64,000 nucleotides of DNA, from contig CAJFUN010000009.1 of assembly GCA_904420205.1 (NCBI GenBank), positions 1 to 64,000 of the forward strand, given 5' to 3'. This document shows positions 1-64,000 of the stretch, in pieces. This DNA is from Candidatus Parachristensenella avicola. Lineage in GTDB: Bacteria > Bacillota > Clostridia > Christensenellales > UMGS416. The notes under the pieces are model-generated. The model was not told the origin of the DNA. It was given only the letters and a program-made list of their open reading frames with translations, and did no database searches. A program made the position numbers and the translations under genes. Position 1 is the first letter of the stretch. Each line of letters opens with the position of its first letter.

Positions 1-66
1 GCCCTCCGGCTGTATCGGTTGAGCAAAAGTCAGCGTGGGATTGATGTGGTATCTTTATCTAAGTGA
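1..66 (+). CDS. possible 3' end of a gene entering from the left
   Basis: An open frame runs from the window edge to a TGA at 64-66 and encodes about 21 residues ending in VVSLSK. It may be the C-terminus of a gene that starts outside the window. It converges on and overlaps the end of the truncated XRE gene on the other strand. No family can be recognised from so little sequence, and a chance open frame of this length is quite possible. Confidence 0.25.
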   Translation, partial: ALRLYRLSKSQRGIDVVSLSK

Positions 67-195
67 ACCCCCGGTTTCCCACTTGGAAACGGCCTGACGC
101 GATACGCTCAGCGCTTCGGCTAGATTCTCCTGGCTGAGACCCTGAGCACGCCGGAGGCGGACCAGGCGCTGCGGCATGGATTCGATCGGCTGCAT
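55..195 (-). CDS. short, probably truncated XRE-family HTH regulator
   Basis: Encodes about 46 residues starting MQPIESMPQRL, preceded by AAGGGGG six bases upstream of the ATG. Residues 8-42 are a classic Cro/CI helix-turn-helix, with RLRRAQGLSQENLAEALSVS followed by RQAVSKWETG. Family members normally continue after WETG for at least another 15-20 residues to complete the fifth helix, and often for much longer. Here a TAA comes three codons later. Promoter and ribosome site look intact, so the gene is either recently truncated or a minimal HTH peptide. DNA binding is inferred from the family only. Confidence 0.5.
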   Translation of the reverse strand: MQPIESMPQRLVRLRRAQGLSQENLAEALSVSRQAVSKWETGGSLR

Positions 196-221
196 GGGGA
201 AACCCCCTTTCCATTGTTCCG

Positions 222-230
222 ATTGTACCA
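222..230 (-). promoter_or_regulatory. extended -10 promoter of the XRE gene
   Basis: On the minus strand TGGTACAAT is an extended -10 element (TGN plus TACAAT), about 25 bases upstream of the ribosome site of the short HTH gene. No good -35 is seen at the expected distance, which fits an extended -10 promoter. Confidence 0.4.
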
Positions 231-335
231 TGAGGGTCGGTTGCGGTGCGAGCAGTTGTGACGGGCAATCGCGCAACCGGGAGTTGCAGCGAAAAAATGG
301 CGCATTCAGGGGGCGCGTGATGGCGAAGGGGTAAC

Positions 336-364
336 AAAAAAAGGCTGGCGAAAAATCGCCAGCC
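336..364 (-). terminator. intrinsic terminator of purA
   Basis: An 8-bp perfect stem (GGCTGGCG with CGCCAGCC) closes a 6-base A/T loop and is followed on the minus strand by seven T residues. It starts 14 bases after the purA stop codon. Confidence 0.9.
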
Positions 365-378
365 TCAGCAAGACCGAT

Positions 379-1656
379 TTAGCGGAAGAGGATATCCTCA
401 CGGGCCGGACCATTGGATACCATCTTAATGGGGAAACCCAGCGCGGACTCCACAAAGTCCACATAGGCCTTCGCCGCGTCGGGCAGATCGGCATAGCGCC
501 GGATTCCCCGGATATCCTGATGGAAACCGGGCAGGCGCTTGATGACAGGCTTGGCCCGGTTTAGTCTGGGCGTGGTGGGGAAGTCGTCCACCTGCTGCCC
601 ATCGATTTCATAGGCAACGCAGACGGGGATTTCTTCCAGATAGCTCAGCACGTCCAGCAGGGTCAGCGCGACCTGCGTGGTACCCTGCAGCCGGCAGCCG
701 TATCGCGTGGCAACCACGTCGAACCATCCCATGCGCCGGGGGCGGCCGGTAGTGGCTCCGAATTCGCCCTTATCGCCGCCGCGGCGGCGCAGCTCATCGG
801 CCTCGGGCCCGAAAATTTCCGACACGAAAGCGCCCGCACCCACTGCGGAGGAATAGGCTTTGACCACCGTAATCACATCCCGGATCTCCCGGGCAGGGAT
901 TCCTGCGCCCACCGCGCCATAGCCGGCCAAGGTAGAAGAGGAAGTGGTAAAAGGGAAAATGCCGTGATCCGGATCCTTCAGGGCGCCAAGCTGACCCTCC
1001 AGCAGGATATTTTTGCCCTGAGCGACGGCATCATAAAGCATTTTGGAAAGATCCCCCACCATAGGCGCCAGACGGTCCCGATAGACGGCCAGCTCCTTCA
1101 AGATTGCCTCGGGATCCAACAGCGTATCCTGATGATATACGGCCCTAAGCAGGTTGTTTTTGCTTTCGCAAGCGGCTTCCACCTTAGAAGCCAATTCCTC
1201 CGGCTCAAAAAGATCGCATACCTGGATGCCGGTTTTTAGCGCCTTATCGCTGTAAAAGGGCGCGATGCCCGATTTGGTGGAACCGAATTGCTTGGCACCT
1301 AGACGCTCTTCTTCTAACCGGTCCAGCAGCTTATGATAGCCCATCAGAATCTGAGCCCGGTCGGAGACCACCAGCTTCGGGGCCGGCACGCCGGCTGCCT
1401 CCAGCTGATCCAGTTCATCGAAAAAGCGGGCCGGATCAAAGGACACGCCGGGGCCGATGCCGTTGACGACGCTGCTGCGGAATACGCCTGAGGGCAGCAG
1501 ATGCAGCGCAAATCGGCCATATTCATTAATAATGGTATGACCGGCATTGGCGCCGCCTTGGAAGCGGACGACAAAATCAGAATCCTCGGCTAACAGATCG
1601 GTGATTTTCCCTTTTCCTTCATCGCCCCAGTTGCCGCCCACGATCGCTCTAACCAT
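379..1656 (-). CDS. purA: adenylosuccinate synthetase
   Basis: Joins IMP and aspartate using GTP to give adenylosuccinate, the first committed step from IMP to AMP; cytosolic. About 425 residues, normal for PurA. The N-terminal P-loop is GGNWGDEGKGK (residues 7-17), followed by GGANAGHT, the switch-like GEFGATTGRPRR and the TLLDVL guanine-binding region. The start is the ATG at 1656, because GGAGGT lies six bases upstream; an in-frame ATG at 1683 would place that site inside the gene. The GSTKSGIAPFYSDK segment differs from the usual GTTGRGIGPAYEDK, so this is a divergent Clostridia-type PurA. Transcribed alone, with its own promoter and terminator. Confidence 0.95.
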   Translation of the reverse strand: MVRAIVGGNWGDEGKGKITDLLAEDSDFVVRFQGGANAGHTIINEYGRFALHLLPSGVFRSSVVNGIGPGVSFDPARFFDELDQLEAAGVPAPKLVVSDRAQILMGYHKLLDRLEEERLGAKQFGSTKSGIAPFYSDKALKTGIQVCDLFEPEELASKVEAACESKNNLLRAVYHQDTLLDPEAILKELAVYRDRLAPMVGDLSKMLYDAVAQGKNILLEGQLGALKDPDHGIFPFTTSSSTLAGYGAVGAGIPAREIRDVITVVKAYSSAVGAGAFVSEIFGPEADELRRRGGDKGEFGATTGRPRRMGWFDVVATRYGCRLQGTTQVALTLLDVLSYLEEIPVCVAYEIDGQQVDDFPTTPRLNRAKPVIKRLPGFHQDIRGIRRYADLPDAAKAYVDFVESALGFPIKMVSNGPAREDILFR

Positions 1657-1685
1657 GCAGATACCTCCTTTTATGATCCACATTT

Positions 1686-1714
1686 ATTATACGCCAGGGA
1701 AAACTATCGGAAAA
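1686..1714 (-). promoter_or_regulatory. purA promoter
   Basis: A perfect TATAAT -10 (1686-1691 on the minus strand) lies about 30 bases upstream of the purA start. The -35 is weak (TTTTCC or TTTCCG at 16-17 bases spacing). No purine riboswitch is visible in the short leader. Confidence 0.55.
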
Positions 1715-1761
1715 ATGAATATTTTGAATAATAGGCATAAGTCATACTTATAAAATAATGC

Positions 1762-2643
1762 CTAGGGTATGCTTTCAATAAGCTGCTGCGCAGCTAGCGA
1801 AAGCGGGAATCGTTCATCCTGCACAAGATAGAGCGAGCGGGGGGGCGGTGCGGCGGAAAGCGCCAGGGTGAAGAGCCGCCCGTCGGCTAGGGCCTCCCGG
1901 GCGAAGTCGCTTACTACACAGCCGATTCCTAGATTACGCAGAGCAAATTCCACAATCAAGTCGCTGGTCGCCAGATCAAATTCCGGTGTCAGTTCCGCGC
2001 CATGGATCCGAAAAAAGCGTTCAAGGCCGGTGCGGGTGCTGGAGGGCCCCTCCAAGCAGATAAGCGGTAGGCGGGCGAGCTCCACCGGCGTTAACGTTTG
2101 GCCCCTTAGCGCGTTAAAGCGCGAACCAGCCACGAAAACATCCTGAATCTCGCCCACCGGCCGGGCGGAAAAGGACGGCGAATCTGGCAGCGGGCCGGAT
2201 ACCACCCCAAAATCGATCCGGCCGGCCGCCAGTGAATCCAGCGTATCGGGTGTGGGCGCGTTGGTCACGCGGATATGAATGCCCTGGTGAGCGCTGTGAA
2301 AGCGCTCCAGATAGGGCAGCAGGCAGAATTTTAGCGTCATATCGCTGGCGCCGATGCACAGCTCTCCGCTTTCCAGATTGCGCATTTGAGCAAGTTTCCG
2401 CTCGCCCAGCCGAATGGATTCATAAGCCGGGGCAACTTGCGCAAACAGCACGCGGCCCTCGGGCGTTAACCGTACGCCGCGGCTGGAACGGATGAAAAGC
2501 CGCGTTTGCAGCGCCTGCTCCAGCAGCTTGATCTGCTGGCTGACCGCCGGCTGCGATAGAAAGAGCGCGTCGGCCGCCGCGGTAACGCTGCCCAGGCGGG
2601 CCGTTTCATAGAATATTTTATAAAGCTCAAGATTGACGCCCAT
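1762..2643 (-). CDS. LysR-family transcriptional regulator
   Basis: A 293-residue cytosolic DNA-binding regulator. Residues 3-62 form the LysR winged helix-turn-helix (FYETARLGSVTAAADALFLS, then QPAVSQQIKLLEQAL and the wing RLTPEG). Residues about 90-290 form the periplasmic-binding-protein-like effector domain. The start ATG is preceded by GGAGGT. It resembles CysL/CbbR-type regulators in layout, but the effector cannot be told. It is transcribed away from the M16 peptidase gene, so divergent control of that gene is possible, although LysR proteins often act on distant targets. Between it and purA there is no terminator, so read-through into the purA promoter region is possible. Confidence 0.92.
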   Translation of the reverse strand: MGVNLELYKIFYETARLGSVTAAADALFLSQPAVSQQIKLLEQALQTRLFIRSSRGVRLTPEGRVLFAQVAPAYESIRLGERKLAQMRNLESGELCIGASDMTLKFCLLPYLERFHSAHQGIHIRVTNAPTPDTLDSLAAGRIDFGVVSGPLPDSPSFSARPVGEIQDVFVAGSRFNALRGQTLTPVELARLPLICLEGPSSTRTGLERFFRIHGAELTPEFDLATSDLIVEFALRNLGIGCVVSDFAREALADGRLFTLALSAAPPPRSLYLVQDERFPLSLAAQQLIESIP

Positions 2644-2709
2644 GCGGCCACCTCCGCCGATATTTTACCCGATTTGGCCGGTCAATGTCTAGCATGGACC
2701 AGCGGCCCC

Positions 2710-2738
2710 TTGAATATGGCCGGAAAATGGGATACTAT
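2710..2738 (+). promoter_or_regulatory. promoter of the M16 peptidase gene
   Basis: TTGAAT (2710-2715) and TACTAT (2733-2738) are separated by 17 bases, about 80 bases before the ribosome site of the peptidase gene. Confidence 0.6.
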
Positions 2739-2829
2739 ACAGATATAGCGTCAGATCAATCGGCCTTGCGGCGGGCGGCGCGCCCGAACAAGGCGAGAAA
2801 ATGCGCCAAAAAAAGCTTTGGAGGACGGA

Positions 2830-4155
2830 ATGCATTTTCAAAAAAAGCTTCCTTCCGGGCTGACGGTAGTGGGGGAGCGGATGCCTCACTTGCGCAGCGT
2901 GAGCGTAGGTTTATGGGTCAATGCCGGCTCGCTACATGAGCGTCCGGAAGAGAATGGGATCAGCCACTTTATCGAGCACATGGTATTTAAAGGAACGGCA
3001 CGGCGCTCAGCGCGGGATATTGCCGATGAAATGGATGGGGTCGGCGGTAACCTGAACGCCTTTACCGCCAAGGACTGCACTTGCTTTTACGCTACGGTGG
3101 TGGACGAGCATTTGCCTCTAGCCCTGGATATTTTATTCGATATGGTATTCCATCCCAGCTTGCCGGAAGACGAGATGGAGAAGGAAAAGATGGTAGTGGG
3201 CGAGGAGATCGCCATGGTGGAGGACACGCCGGAGGAGCTCTCCGGAGACCTTCTGGCCGAAGCGTACTTTGGGGACCATCCCCTGGGCCAGCCCATCCTG
3301 GGACCGGAAGAGAACGTAGCTGCCTTTACCCGCAGCCAGGTGCTCGATTATATGAACCGTTTTTATCAACCCAGCAATATGGTGCTTTCCATCGTGGGGC
3401 ATTTTAGCATCCAGCAGCTGGATCAACTGCTGGAGACCCAGCTTTCCCTGGTGCAGGGAATCCATGAGGCTGATCCGGTAGAGTGGACGCTGCAGGAAAC
3501 TTATACTGGGCGGATCGTCCGGGCGCGGCCCGTAGAGCAAGTCCATTTGAACTTAGCCCTGCCGGGCTTAGCCAGGCAGGATCCTTTGAATCATTCGCTG
3601 GTGGTGCTCAATAACCTGTTGGGCGGCGGAATGAGCAGCCGGTTATTCCAACGAATCCGGGAGGTGCGAGGGCTGGCCTATTCGGTCTATAGTTATCCCT
3701 ATAGCTATCAGCACTGCGGGGTTATGAGCATCTATGCAGGGCTGAATGGAGAAAATTTAAAGGAAACCCTTGAAGTGACCTTGGATGAATTGGATCAGCT
3801 GCGGATGGGCCGCTTTACGGAAGGCGAATTTGAACGCAGCCGCGAGCAGATGAAAGGAAACTATATTCTGGGGCTGGATTCTCCCTCCAACCGGATGATG
3901 GGTATGGGAAAAGGCATGCTGCTGTATCAACGTATCCATACGGAAACCGAGGTGCTACGGCGCATTAACCGGGTGACGAGGGAATCGGTGCAGGAGGCAG
4001 CGCAGCGCCTGCTTCAGCCGGAAGCCATGGCGGTGGCTATCGTAGGCCCGGAAGATGTGGACTATAATGGGATTCTGCAGGCTGCAGGTATTGGCGGCCC
4101 CCCGCCGGTAGAGCGAATCGTTCCCCTTGCCGCTGGAAACCGGCCGGGGGCTTGA
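2830..4155 (+). CDS. M16-family zinc metallopeptidase (processing-peptidase-like)
   Basis: A 441-residue zinc protease of the pitrilysin/MPP superfamily. The inverted zinc motif HFIEH is at residues 46-50, and the distal zinc glutamate is in the KMVVGEEIAM segment. The C-terminal half has the typical RIREVRGLAYSVYSY element. The length fits bacterial one-chain M16B proteins such as YmxG/MlpA. The start is the ATG at 2830, with GGAGG just upstream; an in-frame TTG at 2818 overlaps that site and is unlikely. It is a single-gene unit with a clear promoter and terminator. Substrates of these bacterial homologues are poorly known; a role in peptide clearance or quality control is inference. Confidence 0.92.
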   Translation: MHFQKKLPSGLTVVGERMPHLRSVSVGLWVNAGSLHERPEENGISHFIEHMVFKGTARRSARDIADEMDGVGGNLNAFTAKDCTCFYATVVDEHLPLALDILFDMVFHPSLPEDEMEKEKMVVGEEIAMVEDTPEELSGDLLAEAYFGDHPLGQPILGPEENVAAFTRSQVLDYMNRFYQPSNMVLSIVGHFSIQQLDQLLETQLSLVQGIHEADPVEWTLQETYTGRIVRARPVEQVHLNLALPGLARQDPLNHSLVVLNNLLGGGMSSRLFQRIREVRGLAYSVYSYPYSYQHCGVMSIYAGLNGENLKETLEVTLDELDQLRMGRFTEGEFERSREQMKGNYILGLDSPSNRMMGMGKGMLLYQRIHTETEVLRRINRVTRESVQEAAQRLLQPEAMAVAIVGPEDVDYNGILQAAGIGGPPPVERIVPLAAGNRPGA

Positions 4156-4173
4156 TAAATTACCTAGTAAAAA

Positions 4174-4199
4174 CCCCGCGCAGCAAGCGCGGGGTTTTT
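4174..4199 (+). terminator. intrinsic terminator after the M16 peptidase gene
   Basis: An 8-bp GC stem (CCCCGCGC with GCGCGGGG) with a 5-base loop is followed by TTTTT, 18 bases after the stop codon. Confidence 0.9.
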
Positions 4200-4480
4200 G
4201 CGCGTGCAAGGCTTTTTTTGCCACTGCTTCCCGCGAAAAGTGGTGAAAAAGGTAGACTTTTTCCACCAGGCCCGGCAAGGGCCCTTACCGGGATAGCAAG
4301 GCGAAAAAAAGCGTCTGAAACGGCTCGTTTTCATTATAGGGCAGATGGCGCAGTTTGTCTGCTTTATGCGCCGTTTTCGGCGCATAGACGGCTATCCTTC
4401 CGCTGCGGGGAATGACTTTATATTCTCCGGGCGTGTCCCTACCCTGGAAAGCCGGCGCATAGTCCCTGCGCCGGCTTTCA
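4200..4480. other. gene-free, hairpin-rich intergenic segment
   Basis: No credible coding frame was found here. The segment carries several potential hairpins: about 4236-4268 (GGTGAAAAAG with CTTTTTCCACC), 4270-4291 (CCCGGCAAG with CTTACCGGG), 4366-4385 (ATGCGCCG with CGGCGCAT, TTTT loop) and 4451-4475 (GCCGGCGC with GCGCCGGC). The GGCGCA at 4347-4352 can pair with TGCGCC at 4367-4372, which competes with the third hairpin. This could be a structured non-coding RNA or repeat debris; no known RNA family was recognised. Confidence 0.35.
4448..4478. terminator. terminator-like hairpin, both directions
   Basis: A perfect 8-bp stem GCCGGCGC/GCGCCGGC is flanked by AAA and TTT. It could end a transcript from either side, but the T run is short. 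Confidence 0.4.
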
Positions 4481-4619
4481 CTTTGCGCGCAGAAGCGCCA
4501 TGTATAAGAAAGGCTGGTAAAACCATGCTAAAAGCAGAGAAAGCCGGCGAAAGAGGCATGGTTGATCAGCGGGAAGGACGCTGGGACGCGCTGCTCTGGA
4601 AAGGAAGGGCAGCGTAAGA

Positions 4620-4920
4620 AAATGAAGGATTTGCCTTGAAAGATATGCGTTAACCGACGTTTGAACCCAAAAAAGAAACGAAAATATGAACGAAACAATA
4701 TAAGAAAAAAGTAGAAAAAAGAGGCAAAACAAACAAAATATTTGACTAAAATTGCGTACTGATGAAGATAAATATTCACAAAATGTTTACCAAAAATCAG
4801 GAAAAAACAAGCAAAAATAGCAATTAACATTTAAGTTATGGAAAGAACAAGCAGAAACAACACAAAGAGACAGGATAATACATAAAGCAGTTGACTTTTC
4901 AGATGTAAAAAATATAATAG
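4620..4920 (+). other. AT-rich, A-tract-rich upstream region of the solute-binding protein gene
   Basis: About 300 bases are strikingly AT-rich against GC-rich surroundings, with many A runs of 4-6 bases on the plus strand spaced roughly a helical turn apart. No protein frame of merit is present. Such DNA is typically curved and can act as an UP-type promoter activator or a binding area for nucleoid proteins. The promoter of the next gene lies at its right end. Confidence 0.5.
4891..4918 (+). promoter_or_regulatory. promoter of the solute-binding lipoprotein gene
   Basis: TTGACT (4891-4896) and a perfect TATAAT (4913-4918) are spaced by 16 bases, 56 bases before the GTG start. Confidence 0.75.
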
Positions 4921-4973
4921 TTTCTAGTCTCACGTACCATTTGAAACGTGAAGAATAAAGGAGGAAACCGCAA

Positions 4974-6743
4974 GTGAACAAGAAGCTTCTCGCTTCTCTG
5001 CTGGCGCTGTGTATGGTGCTGGCGATCGGCCTGACTGCCTGCAGCTCGGGCGATACCGCCACCACGACCACGGCTGCCGCAGACACCACGACCACGGCCG
5101 CTGCGGGTGACGACGCCACAACGGCTGCCGACGGTGAGACCACCGCGGCCGCTGCTGACGACGGCGCGCCGGCCACCTGGGAGAATCTCTCCTGGGAGAA
5201 GAACACCTCCCCGGTCACCCTGTCCCTGTATATCGATTTCGATTGGTATTCGGTGGACACCTGGGGCGAGGATCAGGTGTCTCAGGAGATCACCCGTCTG
5301 ACGGGCGTATCTCTGGACGTCATCAAGAGCTCTGACCTGAACCAGCTGAGCGTTATGCTGGCTGCCCAGGAGCTCAACGACATCACCTTCACCTCCAACC
5401 TGCCCCAGCGTTTCGAGGATCCCGATATCTGCGCGGCTTGGGACGAGCTGTCCGCTCAGTACTGCCCCGAGTTCATGGAGAACATCGATCCCCTGGAGAA
5501 GCTGAACAACACGGCTCCTGACGGCCATATCTACACCCTGAAGACCCACTATAACAACGACGCCAACTGGGCGGATCCCCGTAACCTGCCCTCCCCCGGC
5601 GATCCCGGCCTGTACTACCGCGCCGACATCATGGAGAAGCTCTCGCTGCCCATGTTCAACTCGGTAGAGACCTTTGATGAAACCCTTTATGCGGTGCAGG
5701 CCAAGGCCAACGAAGTGGGCATCACCATGGTGTTCAATCCCCATCCCACCTGGGCCAGCGCGATTGCTGAGTTCATGGGCGCTCCCCTGACCCGCTACTG
5801 GGATGCGGAGAGCAAATCCATCAAGCTGCAGTACAACTCCGAGAAGTGGCTGGAGTACTTCAAGCTGATGAATAAGTGGTACCGCGACGGTATTATGCCG
5901 AAGGATTACCTGGGCGTGCGCCCCGAAGACTTCTTCCAGCGTAACCGTTCCGGCCAGGTGTTCGCTGCGCAGTATAACTGCGGCCTGCAGGTTGAAACAA
6001 ACGAACTGTGGCGTCAGAATGGTACCGGCGGCCTGTCCACTGATATGACCAAGCCCTATTTCAAGATTGTGAAGGAGCCCCTGACCTATAAGGGCGAGGA
6101 TCTGCTGACCTACCCCGACTACAACATCGGCTGGGCTTCCACCTTCCTGTCCGCCAGCTGTGAGAATCTGGATCGCGCGATCTGCTTCATGGAGTTCCTC
6201 AAGAGCCCCCAGGGCGACGAGCTGACCCAGTGGGGTATTGAGGGTAAGCACTACACCCTCAACGAGGATGGCCTGATTGTCCGCACCGAGGAGTATAACA
6301 ACTACACCGCCGACGAACTGAAGCAGACCGGCATCGGCCCCTGGTACCTGCAGGCCTCCGGCCTGGGTGAGGGCGTGTCTGTGCACTCCACCATCCTGTC
6401 CACCGATCCTGAGAAGGCTATCGACGCTCAGGACGAAGTCGACCTGCTGAAGATGCGCAAGACCCATTACGACCGCCAGCCGGTTATGTACTTCGCCATG
6501 ACGGATCTGGATTCCGACGAGCTTGCCATCCAGACCAAGCTGGCTGACGAGTGGAGCAAACGCAGCGCGCAGATGATCGCCGCTTCTTCAGAGGCTGAGG
6601 TCGAGCAGCTGTGGAATGACACGCAGGCTTACCTGAAGGCGAACGGCATCGAGAAGGTTGAGGCCATGATGACCGCCAACTACAAGGAAGCCCTAGCCCG
6701 TTACCAGGCTGCCGGTTACTTCACTGACATCGTGGTCGACTAA
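4974..6743 (+). CDS. ABC transporter sugar-type solute-binding lipoprotein
   Basis: A 589-residue extracellular solute-binding protein, family 1 (LplA-like). Residues 1-23 are a lipoprotein signal ending in the lipobox LTAC, so Cys23 is the lipidated residue. Residues 26-65 are a low-complexity Thr/Ala/Asp linker that would extend through the cell wall. The rest is a large type-1 binding domain typical of oligosaccharide or lipo-oligosaccharide binders. The start is GTG 4974, with AAAGGAGG nine bases upstream. Codon use is strongly biased to C/G-ending codons (CTG, AAG, CCC, AAC), unlike several neighbours, which suggests very high expression. No permease or ATPase gene is adjacent, so partners must lie elsewhere. 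The ligand is unknown. Confidence 0.92.
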   Translation: MNKKLLASLLALCMVLAIGLTACSSGDTATTTTAAADTTTTAAAGDDATTAADGETTAAAADDGAPATWENLSWEKNTSPVTLSLYIDFDWYSVDTWGEDQVSQEITRLTGVSLDVIKSSDLNQLSVMLAAQELNDITFTSNLPQRFEDPDICAAWDELSAQYCPEFMENIDPLEKLNNTAPDGHIYTLKTHYNNDANWADPRNLPSPGDPGLYYRADIMEKLSLPMFNSVETFDETLYAVQAKANEVGITMVFNPHPTWASAIAEFMGAPLTRYWDAESKSIKLQYNSEKWLEYFKLMNKWYRDGIMPKDYLGVRPEDFFQRNRSGQVFAAQYNCGLQVETNELWRQNGTGGLSTDMTKPYFKIVKEPLTYKGEDLLTYPDYNIGWASTFLSASCENLDRAICFMEFLKSPQGDELTQWGIEGKHYTLNEDGLIVRTEEYNNYTADELKQTGIGPWYLQASGLGEGVSVHSTILSTDPEKAIDAQDEVDLLKMRKTHYDRQPVMYFAMTDLDSDELAIQTKLADEWSKRSAQMIAASSEAEVEQLWNDTQAYLKANGIEKVEAMMTANYKEALARYQAAGYFTDIVVD

Positions 6744-6805
6744 TAATCCGCTTGCAAGCCTGCGCGTGCGGCAAGCATTTGTAGGCTGGGAAACGGCATA
6801 AAACG

Positions 6806-6844
6806 GCTCCGTGCAGAGGAAAACTCCCTGCACGGAGCTTTTTT
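6806..6844 (+). terminator. intrinsic terminator after the solute-binding protein gene
   Basis: An 11-bp perfect stem (GCTCCGTGCAG with CTGCACGGAGC) is followed by TTTTTT. This is a strong terminator, fitting the predicted high expression of the gene. Confidence 0.92.
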
Positions 6845-6875
6845 ATGCGAAAAAGGCCGGGAGCGGGTTGCTGCG

Positions 6876-6904
6876 TTGTGAATCCGGAGTAGATCGTGTA
6901 TACT
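6876..6904 (+). promoter_or_regulatory. promoter of the glycosyltransferase gene
   Basis: TTGTGA (6876-6881) and TATACT (6899-6904) are spaced by 17 bases, about 15 bases before the ribosome site. Confidence 0.6.
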
Positions 6905-6931
6905 AACACCATGCTCGAAGGAGGCGGTAGC

Positions 6932-7927
6932 GTGAAGAATATTTTATATGTCGTGATCCCCTGCTATCGGGAGCAGGAAGTGCTTCCCGAGACGGCGAGA
7001 CGTTTGGCGGATAAGATGCGGTCGCTGATCGTGTCCGGGCGGATCAGCGACAAGAGCCGCGTCGTCTTTGTCAACGACGGCTCCACCGACGGAACCTGGG
7101 CGGAGATTGAACGGCTGCATCAGGAGAACCCGTTGTTCAGCGGGATCAATCTGACCCGTAATCGAGGCCATCAAAATGCGCTGCTGGCCGGCCTGATGAC
7201 GGTAAAGGATATGGCCGATATGGTCATCTCGATGGACGCCGATCTGCAAGACGATATCAATGCGATGGATGAGATGGTGGATAAGTACCTGGAAGGCTGC
7301 GATATTGTATATGGCGTGCGCAGCAAGCGAACCACGGACAGCTTTTTTAAGCGCTTTACTGCCGAAGCCTTTTACCGGCTGATGAATTTCCTGGGCGCAA
7401 ATGTAATCTTTAACCACGCGGATTATCGGCTGATGAGCCGGCGGGCTTTGGAGGGATTGGCGGAGTTCAAGGAGGTAAACCTCTTCCTTCGCGGGCTGGT
7501 GCCCATGGTGGGCTACCGCTCGGACACCGTGTTCTACGAGCGCAGTGAACGCTTTGCGGGGGAAAGCAAGTACCCGCTGAAGAAGATGCTGGCCTTTGCC
7601 TTTGAAGGGATCACTTCACTGAGCGTAAAGCCTATCCGGATCATAACCTGCCTGGGAATGGGCGTATTTTTGGTAAGCTTGGTTATGCTGCTGTATTTTC
7701 TCATCCTCTTCGCCGCAGGAAAAACGGTGCAAGGATGGTCGACCATCGTTATTTCCGTGTGGGCTATCGGCGGACTGCAGCTATTGGCCATTGGCGTCAT
7801 CGGCGAGTATATCGGCAAGGTTTACCTGGAGACCAAGCATCGCCCCCGCTACCGCGTAGAGCAATTTTTGCATACGCCAGAAGGAGATTCGGACGATCGG
7901 GAAGGGGAGGAGTGCGCGCCCCGTTAG
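6932..7927 (+). CDS. membrane glycosyltransferase family 2 (polyprenyl-phosphate sugar transferase type)
   Basis: A 331-residue GT2 enzyme of the DPM1/GtrB/YkoT type, which moves a sugar from a nucleotide donor to a polyprenyl phosphate at the inner membrane face. The N-terminal GT-A domain shows VIPCYREQE, then VNDGSTDGT, NLTRNRGHQNALLAG and the metal-binding MDADLQDD. Two hydrophobic helices follow the catalytic domain at about residues 227-250 and 262-287, as in GtrB. The start is GTG 6932, with AAGGAGGCGG upstream. It stands alone, without a flippase or acceptor transferase beside it, so the sugar and the final glycan are unknown. Confidence 0.9.
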   Translation: MKNILYVVIPCYREQEVLPETARRLADKMRSLIVSGRISDKSRVVFVNDGSTDGTWAEIERLHQENPLFSGINLTRNRGHQNALLAGLMTVKDMADMVISMDADLQDDINAMDEMVDKYLEGCDIVYGVRSKRTTDSFFKRFTAEAFYRLMNFLGANVIFNHADYRLMSRRALEGLAEFKEVNLFLRGLVPMVGYRSDTVFYERSERFAGESKYPLKKMLAFAFEGITSLSVKPIRIITCLGMGVFLVSLVMLLYFLILFAAGKTVQGWSTIVISVWAIGGLQLLAIGVIGEYIGKVYLETKHRPRYRVEQFLHTPEGDSDDREGEECAPR

Positions 7928-7958
7928 GATTATCCATGCAGAGGGTAAGGATCGCGCA

Positions 7959-7987
7959 TTGACAAGGATAACGCGCTGCGCGAAAAT
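7959..7987 (+). promoter_or_regulatory. possible promoter of the SGNH hydrolase/GH172 pair
   Basis: A perfect TTGACA (7959-7964) is 17 bases from GAAAAT (7982-7987), a weak -10. It lies 28 bases before the SGNH hydrolase start and may drive both downstream genes. Confidence 0.45.
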
Positions 7988-8015
7988 AGGGCCAAACGGT
8001 CAAAGGAGTATAGGT

Positions 8016-8747
8016 ATGCAAATTAAAAAACTGCTGGTCGAAAAGCTCAAGGATATTCATAATCGCGCGCCGGTCAACATCGCCTTTCTGGGCGATAGCG
8101 TAACCCAGGGCTGCTTTGAAACCTTTACCAACGAGGAAAGGCTGCTGGATGGCAACACCGACTACGAAGCGGTATATCATAACCGCCTGCGCAAGAAGAT
8201 TCAGGCGGCAATCCCTGTGCCGGTTAACATGATTAACGCGGGCAATGGCGGCGGGACCACGCCGCAGGCGCTGGAGCGCATTGAGCGGGATATCTTTAGC
8301 GCAAACCCGGCCCTTACCGTGGTATGCTTGGGGTTGAACGATGCTGTGGGAGGACCCGATAACATCGGAGCTTATGGCGATACGCTGGTGAAAATATTCC
8401 GTAAGCTTAAGACGCGCCCCATGGAAGTCATCATGATGACGCCTAACCGCATGAACGACTACGTATCGCCGTTGCTGCCGGCGGGCAGCAAGCTGGCCAG
8501 GATTGCGGCCGATACCGCTCAGGTGCAAAGCTCCGGGCTAATGGACCGCTATATGCAAGCGGCTCGGGAGGCTGCGGCTAGCGAAGGCGTGCAGCTGGTA
8601 GATGCCTATGCCCGCTGGTGCAAGCTGCACGATGCGGGTGTGGATACCACGGCGCTGCTGGCGAACCATGTGAACCATCCGGTGCGCGAAATGCATCAAC
8701 TCTTTGCAGACGCGCTTTACGAAACCATGTTCTTTCAGGAGGATTGA
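8016..8747 (+). CDS. SGNH/GDSL-family hydrolase
   Basis: A 243-residue hydrolase of the SGNH esterase superfamily, without a signal peptide, so probably cytosolic. Block I is FLGDSVTQG (residues 26-34, nucleophile Ser30). The block II glycine region is INAGNGGGTTP, block III is LGLNDA, and the C-terminal NHVNHPV supplies the likely catalytic His. The start is ATG 8016, with AAAGGAG upstream. Such proteins remove acetyl or other acyl groups from sugars or lipids. Four bases separate it from the GH172 gene, so the two are co-transcribed and a shared glycan substrate is the simplest reading. Confidence 0.88.
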   Translation: MQIKKLLVEKLKDIHNRAPVNIAFLGDSVTQGCFETFTNEERLLDGNTDYEAVYHNRLRKKIQAAIPVPVNMINAGNGGGTTPQALERIERDIFSANPALTVVCLGLNDAVGGPDNIGAYGDTLVKIFRKLKTRPMEVIMMTPNRMNDYVSPLLPAGSKLARIAADTAQVQSSGLMDRYMQAAREAAASEGVQLVDAYARWCKLHDAGVDTTALLANHVNHPVREMHQLFADALYETMFFQED

Positions 8748-8750
8748 CCC

Positions 8751-9848
8751 ATGTTTGACGGATTCGGCATGAACTTGAGCACCCTGAGCCTTTTGTCCAG
8801 CGCAAAGACCTATTCGGTATGCGCGGAAAACCCGACCGGCGAAAAGGGAAAGGGCGGCATGGCTACCGAAGGCTTTTCCAGCTCAGCAGCCCGAGAGCTG
8901 GGGCAGGGTTGGAAGGTTTCGCCCTGCATCGGCGTAGAACCCGGCGAAACGGTGACGCTGGCCGACATTGAAGGGCCGGGCGCCATTCAGCACATGTGGT
9001 TTGCGGATACCACTGGCCGCGATTTTATCCTGCGCATTTATTGGGACGGGCAGGAGCAGCCCTCGGTGCTGACGCCGCTATCGGACTTTTTCGGCGGCGG
9101 ATGGGGCGTAAACCGGGATGACGCCAAGGGCGGCGCTTTCCCCACGATAACGTCCATGCCCGTAGTTATGGCGCCCAATCGCGGGTATAACTGCTTCTGG
9201 GTTATGCCTTTCGCCAGACACTGCCGCATTACCATCGAAAACGTTGGTACAAAACGGGGCGTATGCTTCTATCAGATTACCTATACGCTGACGGAGATTC
9301 CCAAGGATGCGGCCTATTTCCACGCGCATTATCGCCGCGTTGCGCCGCTGCCCTATGGGCAGGACTATGTGATTGCCGACGGGATTCAGGGCAAAGGGCA
9401 GTATGTGGGTGCCTTCCTCTATGTGGGACTGAATAACGCCGGCGGTTGGTGGGGCGAAGGCGAGGTTAAGTTCTTTATGGACGGCGATACGGATTTCCCC
9501 ACCATCTGCGGCACCGGAACGGAAGACTACTTTGGCGGCGCTTATAACTGGGATGTAAACGGGAAATATACCACCTATTCGGCGCCTTTTATGGGCATGT
9601 ATCAGGTCATTCAGCCTGATGGGTTGTATGCCTCGCAGCAGCGTTTTTCCATGTACCGCTGGCACATTATGGACCCGATTCGCTTTGAGCGCGACCTGAA
9701 GGTAACGATCCAGGATCTGGGTTGGAGAAGGGAAGGACGCTATTTGGTCCGCCAGGACGACATGGCATCCGTAGCCTTCTGGTATCAGACGTTGCCCACT
9801 GCGCCGCTGTTGGATTTACCCTGCGTCAATGACCTGGAAGTGATCTAA
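8751..9848 (+). CDS. GH172 / DUF2961 family glycoside hydrolase
   Basis: A 365-residue protein carrying the DUF2961 hallmark: IEGPGAIQHMWF near residues 69-80, the acidic GEGEVKFFMDGD segment and GTGTEDYFGGAYNW. These hold the conserved glutamates expected to act as nucleophile and acid/base. Characterised GH172 members act on alpha-D-fructofuranosides, including difructose anhydride, and on D-arabinofuranosides. No signal peptide is present, so it should act on imported oligosaccharides. AGGAGG lies nine bases before the ATG. It follows an SGNH hydrolase directly. The true substrate cannot be set from sequence. Confidence 0.88.
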   Translation: MFDGFGMNLSTLSLLSSAKTYSVCAENPTGEKGKGGMATEGFSSSAARELGQGWKVSPCIGVEPGETVTLADIEGPGAIQHMWFADTTGRDFILRIYWDGQEQPSVLTPLSDFFGGGWGVNRDDAKGGAFPTITSMPVVMAPNRGYNCFWVMPFARHCRITIENVGTKRGVCFYQITYTLTEIPKDAAYFHAHYRRVAPLPYGQDYVIADGIQGKGQYVGAFLYVGLNNAGGWWGEGEVKFFMDGDTDFPTICGTGTEDYFGGAYNWDVNGKYTTYSAPFMGMYQVIQPDGLYASQQRFSMYRWHIMDPIRFERDLKVTIQDLGWRREGRYLVRQDDMASVAFWYQTLPTAPLLDLPCVNDLEVI

Positions 9849-9881
9849 TCCATAAAATGGTGGATGAATCCCCGGACCATG

Positions 9882-9890
9882 TGGTATGAT
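9882..9890 (+). promoter_or_regulatory. possible extended -10 promoter before the AI-2E permease gene
   Basis: TGGTATGAT is an extended -10. It sits just upstream of the hairpin at 9901-9931, so any transcript starting here would meet that hairpin almost at once. No clear -35 is present. Confidence 0.35.
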
Positions 9891-9900
9891 AGAGAGAAAG

Positions 9901-9931
9901 AGCCCCGGCAAGCCTGCCGGGGGCTTTCTTT
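9901..9931 (+). terminator. terminator after the GH172 gene
   Basis: AGCCCCGGCA pairs with TGCCGGGGGCT (one bulged G) over a 4-base loop, and is followed by TTCTTT, 52 bases after the stop codon. Confidence 0.75.
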
Positions 9932-9976
9932 GCCAGCGGGCGGCGCGGAATGAATCATAGGTGCGGGAGGTATAAC

Positions 9977-11176
9977 GTGAAGTGGAGTAAACAGGATCCC
10001 TACCTGAAAGCGGGGGTCACGGTATTTGTGACGGGCACGGCGCTGATGTGCGTCTACCGGCTCTTTCATTCGGTAGATAATCTGTGGATGTCGATCCAGC
10101 ATACGATAGGGGCCTTTTTCTCCATGATGACCCCTTTTATCATCGCGGTGGTCATCGCTTACCTGCTCAAGCCGGTGCGGGATTTCATAACCAAGGGATT
10201 TAAACGGCTTTTCCCCAAGGTAAGGATCGGCAAGATAAGGGCGGCAGCGCTGACGCTGACCATGCTGCTCTTTCTGGCTGCCGTAGGTACGGCTATCGGC
10301 CTACTGATTCCTGCCATATGGAAAAACCTACTGGACCTGATCTATCAACTGCCGCAATACTTTACGGAGGCGGAAGCGACGCTGCATGAGCTGGTCCAGA
10401 GCATTCCCTGGCTCGGCAACTTCAACCTGGACATGGAGCAGCTGGAGACGCAGCTGTTGGCCTGGCTGCAGGGAATTGTAGACAGCAGCAATCTGGGCCA
10501 GATGGCAGGGCAGGTTGCCGGCCAGGTGGTGGCTACGGTGGGCGGCGTGTTCAGCGCCCTCTTGACCTTTGTACTGTCGCTGGTGCTCTCGATTTATATT
10601 CTAAAGAGCGGGCGGCAGCTGCTGGCCAGCGTGAAGGACGTGATGATCCGCCAATGGGGCGAAACGCGCACGCAAAGGATCGTCAGCCTCTTTCGGGATA
10701 TTGATCAGGTCTTCGGGCAGTATATCGGCGGCAAGATGATGCAGAGCTTTATCATGTTCCTCATGATTCTGCCGCTGTTCCTTCTGCTGGGCGTGGCATA
10801 TGCTCCGCTGATGGCCGCCATCGTAGCGCTGTCCAACCTGATTCCCTATATCGGCCCCTTTATCGGCGGCGCGGTTCCGGTATTCTTTATGCTGCTGATC
10901 CATCCGGTCAAAGCGCTGTTGGTCTTAGGCGCCGTGCTGCTGGTGCAGCAGATCGACAATTACCTGGTGGAGCCGCGATTAATCGGCGACCGGATGGGTA
11001 TGCATCCCTTCTGGGTGATTAGCTGTGTCATCATTGGGGGCGAGTTGTTGGGTGTTTTCGGCATCCTGCTGGCGATTCCTATCGCTGGCGTGTTGCGCAT
11101 CACGGCGAAACGGTATTATGACGCGCGGGATGCGCGCAAGAAAAAGAAACAAGCGGAGGACGGAGATCATACATGA
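9977..11176 (+). CDS. AI-2E family transporter (YtvI/PerM-like membrane protein)
   Basis: A 399-residue polytopic membrane protein. Hydrophobic segments lie near residues 10-30, 40-60 and 75-100, then a soluble amphipathic stretch (about 115-190), then several more helices to residue 385. This is the layout of the PerM/AI-2E exporter superfamily. The C-terminal half has the family feature SNLIPYIGPFIGGAVP and a VEPRLIGDRMGMHP segment. The start is GTG 9977, with GGGAGGT upstream. Bacillus YtvI homologues are linked to sporulation or ion flux; the substrate here is unknown. It overlaps the next start by ATGA, so translation of the two is coupled. Confidence 0.88.
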   Translation: MKWSKQDPYLKAGVTVFVTGTALMCVYRLFHSVDNLWMSIQHTIGAFFSMMTPFIIAVVIAYLLKPVRDFITKGFKRLFPKVRIGKIRAAALTLTMLLFLAAVGTAIGLLIPAIWKNLLDLIYQLPQYFTEAEATLHELVQSIPWLGNFNLDMEQLETQLLAWLQGIVDSSNLGQMAGQVAGQVVATVGGVFSALLTFVLSLVLSIYILKSGRQLLASVKDVMIRQWGETRTQRIVSLFRDIDQVFGQYIGGKMMQSFIMFLMILPLFLLLGVAYAPLMAAIVALSNLIPYIGPFIGGAVPVFFMLLIHPVKALLVLGAVLLVQQIDNYLVEPRLIGDRMGMHPFWVISCVIIGGELLGVFGILLAIPIAGVLRITAKRYYDARDARKKKKQAEDGDHT

Positions 11177-13296
11177 AGCTGGGGCTGGGCATCGATACTG
11201 GCGGCACCTATACCGATGCGGTAATCTACGACTTTGACGGCGGTTCGGCCCTTGCCTGGGGCAAGGCGCCTACCACGAGGGAGAACCTGGCCGACGGCAT
11301 CGCGGCGGCGATGGATACGCTGCCGGGCGACCTGATCCGGCAGGTGGGGCGCGTGGCCCTCTCTACGACGCTGGCAACCAACGCCTGCGTGGAGGGCCGC
11401 GGCGGCCGGTCGAGACTGATCCTGATCGGGTGCCAGCGAAAGATTGTGGAGCGCGTGGGCGCTGAATACGGGCTGCCGCCGGTGCAGGAGATCGTCTTCA
11501 TCGACGGCGGCCATGACCGCCAGGGGCAACCAGTGGCAGAGCCTGACTGGGAGGCGCTGAAGGCGCAGATTGTGGCGCAGGACGGACAATGGGACGCCTA
11601 TGCGGTCGTGGAGATTTGGGGTGCGCGTAATCAGGCTGCGGAGGTAGAGGCCAAGCGGCGGATCATGGCCTGGACCGGCAAACCCGTGGTAGCCGGGCAT
11701 GAAATTACCGGCGAGCTGAACTCCCTGAAACGGGCGGCCAGCGCGCTGCTGAACGCGCGGCTGCTTCCGGTTATCGCTGATTTCCTGCGCGCGGTTGAGG
11801 CGGCGCTCTATGACCGCGGCGTAAACTGCCCGGTTGCGATCGTCCGCGGCGACGGCACGCTGATGACGCGGGCCTTTGCCGCGGTGCGGCCTATTGAGAC
11901 GCTGCTTTGCGGCCCGGCCTCCAGCGTGCTGGGCGGAGCCAGGCTCTCGGGATGCAGCCAAGGCATTGTGGTAGATATGGGCGGAACGACCAGCGATATT
12001 GCCCTGATTCGCGACGGGTTGCCGGTGATGGCCGCCGAGGGCGCGGCGGTAGGCGGATGGCGCACGGGTATTGCCTCCATTGATATTGAGACAGTAGGGC
12101 TGGGCGGGGATAGCCTTGTGCGGCTGGATGAGACCCAGACCGACGGCTTATCCTTGGGCCCCCGTCGGGTAATCCCCTTGGTTACGCTGGCTCATCGGTA
12201 TGATCGGGTTGCTCAAAGGTTGCAGGAGATCCGGCAGCAAAAGCGCCGGCATACGTTGAGCCTGGCAGAGTTCTATGTGCGCCAAGGTATGCCTGGCGAC
12301 ATGACCGAAACGCAAAAGCGGCTGTGGGATGCCCTAGCGCAGGGCCCGCTAAGCGTCCAAGAGCTGGCTGAGCAGGCGCAGGTTTACCTATACCATCTGG
12401 AGCGAGAAATGGAGCCCATGGAGCAGGCGGGATGGGTGATGAAGAGCGGACTGACCCCCACCGATGCGCTGCATGGGCTGGGTCATATGGCGCTGTGGCC
12501 CAGTGAGGCGGCGCGGGATGCGCTGGAAATCATGGCGCTGCAGAGCGGAGAAAGCGGAACGGCGCTGGCGCGGCGCATCTTGGAAGGCGTATCGCGGCGG
12601 CTTCACCGGGCAGTAGCCGGCATGCTGCTGCGGCAGCGGTGGCCGAAGGCCTGCGAGCGCGGGCTATCTCCGCAGATGGAGCTTTGGATTGAGGAGGCCT
12701 TTGCAGAGCGGGGCGCCCCGGCGGAATTTGAGGGGGAAGGCGGCTTTATGCAGGCACGGATTGCCGCCCGCGTGCCGCTGATCGGTGTCGGCGCGCCGAT
12801 TGCGCACTTCCTGCCGGATGTGGCGCAGGCTATGGGCTGCGAGGCTCGTATGGATCCGATGTCGCCGGTGGCCAATGCCATGGGTGCGATTACGGCCGGC
12901 GTTACGGCTCGCGTGGTGCTGAAAGTAAAGCCGGATCAGCAGATTGGCGGCCCCGGCGGCTATCACGTATATGGCGGGGATGAGAAGCCCTGGTTTGCCC
13001 AATATGAGCAGGCCGTCGAATGGGCCTGCCAATGTGCCAAGCGCATGGCCGGAGCGCAGGCGCAGGCGCAAGGGGCCGGACAAGTGCGCTATACTCAGCA
13101 GGTGCGCGAACGGGTCGGCCGCATTACCCCGGCCGAAGATGATCCCCAGCGCCTGGCCCAGTTTAACGGCGGCGTTGTGCCGGAGACAACCTCCCCGGCG
13201 AGCGATGGGATCCTGCTGGAGACGGAGATTATAACCCGGGCGGACGGCCCCATGGACTGGAACCGCCTGAACCCGAGCGCCGGGCTAGGAAATTGA
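11173..13296 (+). CDS. hydantoinase/oxoprolinase A-type protein
   Basis: A 707-residue ATP-dependent amidohydrolase-like protein with the actin/ASKHA fold. The N-terminus has LGIDTGGTYTDAV (phosphate-binding), and the middle has VVDMGGTTSDIALI (second phosphate loop), diagnostic of HyuA/oxoprolinase. Residues about 375-440 look like a winged-helix insertion (TQKRLWDALAQGPLSVQELAE), seen in a Firmicutes subgroup. The C-terminal portion is Ala/Gln-rich. No HyuB partner is adjacent. It overlaps the AI-2E permease stop codon (ATGA). The substrate could be a hydantoin, 5-oxoproline, acetone or something else; sequence alone does not decide. Confidence 0.85.
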   Translation: MKLGLGIDTGGTYTDAVIYDFDGGSALAWGKAPTTRENLADGIAAAMDTLPGDLIRQVGRVALSTTLATNACVEGRGGRSRLILIGCQRKIVERVGAEYGLPPVQEIVFIDGGHDRQGQPVAEPDWEALKAQIVAQDGQWDAYAVVEIWGARNQAAEVEAKRRIMAWTGKPVVAGHEITGELNSLKRAASALLNARLLPVIADFLRAVEAALYDRGVNCPVAIVRGDGTLMTRAFAAVRPIETLLCGPASSVLGGARLSGCSQGIVVDMGGTTSDIALIRDGLPVMAAEGAAVGGWRTGIASIDIETVGLGGDSLVRLDETQTDGLSLGPRRVIPLVTLAHRYDRVAQRLQEIRQQKRRHTLSLAEFYVRQGMPGDMTETQKRLWDALAQGPLSVQELAEQAQVYLYHLEREMEPMEQAGWVMKSGLTPTDALHGLGHMALWPSEAARDALEIMALQSGESGTALARRILEGVSRRLHRAVAGMLLRQRWPKACERGLSPQMELWIEEAFAERGAPAEFEGEGGFMQARIAARVPLIGVGAPIAHFLPDVAQAMGCEARMDPMSPVANAMGAITAGVTARVVLKVKPDQQIGGPGGYHVYGGDEKPWFAQYEQAVEWACQCAKRMAGAQAQAQGAGQVRYTQQVRERVGRITPAEDDPQRLAQFNGGVVPETTSPASDGILLETEIITRADGPMDWNRLNPSAGLGN

Positions 13297-13306
13297 TATG
13301 AAAAAC

Positions 13307-13336
13307 TTGACAATATGCGGTTTATGACCATATAAT
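13307..13336 (+). promoter_or_regulatory. promoter of the Fur-family regulator gene
   Basis: TTGACA (13307-13312) and TATAAT (13331-13336), both perfect consensus, are spaced by 18 bases. Confidence 0.8.
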
Positions 13337-13344
13337 AATCATAT
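13330..13344 (+). promoter_or_regulatory. Fur/PerR-type operator
   Basis: A 7-1-7 dyad, ATATAAT-A-ATCATAT, with six of seven arm positions matching, lies over the -10 element. The layout equals Per/Fur boxes (consensus TTATAATNATTATAA). It predicts autorepression of the downstream Fur-family gene. Confidence 0.6.
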
Positions 13345-13372
13345 CAAATTTGAAACCTTGGAGGGATATGCC

Positions 13373-13783
13373 GTGGATGCTACGACAATCGCACAGCTTT
13401 TGAAGGAGAAGGGGATCCGGCCCACCGCCCAGCGGATCGGCGTGTATGAGAATATTGCGCAGCGCTGCGATCATCCGACGGTGGATATGCTTTACCAAGA
13501 TATGCATCCCACGCATCCCTCCCTGTCAAAAACCACCGTGTACAATACGCTGGATATGCTGGTGCAGGCGGGCCTGGTGCGAACCGTAACCATCAACAGC
13601 AACGAGGCTCGGTTCGATGCGGACACCAGCCTCCATGGGCATTTCCAATGCGCCTGCTGCGGCGAGGTTTCCGACTTCCGCTTACCGGAAGCGCAGCTGA
13701 AAACTGCGGGACTGGAGGGGTACGAAGTAACCACTCAGGACGTGTATTTTACAGGACGCTGCCCCAAATGCAGGAAAAACTGA
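13373..13783 (+). CDS. Fur-family transcriptional regulator (PerR-like)
   Basis: A 136-residue metal-dependent repressor. The N-terminal winged helix has GIRPTAQRIGVYENI and LSKTTVYNTLDMLVQAGLV. The metal-binding region includes HGHFQC. Two CXXC motifs (CACC and, at the C-terminus, CPKC) bind the structural zinc. The start is GTG 13373, with GGAGGG upstream; an in-frame TTG at 13358 would overlap the site. PerR versus Fur or Zur cannot be settled without checking the regulatory-metal ligands, but the operator type and the size favour PerR. It stands alone with its own promoter, operator and terminator. Confidence 0.9.
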   Translation: MDATTIAQLLKEKGIRPTAQRIGVYENIAQRCDHPTVDMLYQDMHPTHPSLSKTTVYNTLDMLVQAGLVRTVTINSNEARFDADTSLHGHFQCACCGEVSDFRLPEAQLKTAGLEGYEVTTQDVYFTGRCPKCRKN

Positions 13784-13834
13784 CAAAAGCCTTCGAGGGA
13801 ATATTTGCCGATATGAGGCGGAACAAGGCGAGGA

Positions 13835-13862
13835 CAGGAAGCAGGCTTGCTTCCTGTTTTTT
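13835..13862 (+). terminator. intrinsic terminator after the Fur-family gene
   Basis: A 9-bp stem (CAGGAAGCA with TGCTTCCTG), 4-base loop, then TTTTTT. Confidence 0.88.
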
Positions 13863-13905
13863 CTTGGCTGCACATAATGTTTGCCAAGCCGGGTATGATT
13901 TGCGC

Positions 13906-13934
13906 TTGCAATACATGGCAAATTGCGGTATGGT
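13906..13934 (+). promoter_or_regulatory. promoter of the beta-hydroxyacid dehydrogenase gene
   Basis: TTGCAA (13906-13911) and TATGGT (13929-13934) are 17 bases apart, 26 bases before the ATG. Confidence 0.55.
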
Positions 13935-13960
13935 GAGAAAAACAAGGGAGGGATCGATAC

Positions 13961-14833
13961 ATGCAGATTGGCTTTATCGGAATTGGCGTGATGGGCGCCG
14001 CTATGGCGAGAAACCTGATGAAGGCGGGACACAGCCTCTATGTATATACCCGCACGGCGAAAAAGGCGGACTCCTTGGTGGCAGAGGGCGCTATCTGGTG
14101 CCCCTCGGTGGCCGCGTGCGCGCAGGATCGGGACGCGGTCATTACGATGGTAGGCTACCCCAAGGATGTGGAAGAAGTTTACTTTGGCGAGGCGGGCATT
14201 CTGGAGCATGCGAAACAAGGCGCCTATGTAATTGATATGACGACAACGGATCCGCTTTTGAGCGTGCGCATCAGCAAGGCGGCCCAAGAAAAGGGGCTTC
14301 ATGCGCTGGATGCGCCGGTATCCGGCGGCGATTCGGGCGCGCGTGCCGGTACGCTGTCCATCATGGTGGGCGGAGAAAAGGAGGATTTCGACGCCTGCCT
14401 GACGCTGCTTTCCGCCATGGGACGCAATATTGTCTACGAGGGAAAGGCCGGCAGCGGCCAGCATACGAAAATGGCCAACCAAATTGCCTTGGGCGGAGCT
14501 ATCGCCGGCGTATGCGAGGCCATAAGCTATGGAAAAGCACATGGATTGGACATCCAGACCATGCTGGACTCGATTGGAGCAGGTGCGGCCGGGAGCTGGC
14601 AGATGAGCAATATGGCCCCGCGCATGCTTAAAGGCGACTTTGCACCGGGATTTTATGTGAAGCACTATATCAAGGATATGGATATTGCCCATACCCAGGC
14701 TGAGGCGGCGGGGCAGCGGCTGCCGGTGCTGGAGCAAGTATTGGCCATGTACCGTGAACTGGCCGACCGGGGCGAAGGGGATCTCGGCACCCAAGCGCTG
14801 CTGCATTATTATGAGGGACGGCAGGAGAGCTAG
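13961..14833 (+). CDS. 3-hydroxyisobutyrate dehydrogenase-family oxidoreductase
   Basis: A 290-residue NAD(P)-dependent beta-hydroxyacid dehydrogenase (GarR/MmsB/GLYR family). The Rossmann motif GFIGIGVMGAAMARNL is at residues 4-19. The substrate-binding motif DAPVSGGDSGARAGTL lies near residues 120-135. The catalytic lysine is in GQHTKMANQ (about residue 171). The enzyme family reduces tartronate semialdehyde or oxidises 3-hydroxyisobutyrate and related acids; which one applies is unclear. A GGGAGG site precedes the ATG. It converges with the PRC-barrel gene, and the two stop codons share the palindrome CTAG at 14830-14833. Confidence 0.9.
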   Translation: MQIGFIGIGVMGAAMARNLMKAGHSLYVYTRTAKKADSLVAEGAIWCPSVAACAQDRDAVITMVGYPKDVEEVYFGEAGILEHAKQGAYVIDMTTTDPLLSVRISKAAQEKGLHALDAPVSGGDSGARAGTLSIMVGGEKEDFDACLTLLSAMGRNIVYEGKAGSGQHTKMANQIALGGAIAGVCEAISYGKAHGLDIQTMLDSIGAGAAGSWQMSNMAPRMLKGDFAPGFYVKHYIKDMDIAHTQAEAAGQRLPVLEQVLAMYRELADRGEGDLGTQALLHYYEGRQES

Positions 14834-15507
14834 GCCTCCTGCGCCGGACGGCTATGGACAGTGAGGGCGACCCGGCGCTGGGCCCGGGTCGCTGCGTCGA
14901 TTAGCGCCTCATCCACCACCTGCCCCTGTTGGGCCAGGATTGTGCCATCGGGCGCTGTCAGCTGCTGGGTGATTACCCGGCCCAGCAGCGGCGACGCAGC
15001 CTCTGAGATGGAAGGCGGTGTAGAAGCCTCGGCGGCACGGGGCAGCGCTTCGGGTTCCTCGGGGCGGGACGGCTGGCTGTGGGACAGGATAACCGCTTCA
15101 GGCCCTACGCAGGCGACGGCAGCCGCCGGCGCAGTAAGACCGGAGGAGAACCGAAGCTGCAGTACGGCGCCGTCCGCATCAAGTTCCGCGTCCAGGCAGC
15201 GGCCGGCAGCGGGTTCCTGGGCCGAAAGCCCCGGTAGCCCCAGCGGAAGCTGATGTATCCAAGCACGCCAGCAAGGCGTATCCGGAGCCAGCGCCTGGCA
15301 GTCTGCCTGGGCGGCTAAAACCGGATTGCCGGGATAAGCGTGACGAAAGGGCAGCGCCAGCAGCGGCCGGCGCATATCGCCGGGACGCAGCACAAGATAA
15401 AGGACGGCCATGCGTCCGTCATCGGCGACCAGCCGGATTATGCGCCCCAGCGATGCGCCGGTATTCAAATCAATTACCTTTTTTCCAAGCCACTCCCTTG
15501 CCCACAT
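14830..15507 (-). CDS. PRC-barrel domain protein
   Basis: A 225-residue protein. Residues 5-80 form a PRC-barrel (GKKVIDLNTGASLGRI at the start), a beta-barrel found in RimM-type and photosynthetic assembly proteins and in the YlmC/YmxH sporulation-associated group. A second segment (about 80-135) may be a degenerate repeat, followed by a Pro/Glu/Ala-rich linker. A C-terminal unit (LLGRVITQQLTAPDGTILAQ) resembles the PDG-containing tail seen in Clostridia homologues. There is no signal peptide or membrane helix. The function is not established. It is preceded on its own strand by an orphan terminator-like hairpin at 15560-15602. Confidence 0.75.
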   Translation of the reverse strand: MWAREWLGKKVIDLNTGASLGRIIRLVADDGRMAVLYLVLRPGDMRRPLLALPFRHAYPGNPVLAAQADCQALAPDTPCWRAWIHQLPLGLPGLSAQEPAAGRCLDAELDADGAVLQLRFSSGLTAPAAAVACVGPEAVILSHSQPSRPEEPEALPRAAEASTPPSISEAASPLLGRVITQQLTAPDGTILAQQGQVVDEALIDAATRAQRRVALTVHSRPAQEA

Positions 15508-15559
15508 GGCGTTCCATACCCCCTTTTTTCATAGCCTATGTGGGGAGCATGCGCGAAAT

Positions 15560-15602
15560 GACCAAAAAGAAAGCGCCCGGAGCCAGGACAGGGCTCCGGG
15601 CG
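15560..15602 (-). terminator. orphan terminator or attenuator upstream of the PRC-barrel gene
   Basis: An 11-bp perfect stem (CGCCCGGAGCC with GGCTCCGGGCG) and 7-base loop is followed on the minus strand by CTTTCTTTTT. No gene precedes it on that strand for several kb, so it may attenuate transcription of the PRC-barrel gene or end a small RNA. Confidence 0.6.
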
Positions 15603-15826
15603 GGGGAGAGGAGAACACGGCGGCCGAGGTGATCCGCCGACAAAGATAGATTGCCCGCAGGACGAAGGAATATACCGGTGGATCCCGCAAATTTTTTGCG
15701 CATGAAACCGATGGGCAACGGACGGATCATGCCGATACGGCTGCAGCTGGGCGCCGGTTTATCAGGAGAGCCGGCCTGCAAGCGGATTTTCCTGCAAAAG
15801 CGGTCGGCTTTTTTCCGGCGGATGGA

Positions 15827-15855
15827 TTGCCACCGCCGTTGGTTTGTTGTACAAT
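15827..15855 (+). promoter_or_regulatory. rsmD-coaD promoter
   Basis: TTGCCA (15827-15832) and TACAAT (15850-15855) are 17 bases apart, about 10 bases before the ribosome site. Confidence 0.7.
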
Positions 15856-15876
15856 AGTACTTCAGGAGGATAAGCA

Positions 15877-16437
15877 GTGCGAATTATATCAGGCTCGCTT
15901 AAAGGGCGGCAGCTGCAGCTGCCTAAGGGTAGCGAGGCGCGCCCGACCAGCGATCGTGCAAGGGAGGCGCTGTTTAACATCCTGCAGCCGCGGATCTTAG
16001 GCGCACAGGTATTGGACCTATTTGCGGGAAGCGGCGCCCTGGGCGTCGAGGCCCTGAGCCGTGGGGCGGCGCGCTGCCTCTTTGTGGAACTGGACAAGGC
16101 GAATGCACGAGCGCTTCGGGAGAGTTTGGCGCGCTTTGATATTCAGAAGGAGCGCGGTATGGTTATAAACGGCGATTTCCGGCGGGTTGCGCCGCAACTG
16201 GCCCGGGAAGGCGAGCGGTTTGATCTTATCCTTCTGGATCCGCCCTATGAGGCCGGATATTACAGCGAGGCTATGACGGTATCGTGCCGCTTGCTGGCGC
16301 CGCAGGGGTGCATTGTGGTGGAGCATCAGCGGGGCTATAAGCTGCCCGAGGCGCCGGATAACCTGACCATGACCGATCAAAGGCAATATGGGAAAAATAC
16401 CATGAGCTTTTATCATGTGAAGGAGAATATGGAATGA
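15877..16437 (+). CDS. rsmD: 16S rRNA (guanine(966)-N(2))-methyltransferase
   Basis: A 186-residue SAM-dependent methyltransferase that modifies G966 (E. coli numbering) in 16S rRNA during 30S assembly. The N-terminus RIISGSLKGRQLQLP is typical of RsmD, followed by RPTSDRAREALFNIL. The SAM site is VLDLFAGSGALGVEALSRGA (about residues 45-64), and the catalytic motif is DPPY (about residues 122-125). The start is GTG 15877, with CAGGAGG seven bases upstream. It overlaps coaD by four bases, the usual rsmD-coaD arrangement in Firmicutes. Confidence 0.95.
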   Translation: MRIISGSLKGRQLQLPKGSEARPTSDRAREALFNILQPRILGAQVLDLFAGSGALGVEALSRGAARCLFVELDKANARALRESLARFDIQKERGMVINGDFRRVAPQLAREGERFDLILLDPPYEAGYYSEAMTVSCRLLAPQGCIVVEHQRGYKLPEAPDNLTMTDQRQYGKNTMSFYHVKENME

Positions 16438-16916
16438 GCCTCTGGATCTATCCGGGCAGTTTTGATCCGATTACCCTGGGGCATGTAGATATCATCCGGC
16501 GGGCAGCCGGGCACTGCGACCGGCTGGTGGTAGCGGTGCTGGTGAATGTGGCCAAGGCGGGTGCCTTTTCCGTCGAAGAGCGCATGGAGATGATCCGCGC
16601 TGCCACAAGCGATATTCCGCATGTGCAGGTAGATGCTTTTAGCGGGCTTCAGGTGGATTATGTGAGGCGTATGCGCGCGGACGCGGTGGTGCGCGGGCTG
16701 CGTACCATCGGCGATTTTGCGGCCGAACAGGAGCTGGATGCCTGTAACCGCAAGCTGTATCCGGATATGGAGACCATATTTTTCATGACGGCGCCGTCGT
16801 ATACCTTTGTCAGCTCTTCGGCGGTTCGAGAGGTAGGCCGGTTTGGCGGCGATCTTTCCGGCTTTGTACCCAGCTGTATCCTGGACCAGGTAGCCCGGCG
16901 GCTGCGGAGCGACTGA
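16434..16916 (+). CDS. coaD: phosphopantetheine adenylyltransferase
   Basis: A 160-residue cytosolic nucleotidyltransferase that adenylates 4'-phosphopantetheine to dephospho-CoA, the penultimate CoA step. The N-terminal nucleotidyltransferase motif is YPGSFDPITLGHVDII (residues 6-21) with the TxGH signature. The distal motif is SYTFVSSSAVREV (about 122-134), where the ISSTxxR-like element contacts the phosphates. The length is typical. It is translationally coupled to rsmD (ATGA overlap). The coiled-coil gene follows 60 bases later and is probably in the same transcript. Confidence 0.95.
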   Translation: MSLWIYPGSFDPITLGHVDIIRRAAGHCDRLVVAVLVNVAKAGAFSVEERMEMIRAATSDIPHVQVDAFSGLQVDYVRRMRADAVVRGLRTIGDFAAEQELDACNRKLYPDMETIFFMTAPSYTFVSSSAVREVGRFGGDLSGFVPSCILDQVARRLRSD

Positions 16917-16976
16917 CGGTGGCCTTTGGATGACATGCGGACTACGATAAAAAACCAATTGGAAGGGGTTTAGAAT

Positions 16977-17420
16977 ATGAATGTTATGGCTTTGCTGGAC
17001 TATCTGCAGGAAGAGGTAGAAAGGGCGAATAAAGTGCCCTTTTCGGAGAACGCCATGGTGGATCGGGAAAAGCTGCTCAATATTATCAACGACGTGCGCG
17101 TGACGCTGCCAAACGAACTGATGGAAGCGGAGACAATCCGCAACCAGCGGGCGCAGATTATCGAGGACGCCCAGCGCGAGGCGCATACGATCGTAGAGGA
17201 GGCTAAGGCCCAGGCCCATCAACTGGTGGAGGAGAACACCGTTACCCAGCAGGCCTATGCCCAGGCTCAAGAGATCGTGGAGCGCGCGCAGAACGGCGCG
17301 CGTGAGGTGCGCCGCAGCGCCAACGAATATGTGGAAGATGTGCTCTCCGAAATGGAGGGCTATATCACCCGGAACCTGGAAATGGTACGGGCAAACCGCG
17401 AGCAGATGCGGGGCCGTTAA
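16977..17420 (+). CDS. coiled-coil protein (DivIVA/ATP-synthase-B-like)
   Basis: A 147-residue soluble protein that is almost wholly alpha-helical from residue 25 onward, with Glu/Gln/Ala-rich heptads (AETIRNQRAQIIEDAQREAH and so on), hence a long coiled coil. The first 30 residues (LLDYLQEEVERANKVPFSENAMVDREKLLNIIN) match a small domain found in Clostridia proteins encoded after coaD and often named ATPase or DivIVA-like. No ATP-binding motif is seen. A division- or envelope-scaffold role is inference. It converges on ylbJ with shared stop codons in TTAA (17417-17420). Confidence 0.8.
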   Translation: MNVMALLDYLQEEVERANKVPFSENAMVDREKLLNIINDVRVTLPNELMEAETIRNQRAQIIEDAQREAHTIVEEAKAQAHQLVEENTVTQQAYAQAQEIVERAQNGAREVRRSANEYVEDVLSEMEGYITRNLEMVRANREQMRGR

Positions 17421-18529
17421 TCGCCGGAAAAGCGGACGATTAGCGCCATGCATAGGTAAAAGATAAGAAACATGGCTAACGCGAAGCCGGCCATCGCTGC
17501 TAATTGCCCGAAGGTCATGGGTAAGTAGGGCGTAGGCATGGGGTAAAAAACGGCTTGCGTTATCGGCAAAAGATGAAGTACGGCCCTGGTCAGCGCTGCG
17601 CTGACCAGGGCTTGCGCTGTTTTATAGCCGAGGAAGGGCAAAAGCGCGATCCCGGGCATTAAAGACAGGCTCTGCGCCTGGATGGAGAGGCCGCCAAAAC
17701 CAAGCAAAAAAGCCATAACCGTCATAACCTGGGAGAGCGGCGCACCGCTCTGCGCCGCGCTTTGGCATCCGGCAGTCATTTCCACCATGCCGGAGAGCAG
17801 CGCGGGCGCAAGCCTGGGCGAGAGCCCCAACCCGGAGAGGACCGGCTCAAAGGCGCGGGCCAGTGCGTCCATCACGCCCCAGTGGGCGAGTAGCGCCAGC
17901 ACCACGGAGAAGAGGACAACTGTGCCGCCTACGATAACCAGCGTTTTCCCAACGCCTAAGAGAATATCGGACAGATGCAGCGGTTTGGCAGGAGTATGCG
18001 GTGATAGATCGCTGCTTTCCAGGCCTTTGCGGCGGAAGAATCCCAACGCCAGATTAAGCCCCAAGCCTGCAACGACATGGCAGCCCCAGAGGATGAATCC
18101 GAAACGGCTGTCGCCAAGCATAGCTGTCCCAAGGGTGCCGATGATAAAAGCCGGCCCGGCATGGGACGCTAATTGGCTGGCCCAGCGTGCCTGCCGGGGC
18201 GTCAGCGCGCCCTGAGCTTGCAGTTCGCCCACGACCCTGGCACCGGCAGGATAGCCGGAAGCAATGGAGAGGCATAGCGCCAGAGCTGAGTTCCCCGGAA
18301 GGCCGAAAAGACGCGGCGTTATCCACCCCAGTGCCTGACCCGTCCAGGCAAGTGCGCCCGATTGGGCAATTAGCTGGCTCGCGACCAAGAAAGGGAATAG
18401 GCTGGGCAGGAGCGTCCCTGCAAAGAGCGTAACGCCGCGCTGGGCGGCTGCCAAGGCCTCGGCAGGGGCAACCAGCAAGGCGGCCAGCAGGGCAATACCA
18501 GCCAACGCCATGATCCACTGCTTCTTCAT
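17417..18529 (-). CDS. ylbJ: YlbJ-type sporulation integral membrane protein
   Basis: A 370-residue polytopic membrane protein with about eight hydrophobic helices and two internally similar halves, each built around a Gate-type (nucleoside recognition) element. The region GTLLPSLFPFLVASQLIAQSG and SIASGYPAGARVVGEL are typical of YlbJ. In Bacillus subtilis, ylbJ is under the mother-cell sigma factor SigE and is needed for heat-resistant spores. AAGGAGGG lies before the ATG. Its presence next to coaD follows the Bacillus/Clostridia order and suggests a sporulating ancestry. No convincing housekeeping promoter was found upstream. Confidence 0.85.
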   Translation of the reverse strand: MKKQWIMALAGIALLAALLVAPAEALAAAQRGVTLFAGTLLPSLFPFLVASQLIAQSGALAWTGQALGWITPRLFGLPGNSALALCLSIASGYPAGARVVGELQAQGALTPRQARWASQLASHAGPAFIIGTLGTAMLGDSRFGFILWGCHVVAGLGLNLALGFFRRKGLESSDLSPHTPAKPLHLSDILLGVGKTLVIVGGTVVLFSVVLALLAHWGVMDALARAFEPVLSGLGLSPRLAPALLSGMVEMTAGCQSAAQSGAPLSQVMTVMAFLLGFGGLSIQAQSLSLMPGIALLPFLGYKTAQALVSAALTRAVLHLLPITQAVFYPMPTPYLPMTFGQLAAMAGFALAMFLIFYLCMALIVRFSGD

Positions 18530-18682
18530 GTGATCCCTCCTTCAGGATAACCTATGAATCGCCCGGGCCGGTTCATGCCGGCAATGTTTGGGTATTGCGC
18601 CGGGGTGGAAAGCAATGGGGAACTTAACCGGTAGCGGCGCGTCTAAGAGATGATTTTACGGCAGATTAAGGAGAGAAGCAGA

Positions 18683-19174
18683 ATGAAAAAATGCCGATGT
18701 GAATTCAGCGCGTTTTTGATAACGCTTGCCTTATTGCTCATTTTAGGCGGCTGCGCTACCAAGGCGCCTGTCTACCGCTGCTCGATGACCATGGAGGAAT
18801 TGGCCGAGCAAATTCGCTCGTCTGTTGGCTTTGGCATGATGATGGCCCAACCGGCTGAGGATCTGGAAGCGGCAACGGGCGTCAAAGGCGAGTATTTTTC
18901 CGAGATAGCGGCCTACCTGCCTATGCGGATCGGCAGCGATACGCTGATGATCGGGAAGCTGGCCGAAAACGTTCAAATGGAGATTGTAGAGGAAGCGCTA
19001 AAGGCACATCTGGACAACCTCATCAAGACCTTTGAAACTTATCTGCCCGAGGCCTATGAGATGGCTAAACAGGGGCAAATTGTGCATCGCGGCGATTATG
19101 TGATGCTGGTGGTTTCACCGGATAACGATAAGGCGATAGCGCTATTCGAGGCGGCTATTCAATCCGAAACATAA
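18683..19174 (+). CDS. DUF4358-family lipoprotein
   Basis: About 163 residues starting MKKCRCEFSA. A hydrophobic signal (residues 11-23) ends in the lipobox LGGC, so the protein is exported and lipidated. The mature part follows the DUF4358 pattern: an initial threonine/serine-rich strand, a GEYFSEIAAYLPMRIGSDTLMIGKL segment, a central amphipathic helix of about 25 residues and a final GDYVMLVVSPDNDKAIALF. The start is ATG 18683, with AAGGAGAG upstream; an earlier in-frame ATG at 18650 would put the signal peptide too far in. The function of DUF4358 is unknown. Confidence 0.8.
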   Translation: MKKCRCEFSAFLITLALLLILGGCATKAPVYRCSMTMEELAEQIRSSVGFGMMMAQPAEDLEAATGVKGEYFSEIAAYLPMRIGSDTLMIGKLAENVQMEIVEEALKAHLDNLIKTFETYLPEAYEMAKQGQIVHRGDYVMLVVSPDNDKAIALFEAAIQSET

Positions 19175-19229
19175 GAAGCCCCATAAAAAATGGCCGGGCT
19201 GCGGATGCAAACGGCCAGGATGATACGGA

Positions 19230-20040
19230 CAGTACAATAAATGGTACGGGAAGATTGAGACTTGCAAAAGCGGCGCCGCGTGAGTGGCGCCGCTTTTGTT
19301 TGAGTTTGGATGCGTATGTGGAGGTAAAAGCATTTGTAGCGGTCAATTGCATCGGCTTGGGAACGTGCGGGCGGTTTATGTTGGCAGATACAGGCTGTTT
19401 TACGGGGAGAGAAGAAGTTTCCCGCCACGGCGTTACCCAGGATTGCTATGTTGGGACATCGAAGGCATAATGCCGTATGCCTATGACCGCTGACCATATG
19501 CTTGCGATGCAGATTACAAGCCTTGGTTGTTGTGAAGCTGCAGGCCTTCGGAGCCTTTCGGAATTATCCCATGCCAGATGCACCGTTTGTTGGGAAGCAA
19601 TTTTGTAGGCAATAAGGTGATCGTTATACAGGTCACGCATGAAAGAAAGGTACAACGTCCTCTGCCTTGTCCGGATGAATGAGATATTGGCCGCCCCCTT
19701 GGAGTTCGGCTTTCGATATGGAACTTGCGGTTAAGCAGATTCCCTACAGCTGCCGGCCCTCTGCCGCCTTCTGCGGCGACGGATCGCTTCCGGACGATCG
19801 TATTTCCTCATCACACGCAGCGTTGACTTTGAAATTGGGATCGCTGCTTTCTCTGCCTTTCCGCGATTTCTACATCCTGCGGTGGCCGCTAGGAGGAAAG
19901 CATATTTTGTATTTCTGCGGCAAGTGCTGCGCCTATTCCAGCCTATTTCGCCGTTTCCCGGAGCGACAGCAACCGCTTCGGGACGCTGAGAAGAATCGGC
20001 ACAGAACAGCTAAGGGCTTCTTCCGATGCCCGTGCATTTA
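19230..20040 (-). pseudogene. decayed IS3-family transposase (IS150-like OrfB) remnant
   Basis: Read on the minus strand in shifting frames, the DNA spells IS3-type OrfB in the correct order: LRVMRKYDRPEAIRRRRR (near 19830-19790), NLLNRKFHIESRTP, then LYLSFMRDLYNDHLIAYKI with SQQTVHLAWD (19656-19580), a damaged QYTSQAYG.GIMPSMS block, AVAGNFFSPRKTACICQHKP (19440-19380) and finally DAIDRYKCFYLHIRIQTQTKAAPLT (19350-19270). Catalytic-core parts are split by frameshifts and stops, so it is not functional. No clean terminal repeats or target duplication could be fixed. Confidence 0.8.
19265..19301. terminator. terminator-like hairpin, downstream of the DUF4358 gene
   Basis: A perfect 13-bp stem (CAAAAGCGGCGCC with GGCGCCGCTTTTG) with an 8-base loop and a short T run on the plus strand. 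It also lies inside the 3' end of the decayed transposase reading frame. It may terminate the lipoprotein transcript. Confidence 0.6.
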
Positions 20041-20238
20041 GACCATTTGGCTTTCCAGTTTATTTCCTTTTCAGGGTTTGCAGCAATTTATTCTTTATTT
20101 TCACCGCCTACTTTCCTTTTATAATCCTAAATTGTTTTGGCCTATTTTAGGTAAAGGGCCATTGTCGAAGCTTTGTTTCCACCCGAAACTGCGCCAAAGC
20201 TGAATGGTATAACGGTCTATTTCTCCTTGACTTTTGGA
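20041..20238. other. AT-richer gene-free spacer between transposase remnant and inverted repeat
   Basis: No coding frame was recognised. It may contain the degraded upstream half of the insertion sequence, but nothing can be shown. Confidence 0.35.
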
Positions 20239-20292
20239 CAGACCAATACCCCCTGATGGAACAAGTTGCCTACATCAGGGGGTATTGGTCTG
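20239..20292. repeat. perfect 20-bp inverted repeat with 14-base loop
   Basis: Arms at 20239-20258 and 20273-20292 are exact reverse complements (beginning CAGACCAATACC and ending GGTATTGGTCTG). It lies 48 bases beyond the TetR gene stop codon. Neither side has a T run, so it is not a normal intrinsic terminator. It could be a mobile-element end, a processing hairpin or a protein-binding dyad. Confidence 0.85.
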
Positions 20293-20340
20293 TTCGTCAT
20301 GAAGCAGTTCGGGCGTAAGATCCGCCTTCTCCGCGGGCAC

Positions 20341-20937
20341 TCAGGACAGCGCCTTTCGCACAATCTCATAGAGTATGGGCTTCATGTTGTCAATGGTATC
20401 CGGCTTGCCCTCGATGATGGAAGAGTAGCAAGTGGCTCCGCACATTTCCGTGATTACAAAGATGAGCTTAAAGACATCCTCGGGCGAGTGCCGGCTGGCA
20501 AGGGGGCTTGCCTCCAGATCACGGCAAAGAGCCGCCCATAGCGGGTCGGTGCGAGCCGTGAGCTGCTGAGCCACCATGGGCCAGGAAAAGTTACGCTCAA
20601 TAAGCCGAAGGCAGAGTTTATTCCGTTTGAAGTACTCAATTACATAGTCCATCAGAAGAATGACGTTCTCCGTAAAGTTTCCGGTGTCATGCTGCCGCAC
20701 ATACCGGTAAGCCTCGTCCAGCACGCGCGTGCTGATGCGCAGAATTAGCTCCTGCAGCAGCTGCGTCTTATCCTGAAAATATAGGTAAAAAGTACCTTTA
20801 GCGACGTTCGCCTGGCGGACGATTTCATCCACCGTGGTTTTGGCTACGCCTTTTTGTGTGAATAGTGAGAAGGCAGCGCTTAGCAGGCTTTGCTTTTTTT
20901 CTTCCTTTTGCTGAGCCCGTATGGACAATCGCGTCAT
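20341..20937 (-). CDS. TetR-family repressor of the divergent MMPL operon
   Basis: A 198-residue dimeric repressor. Residues 14-60 are a TetR_N helix-turn-helix (LLSAAFSLFTQKGVAKTTVDEI, then NVAKGTFYLYFQDKTQLL). Residues 61-198 are the helical ligand-binding domain, of a type common in Clostridia regulators next to MMPL exporters. The ATG has AAGGA seven bases upstream. It diverges from the MMPL gene, with four matching TGAC...GTCA palindromes in the 200-base gap, which predicts repression of both directions. The inducer is unknown and probably hydrophobic. Confidence 0.92.
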   Translation of the reverse strand: MTRLSIRAQQKEEKKQSLLSAAFSLFTQKGVAKTTVDEIVRQANVAKGTFYLYFQDKTQLLQELILRISTRVLDEAYRYVRQHDTGNFTENVILLMDYVIEYFKRNKLCLRLIERNFSWPMVAQQLTARTDPLWAALCRDLEASPLASRHSPEDVFKLIFVITEMCGATCYSSIIEGKPDTIDNMKPILYEIVRKALS

Positions 20938-20960
20938 CTCCCTTTCCTTGCGTTAGTTTT

Positions 20961-20988
20961 AGTATACGGATGCAGTTTGCAGATTGCA
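20961..20988 (-). promoter_or_regulatory. promoter of the TetR gene
   Basis: On the minus strand TTGCAA (20983-20988) and TATACT (20961-20966) are 16 bases apart, with the -10 some 23 bases upstream of the TetR start codon. Confidence 0.55.
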
Positions 20989-21014
20989 AGGGATGGGGCC
21001 GGAATTATTAAAAT

Positions 21015-21027
21015 TGACCAAAAGTCA
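21015..21027. promoter_or_regulatory. TetR operator box 1
   Basis: TGACCAAAAGTCA, a 13-base palindrome with TGAC/GTCA arms. First of four similar sites; nearest the TetR gene. Confidence 0.65.
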
Positions 21028-21042
21028 TAAAAAATATTAGTA

Positions 21043-21055
21043 TGACCAATAGTCA
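21043..21055. promoter_or_regulatory. TetR operator box 2
   Basis: TGACCAATAGTCA, same arms and spacing as box 1, 28 bases further right, centre to centre. Confidence 0.65.
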
Positions 21056-21063
21056 GAAATTGA

Positions 21064-21092
21064 TTGACTATTAGTCATGCGAGATTTATACT
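21064..21092 (+). promoter_or_regulatory. promoter of the MMPL-YhgE operon
   Basis: TTGACT (21064-21069) and TATACT (21087-21092) are 17 bases apart. Operator box 3 lies directly on the -35. Confidence 0.75.
21065..21077. promoter_or_regulatory. TetR operator box 3
   Basis: TGACTATTAGTCA, a perfect 6-1-6 palindrome overlapping the -35 of the MMPL promoter. This is the best-placed site for repression. Confidence 0.72.
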
Positions 21093-21101
21093 ACCAAATG
21101 A

Positions 21102-21114
21102 TGACCGATGGTCA
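21102..21114. promoter_or_regulatory. TetR operator box 4
   Basis: TGACCGATGGTCA, a 5-3-5 palindrome just downstream of the expected transcription start of the MMPL operon. Confidence 0.65.
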
Positions 21115-21139
21115 TAAAAGGCAAAGGAGATGAGTGGGA

Positions 21140-23215
21140 ATGGAAAAATTCGCGCGCGCCGTCGTCCAGAAGCGGAAGTTGATCCTGCTAATTGCAGTAT
21201 TGCTATTGATTCCGGCGGCTTTTGGCGCGGCAGGCACCTATATCAACTATGATATCCTGACGTATTTGCCGCCGGAACTGGACTCCATGGTGGGCGAAAG
21301 CTATCTGGAGGACGACTTTAACATGGCGAGCACGGCCATGATTACCGTGGAGCACATGACGACGGCAGATCTTTTGAACATGAAAGACGAAATCGCCCAG
21401 GTGCCGGGCGTGGAATCGGTCATATGGACCAGCGATATGCTGGATGTGAGCGTGCCGCGTCAGATGCTGCCAGAGGATATCCAGCGCTTCTTTTTCAATG
21501 ACGATGGCGCAACCATGATGATAGTAAAGTTTTCCGATATCAGCGCCAGCCCCTCTACCATGAAGGCGCTGGAGCAGATTAAAGGCTTGCTGAGAGCGGA
21601 TTGCTTCATCGGCGGCATGGCGGCCATTCTTCAGGATACCAAGGCGCTGGTGGATAAAGAGATGCCCTTCTATATCCTCTGCGCGGTGGGATGCTCGCTT
21701 ATCATTCTTTTTTTAAGCCTGAAAGAAACGGTTGTGCCGCTGATTTTTATGCTGGGCATTTTTTTCCCCATCGCCTACAACTTCGGCAGCAATATTTTCT
21801 TGGGCCAGATATCCTATATTACCGAAGCGCTGGCGACGGTGCTGCAATTAGGGGTGACCATGGATTTCTCCATTTTCCTGCTTCACCGGTTTGAGGAGGA
21901 AAAGAAGACGGCATCGCAGGAGGAGGCTATGGTACGGGCTATTGTCAACACCTTTAGCTCCATCACCGGTAGCTCGCTGACCACGATCGCAGGCTTCCTT
22001 GCCATGTGCACCATGTCCTTGACATTGGGCCGGGATATCGGCCTTGTGATGGCCAAAGGCGTGCTGCTGGGTGTGCTTTGTACCATAACCGTGCTGCCGG
22101 CCCTCATCATGACCTTCCAAGGCGCGATCGAGCGGCATACCCACCGCACGCTGATCCCCAGGCTCAGTCGCATGTCTCGTTTTGTCGCTCGTCATTATGC
22201 GCCGATCTTGGCCGTGTTCCTGGTGCTGTTTGTCCCCTTTGCCGTGGCTCAAAGCAAGACGGACGTCTATTATACGCTCTTTGACAGCCTGCCCCAGGAT
22301 ATGACCAGCATTGTGGGAACCAACCGGCTGAAAGCGGATTTCAATATGACGACCACCCATTTCATCATGGTGGATGAGTCGCTGAGCAACGAAACGCTGA
22401 GAAGTCTTTCTAATGAAATTGAATCGGTGGATGGAATCAACCAGGTACTCAGCTATGAGAAATTTCTGGGCGGCGGAATTCCGGAGCAGATGATTCCCAA
22501 GGAAATGGAGGACATTTTTCATGCCGGGGGCCATCGAATGATTTTGGCGAATTCCAGCTATGAGAGCGGAACAACGCTGCAAAACGAGCAGCTGGAGGCT
22601 ATGAATGAAATTGTGAAACGGTATGACTCCCAGGGGGTAATTAGCGGCGAAGGCGCGATGACCCGGGATCTTATCCAGGTAGCGGATACCGATTTCCGTA
22701 ACGTCAATCTAGCGTCAATCTTGGCGGTATTTATCATCGTCGCGCTGGTATTTCGTTCCGGATCCATTCCCGTGCTGCTGGTGGGAATCATTGAAAGCGC
22801 CATTATGATCAATATGGGCATTCCCTATTTTTCCGGGACGACACTGCCCTTCGTTGCCAGCATTGTGGTTGGCACCATCCAATTGGGGGCTACCGTGGAC
22901 TACGCTATCTTAATGACGAACCGCTTCCGTGAGGAGCTCATACATGGACAACCGGTACAGGAAGCAGCGCGGATTGCTATGGAGCAGTGCAGCCAAAGCA
23001 TACTAACCAGCGGCCTTACCTTCTTCGTTGCGACCGCTAGCGTAGCCGCGATCTCCCGCATGGAACTGATCAGCAGCCTTTGCCTGCTCATCAGCCGGGG
23101 TGCGCTGATCTCCATGGCGGTTATCCTGCTGGTATTGCCGGCTCTTCTTATCGTAACGGCGCCGGTCATCCGCAAAACGACATACCATTGGTTGGTAAAA
23201 AAGGAGCGTGCGTAA
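21140..23215 (+). CDS. MMPL/RND-family transporter
   Basis: A 691-residue membrane protein with two RND halves. Each has one N-terminal helix (residues 13-30 and about 355-372), an extracellular domain of 120-150 residues, then five helices, giving about 12 membrane segments. The first half shows the LGVTMDFSIFLLHRFEEE element and the second the LGATVDYAILMTNRFREE element, the conserved Asp-containing helix-4 motif of MmpL proteins. It probably exports lipids or hydrophobic compounds using proton motive force. The start is ATG 21140; GTG 21134 in the same frame is also possible because the AAGGAG site sits between usual spacings. It is followed one base after its stop by the secreted partner gene. 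Confidence 0.92.
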   Translation: MEKFARAVVQKRKLILLIAVLLLIPAAFGAAGTYINYDILTYLPPELDSMVGESYLEDDFNMASTAMITVEHMTTADLLNMKDEIAQVPGVESVIWTSDMLDVSVPRQMLPEDIQRFFFNDDGATMMIVKFSDISASPSTMKALEQIKGLLRADCFIGGMAAILQDTKALVDKEMPFYILCAVGCSLIILFLSLKETVVPLIFMLGIFFPIAYNFGSNIFLGQISYITEALATVLQLGVTMDFSIFLLHRFEEEKKTASQEEAMVRAIVNTFSSITGSSLTTIAGFLAMCTMSLTLGRDIGLVMAKGVLLGVLCTITVLPALIMTFQGAIERHTHRTLIPRLSRMSRFVARHYAPILAVFLVLFVPFAVAQSKTDVYYTLFDSLPQDMTSIVGTNRLKADFNMTTTHFIMVDESLSNETLRSLSNEIESVDGINQVLSYEKFLGGGIPEQMIPKEMEDIFHAGGHRMILANSSYESGTTLQNEQLEAMNEIVKRYDSQGVISGEGAMTRDLIQVADTDFRNVNLASILAVFIIVALVFRSGSIPVLLVGIIESAIMINMGIPYFSGTTLPFVASIVVGTIQLGATVDYAILMTNRFREELIHGQPVQEAARIAMEQCSQSILTSGLTFFVATASVAAISRMELISSLCLLISRGALISMAVILLVLPALLIVTAPVIRKTTYHWLVKKERA

Positions 23216-23216
23216 A

Positions 23217-25304
23217 ATGAAAAGATGCAAGAAATGGCTGGCTTGCCTAATAAGCCTGGCGATGGCATCCATCGGGGTGACGCCGGCTTATGCAGCCGGT
23301 CAGGAAGGCATTAGCAAGGATGAAAACGTATTTGTCATCCTTCAGCCTGACGGTTCGGTGAAAGAACAGATTGTCAGTAACTGGCTGCACAGCGATCAGG
23401 GGCTTTCCGAGGTAGAGGATGCAAGCCGCCTGACAGACATTGAAAATCTCAAGGGGCAGCTTGAGCCGGAGCGCCATGGTGACAGCCTGCGCTGGAATAC
23501 CGAGGAAAAGGATGTTTATTATCAGGGGCACACCGAGCAGACGCCTCCCGTAACGGCGGCAATTACATATGCGCTGGATGGAGAAGCGATGCCATGCCAG
23601 GCCCTTATCGGCAAGAGCGGTCATGTAAAGATAACCATCACATTGACAAACCATGAGAAATCCGAACGAGAAATCAACGGTCAGCTGCGCGATATCTACA
23701 CTCCGTTCTTCACCATCATTGCGGCTGACCTGCCAACAGCGCATTTTAGCAACATAATAGCAGAGAACGGCACGGTGCAGACGGATGCCTCAAACCAGTT
23801 GGCCTGTTTTCTGGCTATGCCTGGAATGCGGGCCAACTTCGACGGGCTATTGACGGATAAACTGGGCGGGTTGACGGATGCGATGCTGGATACGGTAACG
23901 CTGGAGGCGGATGTGAACGATTTCCAAATGCCGATGATCATGATGGCTACAGCCACCAGCATGGAGGAATTGACCGAAACAGAGACCTCGCTCCCCGATT
24001 TGGAAGGGCGTTTGGATGAATTGAAGGACGCAACAGGGGACCTGCAGGATGGCGCTGAAGCGCTGGCGGAGGCTGCATCCATGCTAAAGGATAAGATGGC
24101 GCAGCTGAATCAAAGCTATAATGCCTTTGATCGGGGCATTATTTCGGCGCTTGCGGGCGCAAAAGCACTGCAGCAAGGCGCGCTGCAGCTGGATGATGGG
24201 GTTAGGACCTTGGCAGAGGGTACGCAGCAGCTGCAATCAGGCAGCAGTACGCTGGCCCAAATGCTGAATGACGAGCTGGTTCCCGGCCTGACCCAAGCGG
24301 CGGGACAGCAGCAGCGCCTTGAACAGAAGATGGCGGCAATCCGACAGGCGCTGGACAGCGTTAGCCTGCCGGATATGGATGCGATGAAAGATGAGCTGGC
24401 GGCAGGCGTCGGTTCCGTATTCGACCAAGCTGCGGCTGGGGCGGCACAAGGTGCTGCAGGCGCCGCCCTTAACGGATATAGCCAAGTACTTCAAGGCGTA
24501 TTGGCAGGTTCGGGCCTGGATGCGGATACGCAGGCCGACATTCTGGCTGCGGTAAACGCGTCGCTGAATCAAAATAGCATAACCGCCGAACAGATTGCCG
24601 GCAGCGTAACCGGCCAAATGGGCGAGGCCAAGCAGCAGGCGGTTCTCCAATCGCTCAAGGCGCTGGAGGGTATGGATCTTTCCAACCTAGAGGCGATAAT
24701 GGGGCAGCTCGGCGAGCTTTCCGGCGAGGCGCAAAGCATGATGGACAGCGTTAAAACGCTAACTCAGGCCTTATATAACGAGGAAGATCCCGCCGATCCC
24801 CATACCGTGGTGGGTGCGGCCGCAACCATTGCCTCGGGAGCCGCGCAGGTGAATGGCGGCATGGATGCGCTGAAGAAAGGCGCAGATCGCCTGGAGCGCG
24901 GGACCCAGGAGCTGGCGGACGGCCTTACGGCCGTACGCAGCGCCAGTGCGGCGATCAAGGAGGCTATCGGGCAATTCCTGGAAGGCGCAGGATCGCTTCA
25001 GCAGGGAGCGGGCAGCCTGCACAGCGGCATGGATACCTATGCGCAGGAGGGGATAGGCGAACTGATCGATCGCATGGAAAACCTGAATTTGGACGGTATC
25101 AGCGAAGTGATGACGGCCATGCAGGATCAGGCCAACGGCTACGGCAGCTATAGCGGCGGCCCAACGGGCATAAAATCCACGGTCAAGTTTGTCATGAAGG
25201 TGGAAGCGCCTCAGGTGGAAGCGGCGGACGAAAATCCAAAGGCTGAGCAGGCGCCTGAAGCGCCTGCCTCCTTCTGGGACCGTGTCAAGGGCTTATTCGA
25301 CTAG
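23217..25304 (+). CDS. secreted YhgE/Pip-like coiled-coil protein, partner of the MMPL transporter
   Basis: A 695-residue exported protein. Residues 1-26 are a signal peptide ending in an AYA-A-type site. Residues about 60-250 form a beta-rich domain with an ADVNDFQMPMIMMATA element. Residues 260-600 are long helices with repeated xLxxGxxxLxxG units (LQQGALQLDDGVRTL, LERGTQELADGLTAV, LQQGAGSLHSGM) like the periplasmic part of YhgE/Pip proteins. The C-terminus has no membrane helix. AAGGAG is shared with the end of the MMPL gene. It is probably the extracellular component of the export system controlled by the TetR regulator. The exact role is inferred. Confidence 0.8.
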   Translation: MKRCKKWLACLISLAMASIGVTPAYAAGQEGISKDENVFVILQPDGSVKEQIVSNWLHSDQGLSEVEDASRLTDIENLKGQLEPERHGDSLRWNTEEKDVYYQGHTEQTPPVTAAITYALDGEAMPCQALIGKSGHVKITITLTNHEKSEREINGQLRDIYTPFFTIIAADLPTAHFSNIIAENGTVQTDASNQLACFLAMPGMRANFDGLLTDKLGGLTDAMLDTVTLEADVNDFQMPMIMMATATSMEELTETETSLPDLEGRLDELKDATGDLQDGAEALAEAASMLKDKMAQLNQSYNAFDRGIISALAGAKALQQGALQLDDGVRTLAEGTQQLQSGSSTLAQMLNDELVPGLTQAAGQQQRLEQKMAAIRQALDSVSLPDMDAMKDELAAGVGSVFDQAAAGAAQGAAGAALNGYSQVLQGVLAGSGLDADTQADILAAVNASLNQNSITAEQIAGSVTGQMGEAKQQAVLQSLKALEGMDLSNLEAIMGQLGELSGEAQSMMDSVKTLTQALYNEEDPADPHTVVGAAATIASGAAQVNGGMDALKKGADRLERGTQELADGLTAVRSASAAIKEAIGQFLEGAGSLQQGAGSLHSGMDTYAQEGIGELIDRMENLNLDGISEVMTAMQDQANGYGSYSGGPTGIKSTVKFVMKVEAPQVEAADENPKAEQAPEAPASFWDRVKGLFD

Positions 25305-25321
25305 GAAAGCGCGCCGATAGA

Positions 25322-25361
25322 AAAAAGCGCCGCCGTTTCAATCGAAACGGCGGCGCTTTTT
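25322..25361. terminator. bidirectional terminator between the MMPL operon and prs
   Basis: A stem of at least 17 bp including A and T flanks (AAAAAGCGCCGCCGTTT with its complement) and a 6-base loop. T runs are present in both directions, serving the convergent genes on either side. Confidence 0.92.
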
Positions 25362-25377
25362 CTTACAAGTTCGCGTA

Positions 25378-26589
25378 TTATTTCCACAGACCGGCGGCTT
25401 CCTGCTCGGCACGGTAACGGGTGAGCAGGTTCTGGATGCGGTCGTAAGGGTTCAGCAGATGCGAGATGGAATGGTCATAGTTCAACGAAGCGATCAGATA
25501 GGAAATATATTTGCTCATATCTACCTCAGTGAACCACGGCGCGGCTTTCAGCTCAGGCGAGCGGTAGGTAAGGTTGGTGGAGAGCACCTTGGTAATCAGG
25601 CCTTCTTCATAGGCTTTGTTGAACAGGTCAAGTCCATTGGTAAAGAAAGCGAAGGTTACGCCTACATAGATGCGGCGAGCCTTGCGCTTCTTCAGTTCTC
25701 GTGCCACGTCCAGCATGGAATCGCCGGTCGAAATAAGATCGTCCGCGATGAAAACATCTTTGCCGGCTACGTCGTCGCCCAGATACTCGTGGGCGATGAT
25801 GGGATTGCGTCCGTCCACCACCGTGGTATAGTCGCGGCGTTTATAGAACATACCTAGATTCAACCCCAGCATGGTCGCGTAATAAATGTTCCGGTTCAGC
25901 GCGCCTTCATCGGGCGAGATAACCATCATGTGCTTGGGGTCAATGTGCAGATCCTTTTCCACCCGGAAGAGCGCTTTCAGGATCTGATAGGTGGGCATAA
26001 CGTTTTCAAAGGAGATGAGGGGGATGGCATTTTGGACGCGGGGATCATGGGCATCGAAGGTGATGACGTTTTCCACGCCCAGGGATGCCAGCTCCTGCAG
26101 GGCGAGGGCGCAGTCCAGCGATTCGCGGGAGGAGCGCTTGTGCTGGCGTCCCTCATAGAGCATGGGAGTAAGAACGGAAATACGGCGGGCTTTGCCGGCC
26201 ACGGCGCCAATGATGCGCTTAAGATCCTGCCAATGGTCGTCGGGCGACATTGGCACCTCTTTTCCGTACATCTTATAGGTGCAGGAATAGTTTGCAATGT
26301 CGGTGAGGATGTAGAGATCGTAGCCACGAACCGACTCCTTCAGCATGCCCTTAGCCTCGCCGGTGCCAAAGCGCGGGCAAGTCGCGTTAATCAGGTAGGT
26401 ATCGCGGCCGTTTCCGGGGAAGGTGTACATGTCGTCGCCGGATTCCTCGTGCTCGTTCCGCCAGCGCTTGAGGTATCCGTTGATCCTTTCGCCCAGCTCA
26501 GCGCTGGACTGCATGGCGATGAGCCCTAAAGGGCCCACCGGGATGGTAGAGAAGGGGTCGTTTTCCAGCTTGTTAATCAGATCCGTCAT
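25378..26589 (-). CDS. prs: ribose-phosphate pyrophosphokinase (long Clostridia type)
   Basis: Makes PRPP from ribose-5-phosphate and ATP for purine, pyrimidine, NAD, His and Trp synthesis. About 403 residues, longer than the usual 310-320 of PrsA. The PRPP-binding loop is DDLISTGDSMLDVARELKKR, the pyrophosphate-binding loop region is VITFDAHDPRVQNA and the flexible catalytic loop region is GRQHKRSSRESLD. Extra N-terminal sequence (residues 1-70) and an extended C-terminus set it apart from the standard enzyme. The start is ATG 26589, with GGGAG upstream. It has a clear promoter of its own. Confidence 0.85.
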   Translation of the reverse strand: MTDLINKLENDPFSTIPVGPLGLIAMQSSAELGERINGYLKRWRNEHEESGDDMYTFPGNGRDTYLINATCPRFGTGEAKGMLKESVRGYDLYILTDIANYSCTYKMYGKEVPMSPDDHWQDLKRIIGAVAGKARRISVLTPMLYEGRQHKRSSRESLDCALALQELASLGVENVITFDAHDPRVQNAIPLISFENVMPTYQILKALFRVEKDLHIDPKHMMVISPDEGALNRNIYYATMLGLNLGMFYKRRDYTTVVDGRNPIIAHEYLGDDVAGKDVFIADDLISTGDSMLDVARELKKRKARRIYVGVTFAFFTNGLDLFNKAYEEGLITKVLSTNLTYRSPELKAAPWFTEVDMSKYISYLIASLNYDHSISHLLNPYDRIQNLLTRYRAEQEAAGLWK

Positions 26590-26667
26590 CGCTTTTCTCC
26601 CAACATATTGATTCTTTGATACACCGCATGGCATGGGGCGGTGCGATTTACGCTCATCAACGCACAT

Positions 26668-26696
26668 ATTATAGTATATCGTTCGCCTTTTTGCAA
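26668..26696 (-). promoter_or_regulatory. prs promoter
   Basis: On the minus strand TTGCAA (26691-26696) and a perfect TATAAT (26668-26673) are 17 bases apart. The leader is about 70 bases long. Confidence 0.7.
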
Positions 26697-26742
26697 TTCA
26701 GTGCCGAATATTGGGGAAGAATGCACAAAGAAAGCATTCAAT

Positions 26743-27471
26743 TTATTTCAGCTGCTCGCATAGCGCTTGTAGCTCCTGGCATAGCCGGGCGGCGGCCTCG
26801 TCGGTAGCGGCTTGGCCCAGGGCCGGACTGGCATGATAGCGGGGATCCTCACCGGCTACGCCTTCGGGACGGACGGCAGGATCCGCGGGAAGCGCGCCCA
26901 TATCCACGAGTTCCGGATAAAAATGCATCATGATCGAAGTTTCATTGGCTGCGGCGTGATCGTTTTGAAAGCCAATCGCGTCGGCCTTGGACCAAGCGCA
27001 TCGCAGAAAAAGGTCATACTTCCGCTCCCATTCCGGGGCATGCGCCATAAATGCCTTGGTGGAAGGGCCGTGACCATGAGCCACGACAATGCGAAAGCCG
27101 GCGCGGCGAAGCTGGGCCAGGATGGACTCCAAGAGAATGGCAAAGGTTTCATCGGCAACATGATAGGCCGATCCAGGCATCGGCCGAGGGGCTTCGCCTT
27201 GCGGGCGGCCCCAGAAATCCATCCCGATGTAGGTATAGCCGTCTTTCGTATAGGTCAGATCGGGCCCGACAAAGAGCATGGGCAGCACCACGCCGCCCAC
27301 CCTGCGGGCCAGTTGGGCGAACAGGCCGCGGCTTTGCAGGCCGTCAGAGCCCAAGGGCAGATGCGGTCCATGCCACTCCAGCGTCCCCAGAGGAAGATAA
27401 GCGATGGGCGCTTGCGCCAAGCGGCGGAGAAAGGCGTCAGGGGTGAGTTCTTCATAAAAGACCGTGTCCAT
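26743..27471 (-). CDS. creatininase-family amidohydrolase
   Basis: A 242-residue metal-dependent amidohydrolase of the creatininase/MftE/ArfB family. Metal-site motifs are [19 protein letters not shown] (residues 26-44, with Glu, His and Asp ligands), HGHGPS and [10 protein letters not shown] (the downstream Glu). The start is ATG 27471, with AAAGGAGTG upstream. Family members open cyclic amides such as creatinine or formamide-type intermediates, or process peptides such as mycofactocin. No neighbour tells which. It is divergent from the damaged ABC ATPase gene. Confidence 0.88.
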
Positions 27472-27497
27472 GCGTTCACTCCTTTCTATCATTTTTT

Positions 27498-27503
27498 ATT
27501 ATA
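27498..27503 (-). promoter_or_regulatory. -10 of the creatininase-family gene
   Basis: Perfect TATAAT on the minus strand about 27 bases before the start codon. The -35 region is weak. Confidence 0.45.
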
Positions 27504-27589
27504 CTCCATTAAAGGACAAAAAGCGCGGGCATTTCCCAGCTTTCATAGGATTGTTTATGATTTTATCGCATTCTCGTCACAAAAAATCC

Positions 27590-28050
<461 letters not shown>

Positions 28051-28054
<4 letters not shown>

Positions 28055-29235
28055 TCCAGTCCTTGAAAATGGCGCTTAAATCCATCGCCGGCAACAAGTT
28101 CCGCGCCTTTCTTACGATGCTGGGCATCATCATCGGCGTGATGGCACTGGTCATCCTGGTCAGCCTGGTCAACGGCGCGACAGGGACGGTGACCGATACG
28201 ATTTCCAGCCTCGGCAGCAACCTGTTAACCGTCACGATTAGCGACGACAAAGGGTCGCCGATCACCCTGGATACCCTAGACGAATGGATGCAGCAGGACG
28301 GTATTGGTCTGATCGCGCCCAACGGGCAAACCAGCGTTACGGGGAAATACGACGATCAAAGCGACACCATACAGGTTTATGGCACCACGCCGGCTTATGA
28401 ATCCATTAACGGGCTATCCATTCTGCTGGGAAGGTTTATTAAATCCTCCGATGTGGATAACCATACAAACATCTGCGTCATCAATGAAACGACGGCAGAG
28501 GAGCTGATCGGCTATACCGACTGCCTGGGCGAGGAGATTTCTCTGAACGGCATGAAGTTTACGGTTGTCGGTTTACTAGAGGATGACGACCAGTCCCTGA
28601 CCGCAGCCTTTGGCAGCGGCTCGATGGTGGCCTATATCCCCTATACGACGCTGATGCGGCTTTCGCCGACCGTATCTTCGGATATCGCCAGCTTCACCGT
28701 CAGCGCAGAGACGGATATGGCAACGGCGGAAGCCCAGATGACGGCGCTGCTGCTCGAACGGTTTGAAGCCGATACGGATGCCTTCACCGTCTCTTCCCTG
28801 GATGCGCTGGAGGATACGATGAGCAGCGTTACGTCCATTTTAACCATTCTGCTGGGCGGCATTGCCGCCATATCGCTGATCGTTGGCGGGATCGGTATCA
28901 TGAATATTATGCTAGTCACCGTAACCGAACGAACCCGGGAAATCGGTATCCGCAAAGCCATCGGTGCGGGGCGGGGCGCGATCCTGCAGCAATTCTTGCT
29001 GGAATCGGTGGTGCTCTGCATGCTGGGATGCGCGGTTGGCGTATTTCTCTCCTGGATTGTACTGCGCGTTATTTCGGTGGTGGTGTCCAGCCTGAGCATG
29101 ACCTTCAGCCTGGAGTGGAATGTCGTATGGATTGCGGTCGGATTTTGCTTTTTCATCGGCGTTGTGTTCGGTCTGTATCCGGCCAATAAGGCTGCGAAGA
29201 TGGCGCCCATCGACGCGCTGCATTATGGCGGCTAA
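28051..29235 (+). CDS. MacB/FtsX-type ABC transporter permease
   Basis: A complete 394-residue permease: N-terminal helix (about residues 17-42), a large extracytoplasmic MacB_PCD domain (45-260), then three C-terminal helices forming the FtsX domain. The coupling segment [22 protein letters not shown], which docks on the ATPase, and the final [19 protein letters not shown] are intact. It works in peptide or antibiotic export or mechanotransmission with an ATPase and an adaptor. Its cognate ATPase gene directly upstream is truncated, so it is either inactive or uses an ATPase from elsewhere. Confidence 0.92.
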
Positions 29236-29250
29236 GGAAGGAGGAGGGGC

Positions 29251-31911
29251 ATGAAAAAAAGCAAAGCGCGGCCCGCCGCCAAGGCGGACCGGATAAAGGC
29301 AGCTGTCCTGATCGCTCTTATGGTTCTTTTTACGGTGCTGCTCGCCGCGGATCTAGTCAACCTGGCGCTGCCGTCGGTCGCAGGCAATGTGGAGATTCCG
29401 TCATCCGCCATGGAACCTAGACGTTCTGAAAGCGCTATAGGCGAAGCATTAGAGCAGGCCGATGGAGCCAATGACCGCGATATGCCCTCGCAGCCCAACG
29501 GCGAAGAAGCGCCCGAGATGAGGGAAATGGGCGAGCGGGGCGCTTTGGGCACGGTTGCAACCCTCCGAAGCGCATTGAAGGAGGCCTGGCTTCCGATTCT
29601 CCTTGTTTGCTTAGCCGGCGATGGCGTTTGCCTGTTCCTGCTGCTGCGTATCCGTCGTAGAAGCGGCAAAGCACAGCAGGCGGTTATGGCCGCGACGCAG
29701 GAGGAAGGAAAGCGGCGGAGCGATAAGGGGGCTTGGGTGCTGCCCGCGTGCCTGATCCTGGCGATAGCCGTAGTGGTAGCGATGCTGCCCTCGGGCACGA
29801 CCAGCGCCAATTCGGTGACGGTTCATGAAACGGTGGTGGCTGAAACTGCACAGACCGGCGATCTTTCGGCCGGAATATCCGGAGCAGGGACGCTGGAAAG
29901 CGACGAAGCTGTCGCAATTGAGATACCGGAGGCCGTCTCTATTCAGGCTTATTATGTGAGCAATGGCGATACAGTGAAGGCCGGCGACCCGCTGGTTGCT
30001 GTGGATTCAACTTCCGTGGCGTCGGCGATTGCCGAGCTCCAAACCGTGATGGATGAGCTGGACGAAGCGCTGCAGGAAGAGGCCGAAGCATCTGCCGAGG
30101 ATACGATTTCCGCTACGGCCGAAGGACGGGTGAAGGCCATCTATGCGGGCGAGGGGGATCGTGTCTGGGATGTGATATCCGACCAGGGCGCACTGATGCT
30201 CTTATCGCTGGACGGTCTGATGGCTGTTGATATCGAAGATGACGAGACGCTGGCTATGGGCGATACCGTACAGGTGCTACGGCCGGACGGGACGGCGTTA
30301 TCTGGCCGGATTGCCCAAGTGGCGAACGGCAAGGCGACTGTCACGGTATCGGATGAGGATGCGGCCTATGGAGAACGCGTCACCGTAACCGACGGGCAGG
30401 GTGCCACGCTGGGCGAAGGTGAACTCTATATTCATAGCGAACTAAAGGTCACAGGTTATTACGGGACGGTGTCAGAGATCGAGGTATCGCTGGAAGAGAC
30501 GGTAGAAAAAGGCGATGCGCTCATTACGCTAAACGACACTGGACACACTTCGACATATGAGGCGCTGCTTGCCCGCCGCCATGAGCTTGAGGAGCAGATG
30601 GAAGATTTGTTCCGGTTGTATGAGGACGGCGTGCTTTACGCAGAATCGGAGGGGGTAGCCTCGGGTATCCCGGAGGATGCACCCATGGCCGATGCCGAAG
30701 ACGGAGGAACGGATGCGGCCTTATCTTCAGGCGCACAGAATAGAAGCCTGGTTACGGCGGTATATTCCAGCGTTACAGAGCTTAAAAGGCTGCTGAGCAC
30801 CTTGCCGGGCGAGGACGGCGGCAGCGTGGATACCTATGCTGCGATCATTGACGGGGTTTTGGACAATGAGCTGGAATTGTCCCTGTCGGCGCTGCCGGTG
30901 ACTGTGCCGGATCTGACCGACCTCTCATCCCTGGCAGAGATCGAAATGACGGAAACACTCCATTATTCTTATGAGGAGACAACGCCCTTGTATTGCTACC
31001 GGGATGGGCAGTGGACGACCCTGGCCTTCTCGGAGCTTCAGGTAGGCGACCGGCTCATTTTGGCATATCCGGCTGGCGGAAGCCCGGCAGCGGATACGCC
31101 GGTGTGGATTGTGTGCGAACCGGGTGGAACGGATACGCCCCAGGAGCCGGAGGAACCCACCGTACCGTCCACACCGGAGGATCCGGAGACATCCACCAAG
31201 CCGTCGGAGCCGGAGGAGCCCACTACACCGACAGCGCCGAATGAAGCCGGCGGTGCGCAGGAGCCTACCATGCCTACTCTGCCGTCAGTAAGCCAGCAGC
31301 GCCCCGATATGGCACAGAACACAACCGCTTATGCGGATGGCGCCCTTGCCGGACAGGCGCAGCAGGAGGCTGCTCTTTACGAAACATATAGCGTCGGCCA
31401 ACAGCAGGTTTTATCCATTACTCCACAGGAAACCGCCTATATCACCATCAGCGTGGATGAACTTGATATTCTGGCGCTCGAACCGGGGCAGACAGCAGCG
31501 GTTACTTTGGACGCGATTCCGGGACAGTCCTTCACAGGGACGGTTACCGAAATCAGCGCTGCGGGGACCAATGAAGGCGGTAATACCAAATTCGGCGTGA
31601 AAATATCGCTGCCCCGGACTGATCAGATGCTGGCCGGGATGAATGCTTCGGTTACGGTTGTGACCGCGACGAACAGCGGGGTGGTCACCATCCCAGCCGC
31701 TGCGCTGGTGGAAGATCGGGGAAAGACCTATGTATATACCACCTATGATGAAAAAACGGATAGCCTGGGCGGGATGACCGAGGTGGAAACCGGAATGTCC
31801 GACGGAGAACGTGTGGAGATCCGTTCAGGCCTTCAAGCGGGAGATGCTTATTACTACCGCTATGCGGATACCGTTACCTATCATTTCCTTCCAGGCGCAG
31901 TCAGCCGGTAG
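29251..31911 (+). CDS. large HlyD/MacA-type adaptor with extra N-terminal membrane helices
   Basis: An 886-residue protein. Hydrophobic segments at about residues 17-43, 112-134 and 160-183 suggest three membrane passes before the exported part. From about residue 195 there is a MacA-like barrel-sandwich/lipoyl domain split in two, with a helical hairpin near 440-500. Residues 630-700 are a Pro/Glu/Thr-rich linker. The C-terminal beta-barrel domain (about 730-830) ends with the membrane-proximal part. GGAAGGAGGAGG precedes the ATG. MacA proteins are usually 380-400 residues with one helix, so this is unusual. It belongs with the FtsX permease 15 bases upstream. Confidence 0.85.
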   Translation: MKKSKARPAAKADRIKAAVLIALMVLFTVLLAADLVNLALPSVAGNVEIPSSAMEPRRSESAIGEALEQADGANDRDMPSQPNGEEAPEMREMGERGALGTVATLRSALKEAWLPILLVCLAGDGVCLFLLLRIRRRSGKAQQAVMAATQEEGKRRSDKGAWVLPACLILAIAVVVAMLPSGTTSANSVTVHETVVAETAQTGDLSAGISGAGTLESDEAVAIEIPEAVSIQAYYVSNGDTVKAGDPLVAVDSTSVASAIAELQTVMDELDEALQEEAEASAEDTISATAEGRVKAIYAGEGDRVWDVISDQGALMLLSLDGLMAVDIEDDETLAMGDTVQVLRPDGTALSGRIAQVANGKATVTVSDEDAAYGERVTVTDGQGATLGEGELYIHSELKVTGYYGTVSEIEVSLEETVEKGDALITLNDTGHTSTYEALLARRHELEEQMEDLFRLYEDGVLYAESEGVASGIPEDAPMADAEDGGTDAALSSGAQNRSLVTAVYSSVTELKRLLSTLPGEDGGSVDTYAAIIDGVLDNELELSLSALPVTVPDLTDLSSLAEIEMTETLHYSYEETTPLYCYRDGQWTTLAFSELQVGDRLILAYPAGGSPAADTPVWIVCEPGGTDTPQEPEEPTVPSTPEDPETSTKPSEPEEPTTPTAPNEAGGAQEPTMPTLPSVSQQRPDMAQNTTAYADGALAGQAQQEAALYETYSVGQQQVLSITPQETAYITISVDELDILALEPGQTAAVTLDAIPGQSFTGTVTEISAAGTNEGGNTKFGVKISLPRTDQMLAGMNASVTVVTATNSGVVTIPAAALVEDRGKTYVYTTYDEKTDSLGGMTEVETGMSDGERVEIRSGLQAGDAYYYRYADTVTYHFLPGAVSR

Positions 31912-32211
31912 CTAGATCCCCTTAGGGATTTCGCAGCGGCCCATTAAAGCGGGTATATAGGGAGGCCGTCTCCCCCAGATGAGGGAGGCGGCCTCCATGT
32001 GTGTGATCCGTTTCTATGATTAAGTGGAAAGAAGGAAGTGCGCTTACAAATAATTTACAACCAACAATTTGTTTCAAAACTATGACGGGGCGAAATAAAA
32101 TCGTAACAGATAAAAATAAACGCCTGCGTGCGACGGATCAACGGATGATCCATGTGCAGCTGCTGGCAGACGGGCAATTGGCCTATCGGGTAATCCGCAT
32201 AGAAAAAGCCG
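31912..32211. other. intergenic region after the export cassette
   Basis: Contains a long hairpin (GGAGGCCG at 31961-31968 pairing with CGGCCTCC at 31989-31996, plus inner pairs) that may end the export operon although no T run follows. The rest is AT-rich, with a doubtful plus-strand frame discussed under rejected items. Confidence 0.5.
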
Positions 32212-32246
32212 AAAAAAAGCCCTTTTCGTAAAACGAAAAGGGCTTT
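32212..32246 (-). terminator. terminator of tRNA-Leu
   Basis: A 13-bp perfect stem (AAAGCCCTTTTCG with its complement) with a 5-base loop, followed on the minus strand by seven T residues. It starts right at the CCA end of the tRNA. Confidence 0.9.
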
Positions 32247-32332
32247 GGTGCCGGCGATCGGGGTCGAACCGATACGGTATCGCTACCACGGGATTTTGAG
32301 TCCCGCACGTCTGCCAATTCCATCACGCCGGC
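32246..32332 (-). tRNA. tRNA-Leu (anticodon CAA)
   Basis: 87 bases on the minus strand. The acceptor stem is GCCGGCG pairing with CGCCGGC, with discriminator A and an encoded CCA end. The anticodon stem CGGGA/TCCCG holds loop CTCAAAA, giving anticodon CAA, which reads UUG. The long variable arm expected for a class II Leu tRNA is present, and the T arm carries GGTTCGACCCC. It is a single gene with its own promoter and terminator. Confidence 0.95.
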
Positions 32333-32368
32333 GGAAAAATGTGACCGCATCCCTGCGGAACGATATTA

Positions 32369-32397
32369 ATCATACCAAAAAGTTTACGAGAATGCAA
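32369..32397 (-). promoter_or_regulatory. tRNA-Leu promoter
   Basis: On the minus strand TTGCAT (32392-32397) and TATGAT (32369-32374) are 17 bases apart, 36 bases from the mature tRNA 5' end. Confidence 0.7.
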
Positions 32398-32417
32398 CAA
32401 CATCACATAAATTTAAT

Positions 32418-32446
32418 TTGTTTTCTGCGTGGGTAAACGCTAGAAT
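32418..32446 (+). promoter_or_regulatory. promoter of the ECF sigma factor gene
   Basis: TTGTTT (32418-32423) and TAGAAT (32441-32446) are 17 bases apart. It is also possible that an autoregulatory ECF promoter overlaps here, but no clear ECF-type AAC motif was fixed. Confidence 0.5.
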
Positions 32447-32498
32447 AGAAGCGATGAAGAGATCATCCGGCGAAAGTGCTTGAAAGGAGGCGCGCATC

Positions 32499-33071
32499 TT
32501 GGGTGTACAGCGACAAAAAGATATGCGCATTGAGCAGGCGCAACAGGGCGACCTGGCCGCCTTTGAAGAGCTGGTACGGGAGCATGAGCGGAAAATATAT
32601 AACCTTTGCTTTAGCACCATGGGCAGCGCCGAGGATGCAGCTGATATGGCCCAGGAAACGCTGCTCAAAGCTTGGCGGGCGCTGCAGCGTTTTGATGGGC
32701 GCTCGAGCCTGGGTACCTGGTTATACCGCATTGCAGTGAACACCTGCCTGGACGAGCTACGTCGGCGAAAGAATCGCACAACGGTGTCGATCCAAAACCT
32801 AGCGGAAAAGGGATGGGAGCCGGAGGACGAAGGCGGCGATTTTGTGGAGCGCAGCATCCAGCGGGAGGAAGTGCGGCAGGCGCTGCGGGAATTGCCCGAC
32901 GACTACCGAACCGTGCTGATTCTGCGAGATATTCAAGGCTTTTCCTATGATGAAATAGCGGATATCCTCGCGTGCCCTGTCGGTACGGTACGATCTAGGC
33001 TGAACCGCGCCCGGGGAAATATGGTGAAAAAACTTTTGGGAGGGGAACAAAAGAAACGGCGCTCCGTCTAA
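32499..33071 (+). CDS. ECF-type RNA polymerase sigma factor
   Basis: A 190-residue sigma-70-family factor of the ECF group (SigW/RpoE type). Region 2 (about residues 15-85) includes YNLCFSTMGSAEDAADMAQETLLKAW and ends RFDGRSSLGTWLYRIAVN. Region 4 (about 125-180) includes LPDDYRTVLILRDIQGFSYDEIADIL and GTVRSRLNRAR. The start is TTG 32499, with AAAGGAGG eight bases upstream. The gene for a membrane protein with a zinc-binding anti-sigma domain follows 25 bases later, so the pair forms a signalling unit that should answer to envelope conditions. Confidence 0.92.
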   Translation: MGVQRQKDMRIEQAQQGDLAAFEELVREHERKIYNLCFSTMGSAEDAADMAQETLLKAWRALQRFDGRSSLGTWLYRIAVNTCLDELRRRKNRTTVSIQNLAEKGWEPEDEGGDFVERSIQREEVRQALRELPDDYRTVLILRDIQGFSYDEIADILACPVGTVRSRLNRARGNMVKKLLGGEQKKRRSV

Positions 33072-33096
33072 AGGGCAGAAGAGGGAGGGCTGGAAC

Positions 33097-34338
33097 TTGA
33101 CCTGTCACGAATTTGAAGAGAAAATCAATCTATACCTAGACGATCTGCTGGATGCAGAGGAAGCCGGGCAGGTAAAAGCTCATATGGAAGCCTGCCCGAC
33201 ATGTAGACAGCTCTATCGGCAGCTGTCGGAGGTGATCGCCTCGCTCCACAACCTGGAAGAGGCTCCCCTGCCGGAGGGATTTGAAGCGTCGCTGCATGCC
33301 AAACTGGCTGCAGAAGCTCCAAAGCGAAGACCCTGGAAGCGCGTAAGCCTCTGGACGGGGATCGCGGCGGCGATGGTTGTGCTGATTTCCGGCCTGTGGG
33401 GTATGGGTTTAGGCGGAACGGCGCCCGATAGCCTGGCGGCGGAGGATCAGAACGCATACGCGACGACAACAGCGGCTTCGGAGGAGCTTGTGCCGGAGGC
33501 GGCTACGGCCGATAACATGAAGGCGATGGGGTTGGCCTCAGATCCCAATCTAGAGGATATGGATCCGGTGGCAGACCGGGCTACCATGGAGGTAGCGGGT
33601 GCTCCCCAGCAAACGGCGTCTCAGGATAAGCTCGTTTATACGGCCTCAGTGAGCCTGCAGAGCTATGACTTCGATAGCGACTATGCGGCTCTGCGCGCCA
33701 AGGCGGAAGAGCTGGGCGGCTATGTGGATGTGAGCTCGGTGGAAGGATTGCCTTTTACCCAGAGCGAGGGTTCTGGGCGGCGTGGCAATATGCAGATCCG
33801 CGTGCCGCAGGCGCAGTATGAAACGCTGCTGGCATATGTAAACCAGCTGGGCGAGGTAACGAGCAGTGAGGAGTCGGTTGCCAACATTACCCAGCAGTAT
33901 ACAGAAACGCAGATTCGCGCCGACAACTTGAAGGCGCAGATCGCGCGGCTGCAGGAGCTGGTGAGTCAGGCTGAAAACATAGAGGACCTGATTGCGCTGG
34001 AAAGCCAGCTTTCCTCGGTGACCAGCGACTTGGAATCCCTTGAAACCCAATTGCAACATATGGATCAGCAGGTGGCCTATAGTACGGTTTCCGTTGCCGT
34101 CACCGAAATGCCGACGGCCTCCGATCCAGCGCCGTCCTCCGGCCGCAGTTTCGGCCAGAGGATGGCTGACGCGCTGCGGCAGGGGTGGAACCGCTTCCAA
34201 AGCGGGCTGCAGGAATGGGCCTTGGGCGTGGTGCGGGCGCTGCCTGTCATCGTAGTATGGATGCTGGTCATTGCGGCGATAGCGGGAATCGCCGCGGGCG
34301 TTGTCCATCACCGGCGAAAAAAGAAAGAGATGCATTAA
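33097..34338 (+). CDS. DUF4349 protein with N-terminal zinc-finger anti-sigma domain
   Basis: A 413-residue membrane protein. Residues 1-45 are a zf-HC2 anti-sigma domain (CHEFEEKINLYLDDLLD with HMEACPTC zinc ligands). A helix near 84-105 crosses the membrane. Residues about 175-355 are DUF4349, with LVYTASVSL, a beta-alpha part and a long coiled coil (TQIRADNLKAQIARLQEL). A second hydrophobic helix (about 380-402) anchors the C-terminus. The start is TTG 33097, with GGAGGG upstream. It should hold the ECF sigma factor at the membrane and release it on a signal sensed outside. The signal is unknown. Confidence 0.87.
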   Translation: MTCHEFEEKINLYLDDLLDAEEAGQVKAHMEACPTCRQLYRQLSEVIASLHNLEEAPLPEGFEASLHAKLAAEAPKRRPWKRVSLWTGIAAAMVVLISGLWGMGLGGTAPDSLAAEDQNAYATTTAASEELVPEAATADNMKAMGLASDPNLEDMDPVADRATMEVAGAPQQTASQDKLVYTASVSLQSYDFDSDYAALRAKAEELGGYVDVSSVEGLPFTQSEGSGRRGNMQIRVPQAQYETLLAYVNQLGEVTSSEESVANITQQYTETQIRADNLKAQIARLQELVSQAENIEDLIALESQLSSVTSDLESLETQLQHMDQQVAYSTVSVAVTEMPTASDPAPSSGRSFGQRMADALRQGWNRFQSGLQEWALGVVRALPVIVVWMLVIAAIAGIAAGVVHHRRKKKEMH

Positions 34339-34368
34339 AAAACCCGGCCGGCTACGGCCGGGTTTTTT
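34337..34368 (+). terminator. terminator of the sigma/anti-sigma operon
   Basis: CCCGGCCG pairs with CGGCCGGG over a GCTA loop, flanked by A6 and T6. Confidence 0.92.
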
Positions 34369-34413
34369 GTGTGCCCAACCTGTGATATACTCGATCCCAA
34401 GGAGGGCGATAGA

Positions 34414-35544
34414 ATGAACTTTGATAAGCTGGATAAGCTGATGGATTCAATGCAGGCGCGCTATGGCGTGCCAGGATGCCAGGTGTGGGTCTATTATAAT
34501 CACCGCATAGCCCATCGTTATAGCGCCGGATTTGCCGACGAGGCGAAAACCCGGCCAGTTTCCGAAAGAGATCTTTATATCCTGTATTCGGCTACGAAGG
34601 TAATCACCAATGTAGCGATGATGCGCCTGGTGGAGCAGGGCAAACTGGGCTTAGAGGACGAGCTTAGCCGGTATCTGCCGGAATTCAGCCGCATGCAGGT
34701 GCAGACCCCTGAGGGCGTGCGCCCAGCGGAACGAGCGATTACCATCCGCGACCTTTCCACCATGCGTGCGGGGCTGAGCTATAACCTGAATACGCCCTAT
34801 ATTCAAGCGGCGCGGCAGGCAGGAAAGCGGACAACCCGGGAAATGATGACGGCTATCGCGGAAGAACCGCTTCTTTTTGAGCCGTCCACCCATTTTAACT
34901 ATAGCCTCTGCCACGACGTGCTGGGCGCGGTGATTGAGGTTGTGTCGGGAATGCGCTTTGGCGAATACCTGCGCCGGGAGATCTTCGCTCCCCTAGGCAT
35001 GGAAGACACCACCTTCCACCCTACGGCGGAACAGCAAAAGCGCATCACAGCGCAATACCAGTATGAGCCGGAGACGAATCGCGTGCGGCCTATTTCCCAT
35101 GATAACCCCTTTGCACTGACGGATGCCTATGAAAGCGGCGGAGCAGGGCTATATGCCACTGCGCCCGACTACCTGCGCTTTGCTGCGGCGCTGGCCAACT
35201 ATGGACGGGCCGACAATGGCTATCAGCTGCTGACGCCCCAAAGCGTGGATCGGATGCGGCAGGATGAGCTTTCAGGCGCATGCCGTCAAGATTTTGATGC
35301 CATTGGCCGGGTGGGGTACAGCTATGGGTTGGGCGTCCGTACAATGGCGAATCCTGAACGCTACGGCTTCCGAACGCCTAAGGGAGAATTCGGTTGGGAT
35401 GGCGCCGCTTGCAGCTATGTATCCATCGAGCCAGCGCATGGCTTGGCTCTTTTCTATGGAATGCAGGTTATGGGCTATAGCGCGATGTATGACGAGGTAC
35501 ATCCGGCCATCCGGGAGATCGTCTATGAAACAATTTTAGGATAA
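34414..35544 (+). CDS. serine hydrolase, class C beta-lactamase-related family
   Basis: A 376-residue protein with the beta-lactamase/esterase fold. The SxxK nucleophile motif is YSATKV (about residues 59-64). The second motif is FNYSLCHD, where the usual YxN is YSL. The third, normally HTG or KTG, is GWDGAA. There is no signal peptide, so it is cytosolic and unlikely to be a resistance beta-lactamase; an esterase or D-amino-acid amidase role is more likely. The start is ATG 34414, with AAGGAGGG upstream; the longer in-frame start at 34369 falls in the terminator region. Confidence 0.85.
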   Translation: MNFDKLDKLMDSMQARYGVPGCQVWVYYNHRIAHRYSAGFADEAKTRPVSERDLYILYSATKVITNVAMMRLVEQGKLGLEDELSRYLPEFSRMQVQTPEGVRPAERAITIRDLSTMRAGLSYNLNTPYIQAARQAGKRTTREMMTAIAEEPLLFEPSTHFNYSLCHDVLGAVIEVVSGMRFGEYLRREIFAPLGMEDTTFHPTAEQQKRITAQYQYEPETNRVRPISHDNPFALTDAYESGGAGLYATAPDYLRFAAALANYGRADNGYQLLTPQSVDRMRQDELSGACRQDFDAIGRVGYSYGLGVRTMANPERYGFRTPKGEFGWDGAACSYVSIEPAHGLALFYGMQVMGYSAMYDEVHPAIREIVYETILG

Positions 35545-35551
35545 ATAAAGC

Positions 35552-35582
35552 AAAAACGCCGCAATTCATACGGCGTTTTTTT
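35552..35582. terminator. bidirectional terminator
   Basis: AAAAACGCCG pairs with CGGCGTTTTT over a 9-base loop. T-rich on both strands, between the convergent serine hydrolase and Gfo/Idh genes. Confidence 0.88.
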
Positions 35583-35618
35583 AAAGGAATACAAGCCCTC
35601 GATACCAGAGGACGGGAG

Positions 35619-36701
35619 CTAGTCGAAGAATACCGGCTTACCGGTGCGGTTGGACTCATAGATTGCATCCAGAATACGGGTAACAACCAGAGCCTGCTCG
35701 GGCTTCACCACCAAAGGCGTGCCCTCAATGACCGCGGAATAGAAGGTCTGCGCCTCGATCTGCTCAGGTTTGGCCACGGCGCCGTCGTAGAAGGCTACGC
35801 CACCTGCATCCAGGTCGGGTTTATGGACAAAGGTCTTGCCGAAACGCTCGCCATTGATTCGCAGGCCGTCGTGGAAGTCGGCGCCGCCCTTGGTGCCGCA
35901 CAGCATGCAGGAGGCTTCCTCCACTTCCAGGGTGTTCAGAGCCCAAGCGCTCTCCAGCACAACGGTAGCGCCGTTCTTGAACTTGATAAATCCGAAAGCC
36001 GAATCCTCAACGGTGAACTTTTCCGGATCCCAGGGGCCCCAGGCATTGGCGGCGTTCTTGGTATCGGCCAGCTTGCGGTAGGCGGAGCCGACAACCATCT
36101 CAGGCTCATAGTTATTCATGAACCAGAGCGTGAGATCCAGCGCATGGGTGCCGATATCGATGAGCGGACCGCCGCCCTGCTCATACTCGTTGAGGAATAC
36201 GCCCCAGGTGGGCACGGCGCGGCGGCGGATGGCCAGCGCGCGGGCATAGTAGATTTCACCCAGATCACCGTCGTCAATGGCGGCCTTCAAGTAGGTGGAA
36301 TCGGCACGGTAGCGGCTCTGATACCCAATGGATAGGATCTTTCCGTTGGCCTTAGCAGCGTCGAGCATAGCCTGCGCGCCAGCGGGATCCTTGGCCATCG
36401 GCTTTTCGCAGAGCACGTGACGGCCGCTGTTAAGCGCGTCCACCGTGATGGGGGAGTGGCTGCGGTTGGGGGTCAACACGTGGATGACCTCAATTTCCGG
36501 CTCTTTTGCCAGCAGCTCCTTATAGTCGGTGTATACTCGGGCGCCCTCCACACCGTATTCCTTGGCGGCCTTTTCGGCGCGCTCCACGATCAGATCGCAG
36601 AAGGCGACGATTTTCACAAAGGGCAGACTCTTCAGGGAAGGAAGATGCTTGCCATTGGCGATGCCGCCGCAGCCGATGATACCGACCTGAATGTCACGCA
36701 T
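35619..36701 (-). CDS. Gfo/Idh/MocA-family sugar oxidoreductase
   Basis: A 360-residue NAD(P)-dependent oxidoreductase. The N-terminal Rossmann motif is GIIGCGGIANGKHLPSL (residues 7-23). The nucleotide-binding and catalytic lysine motif is CEKPMAKD (about residues 97-104). The active-site His region is GPLIDIGTHALDLTLWFM. The typical substrate class is inositols, glucose-fructose type sugars or 1,5-anhydro sugars; it cannot be fixed here. AAAGGAGG precedes the ATG. Codon use is biased to C/G-ending codons like the solute-binding protein gene, which suggests high expression. A cre site lies across its promoter, so it is probably repressed by CcpA when preferred sugars are present. Confidence 0.9.
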   Translation of the reverse strand: MRDIQVGIIGCGGIANGKHLPSLKSLPFVKIVAFCDLIVERAEKAAKEYGVEGARVYTDYKELLAKEPEIEVIHVLTPNRSHSPITVDALNSGRHVLCEKPMAKDPAGAQAMLDAAKANGKILSIGYQSRYRADSTYLKAAIDDGDLGEIYYARALAIRRRAVPTWGVFLNEYEQGGGPLIDIGTHALDLTLWFMNNYEPEMVVGSAYRKLADTKNAANAWGPWDPEKFTVEDSAFGFIKFKNGATVVLESAWALNTLEVEEASCMLCGTKGGADFHDGLRINGERFGKTFVHKPDLDAGGVAFYDGAVAKPEQIEAQTFYSAVIEGTPLVVKPEQALVVTRILDAIYESNRTGKPVFFD

Positions 36702-36737
36702 AATGTTCTCCTCCTTTAGTTGGACATTGTCCCCTCT

Positions 36738-36766
36738 ATTGTATCTCGGAATGTAAACGGTTACAA
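36738..36766 (-). promoter_or_regulatory. promoter of the Gfo/Idh/MocA gene
   Basis: On the minus strand TTGTAA (36761-36766) and TACAAT (36738-36743) are 17 bases apart, 36 bases before the ATG. Confidence 0.7.
36752..36765. promoter_or_regulatory. catabolite-responsive element (cre) for CcpA
   Basis: TGTAAACGGTTACA matches the cre consensus TGWAANCGNTNWCA at every position. It covers the -35 and spacer of the Gfo/Idh promoter and lies about 125 bases upstream of the divergent operon start. A different LacI-family regulator could also use it. Confidence 0.7.
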
Positions 36767-36842
36767 GGGGAGAAATGCGTTTTTCTTAATTTGATTTGGT
36801 GCTGGAAGTTTGCATGCCGCGCTTTTTTCCCAGGGGGAAACA

Positions 36843-36851
36843 TGATATAAT
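36843..36851 (+). promoter_or_regulatory. extended -10 promoter of the glycerol-1-phosphate dehydrogenase operon
   Basis: TGATATAAT, a perfect extended -10, 38 bases before the start codon. The -35 region is not conserved. Confidence 0.65.
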
Positions 36852-36888
36852 ACACTCTATTCTATAGTAGATGGTGGAGGTTAGCAGG

Positions 36889-38226
36889 ATGACAGAAATC
36901 GAGCTGCCGTTGATGGGGACGGATGTGGATTGCGCCTGCGGGCGGGTGCATCGTATTTTAACCCGCGCGATTCAGGTGGAAGAGGGCGTGATGGACCGGA
37001 TCCCGGCGCTGATGGAAGCGTACGGCATGGGGGGGCGCTGCCTGATCGTCAGTGATACGAACACCTACGCAGCGGCCGGGCAGTATGTAGAGCAGGTGCT
37101 GCGGCAGGCGGGCCGACCGGTGTCTTCCTTGGTGATCGCCCGCAAAAGCGTCCATGCCGATGAGGAGACGCTGGGGGAGATTATGATGGCCATGGAGCCA
37201 AGGCCCGACGTACTGATCGCCGTGGGCACCGGTTCGCTCAACGATTCCACGCGGTACGTGGCGCGCCATGTGGGGTTACCCTATTTTGTCGTCGCTACGG
37301 CGGCCTCCATGGACGGTTTTGCTTCCACCGTAACGCCGGTTTGCAAAGATGGGATCAAGCTGACCTATTCGGGCGTGCATCCTCAGATGGTGCTGGCCGA
37401 GCCCGCCGTGCTGGCCGCAGCCCCTATGGAGCTGGCAGCCGCAGGATTTGGGGATATCCTGGGCAAGCGGACGGCGCTTATGGATTGGACGTTAGCGTGC
37501 GACATCACCGGCGAAGCCTATTGCCCGGTTGTGGCCGATATGATGGAGCAAGCCATGCAGGCGTGCCTGGAAACCGCGCCGGGATTGGGCAGACGCGACC
37601 CATCCAGTGTCACCGCGCTTATGAAGGCCCTGGCGCTGTCGGGTGTGGCCATGCAGATGCACGGCAACTCCAGGCCAGCTTCCGGTGTGGAGCACCATAT
37701 TTCCCATTTCCTGGAGATGCGCGACCTTGCCCGGGGAAAGCCTGCCAGCCTGCATGGCGATAAGGTAGGCGTGGCCAGCTTAATCGGCCTTTCCATCTAT
37801 GAGAAGTTCTTCACCGAGCAGCCGCCGGAGCAGGGCGAGCGGCTGGAAGGTGCGGCCTGGGAACGGGCCATGGAGGAGGCTTTCGGTCAACGGCTGGCGC
37901 CCCGCATGGTGGAAGCAGCGAAGCCTTATTTCCTGGATGAAGCTTCCTGGGCGGCTTATCGTACGTCCTTCATTGGCCACTGGGATACCTATCGCAGCCA
38001 GGTGGCGGGCTTTGCCGCGCTGCGGGAACAGGGCGCTCGGGCTCTGGAGCAGGCGCATGGTCCGGTGCTGCCCCAGCAGATGGGCTATACCCGCCAAGAC
38101 GTGCTGGATGCGATCCGCTTTGCCCGTTTCGTGCGGCCGGAGCGGCCCACTATCCTGACCTGGGCCGCCAACTGGGGCCGGCTGGATGCGATTGCCGAGG
38201 AGATTGCCGATGCGCTTTATCAATAG
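36889..38226 (+). CDS. sn-glycerol-1-phosphate dehydrogenase (AraM/EgsA family)
   Basis: A 445-residue NAD(P)H- and metal-dependent dehydrogenase that reduces dihydroxyacetone phosphate to sn-glycerol-1-phosphate, as shown for Bacillus AraM. The nucleotide-binding core is VLIAVGTGSLNDSTRYVA, followed by VVATAASMDGFAS. Metal ligands are an Asp near the GFGDILGKRTALMDW segment and His in SGVEHHISHFLE and LHGDKVGVA. The start is ATG 36889, with GGAGGT upstream. It overlaps the HAD phosphatase gene by 17 bases. In Bacillus subtilis araM sits in the arabinose operon next to araL, a HAD phosphatase of the same subfamily as the next gene. Confidence 0.9.
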   Translation: MTEIELPLMGTDVDCACGRVHRILTRAIQVEEGVMDRIPALMEAYGMGGRCLIVSDTNTYAAAGQYVEQVLRQAGRPVSSLVIARKSVHADEETLGEIMMAMEPRPDVLIAVGTGSLNDSTRYVARHVGLPYFVVATAASMDGFASTVTPVCKDGIKLTYSGVHPQMVLAEPAVLAAAPMELAAAGFGDILGKRTALMDWTLACDITGEAYCPVVADMMEQAMQACLETAPGLGRRDPSSVTALMKALALSGVAMQMHGNSRPASGVEHHISHFLEMRDLARGKPASLHGDKVGVASLIGLSIYEKFFTEQPPEQGERLEGAAWERAMEEAFGQRLAPRMVEAAKPYFLDEASWAAYRTSFIGHWDTYRSQVAGFAALREQGARALEQAHGPVLPQQMGYTRQDVLDAIRFARFVRPERPTILTWAANWGRLDAIAEEIADALYQ

Positions 38227-39028
38227 TCCGGAAGCAGTTGAGCGGCTTCGGAAGGCGCGCTGCTTTGTGCTGGATATGGACGGCACTTTTTACCTGGATA
38301 CGACGATAATTCCGGGTTCATTGGAATTTTATCACGCCGTAATCAATTCGGGACGTCAGATCCTGTTTTTGACCAACAACTCTTCCCACGATGCGGCCCA
38401 CTATGTGAACCGGCTCAGGGGCATGGGCGTGCCGGTAACGCCGGAGCAGATCTATACCTCGGGCATGGCGACCTGCCAATACCTCAACCGGGTTTATCCA
38501 GGCGCGCGGGTATTTTTGATGGGCAACCATTTCCTTCGGGAAGAATTCTCCCGCTATGGGATTCATTTGGTAGAGGAGAAGCCGGACCTGGTGGTGGCAG
38601 GATTCGATACGGAGCTGACATATGATAAGCTCGTCAAAACCTGCGATTACATCCGGGGCGGGCTGCCCTACATTGCGACCCATCCCGACTACAACTGCCC
38701 GACGAGTACGGGCTTTATCCCCGACCTGGGTGCGATGATGGCACTGATTCAGGCTTCGACCGGGCGCAGCGCGGACTATATTGTGGGCAAACCTCATGAG
38801 GAGATTGTACGCGGTATGCTGGAAATGACCGGGCTGGAGCCGGAATCGCTGTGCATTTGCGGAGACCGGCTTTATACCGACGTGGCCACAGGGGTAAACG
38901 CGGGCATCCTTTCCGTATGCGTGCTCTCTGGCGAATCCACAGAGGCGGATGTGGAGGCCTCGCCCATTAAACCGGATCTGGTGGTGGAGCGGCTGTATAG
39001 CCTTAATGCGATGATGGGATTATCCTGA
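38210..39028 (+). CDS. HAD-IIA family phosphatase (NagD/AraL-like)
   Basis: A 272-residue haloacid-dehalogenase phosphatase. Motif I is FVLDMDGTFYLD (residues 19-30, nucleophile Asp22, acid/base Asp24), motif II is FLTNNSS, motif III Lys is in IVGKPHEEI and motif IV is CGDRLYTDV. The C2-type cap between motifs II and III is the HAD-IIA/NagD class. These enzymes dephosphorylate small sugar phosphates or glycerol phosphates. Start ATG 38210, with GAGGAG upstream; the first codons lie inside the dehydrogenase gene. Pairing suggests it could remove phosphate from glycerol-1-phosphate or a related sugar phosphate. Confidence 0.9.
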   Translation: MRFINSPEAVERLRKARCFVLDMDGTFYLDTTIIPGSLEFYHAVINSGRQILFLTNNSSHDAAHYVNRLRGMGVPVTPEQIYTSGMATCQYLNRVYPGARVFLMGNHFLREEFSRYGIHLVEEKPDLVVAGFDTELTYDKLVKTCDYIRGGLPYIATHPDYNCPTSTGFIPDLGAMMALIQASTGRSADYIVGKPHEEIVRGMLEMTGLEPESLCICGDRLYTDVATGVNAGILSVCVLSGESTEADVEASPIKPDLVVERLYSLNAMMGLS

Positions 39029-39047
39029 AAAAGGAGGAACGCAATCA

Positions 39048-39863
39048 ATGTATCATTGGAGGAACTTCCCGGAAAAGCATCCGGTCCTGCTGTGGGACAA
39101 GACGCCGGGATGGATGGAGGGGCCGGACCAGGATCCTCCCTCGTTGACGCCTTATCTGGCCGAGGGCGCAAGGGGCACGGTTGTCGTATGCCCCGGCGGC
39201 GGCTACGCGATGAAGGCTTCCCATGAGGCCGAGGATATCGCCCTCATGTACCAGGCGGCGGGGATCAGCGCCTTTGTGCTCAACTACCGTGTGGCCCCTT
39301 ATCAGCACCCCTGGCCCCTGCGGGACGTACGTCGAGCGATCAGCCATGTGCGGTATTATAGCGGAAAATACGGGCTGCCCCAGGGGGCGCCGGTCGCTGT
39401 ATGCGGGTTTTCGGCTGGCGGCCACCTGGCCAGTTGTGCGGCGACGCTCTATGATCGCGCGGATTTTGCCCCGATGGACGAGGTAGATAAAACGAGCAAT
39501 CGCCCCGATGCTGCTATACTTTGCTATCCGGTGATATCATTGGTGTCCGACCGGCGGCATTTTGGATCCCGTATCAATTTAGTGGGCGAGGACGCGCCAG
39601 AGGAGCTGGTGGAGCTGCTTTCCGGCGAGCTGCAGGTGCGGCCCGATGCGCCGCCCATGTTCCTATGGCACACGGCGGACGATGAAACCGTGCCGGTAGA
39701 GAACTCGCTGATGATGGCGCAAGCGCTTTGCCAGAAGAAAATCCCCTTTGAGCTGCATATATTTCCCCATGGACGGCATGGCCTAGGACTTGCTCCCGAA
39801 CAGCCGGAGGTAGCCGTATGGGCTTCGCTCTCGGTGCGCTTTTTACAGAAATTGGGCTTTTAA
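39048..39863 (+). CDS. alpha/beta-hydrolase (acetyl-xylan-esterase-like)
   Basis: A 271-residue alpha/beta-hydrolase of the Axe/BD-FAE group. The oxyanion region is VVCPGGGYAMKASHE, the nucleophile elbow is GFSAGG (about residues 124-129), the acid is in HTADDETVP and the His is in FPHGRHGL. No signal peptide is present, so it is cytosolic. Family members remove acetyl or feruloyl groups from xylan or arabinoxylan oligosaccharides. The ATG has AAGGAGG upstream. It lies 19 bases after the phosphatase gene in the same operon, supporting use of acylated plant oligosaccharides. Confidence 0.88.
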   Translation: MYHWRNFPEKHPVLLWDKTPGWMEGPDQDPPSLTPYLAEGARGTVVVCPGGGYAMKASHEAEDIALMYQAAGISAFVLNYRVAPYQHPWPLRDVRRAISHVRYYSGKYGLPQGAPVAVCGFSAGGHLASCAATLYDRADFAPMDEVDKTSNRPDAAILCYPVISLVSDRRHFGSRINLVGEDAPEELVELLSGELQVRPDAPPMFLWHTADDETVPVENSLMMAQALCQKKIPFELHIFPHGRHGLGLAPEQPEVAVWASLSVRFLQKLGF

Positions 39864-39875
39864 GGAGGCGTTGAC

Positions 39876-40997
39876 ATGCAATACCCCATTACCGTTTCTA
39901 CCCCCAGCCGCATTTGCCTTTTTGGCGAACATCAGGACTACCTTGGGTTGGAAGTGATTGCGCTGGCGATCGATTTGCGCTTTACGGCACGGATCTCTCC
40001 GCGTGAGGATAAAAAGGTCGTAATCCGCATTCGTGATGAGAAACTAGGCGCGTTGAATGTGACCAACGATCAGGGGCTGTATGAGCAATACGTGGTCGAT
40101 ATGGAGAAGCCCATTGTCTATGAGAATAAGCGGGACTATATGAAGAGCTGCGTCAATCTGCTCATGAAGCGGGGCATCCTGGGCGAGCGCGGGTTTGATG
40201 TGGTGATGGATTCGACCATCCCGATCGGAAAGGGCATGTGCTCATCCACGACCATGATTATGGCGCTGCTGCGGGCGCTCATCGAGGGCGCGGGCAGCGA
40301 CTTCGCCAAGGATTTAGGTGCGCTCAGCGAACTGGGCTTCGATGCGGAGGTCGCTGAGTTCGGCGAGCCCGGGGGCAAAATGGACCACTATACCTCGGCG
40401 CTGGGCGGCATGGTGCATCTGGATTTTTCCGACGGCTGCCGGGCCAACCGCCTGCCGCTTACCCCTCCTGGACGGTTTATCCTTTTTGATTCCCTGCGGG
40501 ATAAGGATACCATTCGGGTGCTGCGGGAGGCGAAGGAGCCGGTGGTCTCTGCGCTGGAGGAATTGAAGGATAAGGGCATCCGTTCCATCCGCGATTTCTA
40601 TGCCGACCCAGCCCGGCTGGAGCTGGCTCAGGGACTGGACGACTTCCGGCGTGGGAAGTTGATGGCTAGCTGCGACAATTATGCGATTTTGCGGGAAGCG
40701 CTGTGGATGCTGTATGCCCGCCCCTTTGATCCGGTGCGCTTTGGCCAGCTCATCTATGCCCATCATGTGAACCTGCGGGACGGACTGGGCATTTCTACGC
40801 CGGAGATCGAGCAGATTCTCCAAACCGCCATGGCCAACGGCGCTTATGGCGGCAAGGTGAACGGTTCCGGCGGCGGCGGATGCTGCTATGTCTACTGCGC
40901 CACAGAGGACGCTGAAAAAATCCTTCAGGCTGTGGAAGCGCAGGGATACCCGGGGCACATTCTCAAGGGCGATAAGGGAAACTGCGTAGAAGCATAA
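39876..40997 (+). CDS. GHMP-family sugar kinase (galactokinase-like)
   Basis: A 373-residue sugar-1-kinase. The N-terminal galactokinase-type signature is FGEHQDYLG (residues 16-24). Motif 2, normally GLSSSAA, appears as IGKGMCSSTTM (about 118-128), and motif 3 is VNGSGGGGCCYVYC near the C-terminus. A GGKMDHYTSALGG segment holds the catalytic Asp. The altered motifs indicate a substrate other than galactose; arabinose, a uronic acid or fucose are possible. AAGGAGG precedes the ATG. It is the last gene of the operon. Confidence 0.85.
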   Translation: MQYPITVSTPSRICLFGEHQDYLGLEVIALAIDLRFTARISPREDKKVVIRIRDEKLGALNVTNDQGLYEQYVVDMEKPIVYENKRDYMKSCVNLLMKRGILGERGFDVVMDSTIPIGKGMCSSTTMIMALLRALIEGAGSDFAKDLGALSELGFDAEVAEFGEPGGKMDHYTSALGGMVHLDFSDGCRANRLPLTPPGRFILFDSLRDKDTIRVLREAKEPVVSALEELKDKGIRSIRDFYADPARLELAQGLDDFRRGKLMASCDNYAILREALWMLYARPFDPVRFGQLIYAHHVNLRDGLGISTPEIEQILQTAMANGAYGGKVNGSGGGGCCYVYCATEDAEKILQAVEAQGYPGHILKGDKGNCVEA

Positions 40998-41014
40998 ATC
41001 GGTGACGGCAAAAG

Positions 41015-41056
41015 AAAAAGGACGCAACGGATGAACGTTGCGTCCTTCTGCTTTTT
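41015..41056. terminator. bidirectional terminator
   Basis: AAGGACGCAAC pairs with GTTGCGTCCTT over an 8-base loop. The plus strand continues CTGCTTTTT and the minus strand is also T-rich, between convergent genes. Confidence 0.88.
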
Positions 41057-41087
41057 AGCCGGGCTGAGCCGCATGCTTTTCTATTGA

Positions 41088-42302
41088 TTAGTCCAGACGA
41101 TCAAGCAGCCTCCCCTGGGCGTCATAGAGCAGGGCTGCGTCGCCCTTTTTTGCTTTCCATACCTTGTCGGTAGTCCAGACAAGGTCGCCTTGGGGCGGTT
41201 CGTCGCCGCTGATAATGGTCAGTGTGGCGCCGGGGGCTAGGGTAGTGCCTTTAGGGAAAACGTAGGTCTCGCCGCCGTTTTCCGAAAGGATCCAACAACC
41301 GGATAGATCCAGCGTCTGGTCGCCAGTGTTTTTCACCCGGACAAATTCTGCCTTGCGGTCGATGCCATCCAGCGCTAGGCCCGCCAGCGTCGAATCGCCC
41401 TGCAGGGCTTGGGTATGGCCCGGCGTGACTTGCTGGCCGTCGGTTGTATAGTCGTAGGTCAGCACATCACCGGAGGTTTGGACGTAGCTTATGCTCTTCT
41501 GTTCAAGCAGCGAAACCACCCGCTTGCCGGGCGACTCCGAATCCTCGGCGGGATCGCCGGTCAGGATGACATGCTCCGGGGCAACGGCTTGCAAAAAAGC
41601 TTCCGTGGTGGCGTCGTCTTTGCCGTGGTGGCCGGCCTTGAGCACCTGTGCGTTTAAGTTTTGCTGGCTGGCCAGCAGGAGCTTTTCCACATCCTCCTCC
41701 GCGTCGCCCATAAGGAGCATACGGGTCTGACCATATTGCAGCATAAGCACCAGCGCGTTATTATTCTCGTTTTCCTCATCCACATTGGTGGGCGCCAGCA
41801 CCGTTGCCTGCGCGCCGCCTAGCTGCAAGGTATCGCCTACGCGCAGCTGCTGGAGGCGCGTATCGTGGCCTTCTAACAGCGCGTCAAGCTGGCCGGATTG
41901 ATAAGTGACCGTATCCAGCGCGCTGACGTACAACGTGTCCACAGGGAAGGCTTGCAAAAGGCTCGGCAGGCCGCCCATGTGGTCCTTATGCCCGTGTGTC
42001 AGGATAACGCCCTCCAAACGGGTTACGCCATGGGCCGCCAGCGCCTGAGCGAGCTGGGCGTAGTCTTCAGCCTTGCCGGTATCCACCATATAATGGGTTC
42101 CTTCCGGCGTGGAAAGCAGCATAGCGTCAGCTTTCCCCACGTTGATGACGGAAAGCGTCAGCGTAGCTTGGCCGCCGGGCGTTGCAGTCTGTGGCGGGGC
42201 GGAGATCGCCGGCGAGGTAAGGCCGGGCTCCGGGCCTGAAGCGCATCCGGCAAGCGTCAATATCAAAAACAAGCTTATCAGCCAGGATATGGATCGTTTC
42301 AT
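41088..42302 (-). CDS. ComEC-like metallo-beta-lactamase lipoprotein with C-terminal lamin-tail domain
   Basis: A 404-residue exported protein. Residues 1-21 are a lipoprotein signal with lipobox LAGC. The metallo-beta-lactamase domain (about 50-300) has THGHKDHMGG (zinc motif), GDAEEDVEK and LKAGHHGKDDAT, as in the ComEC nuclease-like domain. Residues about 310-404 resemble a lamin-tail (LTD) immunoglobulin-like domain (DRKAEFVRVKNTGDQTLDLSGCWIL). The start is ATG 42302, with AAGGTGG upstream; a longer in-frame start would hide the signal peptide. It may be an extracellular nuclease or phosphodiesterase. It lies 53 bases downstream of the helicase gene. Confidence 0.88.
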   Translation of the reverse strand: MKRSISWLISLFLILTLAGCASGPEPGLTSPAISAPPQTATPGGQATLTLSVINVGKADAMLLSTPEGTHYMVDTGKAEDYAQLAQALAAHGVTRLEGVILTHGHKDHMGGLPSLLQAFPVDTLYVSALDTVTYQSGQLDALLEGHDTRLQQLRVGDTLQLGGAQATVLAPTNVDEENENNNALVLMLQYGQTRMLLMGDAEEDVEKLLLASQQNLNAQVLKAGHHGKDDATTEAFLQAVAPEHVILTGDPAEDSESPGKRVVSLLEQKSISYVQTSGDVLTYDYTTDGQQVTPGHTQALQGDSTLAGLALDGIDRKAEFVRVKNTGDQTLDLSGCWILSENGGETYVFPKGTTLAPGATLTIISGDEPPQGDLVWTTDKVWKAKKGDAALLYDAQGRLLDRLD

Positions 42303-42355
42303 GAGGCACCACCTTTCTTTTCTCTTAGACGAAGGTTCGATGCAAAACAATCCAG

Positions 42356-44710
42356 CTAGGATTGCGGTGCCCAAAATCGCGCCAAAAGGCGAGAGACGGC
42401 TCGCTCGTCGGAGCAACGGGGAAGAGGCAGCCAATGATCGGGATACAAGGCTTGATAACGCCATTGGGCAAAGCGTGGGTCGATGAGCAGCACAACGCCC
42501 CGATCGTTTTCCGTGCGGATGACACGGCCGGCGGCTTGCATGACCCGATTAAAACCGGGATAGGCGTAGGCATAAGCAAATCCATCCTCCCCCAGCGCGT
42601 CATGATAGGCTCGCAGCACGTTTCGCTCCATGTCGAGCTGAGGCAGCCCTACGCCGACGATCGCGGCGCCGGAAAGACGGTCGCCTACCAGGTCAATGCC
42701 CTCGGAAAAAAGACCGCCCATGACGGCAAAGGCCAGCATGCTGCGCCCGGAATCGGCGGTGAAGCGCTCCAGAAAGGCTTGGCGGGCCTCCTCGTCCATG
42801 CCGGCACGCTGGATGGGCGCATCGATATCAGGGCAGAGGCAACCAAAGAGTTGATGGGCCAGCTGCATGTACTGGTAGGAGGGGAAGAAAGCGAAATAGC
42901 ATCCCTCCTTAGCCTCGACCATGGCCTTCAGGCACCGGCAGACTCCGGCCAAGGACGCCTCACGAAAACGGTAGGCGGTGGGCAGGTGGTCGGCGGTTAG
43001 GATCATAAGGTTTTCGCGGGGGAAGGGGGAGGGGAGCCGTAATACCTTAGCGCCGGAAAGCCCCAGCATCCGCTGAAAATATTCGATAGGAGAAAGCGTA
43101 GCCGAAAAAAATAGACAGGCGCGGGCCTTCTCATAGCAGGCTGCCAGGCGCGAGGCGGGATCCATGCAGAAGATGCGGACCCGCACATGGGGTTCTTTTG
43201 CCTCCATCAACACGGTACAGCAGCCGTCGTATCCCTCTTCGGAGGCCTGATAATTGCGGCACAGGAAAAATAGATCGGCCAGCGCGTCCATAAAGGGTTC
43301 GCGGCCGCCGGCATCCATCCAGTCCTGGGCTACGCGCACAAAACTGCGTACTGCCTTGGAAAGAATCTCCGGTGGCTCCTCGCTCTGCAAGCTGCCACCG
43401 GCTTGCGCCAAAAAGTGCCGCAGCTGCACAAAAGCTTTCTGCAGCTCGCCAACGGCTTTCTTTAGCCGCCCCAAGGGCCCAGACGTGCCACCTGGCAGCG
43501 CGCGCTTAAGGATCATGACGTCATCCCAACTGAGCTGGGATGAGAACATATCCCTGGCGCGGTCGACAAGGTTGTGGCATTCGTCGACAAGCAGCACATG
43601 GTCACCGCCCTCTTCAAAGAAACGGCGCAGCTTTACCCGGGGATCAAAGGCGTAGTTAAAGTCGCAGATGATGATGTCAGCTTCCAGGGAAAGATCCAGC
43701 GCCAATTCAAAGGGGCAAAGCCGGTGACGTTCGGCCAGCAGCGCCAGCTGCTGGGCATCCCATATCCCAGGGGCGGACGCCTCTTCCAGCGCGGCGGGCA
43801 GCCGGTCATAATATCCGGCGGCCAGCGGACACGCGCCGGGATGGCAGCCTACACCGGGCGTGGGGCAGCATTTCTCTTTGGCTGTCAGCGTGACGGAGAG
43901 AAGCGGCGCGCCGGAACGGCTTAAGCATTGGACCGTCTGCTCGGCAACCTGCTTAAGCGTGCCCCGGGCCGCCAGATAGAAAATCCGCTCGCCGTGGCCC
44001 TCCCCCAGCGCCTTGACGGCGGGAAACAGTGCGGCGATGGTCTTCCCAATACCTGTGGGCGCCTCGACCATGACACAAGCGCTGTCCCGTATGCCTCGGT
44101 ATATCGCGGCAGACATGGCCCGTTGGCCGGGGCGGAAACCCTGAAAAGGAAATTGCAAAGTGGTTAACGCCTGGTTGCGAGCCTCAACACGGGACTGATG
44201 GGCGGACAGCCGGGCGACAAGCCCCTGACAGAGCTGAAGGAATTCGCGTATAATATCCGGCCCTTCATAGGCGCGCTCCAGCGCGCGGGTTTCGCCGGTA
44301 TGCAGCTGGATGTACACAAGGCGCAGCAAGACGCGTTCGGTGTCGTGCGTTAAGCACCACATGGCGCCATAGCACATGATCTGCGCCCAATAATGCGGGT
44401 TGGGGGTGAGATTATCCAAATCGGCTGCCGTCGTTTTTAGCTCCTCCAGGCAGACCGATAGGCCGTCTTCTATCAAGCCGTCAATCCGCCCGGAAATATC
44501 TAAAGCCAAATGGGGCGTATCCAAGGTATAGCAAAGGGGCACCTCGGCCTGGTAGCCCGGCGTTTCCACATGCTGCTGATATTGCTGGTGCAGGCGGGTT
44601 CCCTCTTGAAGGCGGCGGCCACTGGAGGGCGTGAGCACCAGATCACCCTGAGGAAGGGCAGCTTCCACCAGCTCCCGCACGGAGAGCTTATAATGAGGCT
44701 TATTTTCCAT
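42356..44710 (-). CDS. DinG/XPD-type helicase with N-terminal RecB-like nuclease domain
   Basis: A 784-residue superfamily 2 DNA helicase. Residues about 10-150 form a PD-(D/E)XK (RecB/Cas4-like) nuclease domain, with GRIDGLIED and CLEELKTT providing the acidic residues and Lys. The helicase starts near 195: Walker A EAPTGIGKT, an iron-sulphur cysteine set (CC, GCHPGACP), DECH box (VDECHN), FFSATL and the C-terminal QAAGRVIRTENDRG. It is probably involved in DNA repair or R-loop removal. The ATG at 44710 is preferred: no ribosome site exists before 44749, and a promoter places +1 at or near this ATG. Confidence 0.88.
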   Translation of the reverse strand: MENKPHYKLSVRELVEAALPQGDLVLTPSSGRRLQEGTRLHQQYQQHVETPGYQAEVPLCYTLDTPHLALDISGRIDGLIEDGLSVCLEELKTTAADLDNLTPNPHYWAQIMCYGAMWCLTHDTERVLLRLVYIQLHTGETRALERAYEGPDIIREFLQLCQGLVARLSAHQSRVEARNQALTTLQFPFQGFRPGQRAMSAAIYRGIRDSACVMVEAPTGIGKTIAALFPAVKALGEGHGERIFYLAARGTLKQVAEQTVQCLSRSGAPLLSVTLTAKEKCCPTPGVGCHPGACPLAAGYYDRLPAALEEASAPGIWDAQQLALLAERHRLCPFELALDLSLEADIIICDFNYAFDPRVKLRRFFEEGGDHVLLVDECHNLVDRARDMFSSQLSWDDVMILKRALPGGTSGPLGRLKKAVGELQKAFVQLRHFLAQAGGSLQSEEPPEILSKAVRSFVRVAQDWMDAGGREPFMDALADLFFLCRNYQASEEGYDGCCTVLMEAKEPHVRVRIFCMDPASRLAACYEKARACLFFSATLSPIEYFQRMLGLSGAKVLRLPSPFPRENLMILTADHLPTAYRFREASLAGVCRCLKAMVEAKEGCYFAFFPSYQYMQLAHQLFGCLCPDIDAPIQRAGMDEEARQAFLERFTADSGRSMLAFAVMGGLFSEGIDLVGDRLSGAAIVGVGLPQLDMERNVLRAYHDALGEDGFAYAYAYPGFNRVMQAAGRVIRTENDRGVVLLIDPRFAQWRYQALYPDHWLPLPRCSDERAVSRLLARFWAPQS

Positions 44711-44716
44711 AATCTC

Positions 44717-44745
44717 ATTATAAGCCTCTCCCGCTTCAAATTCAA
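44717..44745 (-). promoter_or_regulatory. helicase promoter, possibly giving a leaderless mRNA
   Basis: On the minus strand TTGAAT (44740-44745) and a perfect TATAAT (44717-44722) are 17 bases apart. The ATG at 44710 begins seven bases after the -10, where transcription normally starts. Confidence 0.65.
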
Positions 44746-44815
44746 ACATATGTTTAGGATGCGATTCCAGTACCGGCGAAGAAGAAAGTCACGGAGCGCA
44801 AAGGGTGGAAAACCG

Positions 44816-44844
44816 TTGAGACGAACGCCGAAATGTGATAAAAT
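44816..44844 (+). promoter_or_regulatory. promoter of the 44.9-kb lipoprotein gene
   Basis: TTGAGA (44816-44821) and TAAAAT (44839-44844) are 17 bases apart, 33 bases before the ATG. Confidence 0.6.
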
Positions 44845-44877
44845 AGACCCGGATATTTCGGATAGGAGAGAATCAGA

Positions 44878-45486
44878 ATGAAAAAGCGGGCGGCCCTATG
44901 GGTGGCTTTGGTAATGATCGTGGCGCTGGCCGGCGGGTGCAGCGCCGCAAGACAGAATACGCTGATGGGCAACCGTGTGAATCTATCCTATGCCGGTGCG
45001 CAGCGGGATGGGTCCCATCAGTATACCTCGGCGGTGGGGGAGCTGACATGGAAGGAGGGCGAGCCCATTACCCTGGACGGAAAGCCTTTCGCCCAAATAG
45101 AAGGGCGCAGCGGTATCTTTACGTTTGACGACGGGCGCGTGCTTTCCGGCACGCTGGACGCTTCCGGCGCGCTCCAAGAGGTAACGGTTGCCGTCAATAC
45201 CGAGGTCAAGCAAAGCGACTATCCCCAAATGGAAGCCGCGCTCCTTGTATACCAGGCGGAGGCCTCCATTCTCCGGCAGCGGAATACGACTACGATTGTT
45301 TCCGTCGTTGTGCTGCTGGCTTTGGCCGCCGCCGCGATTTTTGCCGCTGCGCCGCTGACTGCCTGGCTGATTCAGCGAGGATGGATGCCGGGCGAAAAAC
45401 GTAAGCCCGTGGTGAACATCGCCCGCTTGGCGGGAATCGTTCTGGCGGTTGTTGCCTTGATTATTATCCTTGTTGCGGTATTTTAG
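44878..45486 (+). CDS. membrane-anchored lipoprotein of unknown function
   Basis: A 202-residue protein. Residues 1-21 are a lipoprotein signal ending AGGC. The exported part (22-130) has beta-rich sequence with no recognised domain. Two strong hydrophobic helices at about 140-165 and 182-202 return it to the membrane, with a short basic loop (RGWMPGEKRKP) between. AGGAGAG precedes the ATG. It lies upstream of secG, but secG has its own promoter. The function is not known. Confidence 0.75.
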   Translation: MKKRAALWVALVMIVALAGGCSAARQNTLMGNRVNLSYAGAQRDGSHQYTSAVGELTWKEGEPITLDGKPFAQIEGRSGIFTFDDGRVLSGTLDASGALQEVTVAVNTEVKQSDYPQMEAALLVYQAEASILRQRNTTTIVSVVVLLALAAAAIFAAAPLTAWLIQRGWMPGEKRKPVVNIARLAGIVLAVVALIIILVAVF

Positions 45487-45496
45487 GCGTAAACAC

Positions 45497-45526
45497 TTGC
45501 CAAGCATCCCAAGACCATGATATAAT
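45497..45526 (+). promoter_or_regulatory. secG promoter
   Basis: TTGCCA (45497-45502) and extended -10 TGATATAAT (TATAAT at 45521-45526), spacing 18 bases. Confidence 0.7.
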
Positions 45527-45557
45527 TGCCAAGATGTAGACAGGGAGGATTGACTCG

Positions 45558-45803
45558 ATGGAAGTTGCCAAGATCATCTTGAATATCATCATTGCGCTGG
45601 CGAGTATCGCCATGATTGTATTTGTGCTGCTGCAGCCCTCCAAGGACGTGATGTCTGCCGCGATTACCGGCGTAAACGACGACGCCATGCGCGGGGCGGT
45701 TCGCAAGAGCCGGCCGGAGCTGCGCTATGCTTTCTATACCAAGGTGCTGGCAGCGGTCATCGGCGTGCTGTGCTTGGTATGCGTATTCCTGGATAAGTTT
45801 TAG
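45558..45803 (+). CDS. secG: preprotein translocase subunit SecG
   Basis: An 81-residue inner-membrane protein, the small SecYEG subunit that assists protein translocation. Two hydrophobic helices, residues 4-25 and about 57-78, are joined by a cytoplasmic loop containing LLQPSKDVMSAAITG, the SecG-like polar segment. The length is normal. GGGAGG precedes the ATG. In many Firmicutes secG is followed by rnr and smpB. Here a terminator and a NUDIX gene come between secG and rnr. Confidence 0.88.
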   Translation: MEVAKIILNIIIALASIAMIVFVLLQPSKDVMSAAITGVNDDAMRGAVRKSRPELRYAFYTKVLAAVIGVLCLVCVFLDKF

Positions 45804-45815
45804 TCAACTGCGGGC

Positions 45816-45848
45816 GCCCTGTGTTACGCATACACGGGGCTCTTTTTT
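45816..45848 (+). terminator. secG terminator
   Basis: GCCCTGTGT pairs with ACACGGGGC (one G-T pair), 7-base loop, followed by TCTTTTTT. Confidence 0.88.
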
Positions 45849-45893
45849 CTGTCGGGCATATGTCGCCTTGGCGCGCCGGGAAAGGAGCGGAAA

Positions 45894-46430
45894 ATGGAGC
45901 TGTATGAAAAGGTCATAAAACGGGAACGGTGTTATGAGGGAAAAATTTTCGCGCTGGATCATCTTGAGGTAGAGCTTCCCGATGGCTCCCATTCCACCCG
46001 GGATGTGGTGGAGAATGCCGACGCGGTCTGCGTTGTGGCGATCGATGAGCAGGACAGGCTTTTATTGGTCCGGCAATACCGCATCGCTGCGGGAAGTGTG
46101 CTGACGGAGATTCCGGCGGGTAAGCTGGAAAAGGGCGAATCGCCGGAGGAAGGCGCGCGGCGGGAGCTTAAGGAGGAAACCGGCTGCATACCGGGCCGGC
46201 TGGAATACCTTTTCGGCTTGAAAATGACGCCTGGATTTGTGACCGAAACCGTACATCATTTCCTGGCGACAGATTTGCGTTTTGAGGAAGCCACGCCCGA
46301 CACAGGCGAATTCCTGCAGGTGGAGCGGGTCGATTTCCATCAAGCGGTGCAGGATATCCTGGCCGGACGATACCACGATGGAAAAACCGTAGCCGGCGTG
46401 CTGGCGGCTGCGGCGAAGATGAATAAGTAA
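45894..46430 (+). CDS. NUDIX hydrolase, ADP-ribose pyrophosphatase type
   Basis: A 178-residue enzyme that hydrolyses nucleoside diphosphate-linked compounds, most likely ADP-ribose to AMP and ribose-5-phosphate. The Nudix box GKLEKGESPEEGARRELKEETG (about residues 77-98) fits GX5EX7REUXEEXGU. The N-terminal strand-rich part and the TPGFVTETVHHFLA segment match the NudF/YqkG group. AAAGGAG precedes the ATG. It lies 75 bases before rnr. Confidence 0.92.
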   Translation: MELYEKVIKRERCYEGKIFALDHLEVELPDGSHSTRDVVENADAVCVVAIDEQDRLLLVRQYRIAAGSVLTEIPAGKLEKGESPEEGARRELKEETGCIPGRLEYLFGLKMTPGFVTETVHHFLATDLRFEEATPDTGEFLQVERVDFHQAVQDILAGRYHDGKTVAGVLAAAAKMNK

Positions 46431-46505
46431 TTGCGGGGGGAGGCGGAGCCGGCGCCAGCTGGACGCGTCCCTCCTAACTTTTTACCACAAGACAAGGAGA
46501 AACAT

Positions 46506-48668
46506 ATGAGAATACCCAACGAAAAAGAAATGGCTCTGTGGGAGAATACACGAGAAATCTTGGAGCACTGGAAAGGCGCGCCGCCCAAAGAAAAAGAGCT
46601 TTGCGATGCGGTCAACCCAGAGCACCGCGGCGAATATTATGATCTCATTCAGGCATGGCTGGCAGAGGGGCGGCTGGCCCTGTCCAGCAAAGAAGGCATT
46701 GGCCTGCCCAGCCAATTCGGCTATATAGGCGGCCGCGTGCAGCGCAATGCCCGGGGCTTTGCATTCTTGGTGCAGCCGGACGACGAGGAGGACTTCTTCA
46801 TTTCGCCTACCAACCTAGGCGCGGCGATGCATGGCGACATCGTGTTGGCCCAGCCCCAAGGCCGGGCGCGCGAGGGCATGCGCAAAGAGTGTAAGGTGGT
46901 CAAGGTTCTGACCCGGGCGCGTACCCATGTGGTGGGGACCTACAAGGCCGACTTCCGTGGCTCCGGCTGCGTCATCAGCGACGATACCCGGCTGGGCGCG
47001 GTGGTCTTTATCCCCGCACAGGAGACCGGCGGCGCCAAGGACGGAATGAAGGTGGTGGCGGAGATTACGCGCTACCCTGACGGCAAGCGGGACGACTGCG
47101 CCGGCCGCATTACCGAGGTGCTGGGTGAGGCCGGAGACAAAGGCGTGGATATCACCGCTATCGTTCGGGCCATGGAGATTCGCGATATATTCCCGCCGCA
47201 GGTGATGGAGGAAGCGGACCGGCTGCCGCAGCAGGTGACCTCGGAGCAGATCCAAGGCCGGACTGACTGGCGGGGTATTCCGACAGTGACCATCGACGGC
47301 GACGATTCCAAGGATTTTGACGATGCGGTTTCGCTACAGGAGCTGGATAACGGGTTGCTGCGGCTGGGCGTGCACATTGCCGACGTATCGGAGTATGTGC
47401 GCCGGGGAAGTCCGCTGGATCGGGAGGCTTATGAGCGGGGGACTTCGGTCTATCTGCTGGACCGGGTTATCCCCATGCTGCCGGAAGCGCTGTCCAATGG
47501 CATCTGTTCGCTGAACCCGCAGGTGGACCGGTTGGCTCTGACTTGCGTGATGGATTTGAACGACCAGGGCGATGTGGTGAACTTTAAACTGGAAGAGTCG
47601 GTTATCCGCTCGACCCAGCGAATGACCTACCATGACGTCAACCGGATCCTGGAAGATAACGACCCGGAGCTATGTGAAAAATATGCGGCGCTTGTGCCGA
47701 TGTTTCGCCAAATGGAGCGGGCCGCGCAGTGGCTGCAGGGGCGCAGAAAGCGCCGCGGGGCCTTAGAGCTTGATATTCCAGAGCCGCAAATCGTGCTGGA
47801 TGAGGATGGGCATGCGATAGATGTCGTCGTCCATGAGCGCGGCGTTTCCAACCGGATGATCGAGGAATTTATGCTGGTAGCCAATGAGACGGTGGCTGGC
47901 TGGTTGGACGGCATGGGGATCCCTGCCGTATATCGGGTGCATGAGCAGCCGGATCCTGAAAAAATGCAGGATCTGGACGCCTTCGTGCAGCCCTTCGGTT
48001 ATCGGATTAAAGGATTGAACAAGGGCGTTACCCCCAAAAACCTGCAGCAGTTGCTGGAGCGCATGGAGGGACAAAGCTGTGCGGCAGTGGTTAACCGCGT
48101 GATGCTTCGTTCCTTACAAAAAGCCCGCTATGCGCCTCAGAATTTGGGACATTTCGGCTTGGCAGCCACCGATTATTGCCACTTTACCTCGCCGATTCGC
48201 CGGTATCCCGACCTGACGGTACACCGTTCCGTCAAAGCGGTGCTGCGGGGGCTGGCCGACGGGCGCTGGGTGGAAGAGGCCGCCGCTAGTATGCCGGCTA
48301 TTGCGCTGGAGTCCTCAGAAAAAGAGGTGGCGGCCGTCAAGGCGGAGCGCGAAGTCGACGATCTGAAGATGGCCGAATATATGTCCGGCCATGTGGGCGA
48401 ACACTTTGAAGGCGTGATTTCCGGCGTGACGGAATTTGGCATTTTTGTGGAGCTGCCCAATACGGTTGAGGGCCTTGTGCGGTTGGCGACCATGGAGGAC
48501 GACTACTACGATTTCAATGAGAAAGCTTATGCGCTGATCGGGCGGCGTACGGGCAAAGCGTATCACCTAGGCGATACGGTCAAGGTGATCGTGGCCAAGG
48601 CGGATGTCGTCTCCCGGCAGATCGATTTTACGCTGGAAAAGAGCGCCAGAAATCTCGGCAAGAGATAG
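46506..48668 (+). CDS. rnr: ribonuclease R
   Basis: A 720-residue 3'-5' exoribonuclease that degrades structured RNA and takes part in rRNA and trans-translation quality control. N-terminal helix-turn-helix and OB cold-shock domains (residues about 1-220) are followed by the RNB catalytic domain with GDDSKDFDDAV (about 265-275, the four Asp magnesium ligands). The conserved HFTSPIRRYPDL is at about 558. The S1 domain is near the C-terminus (HVGEHFEGVISGVTEFGIFVEL). The start is ATG 46506, with AAGGAG upstream. No smpB follows, unlike the common Firmicutes order. Confidence 0.95.
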   Translation: MRIPNEKEMALWENTREILEHWKGAPPKEKELCDAVNPEHRGEYYDLIQAWLAEGRLALSSKEGIGLPSQFGYIGGRVQRNARGFAFLVQPDDEEDFFISPTNLGAAMHGDIVLAQPQGRAREGMRKECKVVKVLTRARTHVVGTYKADFRGSGCVISDDTRLGAVVFIPAQETGGAKDGMKVVAEITRYPDGKRDDCAGRITEVLGEAGDKGVDITAIVRAMEIRDIFPPQVMEEADRLPQQVTSEQIQGRTDWRGIPTVTIDGDDSKDFDDAVSLQELDNGLLRLGVHIADVSEYVRRGSPLDREAYERGTSVYLLDRVIPMLPEALSNGICSLNPQVDRLALTCVMDLNDQGDVVNFKLEESVIRSTQRMTYHDVNRILEDNDPELCEKYAALVPMFRQMERAAQWLQGRRKRRGALELDIPEPQIVLDEDGHAIDVVVHERGVSNRMIEEFMLVANETVAGWLDGMGIPAVYRVHEQPDPEKMQDLDAFVQPFGYRIKGLNKGVTPKNLQQLLERMEGQSCAAVVNRVMLRSLQKARYAPQNLGHFGLAATDYCHFTSPIRRYPDLTVHRSVKAVLRGLADGRWVEEAAASMPAIALESSEKEVAAVKAEREVDDLKMAEYMSGHVGEHFEGVISGVTEFGIFVELPNTVEGLVRLATMEDDYYDFNEKAYALIGRRTGKAYHLGDTVKVIVAKADVVSRQIDFTLEKSARNLGKR

Positions 48669-48685
48669 AAATTATCGCCAAGGGT

Positions 48686-48715
48686 TTGAAAAATCCAGCA
48701 TGGCTATGCTACAAT
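48686..48715 (+). promoter_or_regulatory. promoter of the histidine kinase/response regulator operon
   Basis: TTGAAA (48686-48691) and TACAAT (48710-48715), spacing 18 bases. Confidence 0.6.
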
Positions 48716-48754
48716 ATACAGATAAGCAACAATCCCTGAAGGAGGACGGCGTAA

Positions 48755-50425
48755 ATGAAGTGGTCGAAGCTGTCCATTGGGAGGCAGATCGGGCTTATCG
48801 CGGTGGTGTTGTCCACCCTGTTGGTGGCGATTGTTGTGATCAACGCGGCATTGGTGATCGGGCAAAGCCAGGCCAGCTGGAGGGAGAGCGCGGGCCTAAT
48901 CCATCAGGAGGCGGCGAGCGTGCTGGCAGAAAACCTGGCGCAGGTGGAAATGGTGGCGGCTGGAGTTGCAGCGGAACCTGCAATCCTTTCGGAAAGCGAA
49001 GAGGAAGCCGCCGTAGAGTCGCGTCAGCGGCTGCTGAATTTGCTGATCGGGTTATGCCCCCAGGTATCCTCGATCGAAACGGAAAGCATCCATGCCGAAA
49101 CCCGGGCGATGGGAGAAAACGGATTCAGCGATTTGATCAATTTGCCGGAATTGTCCGGCGGCTCTGTTTATGGTATCCTATATTCATATTGGATCAAAGG
49201 CGGTAGCGGCCGGGTGCAGGTCTATGTAAGCGCCCAGGCCCTCAGCAAGCTGCTTCCCCAGCGGGCCAACGCGAGAATTCTATTGCTCGATGGGAAAAAC
49301 CAGGTTGTGGCCTGCGACGACACCGCCAAGATTGGGACGCATTTTGAACCAGCAGAAGGCGAGATTTTTACCGATAGCCATGGGCGTCAGTACATGCAGC
49401 AGATTTCAGACACTCCCTATGACCGATATCGGGTAGTCACGCTGGTGTCGGGCGCAGCTGAGCTGGAACGGCGGGTGGGGCGTATTATTCCCGTCAATAT
49501 TTTTGCTACGCTGCTCATGGTGGGGGTTGCTGCCGCCTGTTTTTATCTGCTGCATCTTTCGGTTTCTAAACCCATTGGGGACATGATGGATACGCTGGCT
49601 ATTCTGCGCAAACGTCCGGATGCGCGAATCTCCATGACGCTTCGGGGTAACCGGGAGATGATCGAGCTTTCACGCAGCTTCAATAAGATGATGGATGAAA
49701 ACGAACGGCTGAATGTGAAGCTGGTGGAAGCGAACGTCCGTCTGTACCAGGCTGAACTAATCCGCAAGCAGACGGATATGGCGATGTTGGTCAGCCAGAT
49801 CAATCCGCACTTTTTATACAATACACTGGAGGTCATCAAAGGGATGGCTTACCGCGTGGGCTCCAAAACGATTGTGGAGATGACGCGGGCGCTGGGCACG
49901 ATTTTCCGCTATTCCCTCAAGGCGCCGGAGGTCGTAACGCTGCGTCAGGAGACGGATATGCTGAAAAACTATCTGACAATCCAGTTGGCGCGCTTTGGCG
50001 ACCGGTTTCAAGTGCATTATGACCTGCCAGAAGAGCTGATGGACGAAGATGTGCTTAAAATGGTCCTCCAGCCGCTGTGCGAGAATGCCATTACCCATGG
50101 CTTGGAAATGATGGAAAAGGGTGGACACCTCTATATATCGGCCTGCCGGAGTGAAGATAGCCTGTTTATAACGGTGCAGGATAACGGGCTCGGGATGGAT
50201 GAGGAGACGTTGAGGCAGGTAAGGGCTAAACTGGAGAAGATCAGCGACGTATCCTCTCTCTATGAAATGGGATCGGACGGGATCGGACTTGTCAATGTTC
50301 ACGGGCGCATTCGGATGCGCTACGGGGAAGGCTATGGTTTGTCGATCGATTCGCAGGCAGGTAAAGGAACGCGCGTGGCGCTGTGGATGCCGGGAAGGAG
50401 ACCACAGGATTGTATAAAGTATTGA
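48755..50425 (+). CDS. YesM-type sensor histidine kinase
   Basis: A 556-residue membrane kinase. Helix 1 (residues about 11-34), an extracellular sensor of about 210 residues, helix 2 (about 243-266) and a HAMP linker lead to the His_kinase domain with SQINPHFLYNTLE (the phosphorylated His near residue 352). The HATPase domain has CENAITHG, DNGLGMD and GIGLVNVHGRIRM. YesM/LytS-type kinases in Firmicutes usually sense carbohydrates together with solute-binding proteins. AAGGAGG precedes the ATG. The response regulator overlaps its 3' end. Confidence 0.92.
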   Translation: MKWSKLSIGRQIGLIAVVLSTLLVAIVVINAALVIGQSQASWRESAGLIHQEAASVLAENLAQVEMVAAGVAAEPAILSESEEEAAVESRQRLLNLLIGLCPQVSSIETESIHAETRAMGENGFSDLINLPELSGGSVYGILYSYWIKGGSGRVQVYVSAQALSKLLPQRANARILLLDGKNQVVACDDTAKIGTHFEPAEGEIFTDSHGRQYMQQISDTPYDRYRVVTLVSGAAELERRVGRIIPVNIFATLLMVGVAAACFYLLHLSVSKPIGDMMDTLAILRKRPDARISMTLRGNREMIELSRSFNKMMDENERLNVKLVEANVRLYQAELIRKQTDMAMLVSQINPHFLYNTLEVIKGMAYRVGSKTIVEMTRALGTIFRYSLKAPEVVTLRQETDMLKNYLTIQLARFGDRFQVHYDLPEELMDEDVLKMVLQPLCENAITHGLEMMEKGGHLYISACRSEDSLFITVQDNGLGMDEETLRQVRAKLEKISDVSSLYEMGSDGIGLVNVHGRIRMRYGEGYGLSIDSQAGKGTRVALWMPGRRPQDCIKY

Positions 50426-51840
50426 TTGTGGACGATGAGAGCTGGGTCCTGGAGAATTACCGGTTGGGTATCGACTGGGCCTCCAAAGGATTTGAAGTGG
50501 TGGATACCGCCAGCAATGGGATGGAAGCGCTGGAAAAAATCCGTCAGCTGCATCCCGACCTCGTGCTGACTGATATTCGTATGCCCGTGATGGGCGGCCT
50601 TGAAATGATCCGTCAGGCCAAGCAGATGTTTCCGGATTTGGAGTTTGTGGTCATTAGCGGCTATGCTGAATTTTCCTACGCACAGAAGGCTTTGAACTTC
50701 GGCGTAGCCGGCTACTGCCTTAAGCCGGTGGAGGACGCCGATATTCAAGGCGTGTTGGCCAATGTGCGGGAGCGTCTGGATCGTCGATATGACAGGCGTG
50801 TGGACTATTTCTCTGCCCTCGAATATATGACCGACGACATGGGGGAGAACAAAATCTCCGCCAGTGACATCGGCCTGCATTGGGATGCCCAGCAGGGGAT
50901 GCGCGTGCTGATCTGCGTAGGACGCTGGGATGCGGGTAAAAGCGCATTATGGGACGTGGTTATGCCGCTGGGCGTAGATCGTAAAGCGTGCTTTGTCAGC
51001 GACGCGGAGCTTGATCAGGCAGAAGCGGAGCTTTCCGGCCAGACAGGACTGGTGGTCGGCATCTCGCGGGTGGTGCAGGACGTATCGCTGGTAAACAGCG
51101 CGCTGGTGGAGGCGCAGATCGCGGCGAACCAGTCCTTTATGACAGGCCATCGCGGTATTTTCCATTATCAGTCCTCGAGCCGCGGCCCGCTCCGTGAGGT
51201 GCTCAATCAGCTGGTTGAAGCCCTGGAGATCCGTGAAACGGCTCAAGTGCTGGAAGTTTTCGATAAAATCGGGGAAATGATGGAATCGGGAACTTACAAT
51301 ATCCGACATGCGTTTTATGTATATAATCAAATATCCGACATGCTCTTCCAGCGGGGATTGGAGGACGACCTCTATGACCTGATCAACTATGAAGAGCTTA
51401 CGCAGCTTTTTTCCAACGTCAAAGAGATGCTGTCCACGCTGCAGGAACAGTGCCTGGGGATTATCAATTATGGCTCGGATCTGGATGTACAGGCTGTTTC
51501 CAACGATGTGGTCCGAGAGATCCTCAAATACCTGCATGAAAATTATTATCAGGACATCTCTCTGAGGGAGTTGGCCGATCAATATTATCTGAATCCAAGC
51601 TATTTATGCCGCACCTTCAAAAAGCAGGTAGGAAAGCCTTTTACGGTTTATCTCGCCAATCTTCGCTTACGCCACGCCTGCGAGCTGCTACGGGCGACGA
51701 CGCTTTCCGTCTATGAGATTGCAGAGCGCTGCGGCTATAAGGACTATTTTTACTTTGCACGGCTCTTTAAACGCATGCTGGGCATTACGCCCTCACAGTA
51801 TCGCGCGGGGGAAGAGGGAAGTCCAGCGGCCCTGGTTTAG
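50410..51840 (+). CDS. YesN-type AraC-family response regulator
   Basis: A 476-residue regulator. The receiver domain is residues 1-120: VLIVDDE at the start, phosphorylated Asp55 in LVLTDIRMPVMGG, and Lys in CLKPVED. A middle region of about 240 residues has no clear motif. The C-terminal AraC domain (about 375-470) has two helix-turn-helices: ISLRELADQYYLNPSYLCRTFKKQ and LSVYEIAERCGYKDYFYFARLFKR, ending with GITPSQYR. The preferred start is TTG 50410, with AAGGAG nine bases upstream; ATG 50383 adds nine residues but lacks a site. It pairs with the overlapping kinase. Confidence 0.9.
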   Translation: MYKVLIVDDESWVLENYRLGIDWASKGFEVVDTASNGMEALEKIRQLHPDLVLTDIRMPVMGGLEMIRQAKQMFPDLEFVVISGYAEFSYAQKALNFGVAGYCLKPVEDADIQGVLANVRERLDRRYDRRVDYFSALEYMTDDMGENKISASDIGLHWDAQQGMRVLICVGRWDAGKSALWDVVMPLGVDRKACFVSDAELDQAEAELSGQTGLVVGISRVVQDVSLVNSALVEAQIAANQSFMTGHRGIFHYQSSSRGPLREVLNQLVEALEIRETAQVLEVFDKIGEMMESGTYNIRHAFYVYNQISDMLFQRGLEDDLYDLINYEELTQLFSNVKEMLSTLQEQCLGIINYGSDLDVQAVSNDVVREILKYLHENYYQDISLRELADQYYLNPSYLCRTFKKQVGKPFTVYLANLRLRHACELLRATTLSVYEIAERCGYKDYFYFARLFKRMLGITPSQYRAGEEGSPAALV

Positions 51841-51891
51841 GAATCCGCGGCATATGCGCCGCTTTTATGAGATGAGAAAGGAATCGACAAC

Positions 51892-53037
51892 ATGGGCAAC
51901 AATAAGCATACGATGAAGCCGGAGAAGCAAAAGGGGGGACGATACCGTTTCGTTAAGGTTCTGACCATCGTCCTTTCGGTCATTCTTGGCGTATTGCTTG
52001 TCGGCGGAGGCGTAATGGCTATCGGCGTATACCGGCTGCTGAACGGCATGCAGGAGGGGCCGACCACAACTTTGGATGCGGCGCAGCAGCAATCGTTGAT
52101 TGACGCCATGAATGAGGAAGATCAGGCGGATCCCGAAGAGCTGGAGGGGCTGCAGGAAGCCGATGAGATCGATCATACCGGCGTTAAAGAGGCAGAATCC
52201 GAGGAGGGGATCTTTAATTTCCTGCTGCTGGGCTTGGATACCCGCAGCGAGGAGGAACTGGAAAAAGGACGTACCGACGTCAATATGATCGTGACGCTGG
52301 ACACGAAAAACCACTCCATTAAGTTGACTAGTTTAATGCGCGATATCCTGCTACCGATTGAAGGCCACGACAAAAACAGGTTGAATACCATTAACGTCTT
52401 TTTAGGCGCCGATGCCTTAGTGGATACGGTGGAAAAATATACGGGAATTCCGATTGAAGGCTATGTGAAGGTGAACTTCTCCTGCGTGGCGTCCATCGTG
52501 GATATTCTGGGCGGCGTGGATATGGAGCTGTCCAGCGGCGAGGTGTATCAGACCAATCTAGGCGTTAAAGAGCAAAACAGCGCAGATAAAGTGAACCCAG
52601 AATCTTCGCTTCTTAAAGGCAACGGTGGCCAGTATCATCTCAATGGAAAGCAGGCGGTGGCCTATATGCGTATCCGCCATCTGGCCGGCGGCGAATTTGT
52701 GCGTACCAGCCGCCAGCGTAAGGTCATATCCCAAGTGATGGACGACATGAAGGACATCTCCCTCTCCGAGGCGATGCAGCTGGTTACGAAGATTACGCCC
52801 TATATGAAGACGAATTTATCGAGCAATGAAATCATTAAGTATGCGACTATGCTCTATAATCTTCGGGATGCCGAGGTGGAGGATCTGAATATCCCGGTGG
52901 AAGGCGCCTATAAGAGCGTACGCTACAAGGGTATGGCAGTATTTCAGATTGATTTTGATAAAAACGCCGAGATCATCCAAAACTTTATTTTCGGCGACGG
53001 ATCGTTGGTACCCAAGGAAGAGGGCGACGACGAATAA
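51892..53037 (+). CDS. LytR-CpsA-Psr (LCP) family cell-wall ligase
   Basis: A 381-residue membrane protein. A helix at about residues 22-46 anchors it, a linker of about 60 acidic residues follows, and the LCP domain begins FNFLLLGLDTR (about residue 108). Conserved Arg and Asp residues appear in GRTDVNMIVTLD, SLMRDILLPI, NRLNTINVFLGADALVDTVEKY and YMRIRHLAGGEFVRTSRQRKVI. LCP enzymes transfer teichoic acid, capsule or other glycans from undecaprenyl phosphate to peptidoglycan. GAAAGG lies before the ATG. It has a terminator of its own. Confidence 0.92.
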   Translation: MGNNKHTMKPEKQKGGRYRFVKVLTIVLSVILGVLLVGGGVMAIGVYRLLNGMQEGPTTTLDAAQQQSLIDAMNEEDQADPEELEGLQEADEIDHTGVKEAESEEGIFNFLLLGLDTRSEEELEKGRTDVNMIVTLDTKNHSIKLTSLMRDILLPIEGHDKNRLNTINVFLGADALVDTVEKYTGIPIEGYVKVNFSCVASIVDILGGVDMELSSGEVYQTNLGVKEQNSADKVNPESSLLKGNGGQYHLNGKQAVAYMRIRHLAGGEFVRTSRQRKVISQVMDDMKDISLSEAMQLVTKITPYMKTNLSSNEIIKYATMLYNLRDAEVEDLNIPVEGAYKSVRYKGMAVFQIDFDKNAEIIQNFIFGDGSLVPKEEGDDE

Positions 53038-53040
53038 AGA

Positions 53041-53066
53041 AAGGGGATGCTACGGCATCCCTTTTT
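53041..53066 (+). terminator. terminator of the LCP gene
   Basis: GGGATGC pairs with GCATCCC over a TACG loop, followed by TTTTT, right after the stop codon. Confidence 0.88.
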
Positions 53067-53087
53067 CCATCCGGATAAGGAGGCTCC

Positions 53088-53975
53088 ATGATTCAATTTG
53101 ACGAAAAGGGAAAATGGTACAAGGGAAACCTGCATACCCATACTACAGCCTCGGACGGGCGGTATACGCCAGAGGAAACGATGAACTTGTATCGCCGGCT
53201 GGGATATGATTTTCTGGCGTTGACGGATCACTGGATTCTCAGCAAGGGCGGCTGGTATGACAATATGCTGCTGCTTCCCGGAATTGAATTGGATACCATG
53301 GTCGGGCATGAGGGCTATCACATCGTAGGCGTCGGACTGCAAGAGAAGCCGCGGATTGAGCCGGGCGCGGAGCCTCAATCGCTGATCGATGCGGTGCGCG
53401 CTGCTGGCGGACGGGCAATTCTGGCGCATCCAGCTTGGAGCCTGCTCTGCCCGGAGCATATGGCCAACTTAAAGGGATTAACAGGCGCTGAGGTGATGAA
53501 CGCCGTATCTCAATCGCCCTATAACGGGGATCGGGCGGATTCCGCGGTACTGCTGGATATTGTGGCTGCATTGGGACAAAGGCTGCCCTTTACGGCGGCG
53601 GATGATAGCCATTTCTATCGTGGGGAGCAAGGGACCAGTTTCCTTTGGGTGAATGCCGGCAGGTTAGAGCAGGGTGCTCTGATAGAGGCGCTGGATGCAG
53701 GACGCTTTTTTGCGAGCCAGGGTCCCCGGTTTTATCAGATCGAACTGGCAGGTAAACGTATGCGGGTATGGTGTTCCCCCTGTGAACGTGCAATCTTCTA
53801 TTCAGCCGCATTGTACCGTTCAAAGCGGGTGGCGAGTCGCCCTCATTCGGGGTACTTTGAATATATAATGGAAGGCGATGAAGGGTTTGTGCGCTGCGAG
53901 CTGGTAGACGGTTCGGGGAAAAAGGCATGGAGCCGACCCTACGCCGTGGTGAACGGCTGCTTCGCCCAGTTGTAA
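53088..53975 (+). CDS. PHP-domain metal-dependent phosphoesterase
   Basis: A 295-residue hydrolase. The PHP metal motifs are GNLHTHTTASDGRY (residues 13-26), LALTDHW, GIELD, ILAHPAW and the C-terminal ADDSHF. These are the ligands of a two- or three-metal centre as in histidinol phosphatase or the DNA polymerase III PHP domain. Residues 215-295 form an extra beta-rich domain. The protein probably removes phosphate from a small or polymeric substrate, but the substrate is unknown. AAGGAGG precedes the ATG by a few bases. Confidence 0.87.
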   Translation: MIQFDEKGKWYKGNLHTHTTASDGRYTPEETMNLYRRLGYDFLALTDHWILSKGGWYDNMLLLPGIELDTMVGHEGYHIVGVGLQEKPRIEPGAEPQSLIDAVRAAGGRAILAHPAWSLLCPEHMANLKGLTGAEVMNAVSQSPYNGDRADSAVLLDIVAALGQRLPFTAADDSHFYRGEQGTSFLWVNAGRLEQGALIEALDAGRFFASQGPRFYQIELAGKRMRVWCSPCERAIFYSAALYRSKRVASRPHSGYFEYIMEGDEGFVRCELVDGSGKKAWSRPYAVVNGCFAQL

Positions 53976-54045
53976 CGAGAGGGACCGTATCGATCGTTTA
54001 GACCGCTAATATTTAGGATACATGGCAAAGGAGTGGCGTTTTTCA

Positions 54046-54594
54046 ATGAATACGCTGTTGCATATCTGCTGCGCTCCCTGCAGCATTGCCTGCATTGAAT
54101 CCCTGCGGGCGGAAGATATTGAACCGGTGGGATTCTGGTATAACCCCAATATCCACCCCTTTACGGAATATCGGCAGCGCCGCAATACCCTGGTGGAATA
54201 CGCCGCGGCTATCGGTTTGCCGTTGGTGCAAGAGGGGGGCTATGGCCTCCGGCAGTTTATCGCTCGAGTTGACGGCGATTTCACCGGCCGTTGCCAGGTA
54301 TGCTACCGGCTACGGATGCAGAAAACGGCGGCGTATGCAGCTCAGAATGGATTTACACATTTCACCAGCACTTTGCTGATCAGCCCCTATCAGCAGCATG
54401 AGCTGCTGCGGGCGGAGGCGGAGCGCGCCGCGGCTGATTGGGGCGTACAATTTTTGTATCGGGATTTCCGACCGCTGTTCCGTTATGGACAAGATAAAGC
54501 CAGGGAGCTTGGGCTCTATATGCAGAAATATTGCGGGTGCATTTTCAGCGAGGAGGAACGCTACCAAAAACGAAAAAAGAAAAAATCCCCATAG
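54046..54594 (+). CDS. queH: epoxyqueuosine reductase QueH
   Basis: A 182-residue enzyme of the QueH (DUF208) family that reduces epoxyqueuosine to queuosine in tRNA, the non-cobalamin alternative to QueG. The N-terminal HICCAPCS (residues 6-13) and the later CQVCYRLRM and YCGCIF hold the cysteines for the iron-sulphur and zinc centres. ATG 54046 is preferred because it begins the conserved strand NTLLHICCAPC; an in-frame ATG at 54022 is possible, since the AAAGGAG site lies just after it, but that makes it too early. Lys-rich tail. It stands alone. Confidence 0.9.
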   Translation: MNTLLHICCAPCSIACIESLRAEDIEPVGFWYNPNIHPFTEYRQRRNTLVEYAAAIGLPLVQEGGYGLRQFIARVDGDFTGRCQVCYRLRMQKTAAYAAQNGFTHFTSTLLISPYQQHELLRAEAERAAADWGVQFLYRDFRPLFRYGQDKARELGLYMQKYCGCIFSEEERYQKRKKKKSP

Positions 54595-54615
54595 GGGATG
54601 GCGGTTAGGTATATG

Positions 54616-54642
54616 TGCGCAGGGCCTTAGCCCTGCGCATTT
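54616..54642. terminator. bidirectional terminator between queH and the BofC-like gene
   Basis: TGCGCAGGG pairs with CCCTGCGCA over a 6-base loop (CCTTAG), with a short T run on the plus side, between convergent genes. Confidence 0.75.
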
Positions 54643-55213
54643 AACTTGATATCGATTCCAAATAGTCCTCCAGCGCTTGGGCTGAGTCAAAGACCACACC
54701 TTCCGATAGTTCGTGACGGGTCGATTCATGCTGACTGTCGGCTATCGGATCGGGCAAAGTTTTATAGTTGACCAAGGAGGAACCGCCGGTTTCGTTGCGG
54801 TATAAATGCAGCGCGCCGTTTTCCAGCCGTGCCAGGATATGTTTGGGACAAAGCTGGTCGACTTCTTGGGAGAGGGTAAAACCTTGGTCTGTGGCAGCTA
54901 AAGACCATCCGGCGTATTGGACCGCCAAACGGTCTCCGTCGGGAATGGGCGAGGCAGACTGGATACGGGTCGTATGATGGCCGCAGCGGGTATACTGCGT
55001 AATAAAGCGGAGAATACAGGCAGAATCATCCTGGCCGTCCTGCGATAGCTGTACGCCCTGCGGCGGCAAAGTGGCCGCTAGGCGAGGAAGTACCGATGAG
55101 GAAGAACGCCCTGTCCAGCGGCTGGGATCGGGACGGCTGACTACTGCAAGCGTACCGAAGATCATGACGCAGAGGCCCGCAAAGAACCGGGCCCATCCAT
55201 GCGCGCTTTTCAT
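54641..55213 (-). CDS. BofC-like C-terminal domain protein
   Basis: A 190-residue exported or membrane-anchored protein with one N-terminal hydrophobic helix (residues 8-25). The body has a YTRCGHHTTR element, a CPKHILARLENGALHLYRNE strand pair and an ending ELSEGVVFDSAQALEDYLES. This resembles the BofC C-terminal domain of Clostridia proteins. BofC in Bacillus delays SpoIVB activation in the forespore intermembrane space during sporulation. GGAGG precedes the ATG. It is divergent from rpoB, which lies 327 bases away. Assignment is moderate because the similarity is short. Confidence 0.6.
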   Translation of the reverse strand: MKSAHGWARFFAGLCVMIFGTLAVVSRPDPSRWTGRSSSSVLPRLAATLPPQGVQLSQDGQDDSACILRFITQYTRCGHHTTRIQSASPIPDGDRLAVQYAGWSLAATDQGFTLSQEVDQLCPKHILARLENGALHLYRNETGGSSLVNYKTLPDPIADSQHESTRHELSEGVVFDSAQALEDYLESISS

Positions 55214-55326
55214 AAATGGCCTCCTGGAATGTGATAGCGTTAGTATGAACCGCAGCAGGAAAATATATACAGCGAGAAGATAAGCGTCTTGTCCATAGAA
55301 AAAAATGATGAATTGGAAAGAAATGC

Positions 55327-55355
55327 TTGACTATGGTTTGATGGGTTGCTATAAT
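55327..55355 (+). promoter_or_regulatory. rpoBC promoter
   Basis: TTGACT (55327-55332) and extended -10 TGCTATAAT (TATAAT at 55350-55355), spacing 17 bases. It is very close to consensus, so it should be strong. The leader is about 180 bases. Confidence 0.8.
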
Positions 55356-55540
55356 CATAAATTGCATTAGTATGTGTTAGTTTGCCGAATTGTCCCTCTA
55401 TGTAAACGCTCATGGGGTAGGGGTATTCTGCGCCTGCGGGAGATGATTTCTAAGTCTTCCAGGACTCGGTCACTGAATAACATCTTTTGCTCCTTGACCG
55501 CCGTTGGCGGATCCAAATGAATAGGGGTGTGAGCTGTTTG
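55356..55540 (+). other. rpoB leader region
   Basis: About 180 bases of untranslated leader. Small hairpins are possible, for example CCGCC (55498-55502) with GGCGG (55506-55510). No ribosomal-protein L10-type leader structure was recognised. Confidence 0.45.
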
Positions 55541-58500
55541 ATGCACAATGACTACGTCCACGAAGTCTCGTGTGGCAAGCGTACCCGGATGAGCTTTTCG
55601 CGCATCCGGGAGGTGTTGGACATGCCGGACCTGATCGAGGTACAAAAGGCCTCGTATCAGCAGTTCCTAAGTTCCGGCCTCAAGGAAGCTTTCAACGACA
55701 TTTCACCGATTACCGACTATACGGAATCACTGAGCTTGGAGCTTGTGGATTACCATCTAGAGCCGGCCAGCCGTTCGGTGGAGGAATGCAAGGAGCGGGA
55801 CGTTACCTATTCCGCGCCTATGAAGGTGAAGGTGCGCCTGACCAACCGGACTACCGGCGAAGTGAAAGAATCCGAAGTTTTTATGGGCGAATTCCCCATC
55901 ATGACCGAGCAAGGTACCTTTGTGATCAATGGTGCCGAGCGCGTAATTGTTTCCCAGCTCGTTCGTTCGCCCGGCGTGATCTTTGGCAGCGCCCTTGATA
56001 AGAACGGCAAGCCGCTGATCAATTCCACCATCATCCCCAATCGCGGCGCCTGGTTGGAGCTGGAAAGCGATTCCAACGACGTGCTGTGGGTACGTGTTGA
56101 CCGCACCCGCAAGCAGCCCTCCACGGTGCTTTTGCGCGCGTTAGGCTATGGTACGGATGCGGAAATCATCGACTTGCTGGGCGAAGAGGAGCATTTGCTG
56201 GCTACGCTGGAGCGGGATTCGGCCAAAACGCAGAAGGCCGGCCTGCTGGAGATTTACCGCCGCCTGCGTCCGGGTGAGCCGCCGACGGTGGAAAGCGCCG
56301 AGGCGCTGCTGAATACCCTGTTCTTTGACGCCCGCCGCTACGATTTAGCTCGAGTGGGGCGTTATAAGCTCAACAAAAAGCTGTCGCTGGCGCTGCGCAT
56401 TGCAGAGCGGGTGTTGGCAGAGGATGTTGTGAACCCGGCTACCGGCGAGGTCATGGCTGCGGCTGGCGAGCGGGTCAGCTATGAAAAGGCGCTGGAGATC
56501 CAGGATGCCGGTGTTTTGGGCGTAGATATCGCGCTGGACGCCCGCAAGCTGCGGGTATTGGGTAACCATTTTGTCAAGGCCAGCGTGCATCTTGCGCCTT
56601 TAGGCATCGACGCAGAAGCCTTGGGCCTAAAAGAGCGCGTGCATTACCCGAGCCTGATGGCCCTGATTCAAGAGAATCCTGAAAAGGAAGCCCTAGAGGA
56701 CGCCATTCGGGCGAATATCGACGTGCTGATCCCCAAATATGTTTATACCGACGATATCATCGCAACCTATTCCTACCAGCTGGGCCTGTTTTATGGCATC
56801 GGCAATGTAGACGATATCGATCACTTAGGCAACAGGCGCCTGCGTAGCGTGGGCGAGCTCTTGCAGAATCAGATCCGCATTGGTCTTGCCCGGCTGGAGC
56901 GCGTCGTGAAGGAACGCATGGCCACCCAAGATCCGGAAAACCTGACGCCGCAGAGCCTCATCAATATCCGGCCGGTCTCCGCGTCCATTAAAGAGTTTTT
57001 TGGGTCTTCCCAGCTGTCTCATTTCATGGATCAGACCAATCCCCTGGCAGAGCTGACCAATAAGCGCCGCCTATCGGCCCTGGGCCCTGGTGGACTGAAC
57101 CGCGAACGCGCCACCTTCGACGTACGCGACGTACACAATTCCCACTATGGTCGAATCTGCCCCATCGAGACGCCTGAAGGCCCGAATATCGGCCTGATCG
57201 GTTCGCTGGCCATTTATGCCCGCATTAATGAGTATGGGTTCCTGGAGTCGCCCTATCGCCGGGTGGACAAGGCGACCCACGCTGTGACGGACGAAATTGT
57301 TTATATGACCGCCGACGAGGAATGGCGATACGTCATTGCCCAGGCCAACGAACCCACCGATGAGGAGAACCGTTTTATCAATAAGATGGTTTCCGTGCGT
57401 GCCTATGGGGAAATCAAAGAGGAGCGCTCGGAAAACGTAGACTTTATGGACGTCTCTCCCCGGCAGGTGGTTTCCGTGGCCACGGCCATGATCCCCTTCC
57501 TGGAAAATGACGATGCGAACCGCGCTTTGATGGGATCCAACATGCAGCGCCAGGCGGTGCCGTTGCTGGTACCGGAGGCTCCCTATGTGGGAACGGGTAT
57601 GGAGTACAAGGCGGCCCGCGATTCCGGCGTCGTAATCCTCGCTAAGGATTCCGGCGTTGTGCGCAAGGTGGATGGCGAGCATATTGTCGTGGCCGAGGAT
57701 ACGGGGAATGTGCGCGAATATAAGCTGCATAAGTTCGTCCGTTCTAACCAGAGCACTTGCATCAACCAACGCCCCATCGTGAAGGCCGGGGAGCGGGTAG
57801 ATAAGGGCCAAATCATTGCCGACGGCCCCTCGACCGACCAGGGCGAAATTGCCCTGGGCCGCAACATCCTCATGGCCTTTATGACCTGGGAGGGCTATAA
57901 TTACGAGGACGCCATCCTGATCAGCGAGCGGCTGGTGAAGGAGGACGTATTCACTTCGATCCATATTGAAGAGTATGAATGCGAGGCCCGTGAAACCAAG
58001 CTGGGTCCGGAGGAGATCACCCGTGAAATTCCCAACGTAGGCGATGATTCGCTGAAGGACATCAACGAGCGCGGTATTATCCGGGTAGGCGCCGAGGTGC
58101 GCAGCGGCGATATCCTGGTTGGCAAGGTTACGCCTAAGGGCGAGACGGAGCTCAACGCGGAAGAACGTTTGCTGCGGGCGATATTCGGTGAAAAGGTGCG
58201 CGAAGTGCGCGATACGTCGCTGCGTGTTCCCCATGGCGAAAGCGGCATCATCGTGGACGTCAAGATCTTCAACCGGGAGAACCATTCCGATCTGGCCCCC
58301 GGCGTGAACGAGGTGGTCCGCATCTATATTGCACAGCGCCGCAAGATCTCAGTAGGCGACAAGATGGCCGGACGCCATGGTAATAAGGGCGTAATCTCCC
58401 GCATCCTTCCCGAAGAGGATATGCCCTTCCTTCCGGACGGCACCCCGCTTCAGATCGTACTGAATCCTTTGGGCGTGCCCAGCCGGTTGAACATTGGCCA

Positions 58501-59260
58501 GGTACTGGAAGTCCACCTGGGCATGGTGGCCAAGTCGTTGGGGTGGCATGTGGCCACGCCGGTATTTGACGGCGCCAATGAGAACCAGATCCTGGATCTC
58601 ATGGAGGATGCCGGTCGCGACCGCGACGGTAAGACGGTGCTGTATGACGGACGGACCGGTGAGCCCTTTGAAAACCGCGTTACCGTAGGTTATATGTATA
58701 TGCTGAAACTGCACCATCTGGTGGACGATAAGATTCACGCACGCTCCACCGGCCCCTATTCGCTGGTGACGCAGCAGCCCCTGGGTGGTAAAGCCCAGTT
58801 CGGTGGGCAGCGCTTCGGCGAAATGGAAGTTTGGGCGCTGGAAGCTTATGGTGCGGCTCATACGCTGCAGGAAATCCTGACGGTAAAGTCCGACGATGTA
58901 GTTGGGCGCGTAAAAACCTACGAGGCCATTGTTAAGGGCGAGAATGTGCCGGAGCCCGGCGTACCCGAATCCTTTAAAGTGCTCATCAAGGAGCTGCAGT
59001 CGCTATGCCTGGACGTGAAGGTGCTGGATGAGGCCCAGGGCGAGATTGAGCTTAAGGACAGCGCAGGCGACGAGCCTGAGGTGACCGATCTCGACGTTAT
59101 TATTGACGGTGAAGAGGATTCCGGTTCCGCCGACACGGGTATCTATGAAGGCAATATCGATGAGAGCTATGACGATCTGGAGATGGACGACCTGGAGAAT
59201 CTGCCGGATCTAGCGGATTTGGGCCCTCTGGTAGACTTTAATGATGACGAAGACCTGTAA
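55541..59260 (+). CDS. rpoB: DNA-directed RNA polymerase subunit beta
   Basis: The catalytic beta subunit of RNA polymerase, about 1239 residues, normal for Firmicutes. Conserved elements include [11 protein letters not shown] at the N-terminus, the rifampicin region near residues 488-520 ([20 protein letters not shown]), [10 protein letters not shown], the [11 protein letters not shown] loop and the C-terminal [18 protein letters not shown]. The rifampicin pocket has His at E. coli position 513 and Asn at 526. The C-terminus is an acidic tail of about 60 residues. The start is taken as ATG 55541; ATG 55517 and GTG 55529 are in frame and possible. rpoC follows 32 bases later. Confidence 0.97.
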
Positions 59261-59292
59261 GATAGACGCCGGTTGGAAGGGAGAGACGCTCT

Positions 59293-62200
59293 TTGTTCGA
59301 GCTGAATAATTTTGATGCAATCCAAATCGCGCTGGCATCTCCGGAAAAGATCCTGGACTGGTCCTACGGTGAGGTGCTTAAGCCCGAAACCATCAACTAC
59401 CGCACCCTGAAGCCGGAGCGGGACGGCCTTTTCTGCGAGCGCATCTTTGGCCCCACCAAGGACTGGGAGTGCCACTGCGGAAAGTATAAGCGCATCCGCT
59501 ATAAGGGAATCATTTGCGATAAGTGCGGCGTGGAAGTAACCCGAGCCAAGGTGCGCCGCGAGCGCATGGGACATATCAAGCTGGCTGCGCCGGTCAGCCA
59601 TATCTGGTATTATAAAGGCGTGCCCAGCCGTATGGGTCTGCTGCTGGATATGAGCTTGCGGTTGCTGGATAAAGTGCTGTACTTTGGCGCGTTCATCGTA
59701 ACCGACCCGGGCGATACGCCCCTAACCTATAAGCAGCTGCTCAACGATCGTGAATACCGCGAGGCCCGCGACAGCTATGGCGACCGTTTCCAGGCGGGGA
59801 TGGGCGCGGAGAGCGTGAAGAAACTTCTGCAGGATATCGACCTGGAGAAGGAGAGCGCTGAGCTGCGCGCCGTACTGGAGACGGCCAGCGGCCAGAAGCG
59901 CATCAAGGCCATCAAGCGCTTGGAGATCGTGGAATCCTTCCGCAAGAGCGGCAATAAGCCGGAATGGATGATTCTGGACGTCGTGCCTGTCATTCCTCCG
60001 GAGATCCGCCCGATGGTGCAGCTGGATGGCGGCCGTTTCGCCACCAGCGACCTGAACGATCTCTATCGCCGGGTCATTAACCGCAATAACCGCCTCAAGC
60101 GCCTGTTGGAGCTGGGTGCGCCCGATATCATTGTGCGCAACGAGAAGCGTATGCTGCAGGAGGCGGTGGATGCCCTCATTGATAATGGCCGCCGCGGCCG
60201 CCCGGTCACAGGCCCTGGAAACCGCCCCCTGAAGAGCCTTTCGGATATGCTGCGGGGTAAACAGGGACGTTTCCGCCAGAACCTGCTGGGCAAGCGCGTC
60301 GACTATTCGGGCCGTTCGGTTATCGTGGTAGGCCCTGAGCTTCGGCTCAATCAGTGCGGCCTGCCCAAAGAGATGGCCCTGGAGATGTTCAAACCCTTTG
60401 TCATGAAGCGTCTGGTGGCGGAGAACCATACCCATAACATCAAGAGCGCCAAGCGCATGGTGGAGCGGGTCCGGCCCGAGGTGTGGGATATCCTGGAGGA
60501 TGTCATCAAGGAGCATCCGGTGATGCTCAACCGCGCGCCTACCCTGCACCGCTTGGGCATCCAGGCCTTTGAGCCCATCTTGGTGGAAGGCCGCGCGATT
60601 AAGGTACATCCTTTGGTGTGTACGGCCTTTAACGCCGATTTCGACGGCGATCAGATGGCCGTCCATCTGCCCCTCTCGGTAGAGGCGCAGGCGGAGGCTC
60701 GATTCTTGATGCTTTCGACCAACAACATCCTGAAGCCCCAGGACGGCAAGCCCGTCGTCGGGCCTACCCAAGATATGGTTATCGGGTGCTATTATCTGAC
60801 CATGATTAAGCCCGGCGCCAAGGGAGAAGGCCGCGCTTTCCGCGATTTTGACGAGGCGTTCATGGCTTACCAGCTGGGTCAGATCGCTCTGCAGGCCCGT
60901 ATCCGCGTGCGCATTTTCCGCACCATTAACGGCGTGGAGAAGAGTAAGGTCATCGAAACGACTTGCGGGCGGCTGATTTTTAACAACGTAGTGCCGCAGG
61001 ATCTGGGTATCGTGGAGCGTAACAGCGAGGAAGATGCCTTTAAGCTTGAGGTTGATAAGCTGGTTAAGAAAGGCGATTTGTCCGACATTATCAATCGGAC
61101 CTATCGCGTTTACGGCAATACCCGCACTGCCGAGGTGCTGGATGCCATTAAAGCGCTAGGATTTAAATATTCCACCCGCGGCGCTATCACCGTATCGGTT
61201 TCTGATATTGAGGTGCCGAAGGAGAAGCAGGAATTGCTGGCAAAGGCCGACGCCCGCATTGTGAATATCGAGGCCAATTACCGCGAAGGTATCATTACCG
61301 AGGAAGAGCGCTATAAGAACGTGGTGCAGACCTGGCAGAAGACGACGGATGACGTGACCAAAGCATTGCAGGAGTCCATGGATGCCTTTAATCCCATCTA
61401 TATGATGGCTGACTCCGGCGCGCGCGGTAACATGAACCAGATTCGTCAGCTGGCCGGCATGCGCGGCATGATGGCTTCCCCCTCGGGCCGTATCATTGAG
61501 ATTCCCATCCGGGCGAACTTCCGCGAGGGCCTTACGGTGTTGGAGTTCTTCGTTTCCAGCCATGGTTCCCGCAAGGGCCTAGCCGATACTGCGTTGCGTA
61601 CTGCGGACTCCGGCTATCTGACCCGGCGCCTGGTCGATGTGTCTCAGGATGTCATCGTTCGCGAGGACGACTGCTTCGCCAGCCGCGGCGAGCGGCCGCG
61701 GGGCATTGAGGTTACGGCCATCACGGACGGCTATCGGAAAATTGAAAAGCTGTCTGACCGGATTTGGGGCCGTTGCCCGGTTTCCGACGTGATTGATCCG
61801 AATACCGGCGTGGTACTGGCCCCGGCCGGCGAAACCATTAACTTTGAGCAGGCGAAGGCCATTGAGGACGCGGGCATTGAGTCGGTGATGATCCGCTCCG
61901 TACTGACCTGCCGCAATGAGAACGGTGTTTGCGCCAAATGCTACGGTACCAACTTGGCCACAGGGCGTCACGTGCACGTAGGCGAGACGGTGGGCATTAT
62001 CGCGGCTCAGGCCATTGGCGAGCCCGGCACGCAGCTGACCATGCGTACATTCCATACTGGCGGCGTAGCCACCAACGAGGATATTACCCAGGGCCTTCCG
62101 CGTGTAGAAGAGCTTTTCGAGGCCAGAAAGCCGAAGGGCCTGGCTGTGATCAGCGAAATCGGCGGGCGCGTGACCATAGCGGAGCGCAACAAAAAGCGCG

Positions 62201-62865
62201 AGGTTACCATTTCCGGCGCCGACGGCGAAACCAAAGTTTATCCGATTCCTTTCGGCAGCCGGCTGAAGGTGCGCGAAGGCGATGTCATTGAGCCCGGCGA
62301 TTCCATTACGGAAGGTTCGGTCAATCCTCATGATATCCTGAAGATCAAGGGCATTAAGGGTGTGCAGAAATACCTGCTGGAGGAGGTTAAAACGACCTAC
62401 CAGAGCCAGGGCGTAAATATCGCCGATAAGCATATCGAGGTCATTCTGCGGCAGATGATGCGCAAGGTCAAGGTTGAGGACGCTGGGGATACCACGTTGC
62501 TGCCTGGCGAATTGGTGGATATCTTTGCTTTCGAGAAGGAGAACGACGAGGTCGTGGCCCGTGGAGGCAATCCGGCTGTAGCCAAGCGCGTATTGCTGGG
62601 TATTACCAAGACGTCGCTAGCTACCAATTCCTTCCTGTCGGCAGCCTCCTTCCAAGAGACCACTCGGGTGCTGACCGAAGCAGCTATTAAGGGTAAGATC
62701 GATCCGCTGCTGGGGCTGAAGGAGAACATCATTCTAGGCAAGCTGATCCCTGCGGGTACCGGTATGAAGCGCTATAAGAGCATTATCATCAATACCGAGC
62801 TGACCGAAGGGTATGTTGTGGCCCCGCCCATTATGACCCAGGAGGAAATTGAAGCGGAACGGTAG
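59293..62865 (+). CDS. rpoC: DNA-directed RNA polymerase subunit beta'
   Basis: The other catalytic subunit, 1190 residues. The N-terminal zinc finger has CHCGKYKR and CDKCGVEV (about residues 57-80). The active-site magnesium motif is [12 protein letters not shown] (about residue 450). The bridge helix/trigger-loop region contains [12 protein letters not shown] and TAITDGYRK. The second zinc site includes [13 protein letters not shown]. The start is TTG 59293, with GGGAG ten bases upstream. The same transcript as rpoB; it ends with a strong terminator. Confidence 0.97.
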
Positions 62866-62881
62866 AGCAACCGTTATCCGA

Positions 62882-62917
62882 ACACAGAGCGTGCAGATGC
62901 ATGCTCTGTGTTTTTTC
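62882..62917 (+). terminator. rpoBC terminator
   Basis: ACACAGAGC pairs with GCTCTGTGT, with extra inner pairing (GTGCA and TGCAT), and is followed by six T residues, 16 bases after the stop codon. Confidence 0.92.
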
Positions 62918-63033
62918 TCATCGCGGAGAAGCATCCCTGGCGGAGGCGGGACTCACATGATAGACTAAAAGCCTAGGGGGGCTGCGATACAGCAGCGGCT
63001 TTGGGACAAGCATACAGGGAGGCATGGAAGACG

Positions 63034-64000
63034 ATGGATACACCGGTCAGGCAGATTCCCATCCGGCAGCTTATTTCCAATATGCAGGGGCAGAACGATT
63101 GGTTCAATGGATGCATGGCGTATTTAATGGAAAGGCTGGGAGAAGATGCGGTCTATGATTATGGGTTCTTTTCAGGCGTCACAGGCGACTCCTTTACCCA
63201 GGTTTTCAGCAAAGACCCCGGGCGTATGGCTCTTTGCTATTCGGACAGCCGGCCGGCCGATGCCATCCAGCGGGCCTTTGAAGCCTGCGGGTATGGCTAT
63301 GATGCCTTCCTGGCACCCCCGGAGGGCGGATGGAGCGCGCTGGGTGAGCGTATCAGGGCCTATATCGACGGCAATGTGCCGGTTATCGCCCGGGTAAAGG
63401 ACCGCTATCATGCCTTTGCCATCCTGTGCGGTTATGATGGGGGCGGTTTTTATTTTGTGATGGGCGAGGATACGGTTCCCAAGCGCTGCAGCTATGACGC
63501 CCTCGTCTTTGTTACGGAGAAAAAGGGCGCTCCGGCGCTGGCGGATGTGTACCGGAGCGCGGTTATGGATATTCCCCATTGGCTTACCCTGGAGGGAACG
63601 GCCGAATACGCCTTTGGGAAGCAGGCCTTTTCCGAGTGGGCGCGCTCGCTGGAGGACGGACGCTACGAGGGCATAGCGGATGACGATCCGCGCTGGCATA
63701 CCCATGAAGATCCGGACTTTACCTGCTGGAATATGCACGGCAGCTATCTATGCATGCTGGGCACCAACGCCTGCGCTATTGGCTTTCTCGAGGAGGCGCT
63801 CCGGCTGAATCCGGATATGGCCTTTATCCAGCGGCTGGCAACGCTTTATGCCCGGCAGAATCTGGATGGATTTGCTTCACTGGTTCAGATGGAAGGCGGC
63901 TTCCGTCTGCCGCCAAAACGAATAAAAAACCGGAGCCGTATGGGGCCGGTCAGCGCAAAAATACGGGAACTTGCGGCGTTGTGCGACGATATGATGGCGG
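63034..64000 (+). CDS. unrecognised protein, C39/BtrH-like N-terminal part, cut by window end
   Basis: An open frame from ATG 63034 runs off the window end, so at least 322 residues are encoded. The N-terminal half (NDWFNGCMAYLMERLGEDAVYDYGFFSGVTGDSF) recalls BtrH N-terminal or C39-like papain-fold proteins: an early Cys (NGCMAYL), then a His in RYHAFAILCGYDGGGF followed by a FYFVMGED strand, which could make a Cys-His pair. The second half is helical with no signature. No signal peptide was seen. GGAGG lies 11 bases upstream, a slightly long spacing. A peptidase or acyltransferase role is only a guess. Confidence 0.7.
   Translation, partial: MDTPVRQIPIRQLISNMQGQNDWFNGCMAYLMERLGEDAVYDYGFFSGVTGDSFTQVFSKDPGRMALCYSDSRPADAIQRAFEACGYGYDAFLAPPEGGWSALGERIRAYIDGNVPVIARVKDRYHAFAILCGYDGGGFYFVMGEDTVPKRCSYDALVFVTEKKGAPALADVYRSAVMDIPHWLTLEGTAEYAFGKQAFSEWARSLEDGRYEGIADDDPRWHTHEDPDFTCWNMHGSYLCMLGTNACAIGFLEEALRLNPDMAFIQRLATLYARQNLDGFASLVQMEGGFRLPPKRIKNRSRMGPVSAKIRELAALCDDMMA

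Follow-up and report, generated by a model that had tools for sequence, protein, structure and literature searches.

In single-membrane bacteria, RND pumps lack an outer-membrane channel to connect with, and little is known, to our knowledge, about how such pumps are completed on the outside. The locus described here, from Candidatus Parachristensenella avicola, raises this question directly: a gene for an MMPL-type pump is followed at once by a gene for a secreted protein, and it has to be asked what the second product does for the first. Our answer, which we consider probable, is that the locus encodes a TetR-controlled two-subunit exporter consisting of a proton-driven MMPL pump and a dedicated outer subunit. 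The features of the locus are collected in Table 1; the window is the whole stretch of DNA that was analysed (64 kb).

Organization of the locus and its pump

The preliminary description placed the stop of the pump gene and the start of the partner gene one base apart, and the open reading frames bear this out (TAA stop at 23213-23215; partner ATG at 23217, its stop ending at 25304). The pump frame starts at GTG 21134 or ATG 21140, and AGGAG lies upstream of both genes' starts.

Table 1. Features of the proposed exporter locus (positions in the window; aa, residues of the partner protein where a range is given).
Feature	Position	Strand	Basis or remark
TetR-family regulator, 198 aa	20341..20937	-	Divergent from pump gene; Pfam TetR_N 7.2e-17
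Four TGAC-N5-GTCA palindromes, probable TetR operators	21015..21114	.	Starts 21015, 21043, 21065, 21102
Promoter-like TTGACT-17-TATACT, overlapping third palindrome	21064..21092	+	Consensus scan 10/12
MMPL/RND transporter gene, 691 aa	21140..23215	+	Pfam MMPL, two matches
Secreted partner gene, 695 aa	23217..25304	+	ORF, TIGR03057, predicted structure
Signal sequence, aa 1-26	23217..23295	+	AYA-A cleavage site by eye
Beta domain, aa 33-246, mu-homology-like in model	23313..23954	+	AlphaFold2; Foldseek and VIA; alignment A1
Hairpin of two helices, LxxG heptads, aa 256-621, before last strand	23982..25079	+	TIGR03057, AlphaFold2
C-terminal strand completing beta domain, aa 653-662	25173..25202	+	AlphaFold2 model
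C-terminal amphipathic tail SFWDRVKGLFD	25269..25301	+	Tail motif in 38/131 complete partners

The pump is matched twice by the Pfam family MMPL (PF03176; whole-protein E 3.3e-55, 187.8 bits against a curated cut-off of 20.5). It scores below the curated cut-offs of the NCBIfam models HAE3 (TIGR00921; 159 against 351.9 bits) and ActII/MmpL (TIGR00833; 191.4 against 874.7 bits), and its nearest solved relatives by sequence comparison are mycobacterial MmpL4 and MmpL5, with which Foldseek agrees. Acidic-aromatic DF/DY pairs stand at residues 242-243 (TM4) and 587-588 (TM10); D242, D587 and Y588 are kept in all 76 pumps compared, and residue 243 is tyrosine in 67 and phenylalanine in nine. We take these pairs to be a proton relay with the role that they have in MmpL3, and with the family assignment they suggest that the protein would act as a proton-driven membrane pump.

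The palindromes upstream of the pump gene are the only four matches to TGAC-N5-GTCA in the window, where 0.39 are expected and none of 100 shuffles has four or more. In the whole genome, TGACYNNNRGTCA has nine sites, four of them at the locus and the other five single on their contigs. On this pattern, the four palindromes are probable, predicted TetR operators. The promoter-like sequence is no evidence by itself, since four such sites were found in the stretch against 4.2 expected. Of 137 pump-containing loci, 103 have a match to a TetR-type HTH close to the module; with five set aside that offer too little upstream DNA, the figure is 103 of 132, and the other 29 of the 132 have none nearby. 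The cargo of the exporter would probably be lipid-like or amphipathic, drawn from the membrane and recognized by the TetR protein as well.

Architecture of the partner

The partner contains a single hydrophobic window (residues 8-26, ending AYA-A; best later 19-aa mean 1.23). The earlier statement that it lacks a C-terminal membrane domain is therefore correct, as there is no hydrophobic segment past the signal sequence and none in the model. The C-terminal tail motif, which was defined only after tails had been inspected, is found in 38 of 131 complete partners, against a mean of 1.4 and a maximum of 6 in shuffled tails (200 rounds). Lipobox and tail were compared as alternative anchors in 63 partners: none has both, nine have a lipobox, 12 a tail and 42 neither, and with these crude detectors the mutual exclusion is not significant (Fisher p 0.19). 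Many partners appear to be freely secreted.

Conservation in the partner family lies in the beta domain (alignment A1). It is predicted by AlphaFold2 at a pLDDT of 70-96 per ten-residue block, has 19 listed strands both in the window partner and in the model of a pump-partner fusion, and is unnamed in Pfam. In the C-terminal strand that completes it, V656 and F658 are nearly invariant (alignment A3). We infer docking, stoichiometry and substrate: the domain would probably rest on the outer porter domains of the pump.

AlphaFold2 places a long helical hairpin ahead of the last strand. Its middle part is of low confidence; the confident part has about 70 residues per helix and is near 10 nm long. 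TIGR03057 heptads are matched at 27.2 bits against a curated cut-off of 18.6, and six pairs of LxxG motifs stand seven residues apart between residues 251 and 650, a number reached in none of 2000 shuffles. Five loci from a single bacterial family keep the beta domain but lack the hairpin, which is retained in two others of the same family (L073 and L084). The helical extension seen in the preliminary description is thus present in the model, but it is not the defining part of the protein. As the helical part is missing in five loci while the beta domain is constant, the partner is better described as a subunit built on a beta domain, its stalk being optional, than as a split YhgE. Where present, the antiparallel hairpin would project from the membrane into the wall.

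A stronger form of this explanation, which we regard as possible but doubtful, holds that the hairpins of three partners come together on a pump trimer as a closed tube of alpha-helices, making a conduit like that of MmpL5 but acting in trans. It draws on the length of the confident hairpin, on the pump being nearest to MmpL4/5 and on the mycobacterial precedent: the published account describes an MmpL5 trimer with MmpS5, in which the coiled coil of MmpL5 is required for efflux and has the predicted form of a tube of 13 nm (PMC12501195). Against it, a conduit through the hairpin cannot be general, because five partners have no hairpin. In addition, the stretch after the N domain varies from 69 aa (L079) to 925 aa (L140), a range that is given without L196 and L056 (broken frames) and the weak L199.

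Pairing of pump and partner

Co-occurrence of the two families in genomes, proposed as a check in the preliminary description, is what was found. The 80 named loci rank highest among at least 586 pump relatives and were found with pump motifs only, these motifs being drawn from an alignment of partner-adjacent pumps; with five left out that have under 700 bases after the pump, the partner is beside the pump in 73 of the 75 judgeable loci (65 downstream, five upstream, three fused) and absent in two (L142, L163). Pump and partner are in this respect coupled as a unit, as had been proposed. In 200 genomes of the order, a survey that shares the bias of motifs taken from partner-adjacent pumps, all 25 pumps scoring at least 770 bits adjoin a partner; the next-best pump scores 589 bits, and there is no partner match near it or near lower-scoring pumps.

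Approached from the partner side, 35 further places in the phylum were examined, and 31 of them have the pump; of 299 genomes sampled from the phylum, 36 encode a partner-type outer subunit. Beta-domain matches below 40 bits or of 150 columns or fewer were dropped in one survey, which left out L196 and L199, and G086 (20.9 bits) was left out of the counts; some species may occur both in the named set (GTDB r220) and in the unnamed sets (GTDB 232), so that the counts are not independent. Distances between pumps and between partners correlate (r 0.82, 126 pairs), a mirror-tree result that is confounded by common descent. Chance adjacency is ruled out by the locus surveys.

Two of the fusions (L145, L164) have a hydrophobic segment between pump and beta domain, which would place the partner outside, and the third (L105) has a lipobox-like IAGC sequence there. 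The three fall in different parts of a tree that took in 89 of 135 domains and is compatible with one origin of the fusions, or of the recruitments by ABC transporters described below; a mixed alignment with partner-only rows (A4) was judged misaligned from its summary and was not used. In the fusion model, both parts are folded (798 of 1199 residues at pLDDT 70-90, 154 at 90 or above), and the pTM is 0.53. VIA returned only RND-type rows for this model, spanning residues 1-661 at most, so that the fusion's beta domain lies outside the library comparison. Titles and abstracts, searched with narrow terms and with most subscription journals outside the search, gave nothing on the pump-partner pair.

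Three partner copies (L052, L054, L080) sit behind FtsX-type ABC transporters, one copy being in this genome. At a further locus (L058), the genes after pump and partner encode an ABC ATPase and an FtsX-like permease, the permease having 18 LxxG motifs of its own. As FtsX-type ABC transporters have the same kind of outer subunit too, this subunit seems to work with two unrelated engines; what is observed here is the gene order and the tree, and the mechanism is what we infer.

These copies behind ABC transporters are also what would be expected if the partner were a secreted or lipid-anchored client or regulator, exported or folded via the pump or acting as an envelope-stress sensor, and merely co-regulated with it. 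The apparently free secretion of many partners and the places without a nearby pump (L055, on a 13.6 kb contig; L194, L197, L198 and the weak L199) point the same way. We nevertheless consider this reading unlikely, since the partner is tied to the pump in three fusions that fall apart in the tree, and the pairing is near absolute among close pump relatives. Pairing, fusions, signal sequence and predicted fold are instead consistent with a partner that would serve as a dedicated outer subunit. Such a subunit is a testable candidate for the outer completion of single-membrane RND pumps, paired with two unrelated engines, and the presence of the pair in many gut bacteria points to an outer half, so far unstudied, of an exporter that is widespread among bacteria.

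Relation to known systems

The partner had been called YhgE-like, and the pair a split version of YhgE/Pip. The likeness stands for the leucine-glycine heptads, where TIGR03057 exceeds its cut-off. It does not extend to kinship: the partner differs from YhgE/Pip in having no membrane domain and no YhgE N- or C-terminal model among its matches at E ≤ 1, and TIGR03062, the C-terminal membrane domain of YhgE, has no match in the genome that carries the partner, so that the heptad repeat is all that is common to the two. Split YhgE was accordingly rejected as a family claim, and a working version of it, in which the heptad part does the work and the pump substitutes for the missing membrane domain, is very improbable despite the heptads, since no further YhgE model is among the matches at E ≤ 1, the heptad part is missing in five loci and conservation lies in the beta domain.

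By predicted fold, the beta domain resembles the mu-homology domains of AP complexes, COPI delta and muniscins, a two-lobed beta fold. In a comparison that rests on one predicted model, these account for 47 of the 50 best Foldseek rows and for 49 of the 50 best in VIA-align. Foldseek gives E 2.8e-8, yet a TM score by target of only 0.27-0.44. The best VIA Z is 11.5 (rmsd 3.6 Å over 191 residues of a 245-residue chain), where the typical best Z without a clear match is 7-8, but 14 for mostly helical models; one coiled-coil row, Rad50, has Z 10.5. MmpS and YhgE/EsaA chains are absent among the best 50 rows of Foldseek and VIA, which excludes nothing. Sequence comparison of the beta domain with solved structures gave nothing credible (best E 0.066). 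Neither PF00928 nor PF05423, the MmpS family, is among the matches at E ≤ 10 of six partners with complete lists, four of them hairpin-less; Pfam results for L052 and L100 are the best 25, and HMMER filters discard most weak matches. PF00928 is also unmatched in 14 genomes, a weak search, as 14 of 14 prokaryotic controls gave no match either.

Mu-homology domains are subunits of cytosolic adaptors and coats, and the partner is not: it is bacterial and secreted by its signal sequence, has a pump as neighbour, carries a helical hairpin ahead of the last strand and lacks a sequence match to PF00928. In clathrin and COPI coats, the mu-homology fold reads cargo signals, with Y-x-x-phi ligands; W-x-x-phi and W-x-W ligands are named in the PDB titles of the mu-homology matches from Foldseek and VIA. 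It might be supposed that a widespread bacterial mu-homology-type domain on the outer face of Bacillota cells serves RND and ABC exporters as a platform for docking or for reading cargo, with aromatic tails (F-W-D-R-V-K-G-L-F) lying in a peptide groove as the eukaryotic ligands do, but we hold this to be a long shot. Common descent, if true, would give the mu-homology domain a prokaryotic relative and bear on the origin of a domain that is a hallmark of vesicle coats in eukaryotes. A bacterial mu-homology domain was the subject of no title or abstract found with narrow terms that covered neither hyphenated nor Greek spellings.

FtsX/MacB-type ABC transporters resemble the present system in having the partner domain behind their permeases at L052, L054 and L080, and differ in that the engine at the window locus is an RND pump. 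The nearest analogue found is MmpS/MmpL4-5. MmpS4/5-MmpL4/5 shares with the locus an MMPL pump of the nearest solved kind, a separate gene for a beta-domain partner and a coiled coil outside the membrane; MmpS5L5 is also under repressor control, as proposed here (PMC12501195). The same account describes the MmpL5 coiled coil as 196 aa inserted into PD2 of the pump itself, and MmpS5 as a membrane protein that has one helix and an Ig-like domain (PMC12501195). At the window locus, by contrast, the pump has 691 aa and a single secreted protein bears both beta domain and hairpin, and this partner would do in trans the job of the MmpS beta domain and the MmpL5 coiled coil.

Association of the pump with its secreted partner

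The preliminary description coupled an MMPL transporter to a secreted protein without a membrane domain, and both points hold: the partner gene starts one base past the pump stop, and a sequence scan of the partner detected a signal sequence with no hydrophobic segment after it. A Pfam scan of the partner returned no families over the cut-off. Its leucine-glycine heptads (TIGR03057) scored 27.2 bits against a cut-off of 18.6.

Coordinates of features in the window and at surveyed loci (L-numbers)
Feature	Location	Coordinates	Details
TetR-family gene	window	20341-20937	Pfam; opposite direction to pump gene
Promoter-like site	window	21064-21092	overlapped by one palindrome
MMPL pump gene	window	21140-23215	two Pfam MMPL stretches, 187.8 bits
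Secreted partner gene	window	23217-25304	695 residues
ABC ATPase frame	window	27464-28054	+ strand
MacB-like permease	window	28051-29235	
HlyD-like protein	window	29251-31911	
Second partner	L052 (G000:C51)	7254-9080	608 aa
Long MMPL frame	L061	4367-9589	
MMPL gene and lipoprotein-like gene	L062	4269-8268	overlapping
Distant beta-domain protein	L197	7102-9069	about 66 bits
Distant beta-domain protein	L198	5923-7872	about 66 bits

The pump-partner pairing is genuine. GTDB genomes were scanned with the pump alignment (motif and tblastn), which gave at least 586 relatives; the best 80 include loci from Faecalibacterium, Gemmiger, Clostridium, Erysipelothrix, Blautia, Roseburia, Butyrivibrio, Ruminococcus, and Holdemania. 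Five of these were left out of judgement because the sequence ends shortly past the pump. Both pump queries derive from 14 aligned partner-adjacent pumps, which biases them toward such pumps; with this bias, the partner beta domain was found at 73 of the 75 judgeable loci among the best 80, and at all 25 pumps scoring at least 770 bits in 200 genomes of the window’s order. At the 73 loci, the domain is encoded downstream on the same strand (65), upstream (five), or in frame with the pump (three fusions: L105, L145, L164); it was not found beside the pump at L142 and L163. The next-ranked pump of the same-order survey scored 589 bits, and no partner match was detected near pumps at or below this score.

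Searching the same 200 genomes with a profile of the beta domain identified 28 strong places in 24 genomes and one extra weak match in another. Across the phylum, a partner-first survey detected the partner in 36 of 299 genomes, and the pump adjoins it at 31 of 35 places outside the window’s genome. The co-occurrence in other species that the preliminary description proposed to check is observed. The places without a pump neighbor are L194, L197, L198, and L199, the latter three scoring 49 to 67 bits. At L197 and L198, a small secreted protein is encoded beside the beta-domain protein, which has a second, apparently C-terminal, hydrophobic segment. Pump and partner distances are correlated (r 0.82 for 126 pairs; at most 0.11 in 500 permutations), and the nearest neighbor is common to both proteins in 72 of the 126 pairs; common descent by itself would account for a large share of this.

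Between the TetR-family gene and the pump gene are four TGAC-N5-GTCA palindromes, with none elsewhere in the 64 kb window (4 observed versus 0.39 expected; 0/100 shuffles). The sequence TGACYNNNRGTCA occurs nine times genome-wide, including four times in this gap. Promoter-like sites such as the one overlapped by a palindrome are as frequent in shuffles as here. The window pump shares 71% identity with its Gemmiger An120 counterpart and 62% with the Faecalibacterium one, compared to 41% with the best, and sole strong, match among seven same-family genomes; given these identities, horizontal transfer of the gene is possible.

Predicted fold and variation of the partner

The YhgE kinship previously suggested for the partner is unsupported, and of the protein's parts the beta domain is the more interesting one. 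Aligning ten of these domains reveals a family that is conserved and some 190-215 residues long. Four partners lacking the helical hairpin gave no Pfam match beyond chance level at E <= 10, and comparison of the domain with PDB sequences gave no credible match. For the window partner, AlphaFold2 (run on 40 sequences without templates) gives a model with mean pLDDT 71 and pTM 0.49, in which a confident beta domain leads into a helix (256-381), a low-confidence middle, a second helix running back (528-621), and a last strand (653-662). In a Foldseek search of the PDB, 47 of the best 50 rows were mu-homology domains or complexes holding one (AP1 to AP4 mu, COPI). VIA-align retrieved the same type in 49 of its best 50 rows, including FCHO1, SGIP1, and Syp1; the best alignment (Z 11.5, rmsd 3.6 Å, 191 residues) compares with typical best Z values of 7 to 8 for unmatched models and 14 for mostly helical ones, and its span extends from partner residue 27 to 664, beyond the last strand. 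Counting against the match, TM-scores by target are only 0.27-0.44 in the Foldseek mu-homology rows, a single predicted model was used, and searches for sequence similarity to mu-homology domains found none. The beta domain likely resembles mu-homology domains in predicted fold, perhaps through common descent.

The hairpin is absent from five partners of one bacterial family (L060, L074, L077, L078, L079). These contain 286-322 residues and 0 to 2 LxxG motifs, and retain the beta domain, the C-terminal strand, and, in four cases, the tail motif. Long partners with heptads occur in the same family (L073, L084). As the five form a single nested group in the tree (100/99), their hairpin was probably lost secondarily. 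The amphipathic tail motif ([FLM][WFLTM]-x-[KRE]-[ILVFM]-x-x-[LFIWV], located in the final 26 residues) ends 38 of 131 complete partners versus an average of 1.4, and at most 6, among shuffled tails, a contrast somewhat flattered because the motif was defined after inspecting tails. In the window partner, the tail is SFWDRVKGLFD.

ABC-associated partners and other arrangements

The gene for the second partner in the window’s genome (L052) lies on another contig, after genes for an ABC ATPase and an FtsX-like permease. L054 shares this gene order and L080 has a more distant ABC set. All three fall within a 40-row clade that is otherwise mostly pump-associated (100/100), with L080 next to a pump-associated row (98/80); judging from this tree, the ABC-associated partners may be of one origin. 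L058 has the pump-partner pair and, after it, genes for an ABC ATPase and for an FtsX-like permease; the permease itself bears 18 LxxG motifs and extends past the end of the stretch read.

Other transporter genes were also noted. The window’s ABC ATPase frame lacks Walker A and looks truncated at its start, with the Pfam ABC_tran match beginning at profile position 55 of 137; genes for the MacB-like permease and then the HlyD-like protein lie downstream. Long MMPL frames of 1539 to 2193 aa occur at L061 and in three surveyed genomes (G047:C21, G067:C43, G098:C205). Those of L061, G067, and G047, for which both MMPL halves are listed, carry roughly 1040 to 1470 extra residues between the halves, in the second outer loop; the L061 frame matches only MMPL/ACR in Pfam at E <= 0.01. 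The 591-aa lipoprotein-like protein of L062 has no Pfam match at E <= 0.01, and a beta-domain profile search of its genome was also without match; it may represent another type of outer partner.

Proposed mechanism and comparison with MmpL4 and MmpL5

We propose that a compound would set the TetR protein free and that the pump would draw amphipathic cargo out of the membrane. The partner beta domain would dock on the porter domains and accept or guide cargo along the hairpin into the wall. An extra hydrophobic segment precedes the partner part in fusions L145 and L164, as a partner outside the membrane requires. The earlier idea of an outer extension to the pump is plausible for what is a real pair. 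Three hairpins may form a tube like the one proposed for MmpL5; since hairpin-less partners exist, a conduit of this kind cannot be general.

All 76 pumps keep D242, D587, and Y588; at position 243, 67 have Y and nine have F. By analogy with MmpL3, these two acidic-aromatic pairs would act as the proton relay. The nearest solved sequences to the pump are MmpL4 (1.1e-36) and MmpL5, which also top the Foldseek ranking for the modelled structure of a fragment from a natural fusion; VIA does not separate MmpL5 from pumps of the AcrB type (Z 43.9 and 43.8). MmpL5 assembles with MmpS5 into a 3:3 complex and has a 196-residue insertion that is needed for efflux and predicted to form a 13 nm coiled-coil tube (PMC12501195). 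MmpL4 and MmpL5 chains contain about 970 residues compared to 691 in the window pump, and the window pump sequence itself is without a heptad region.
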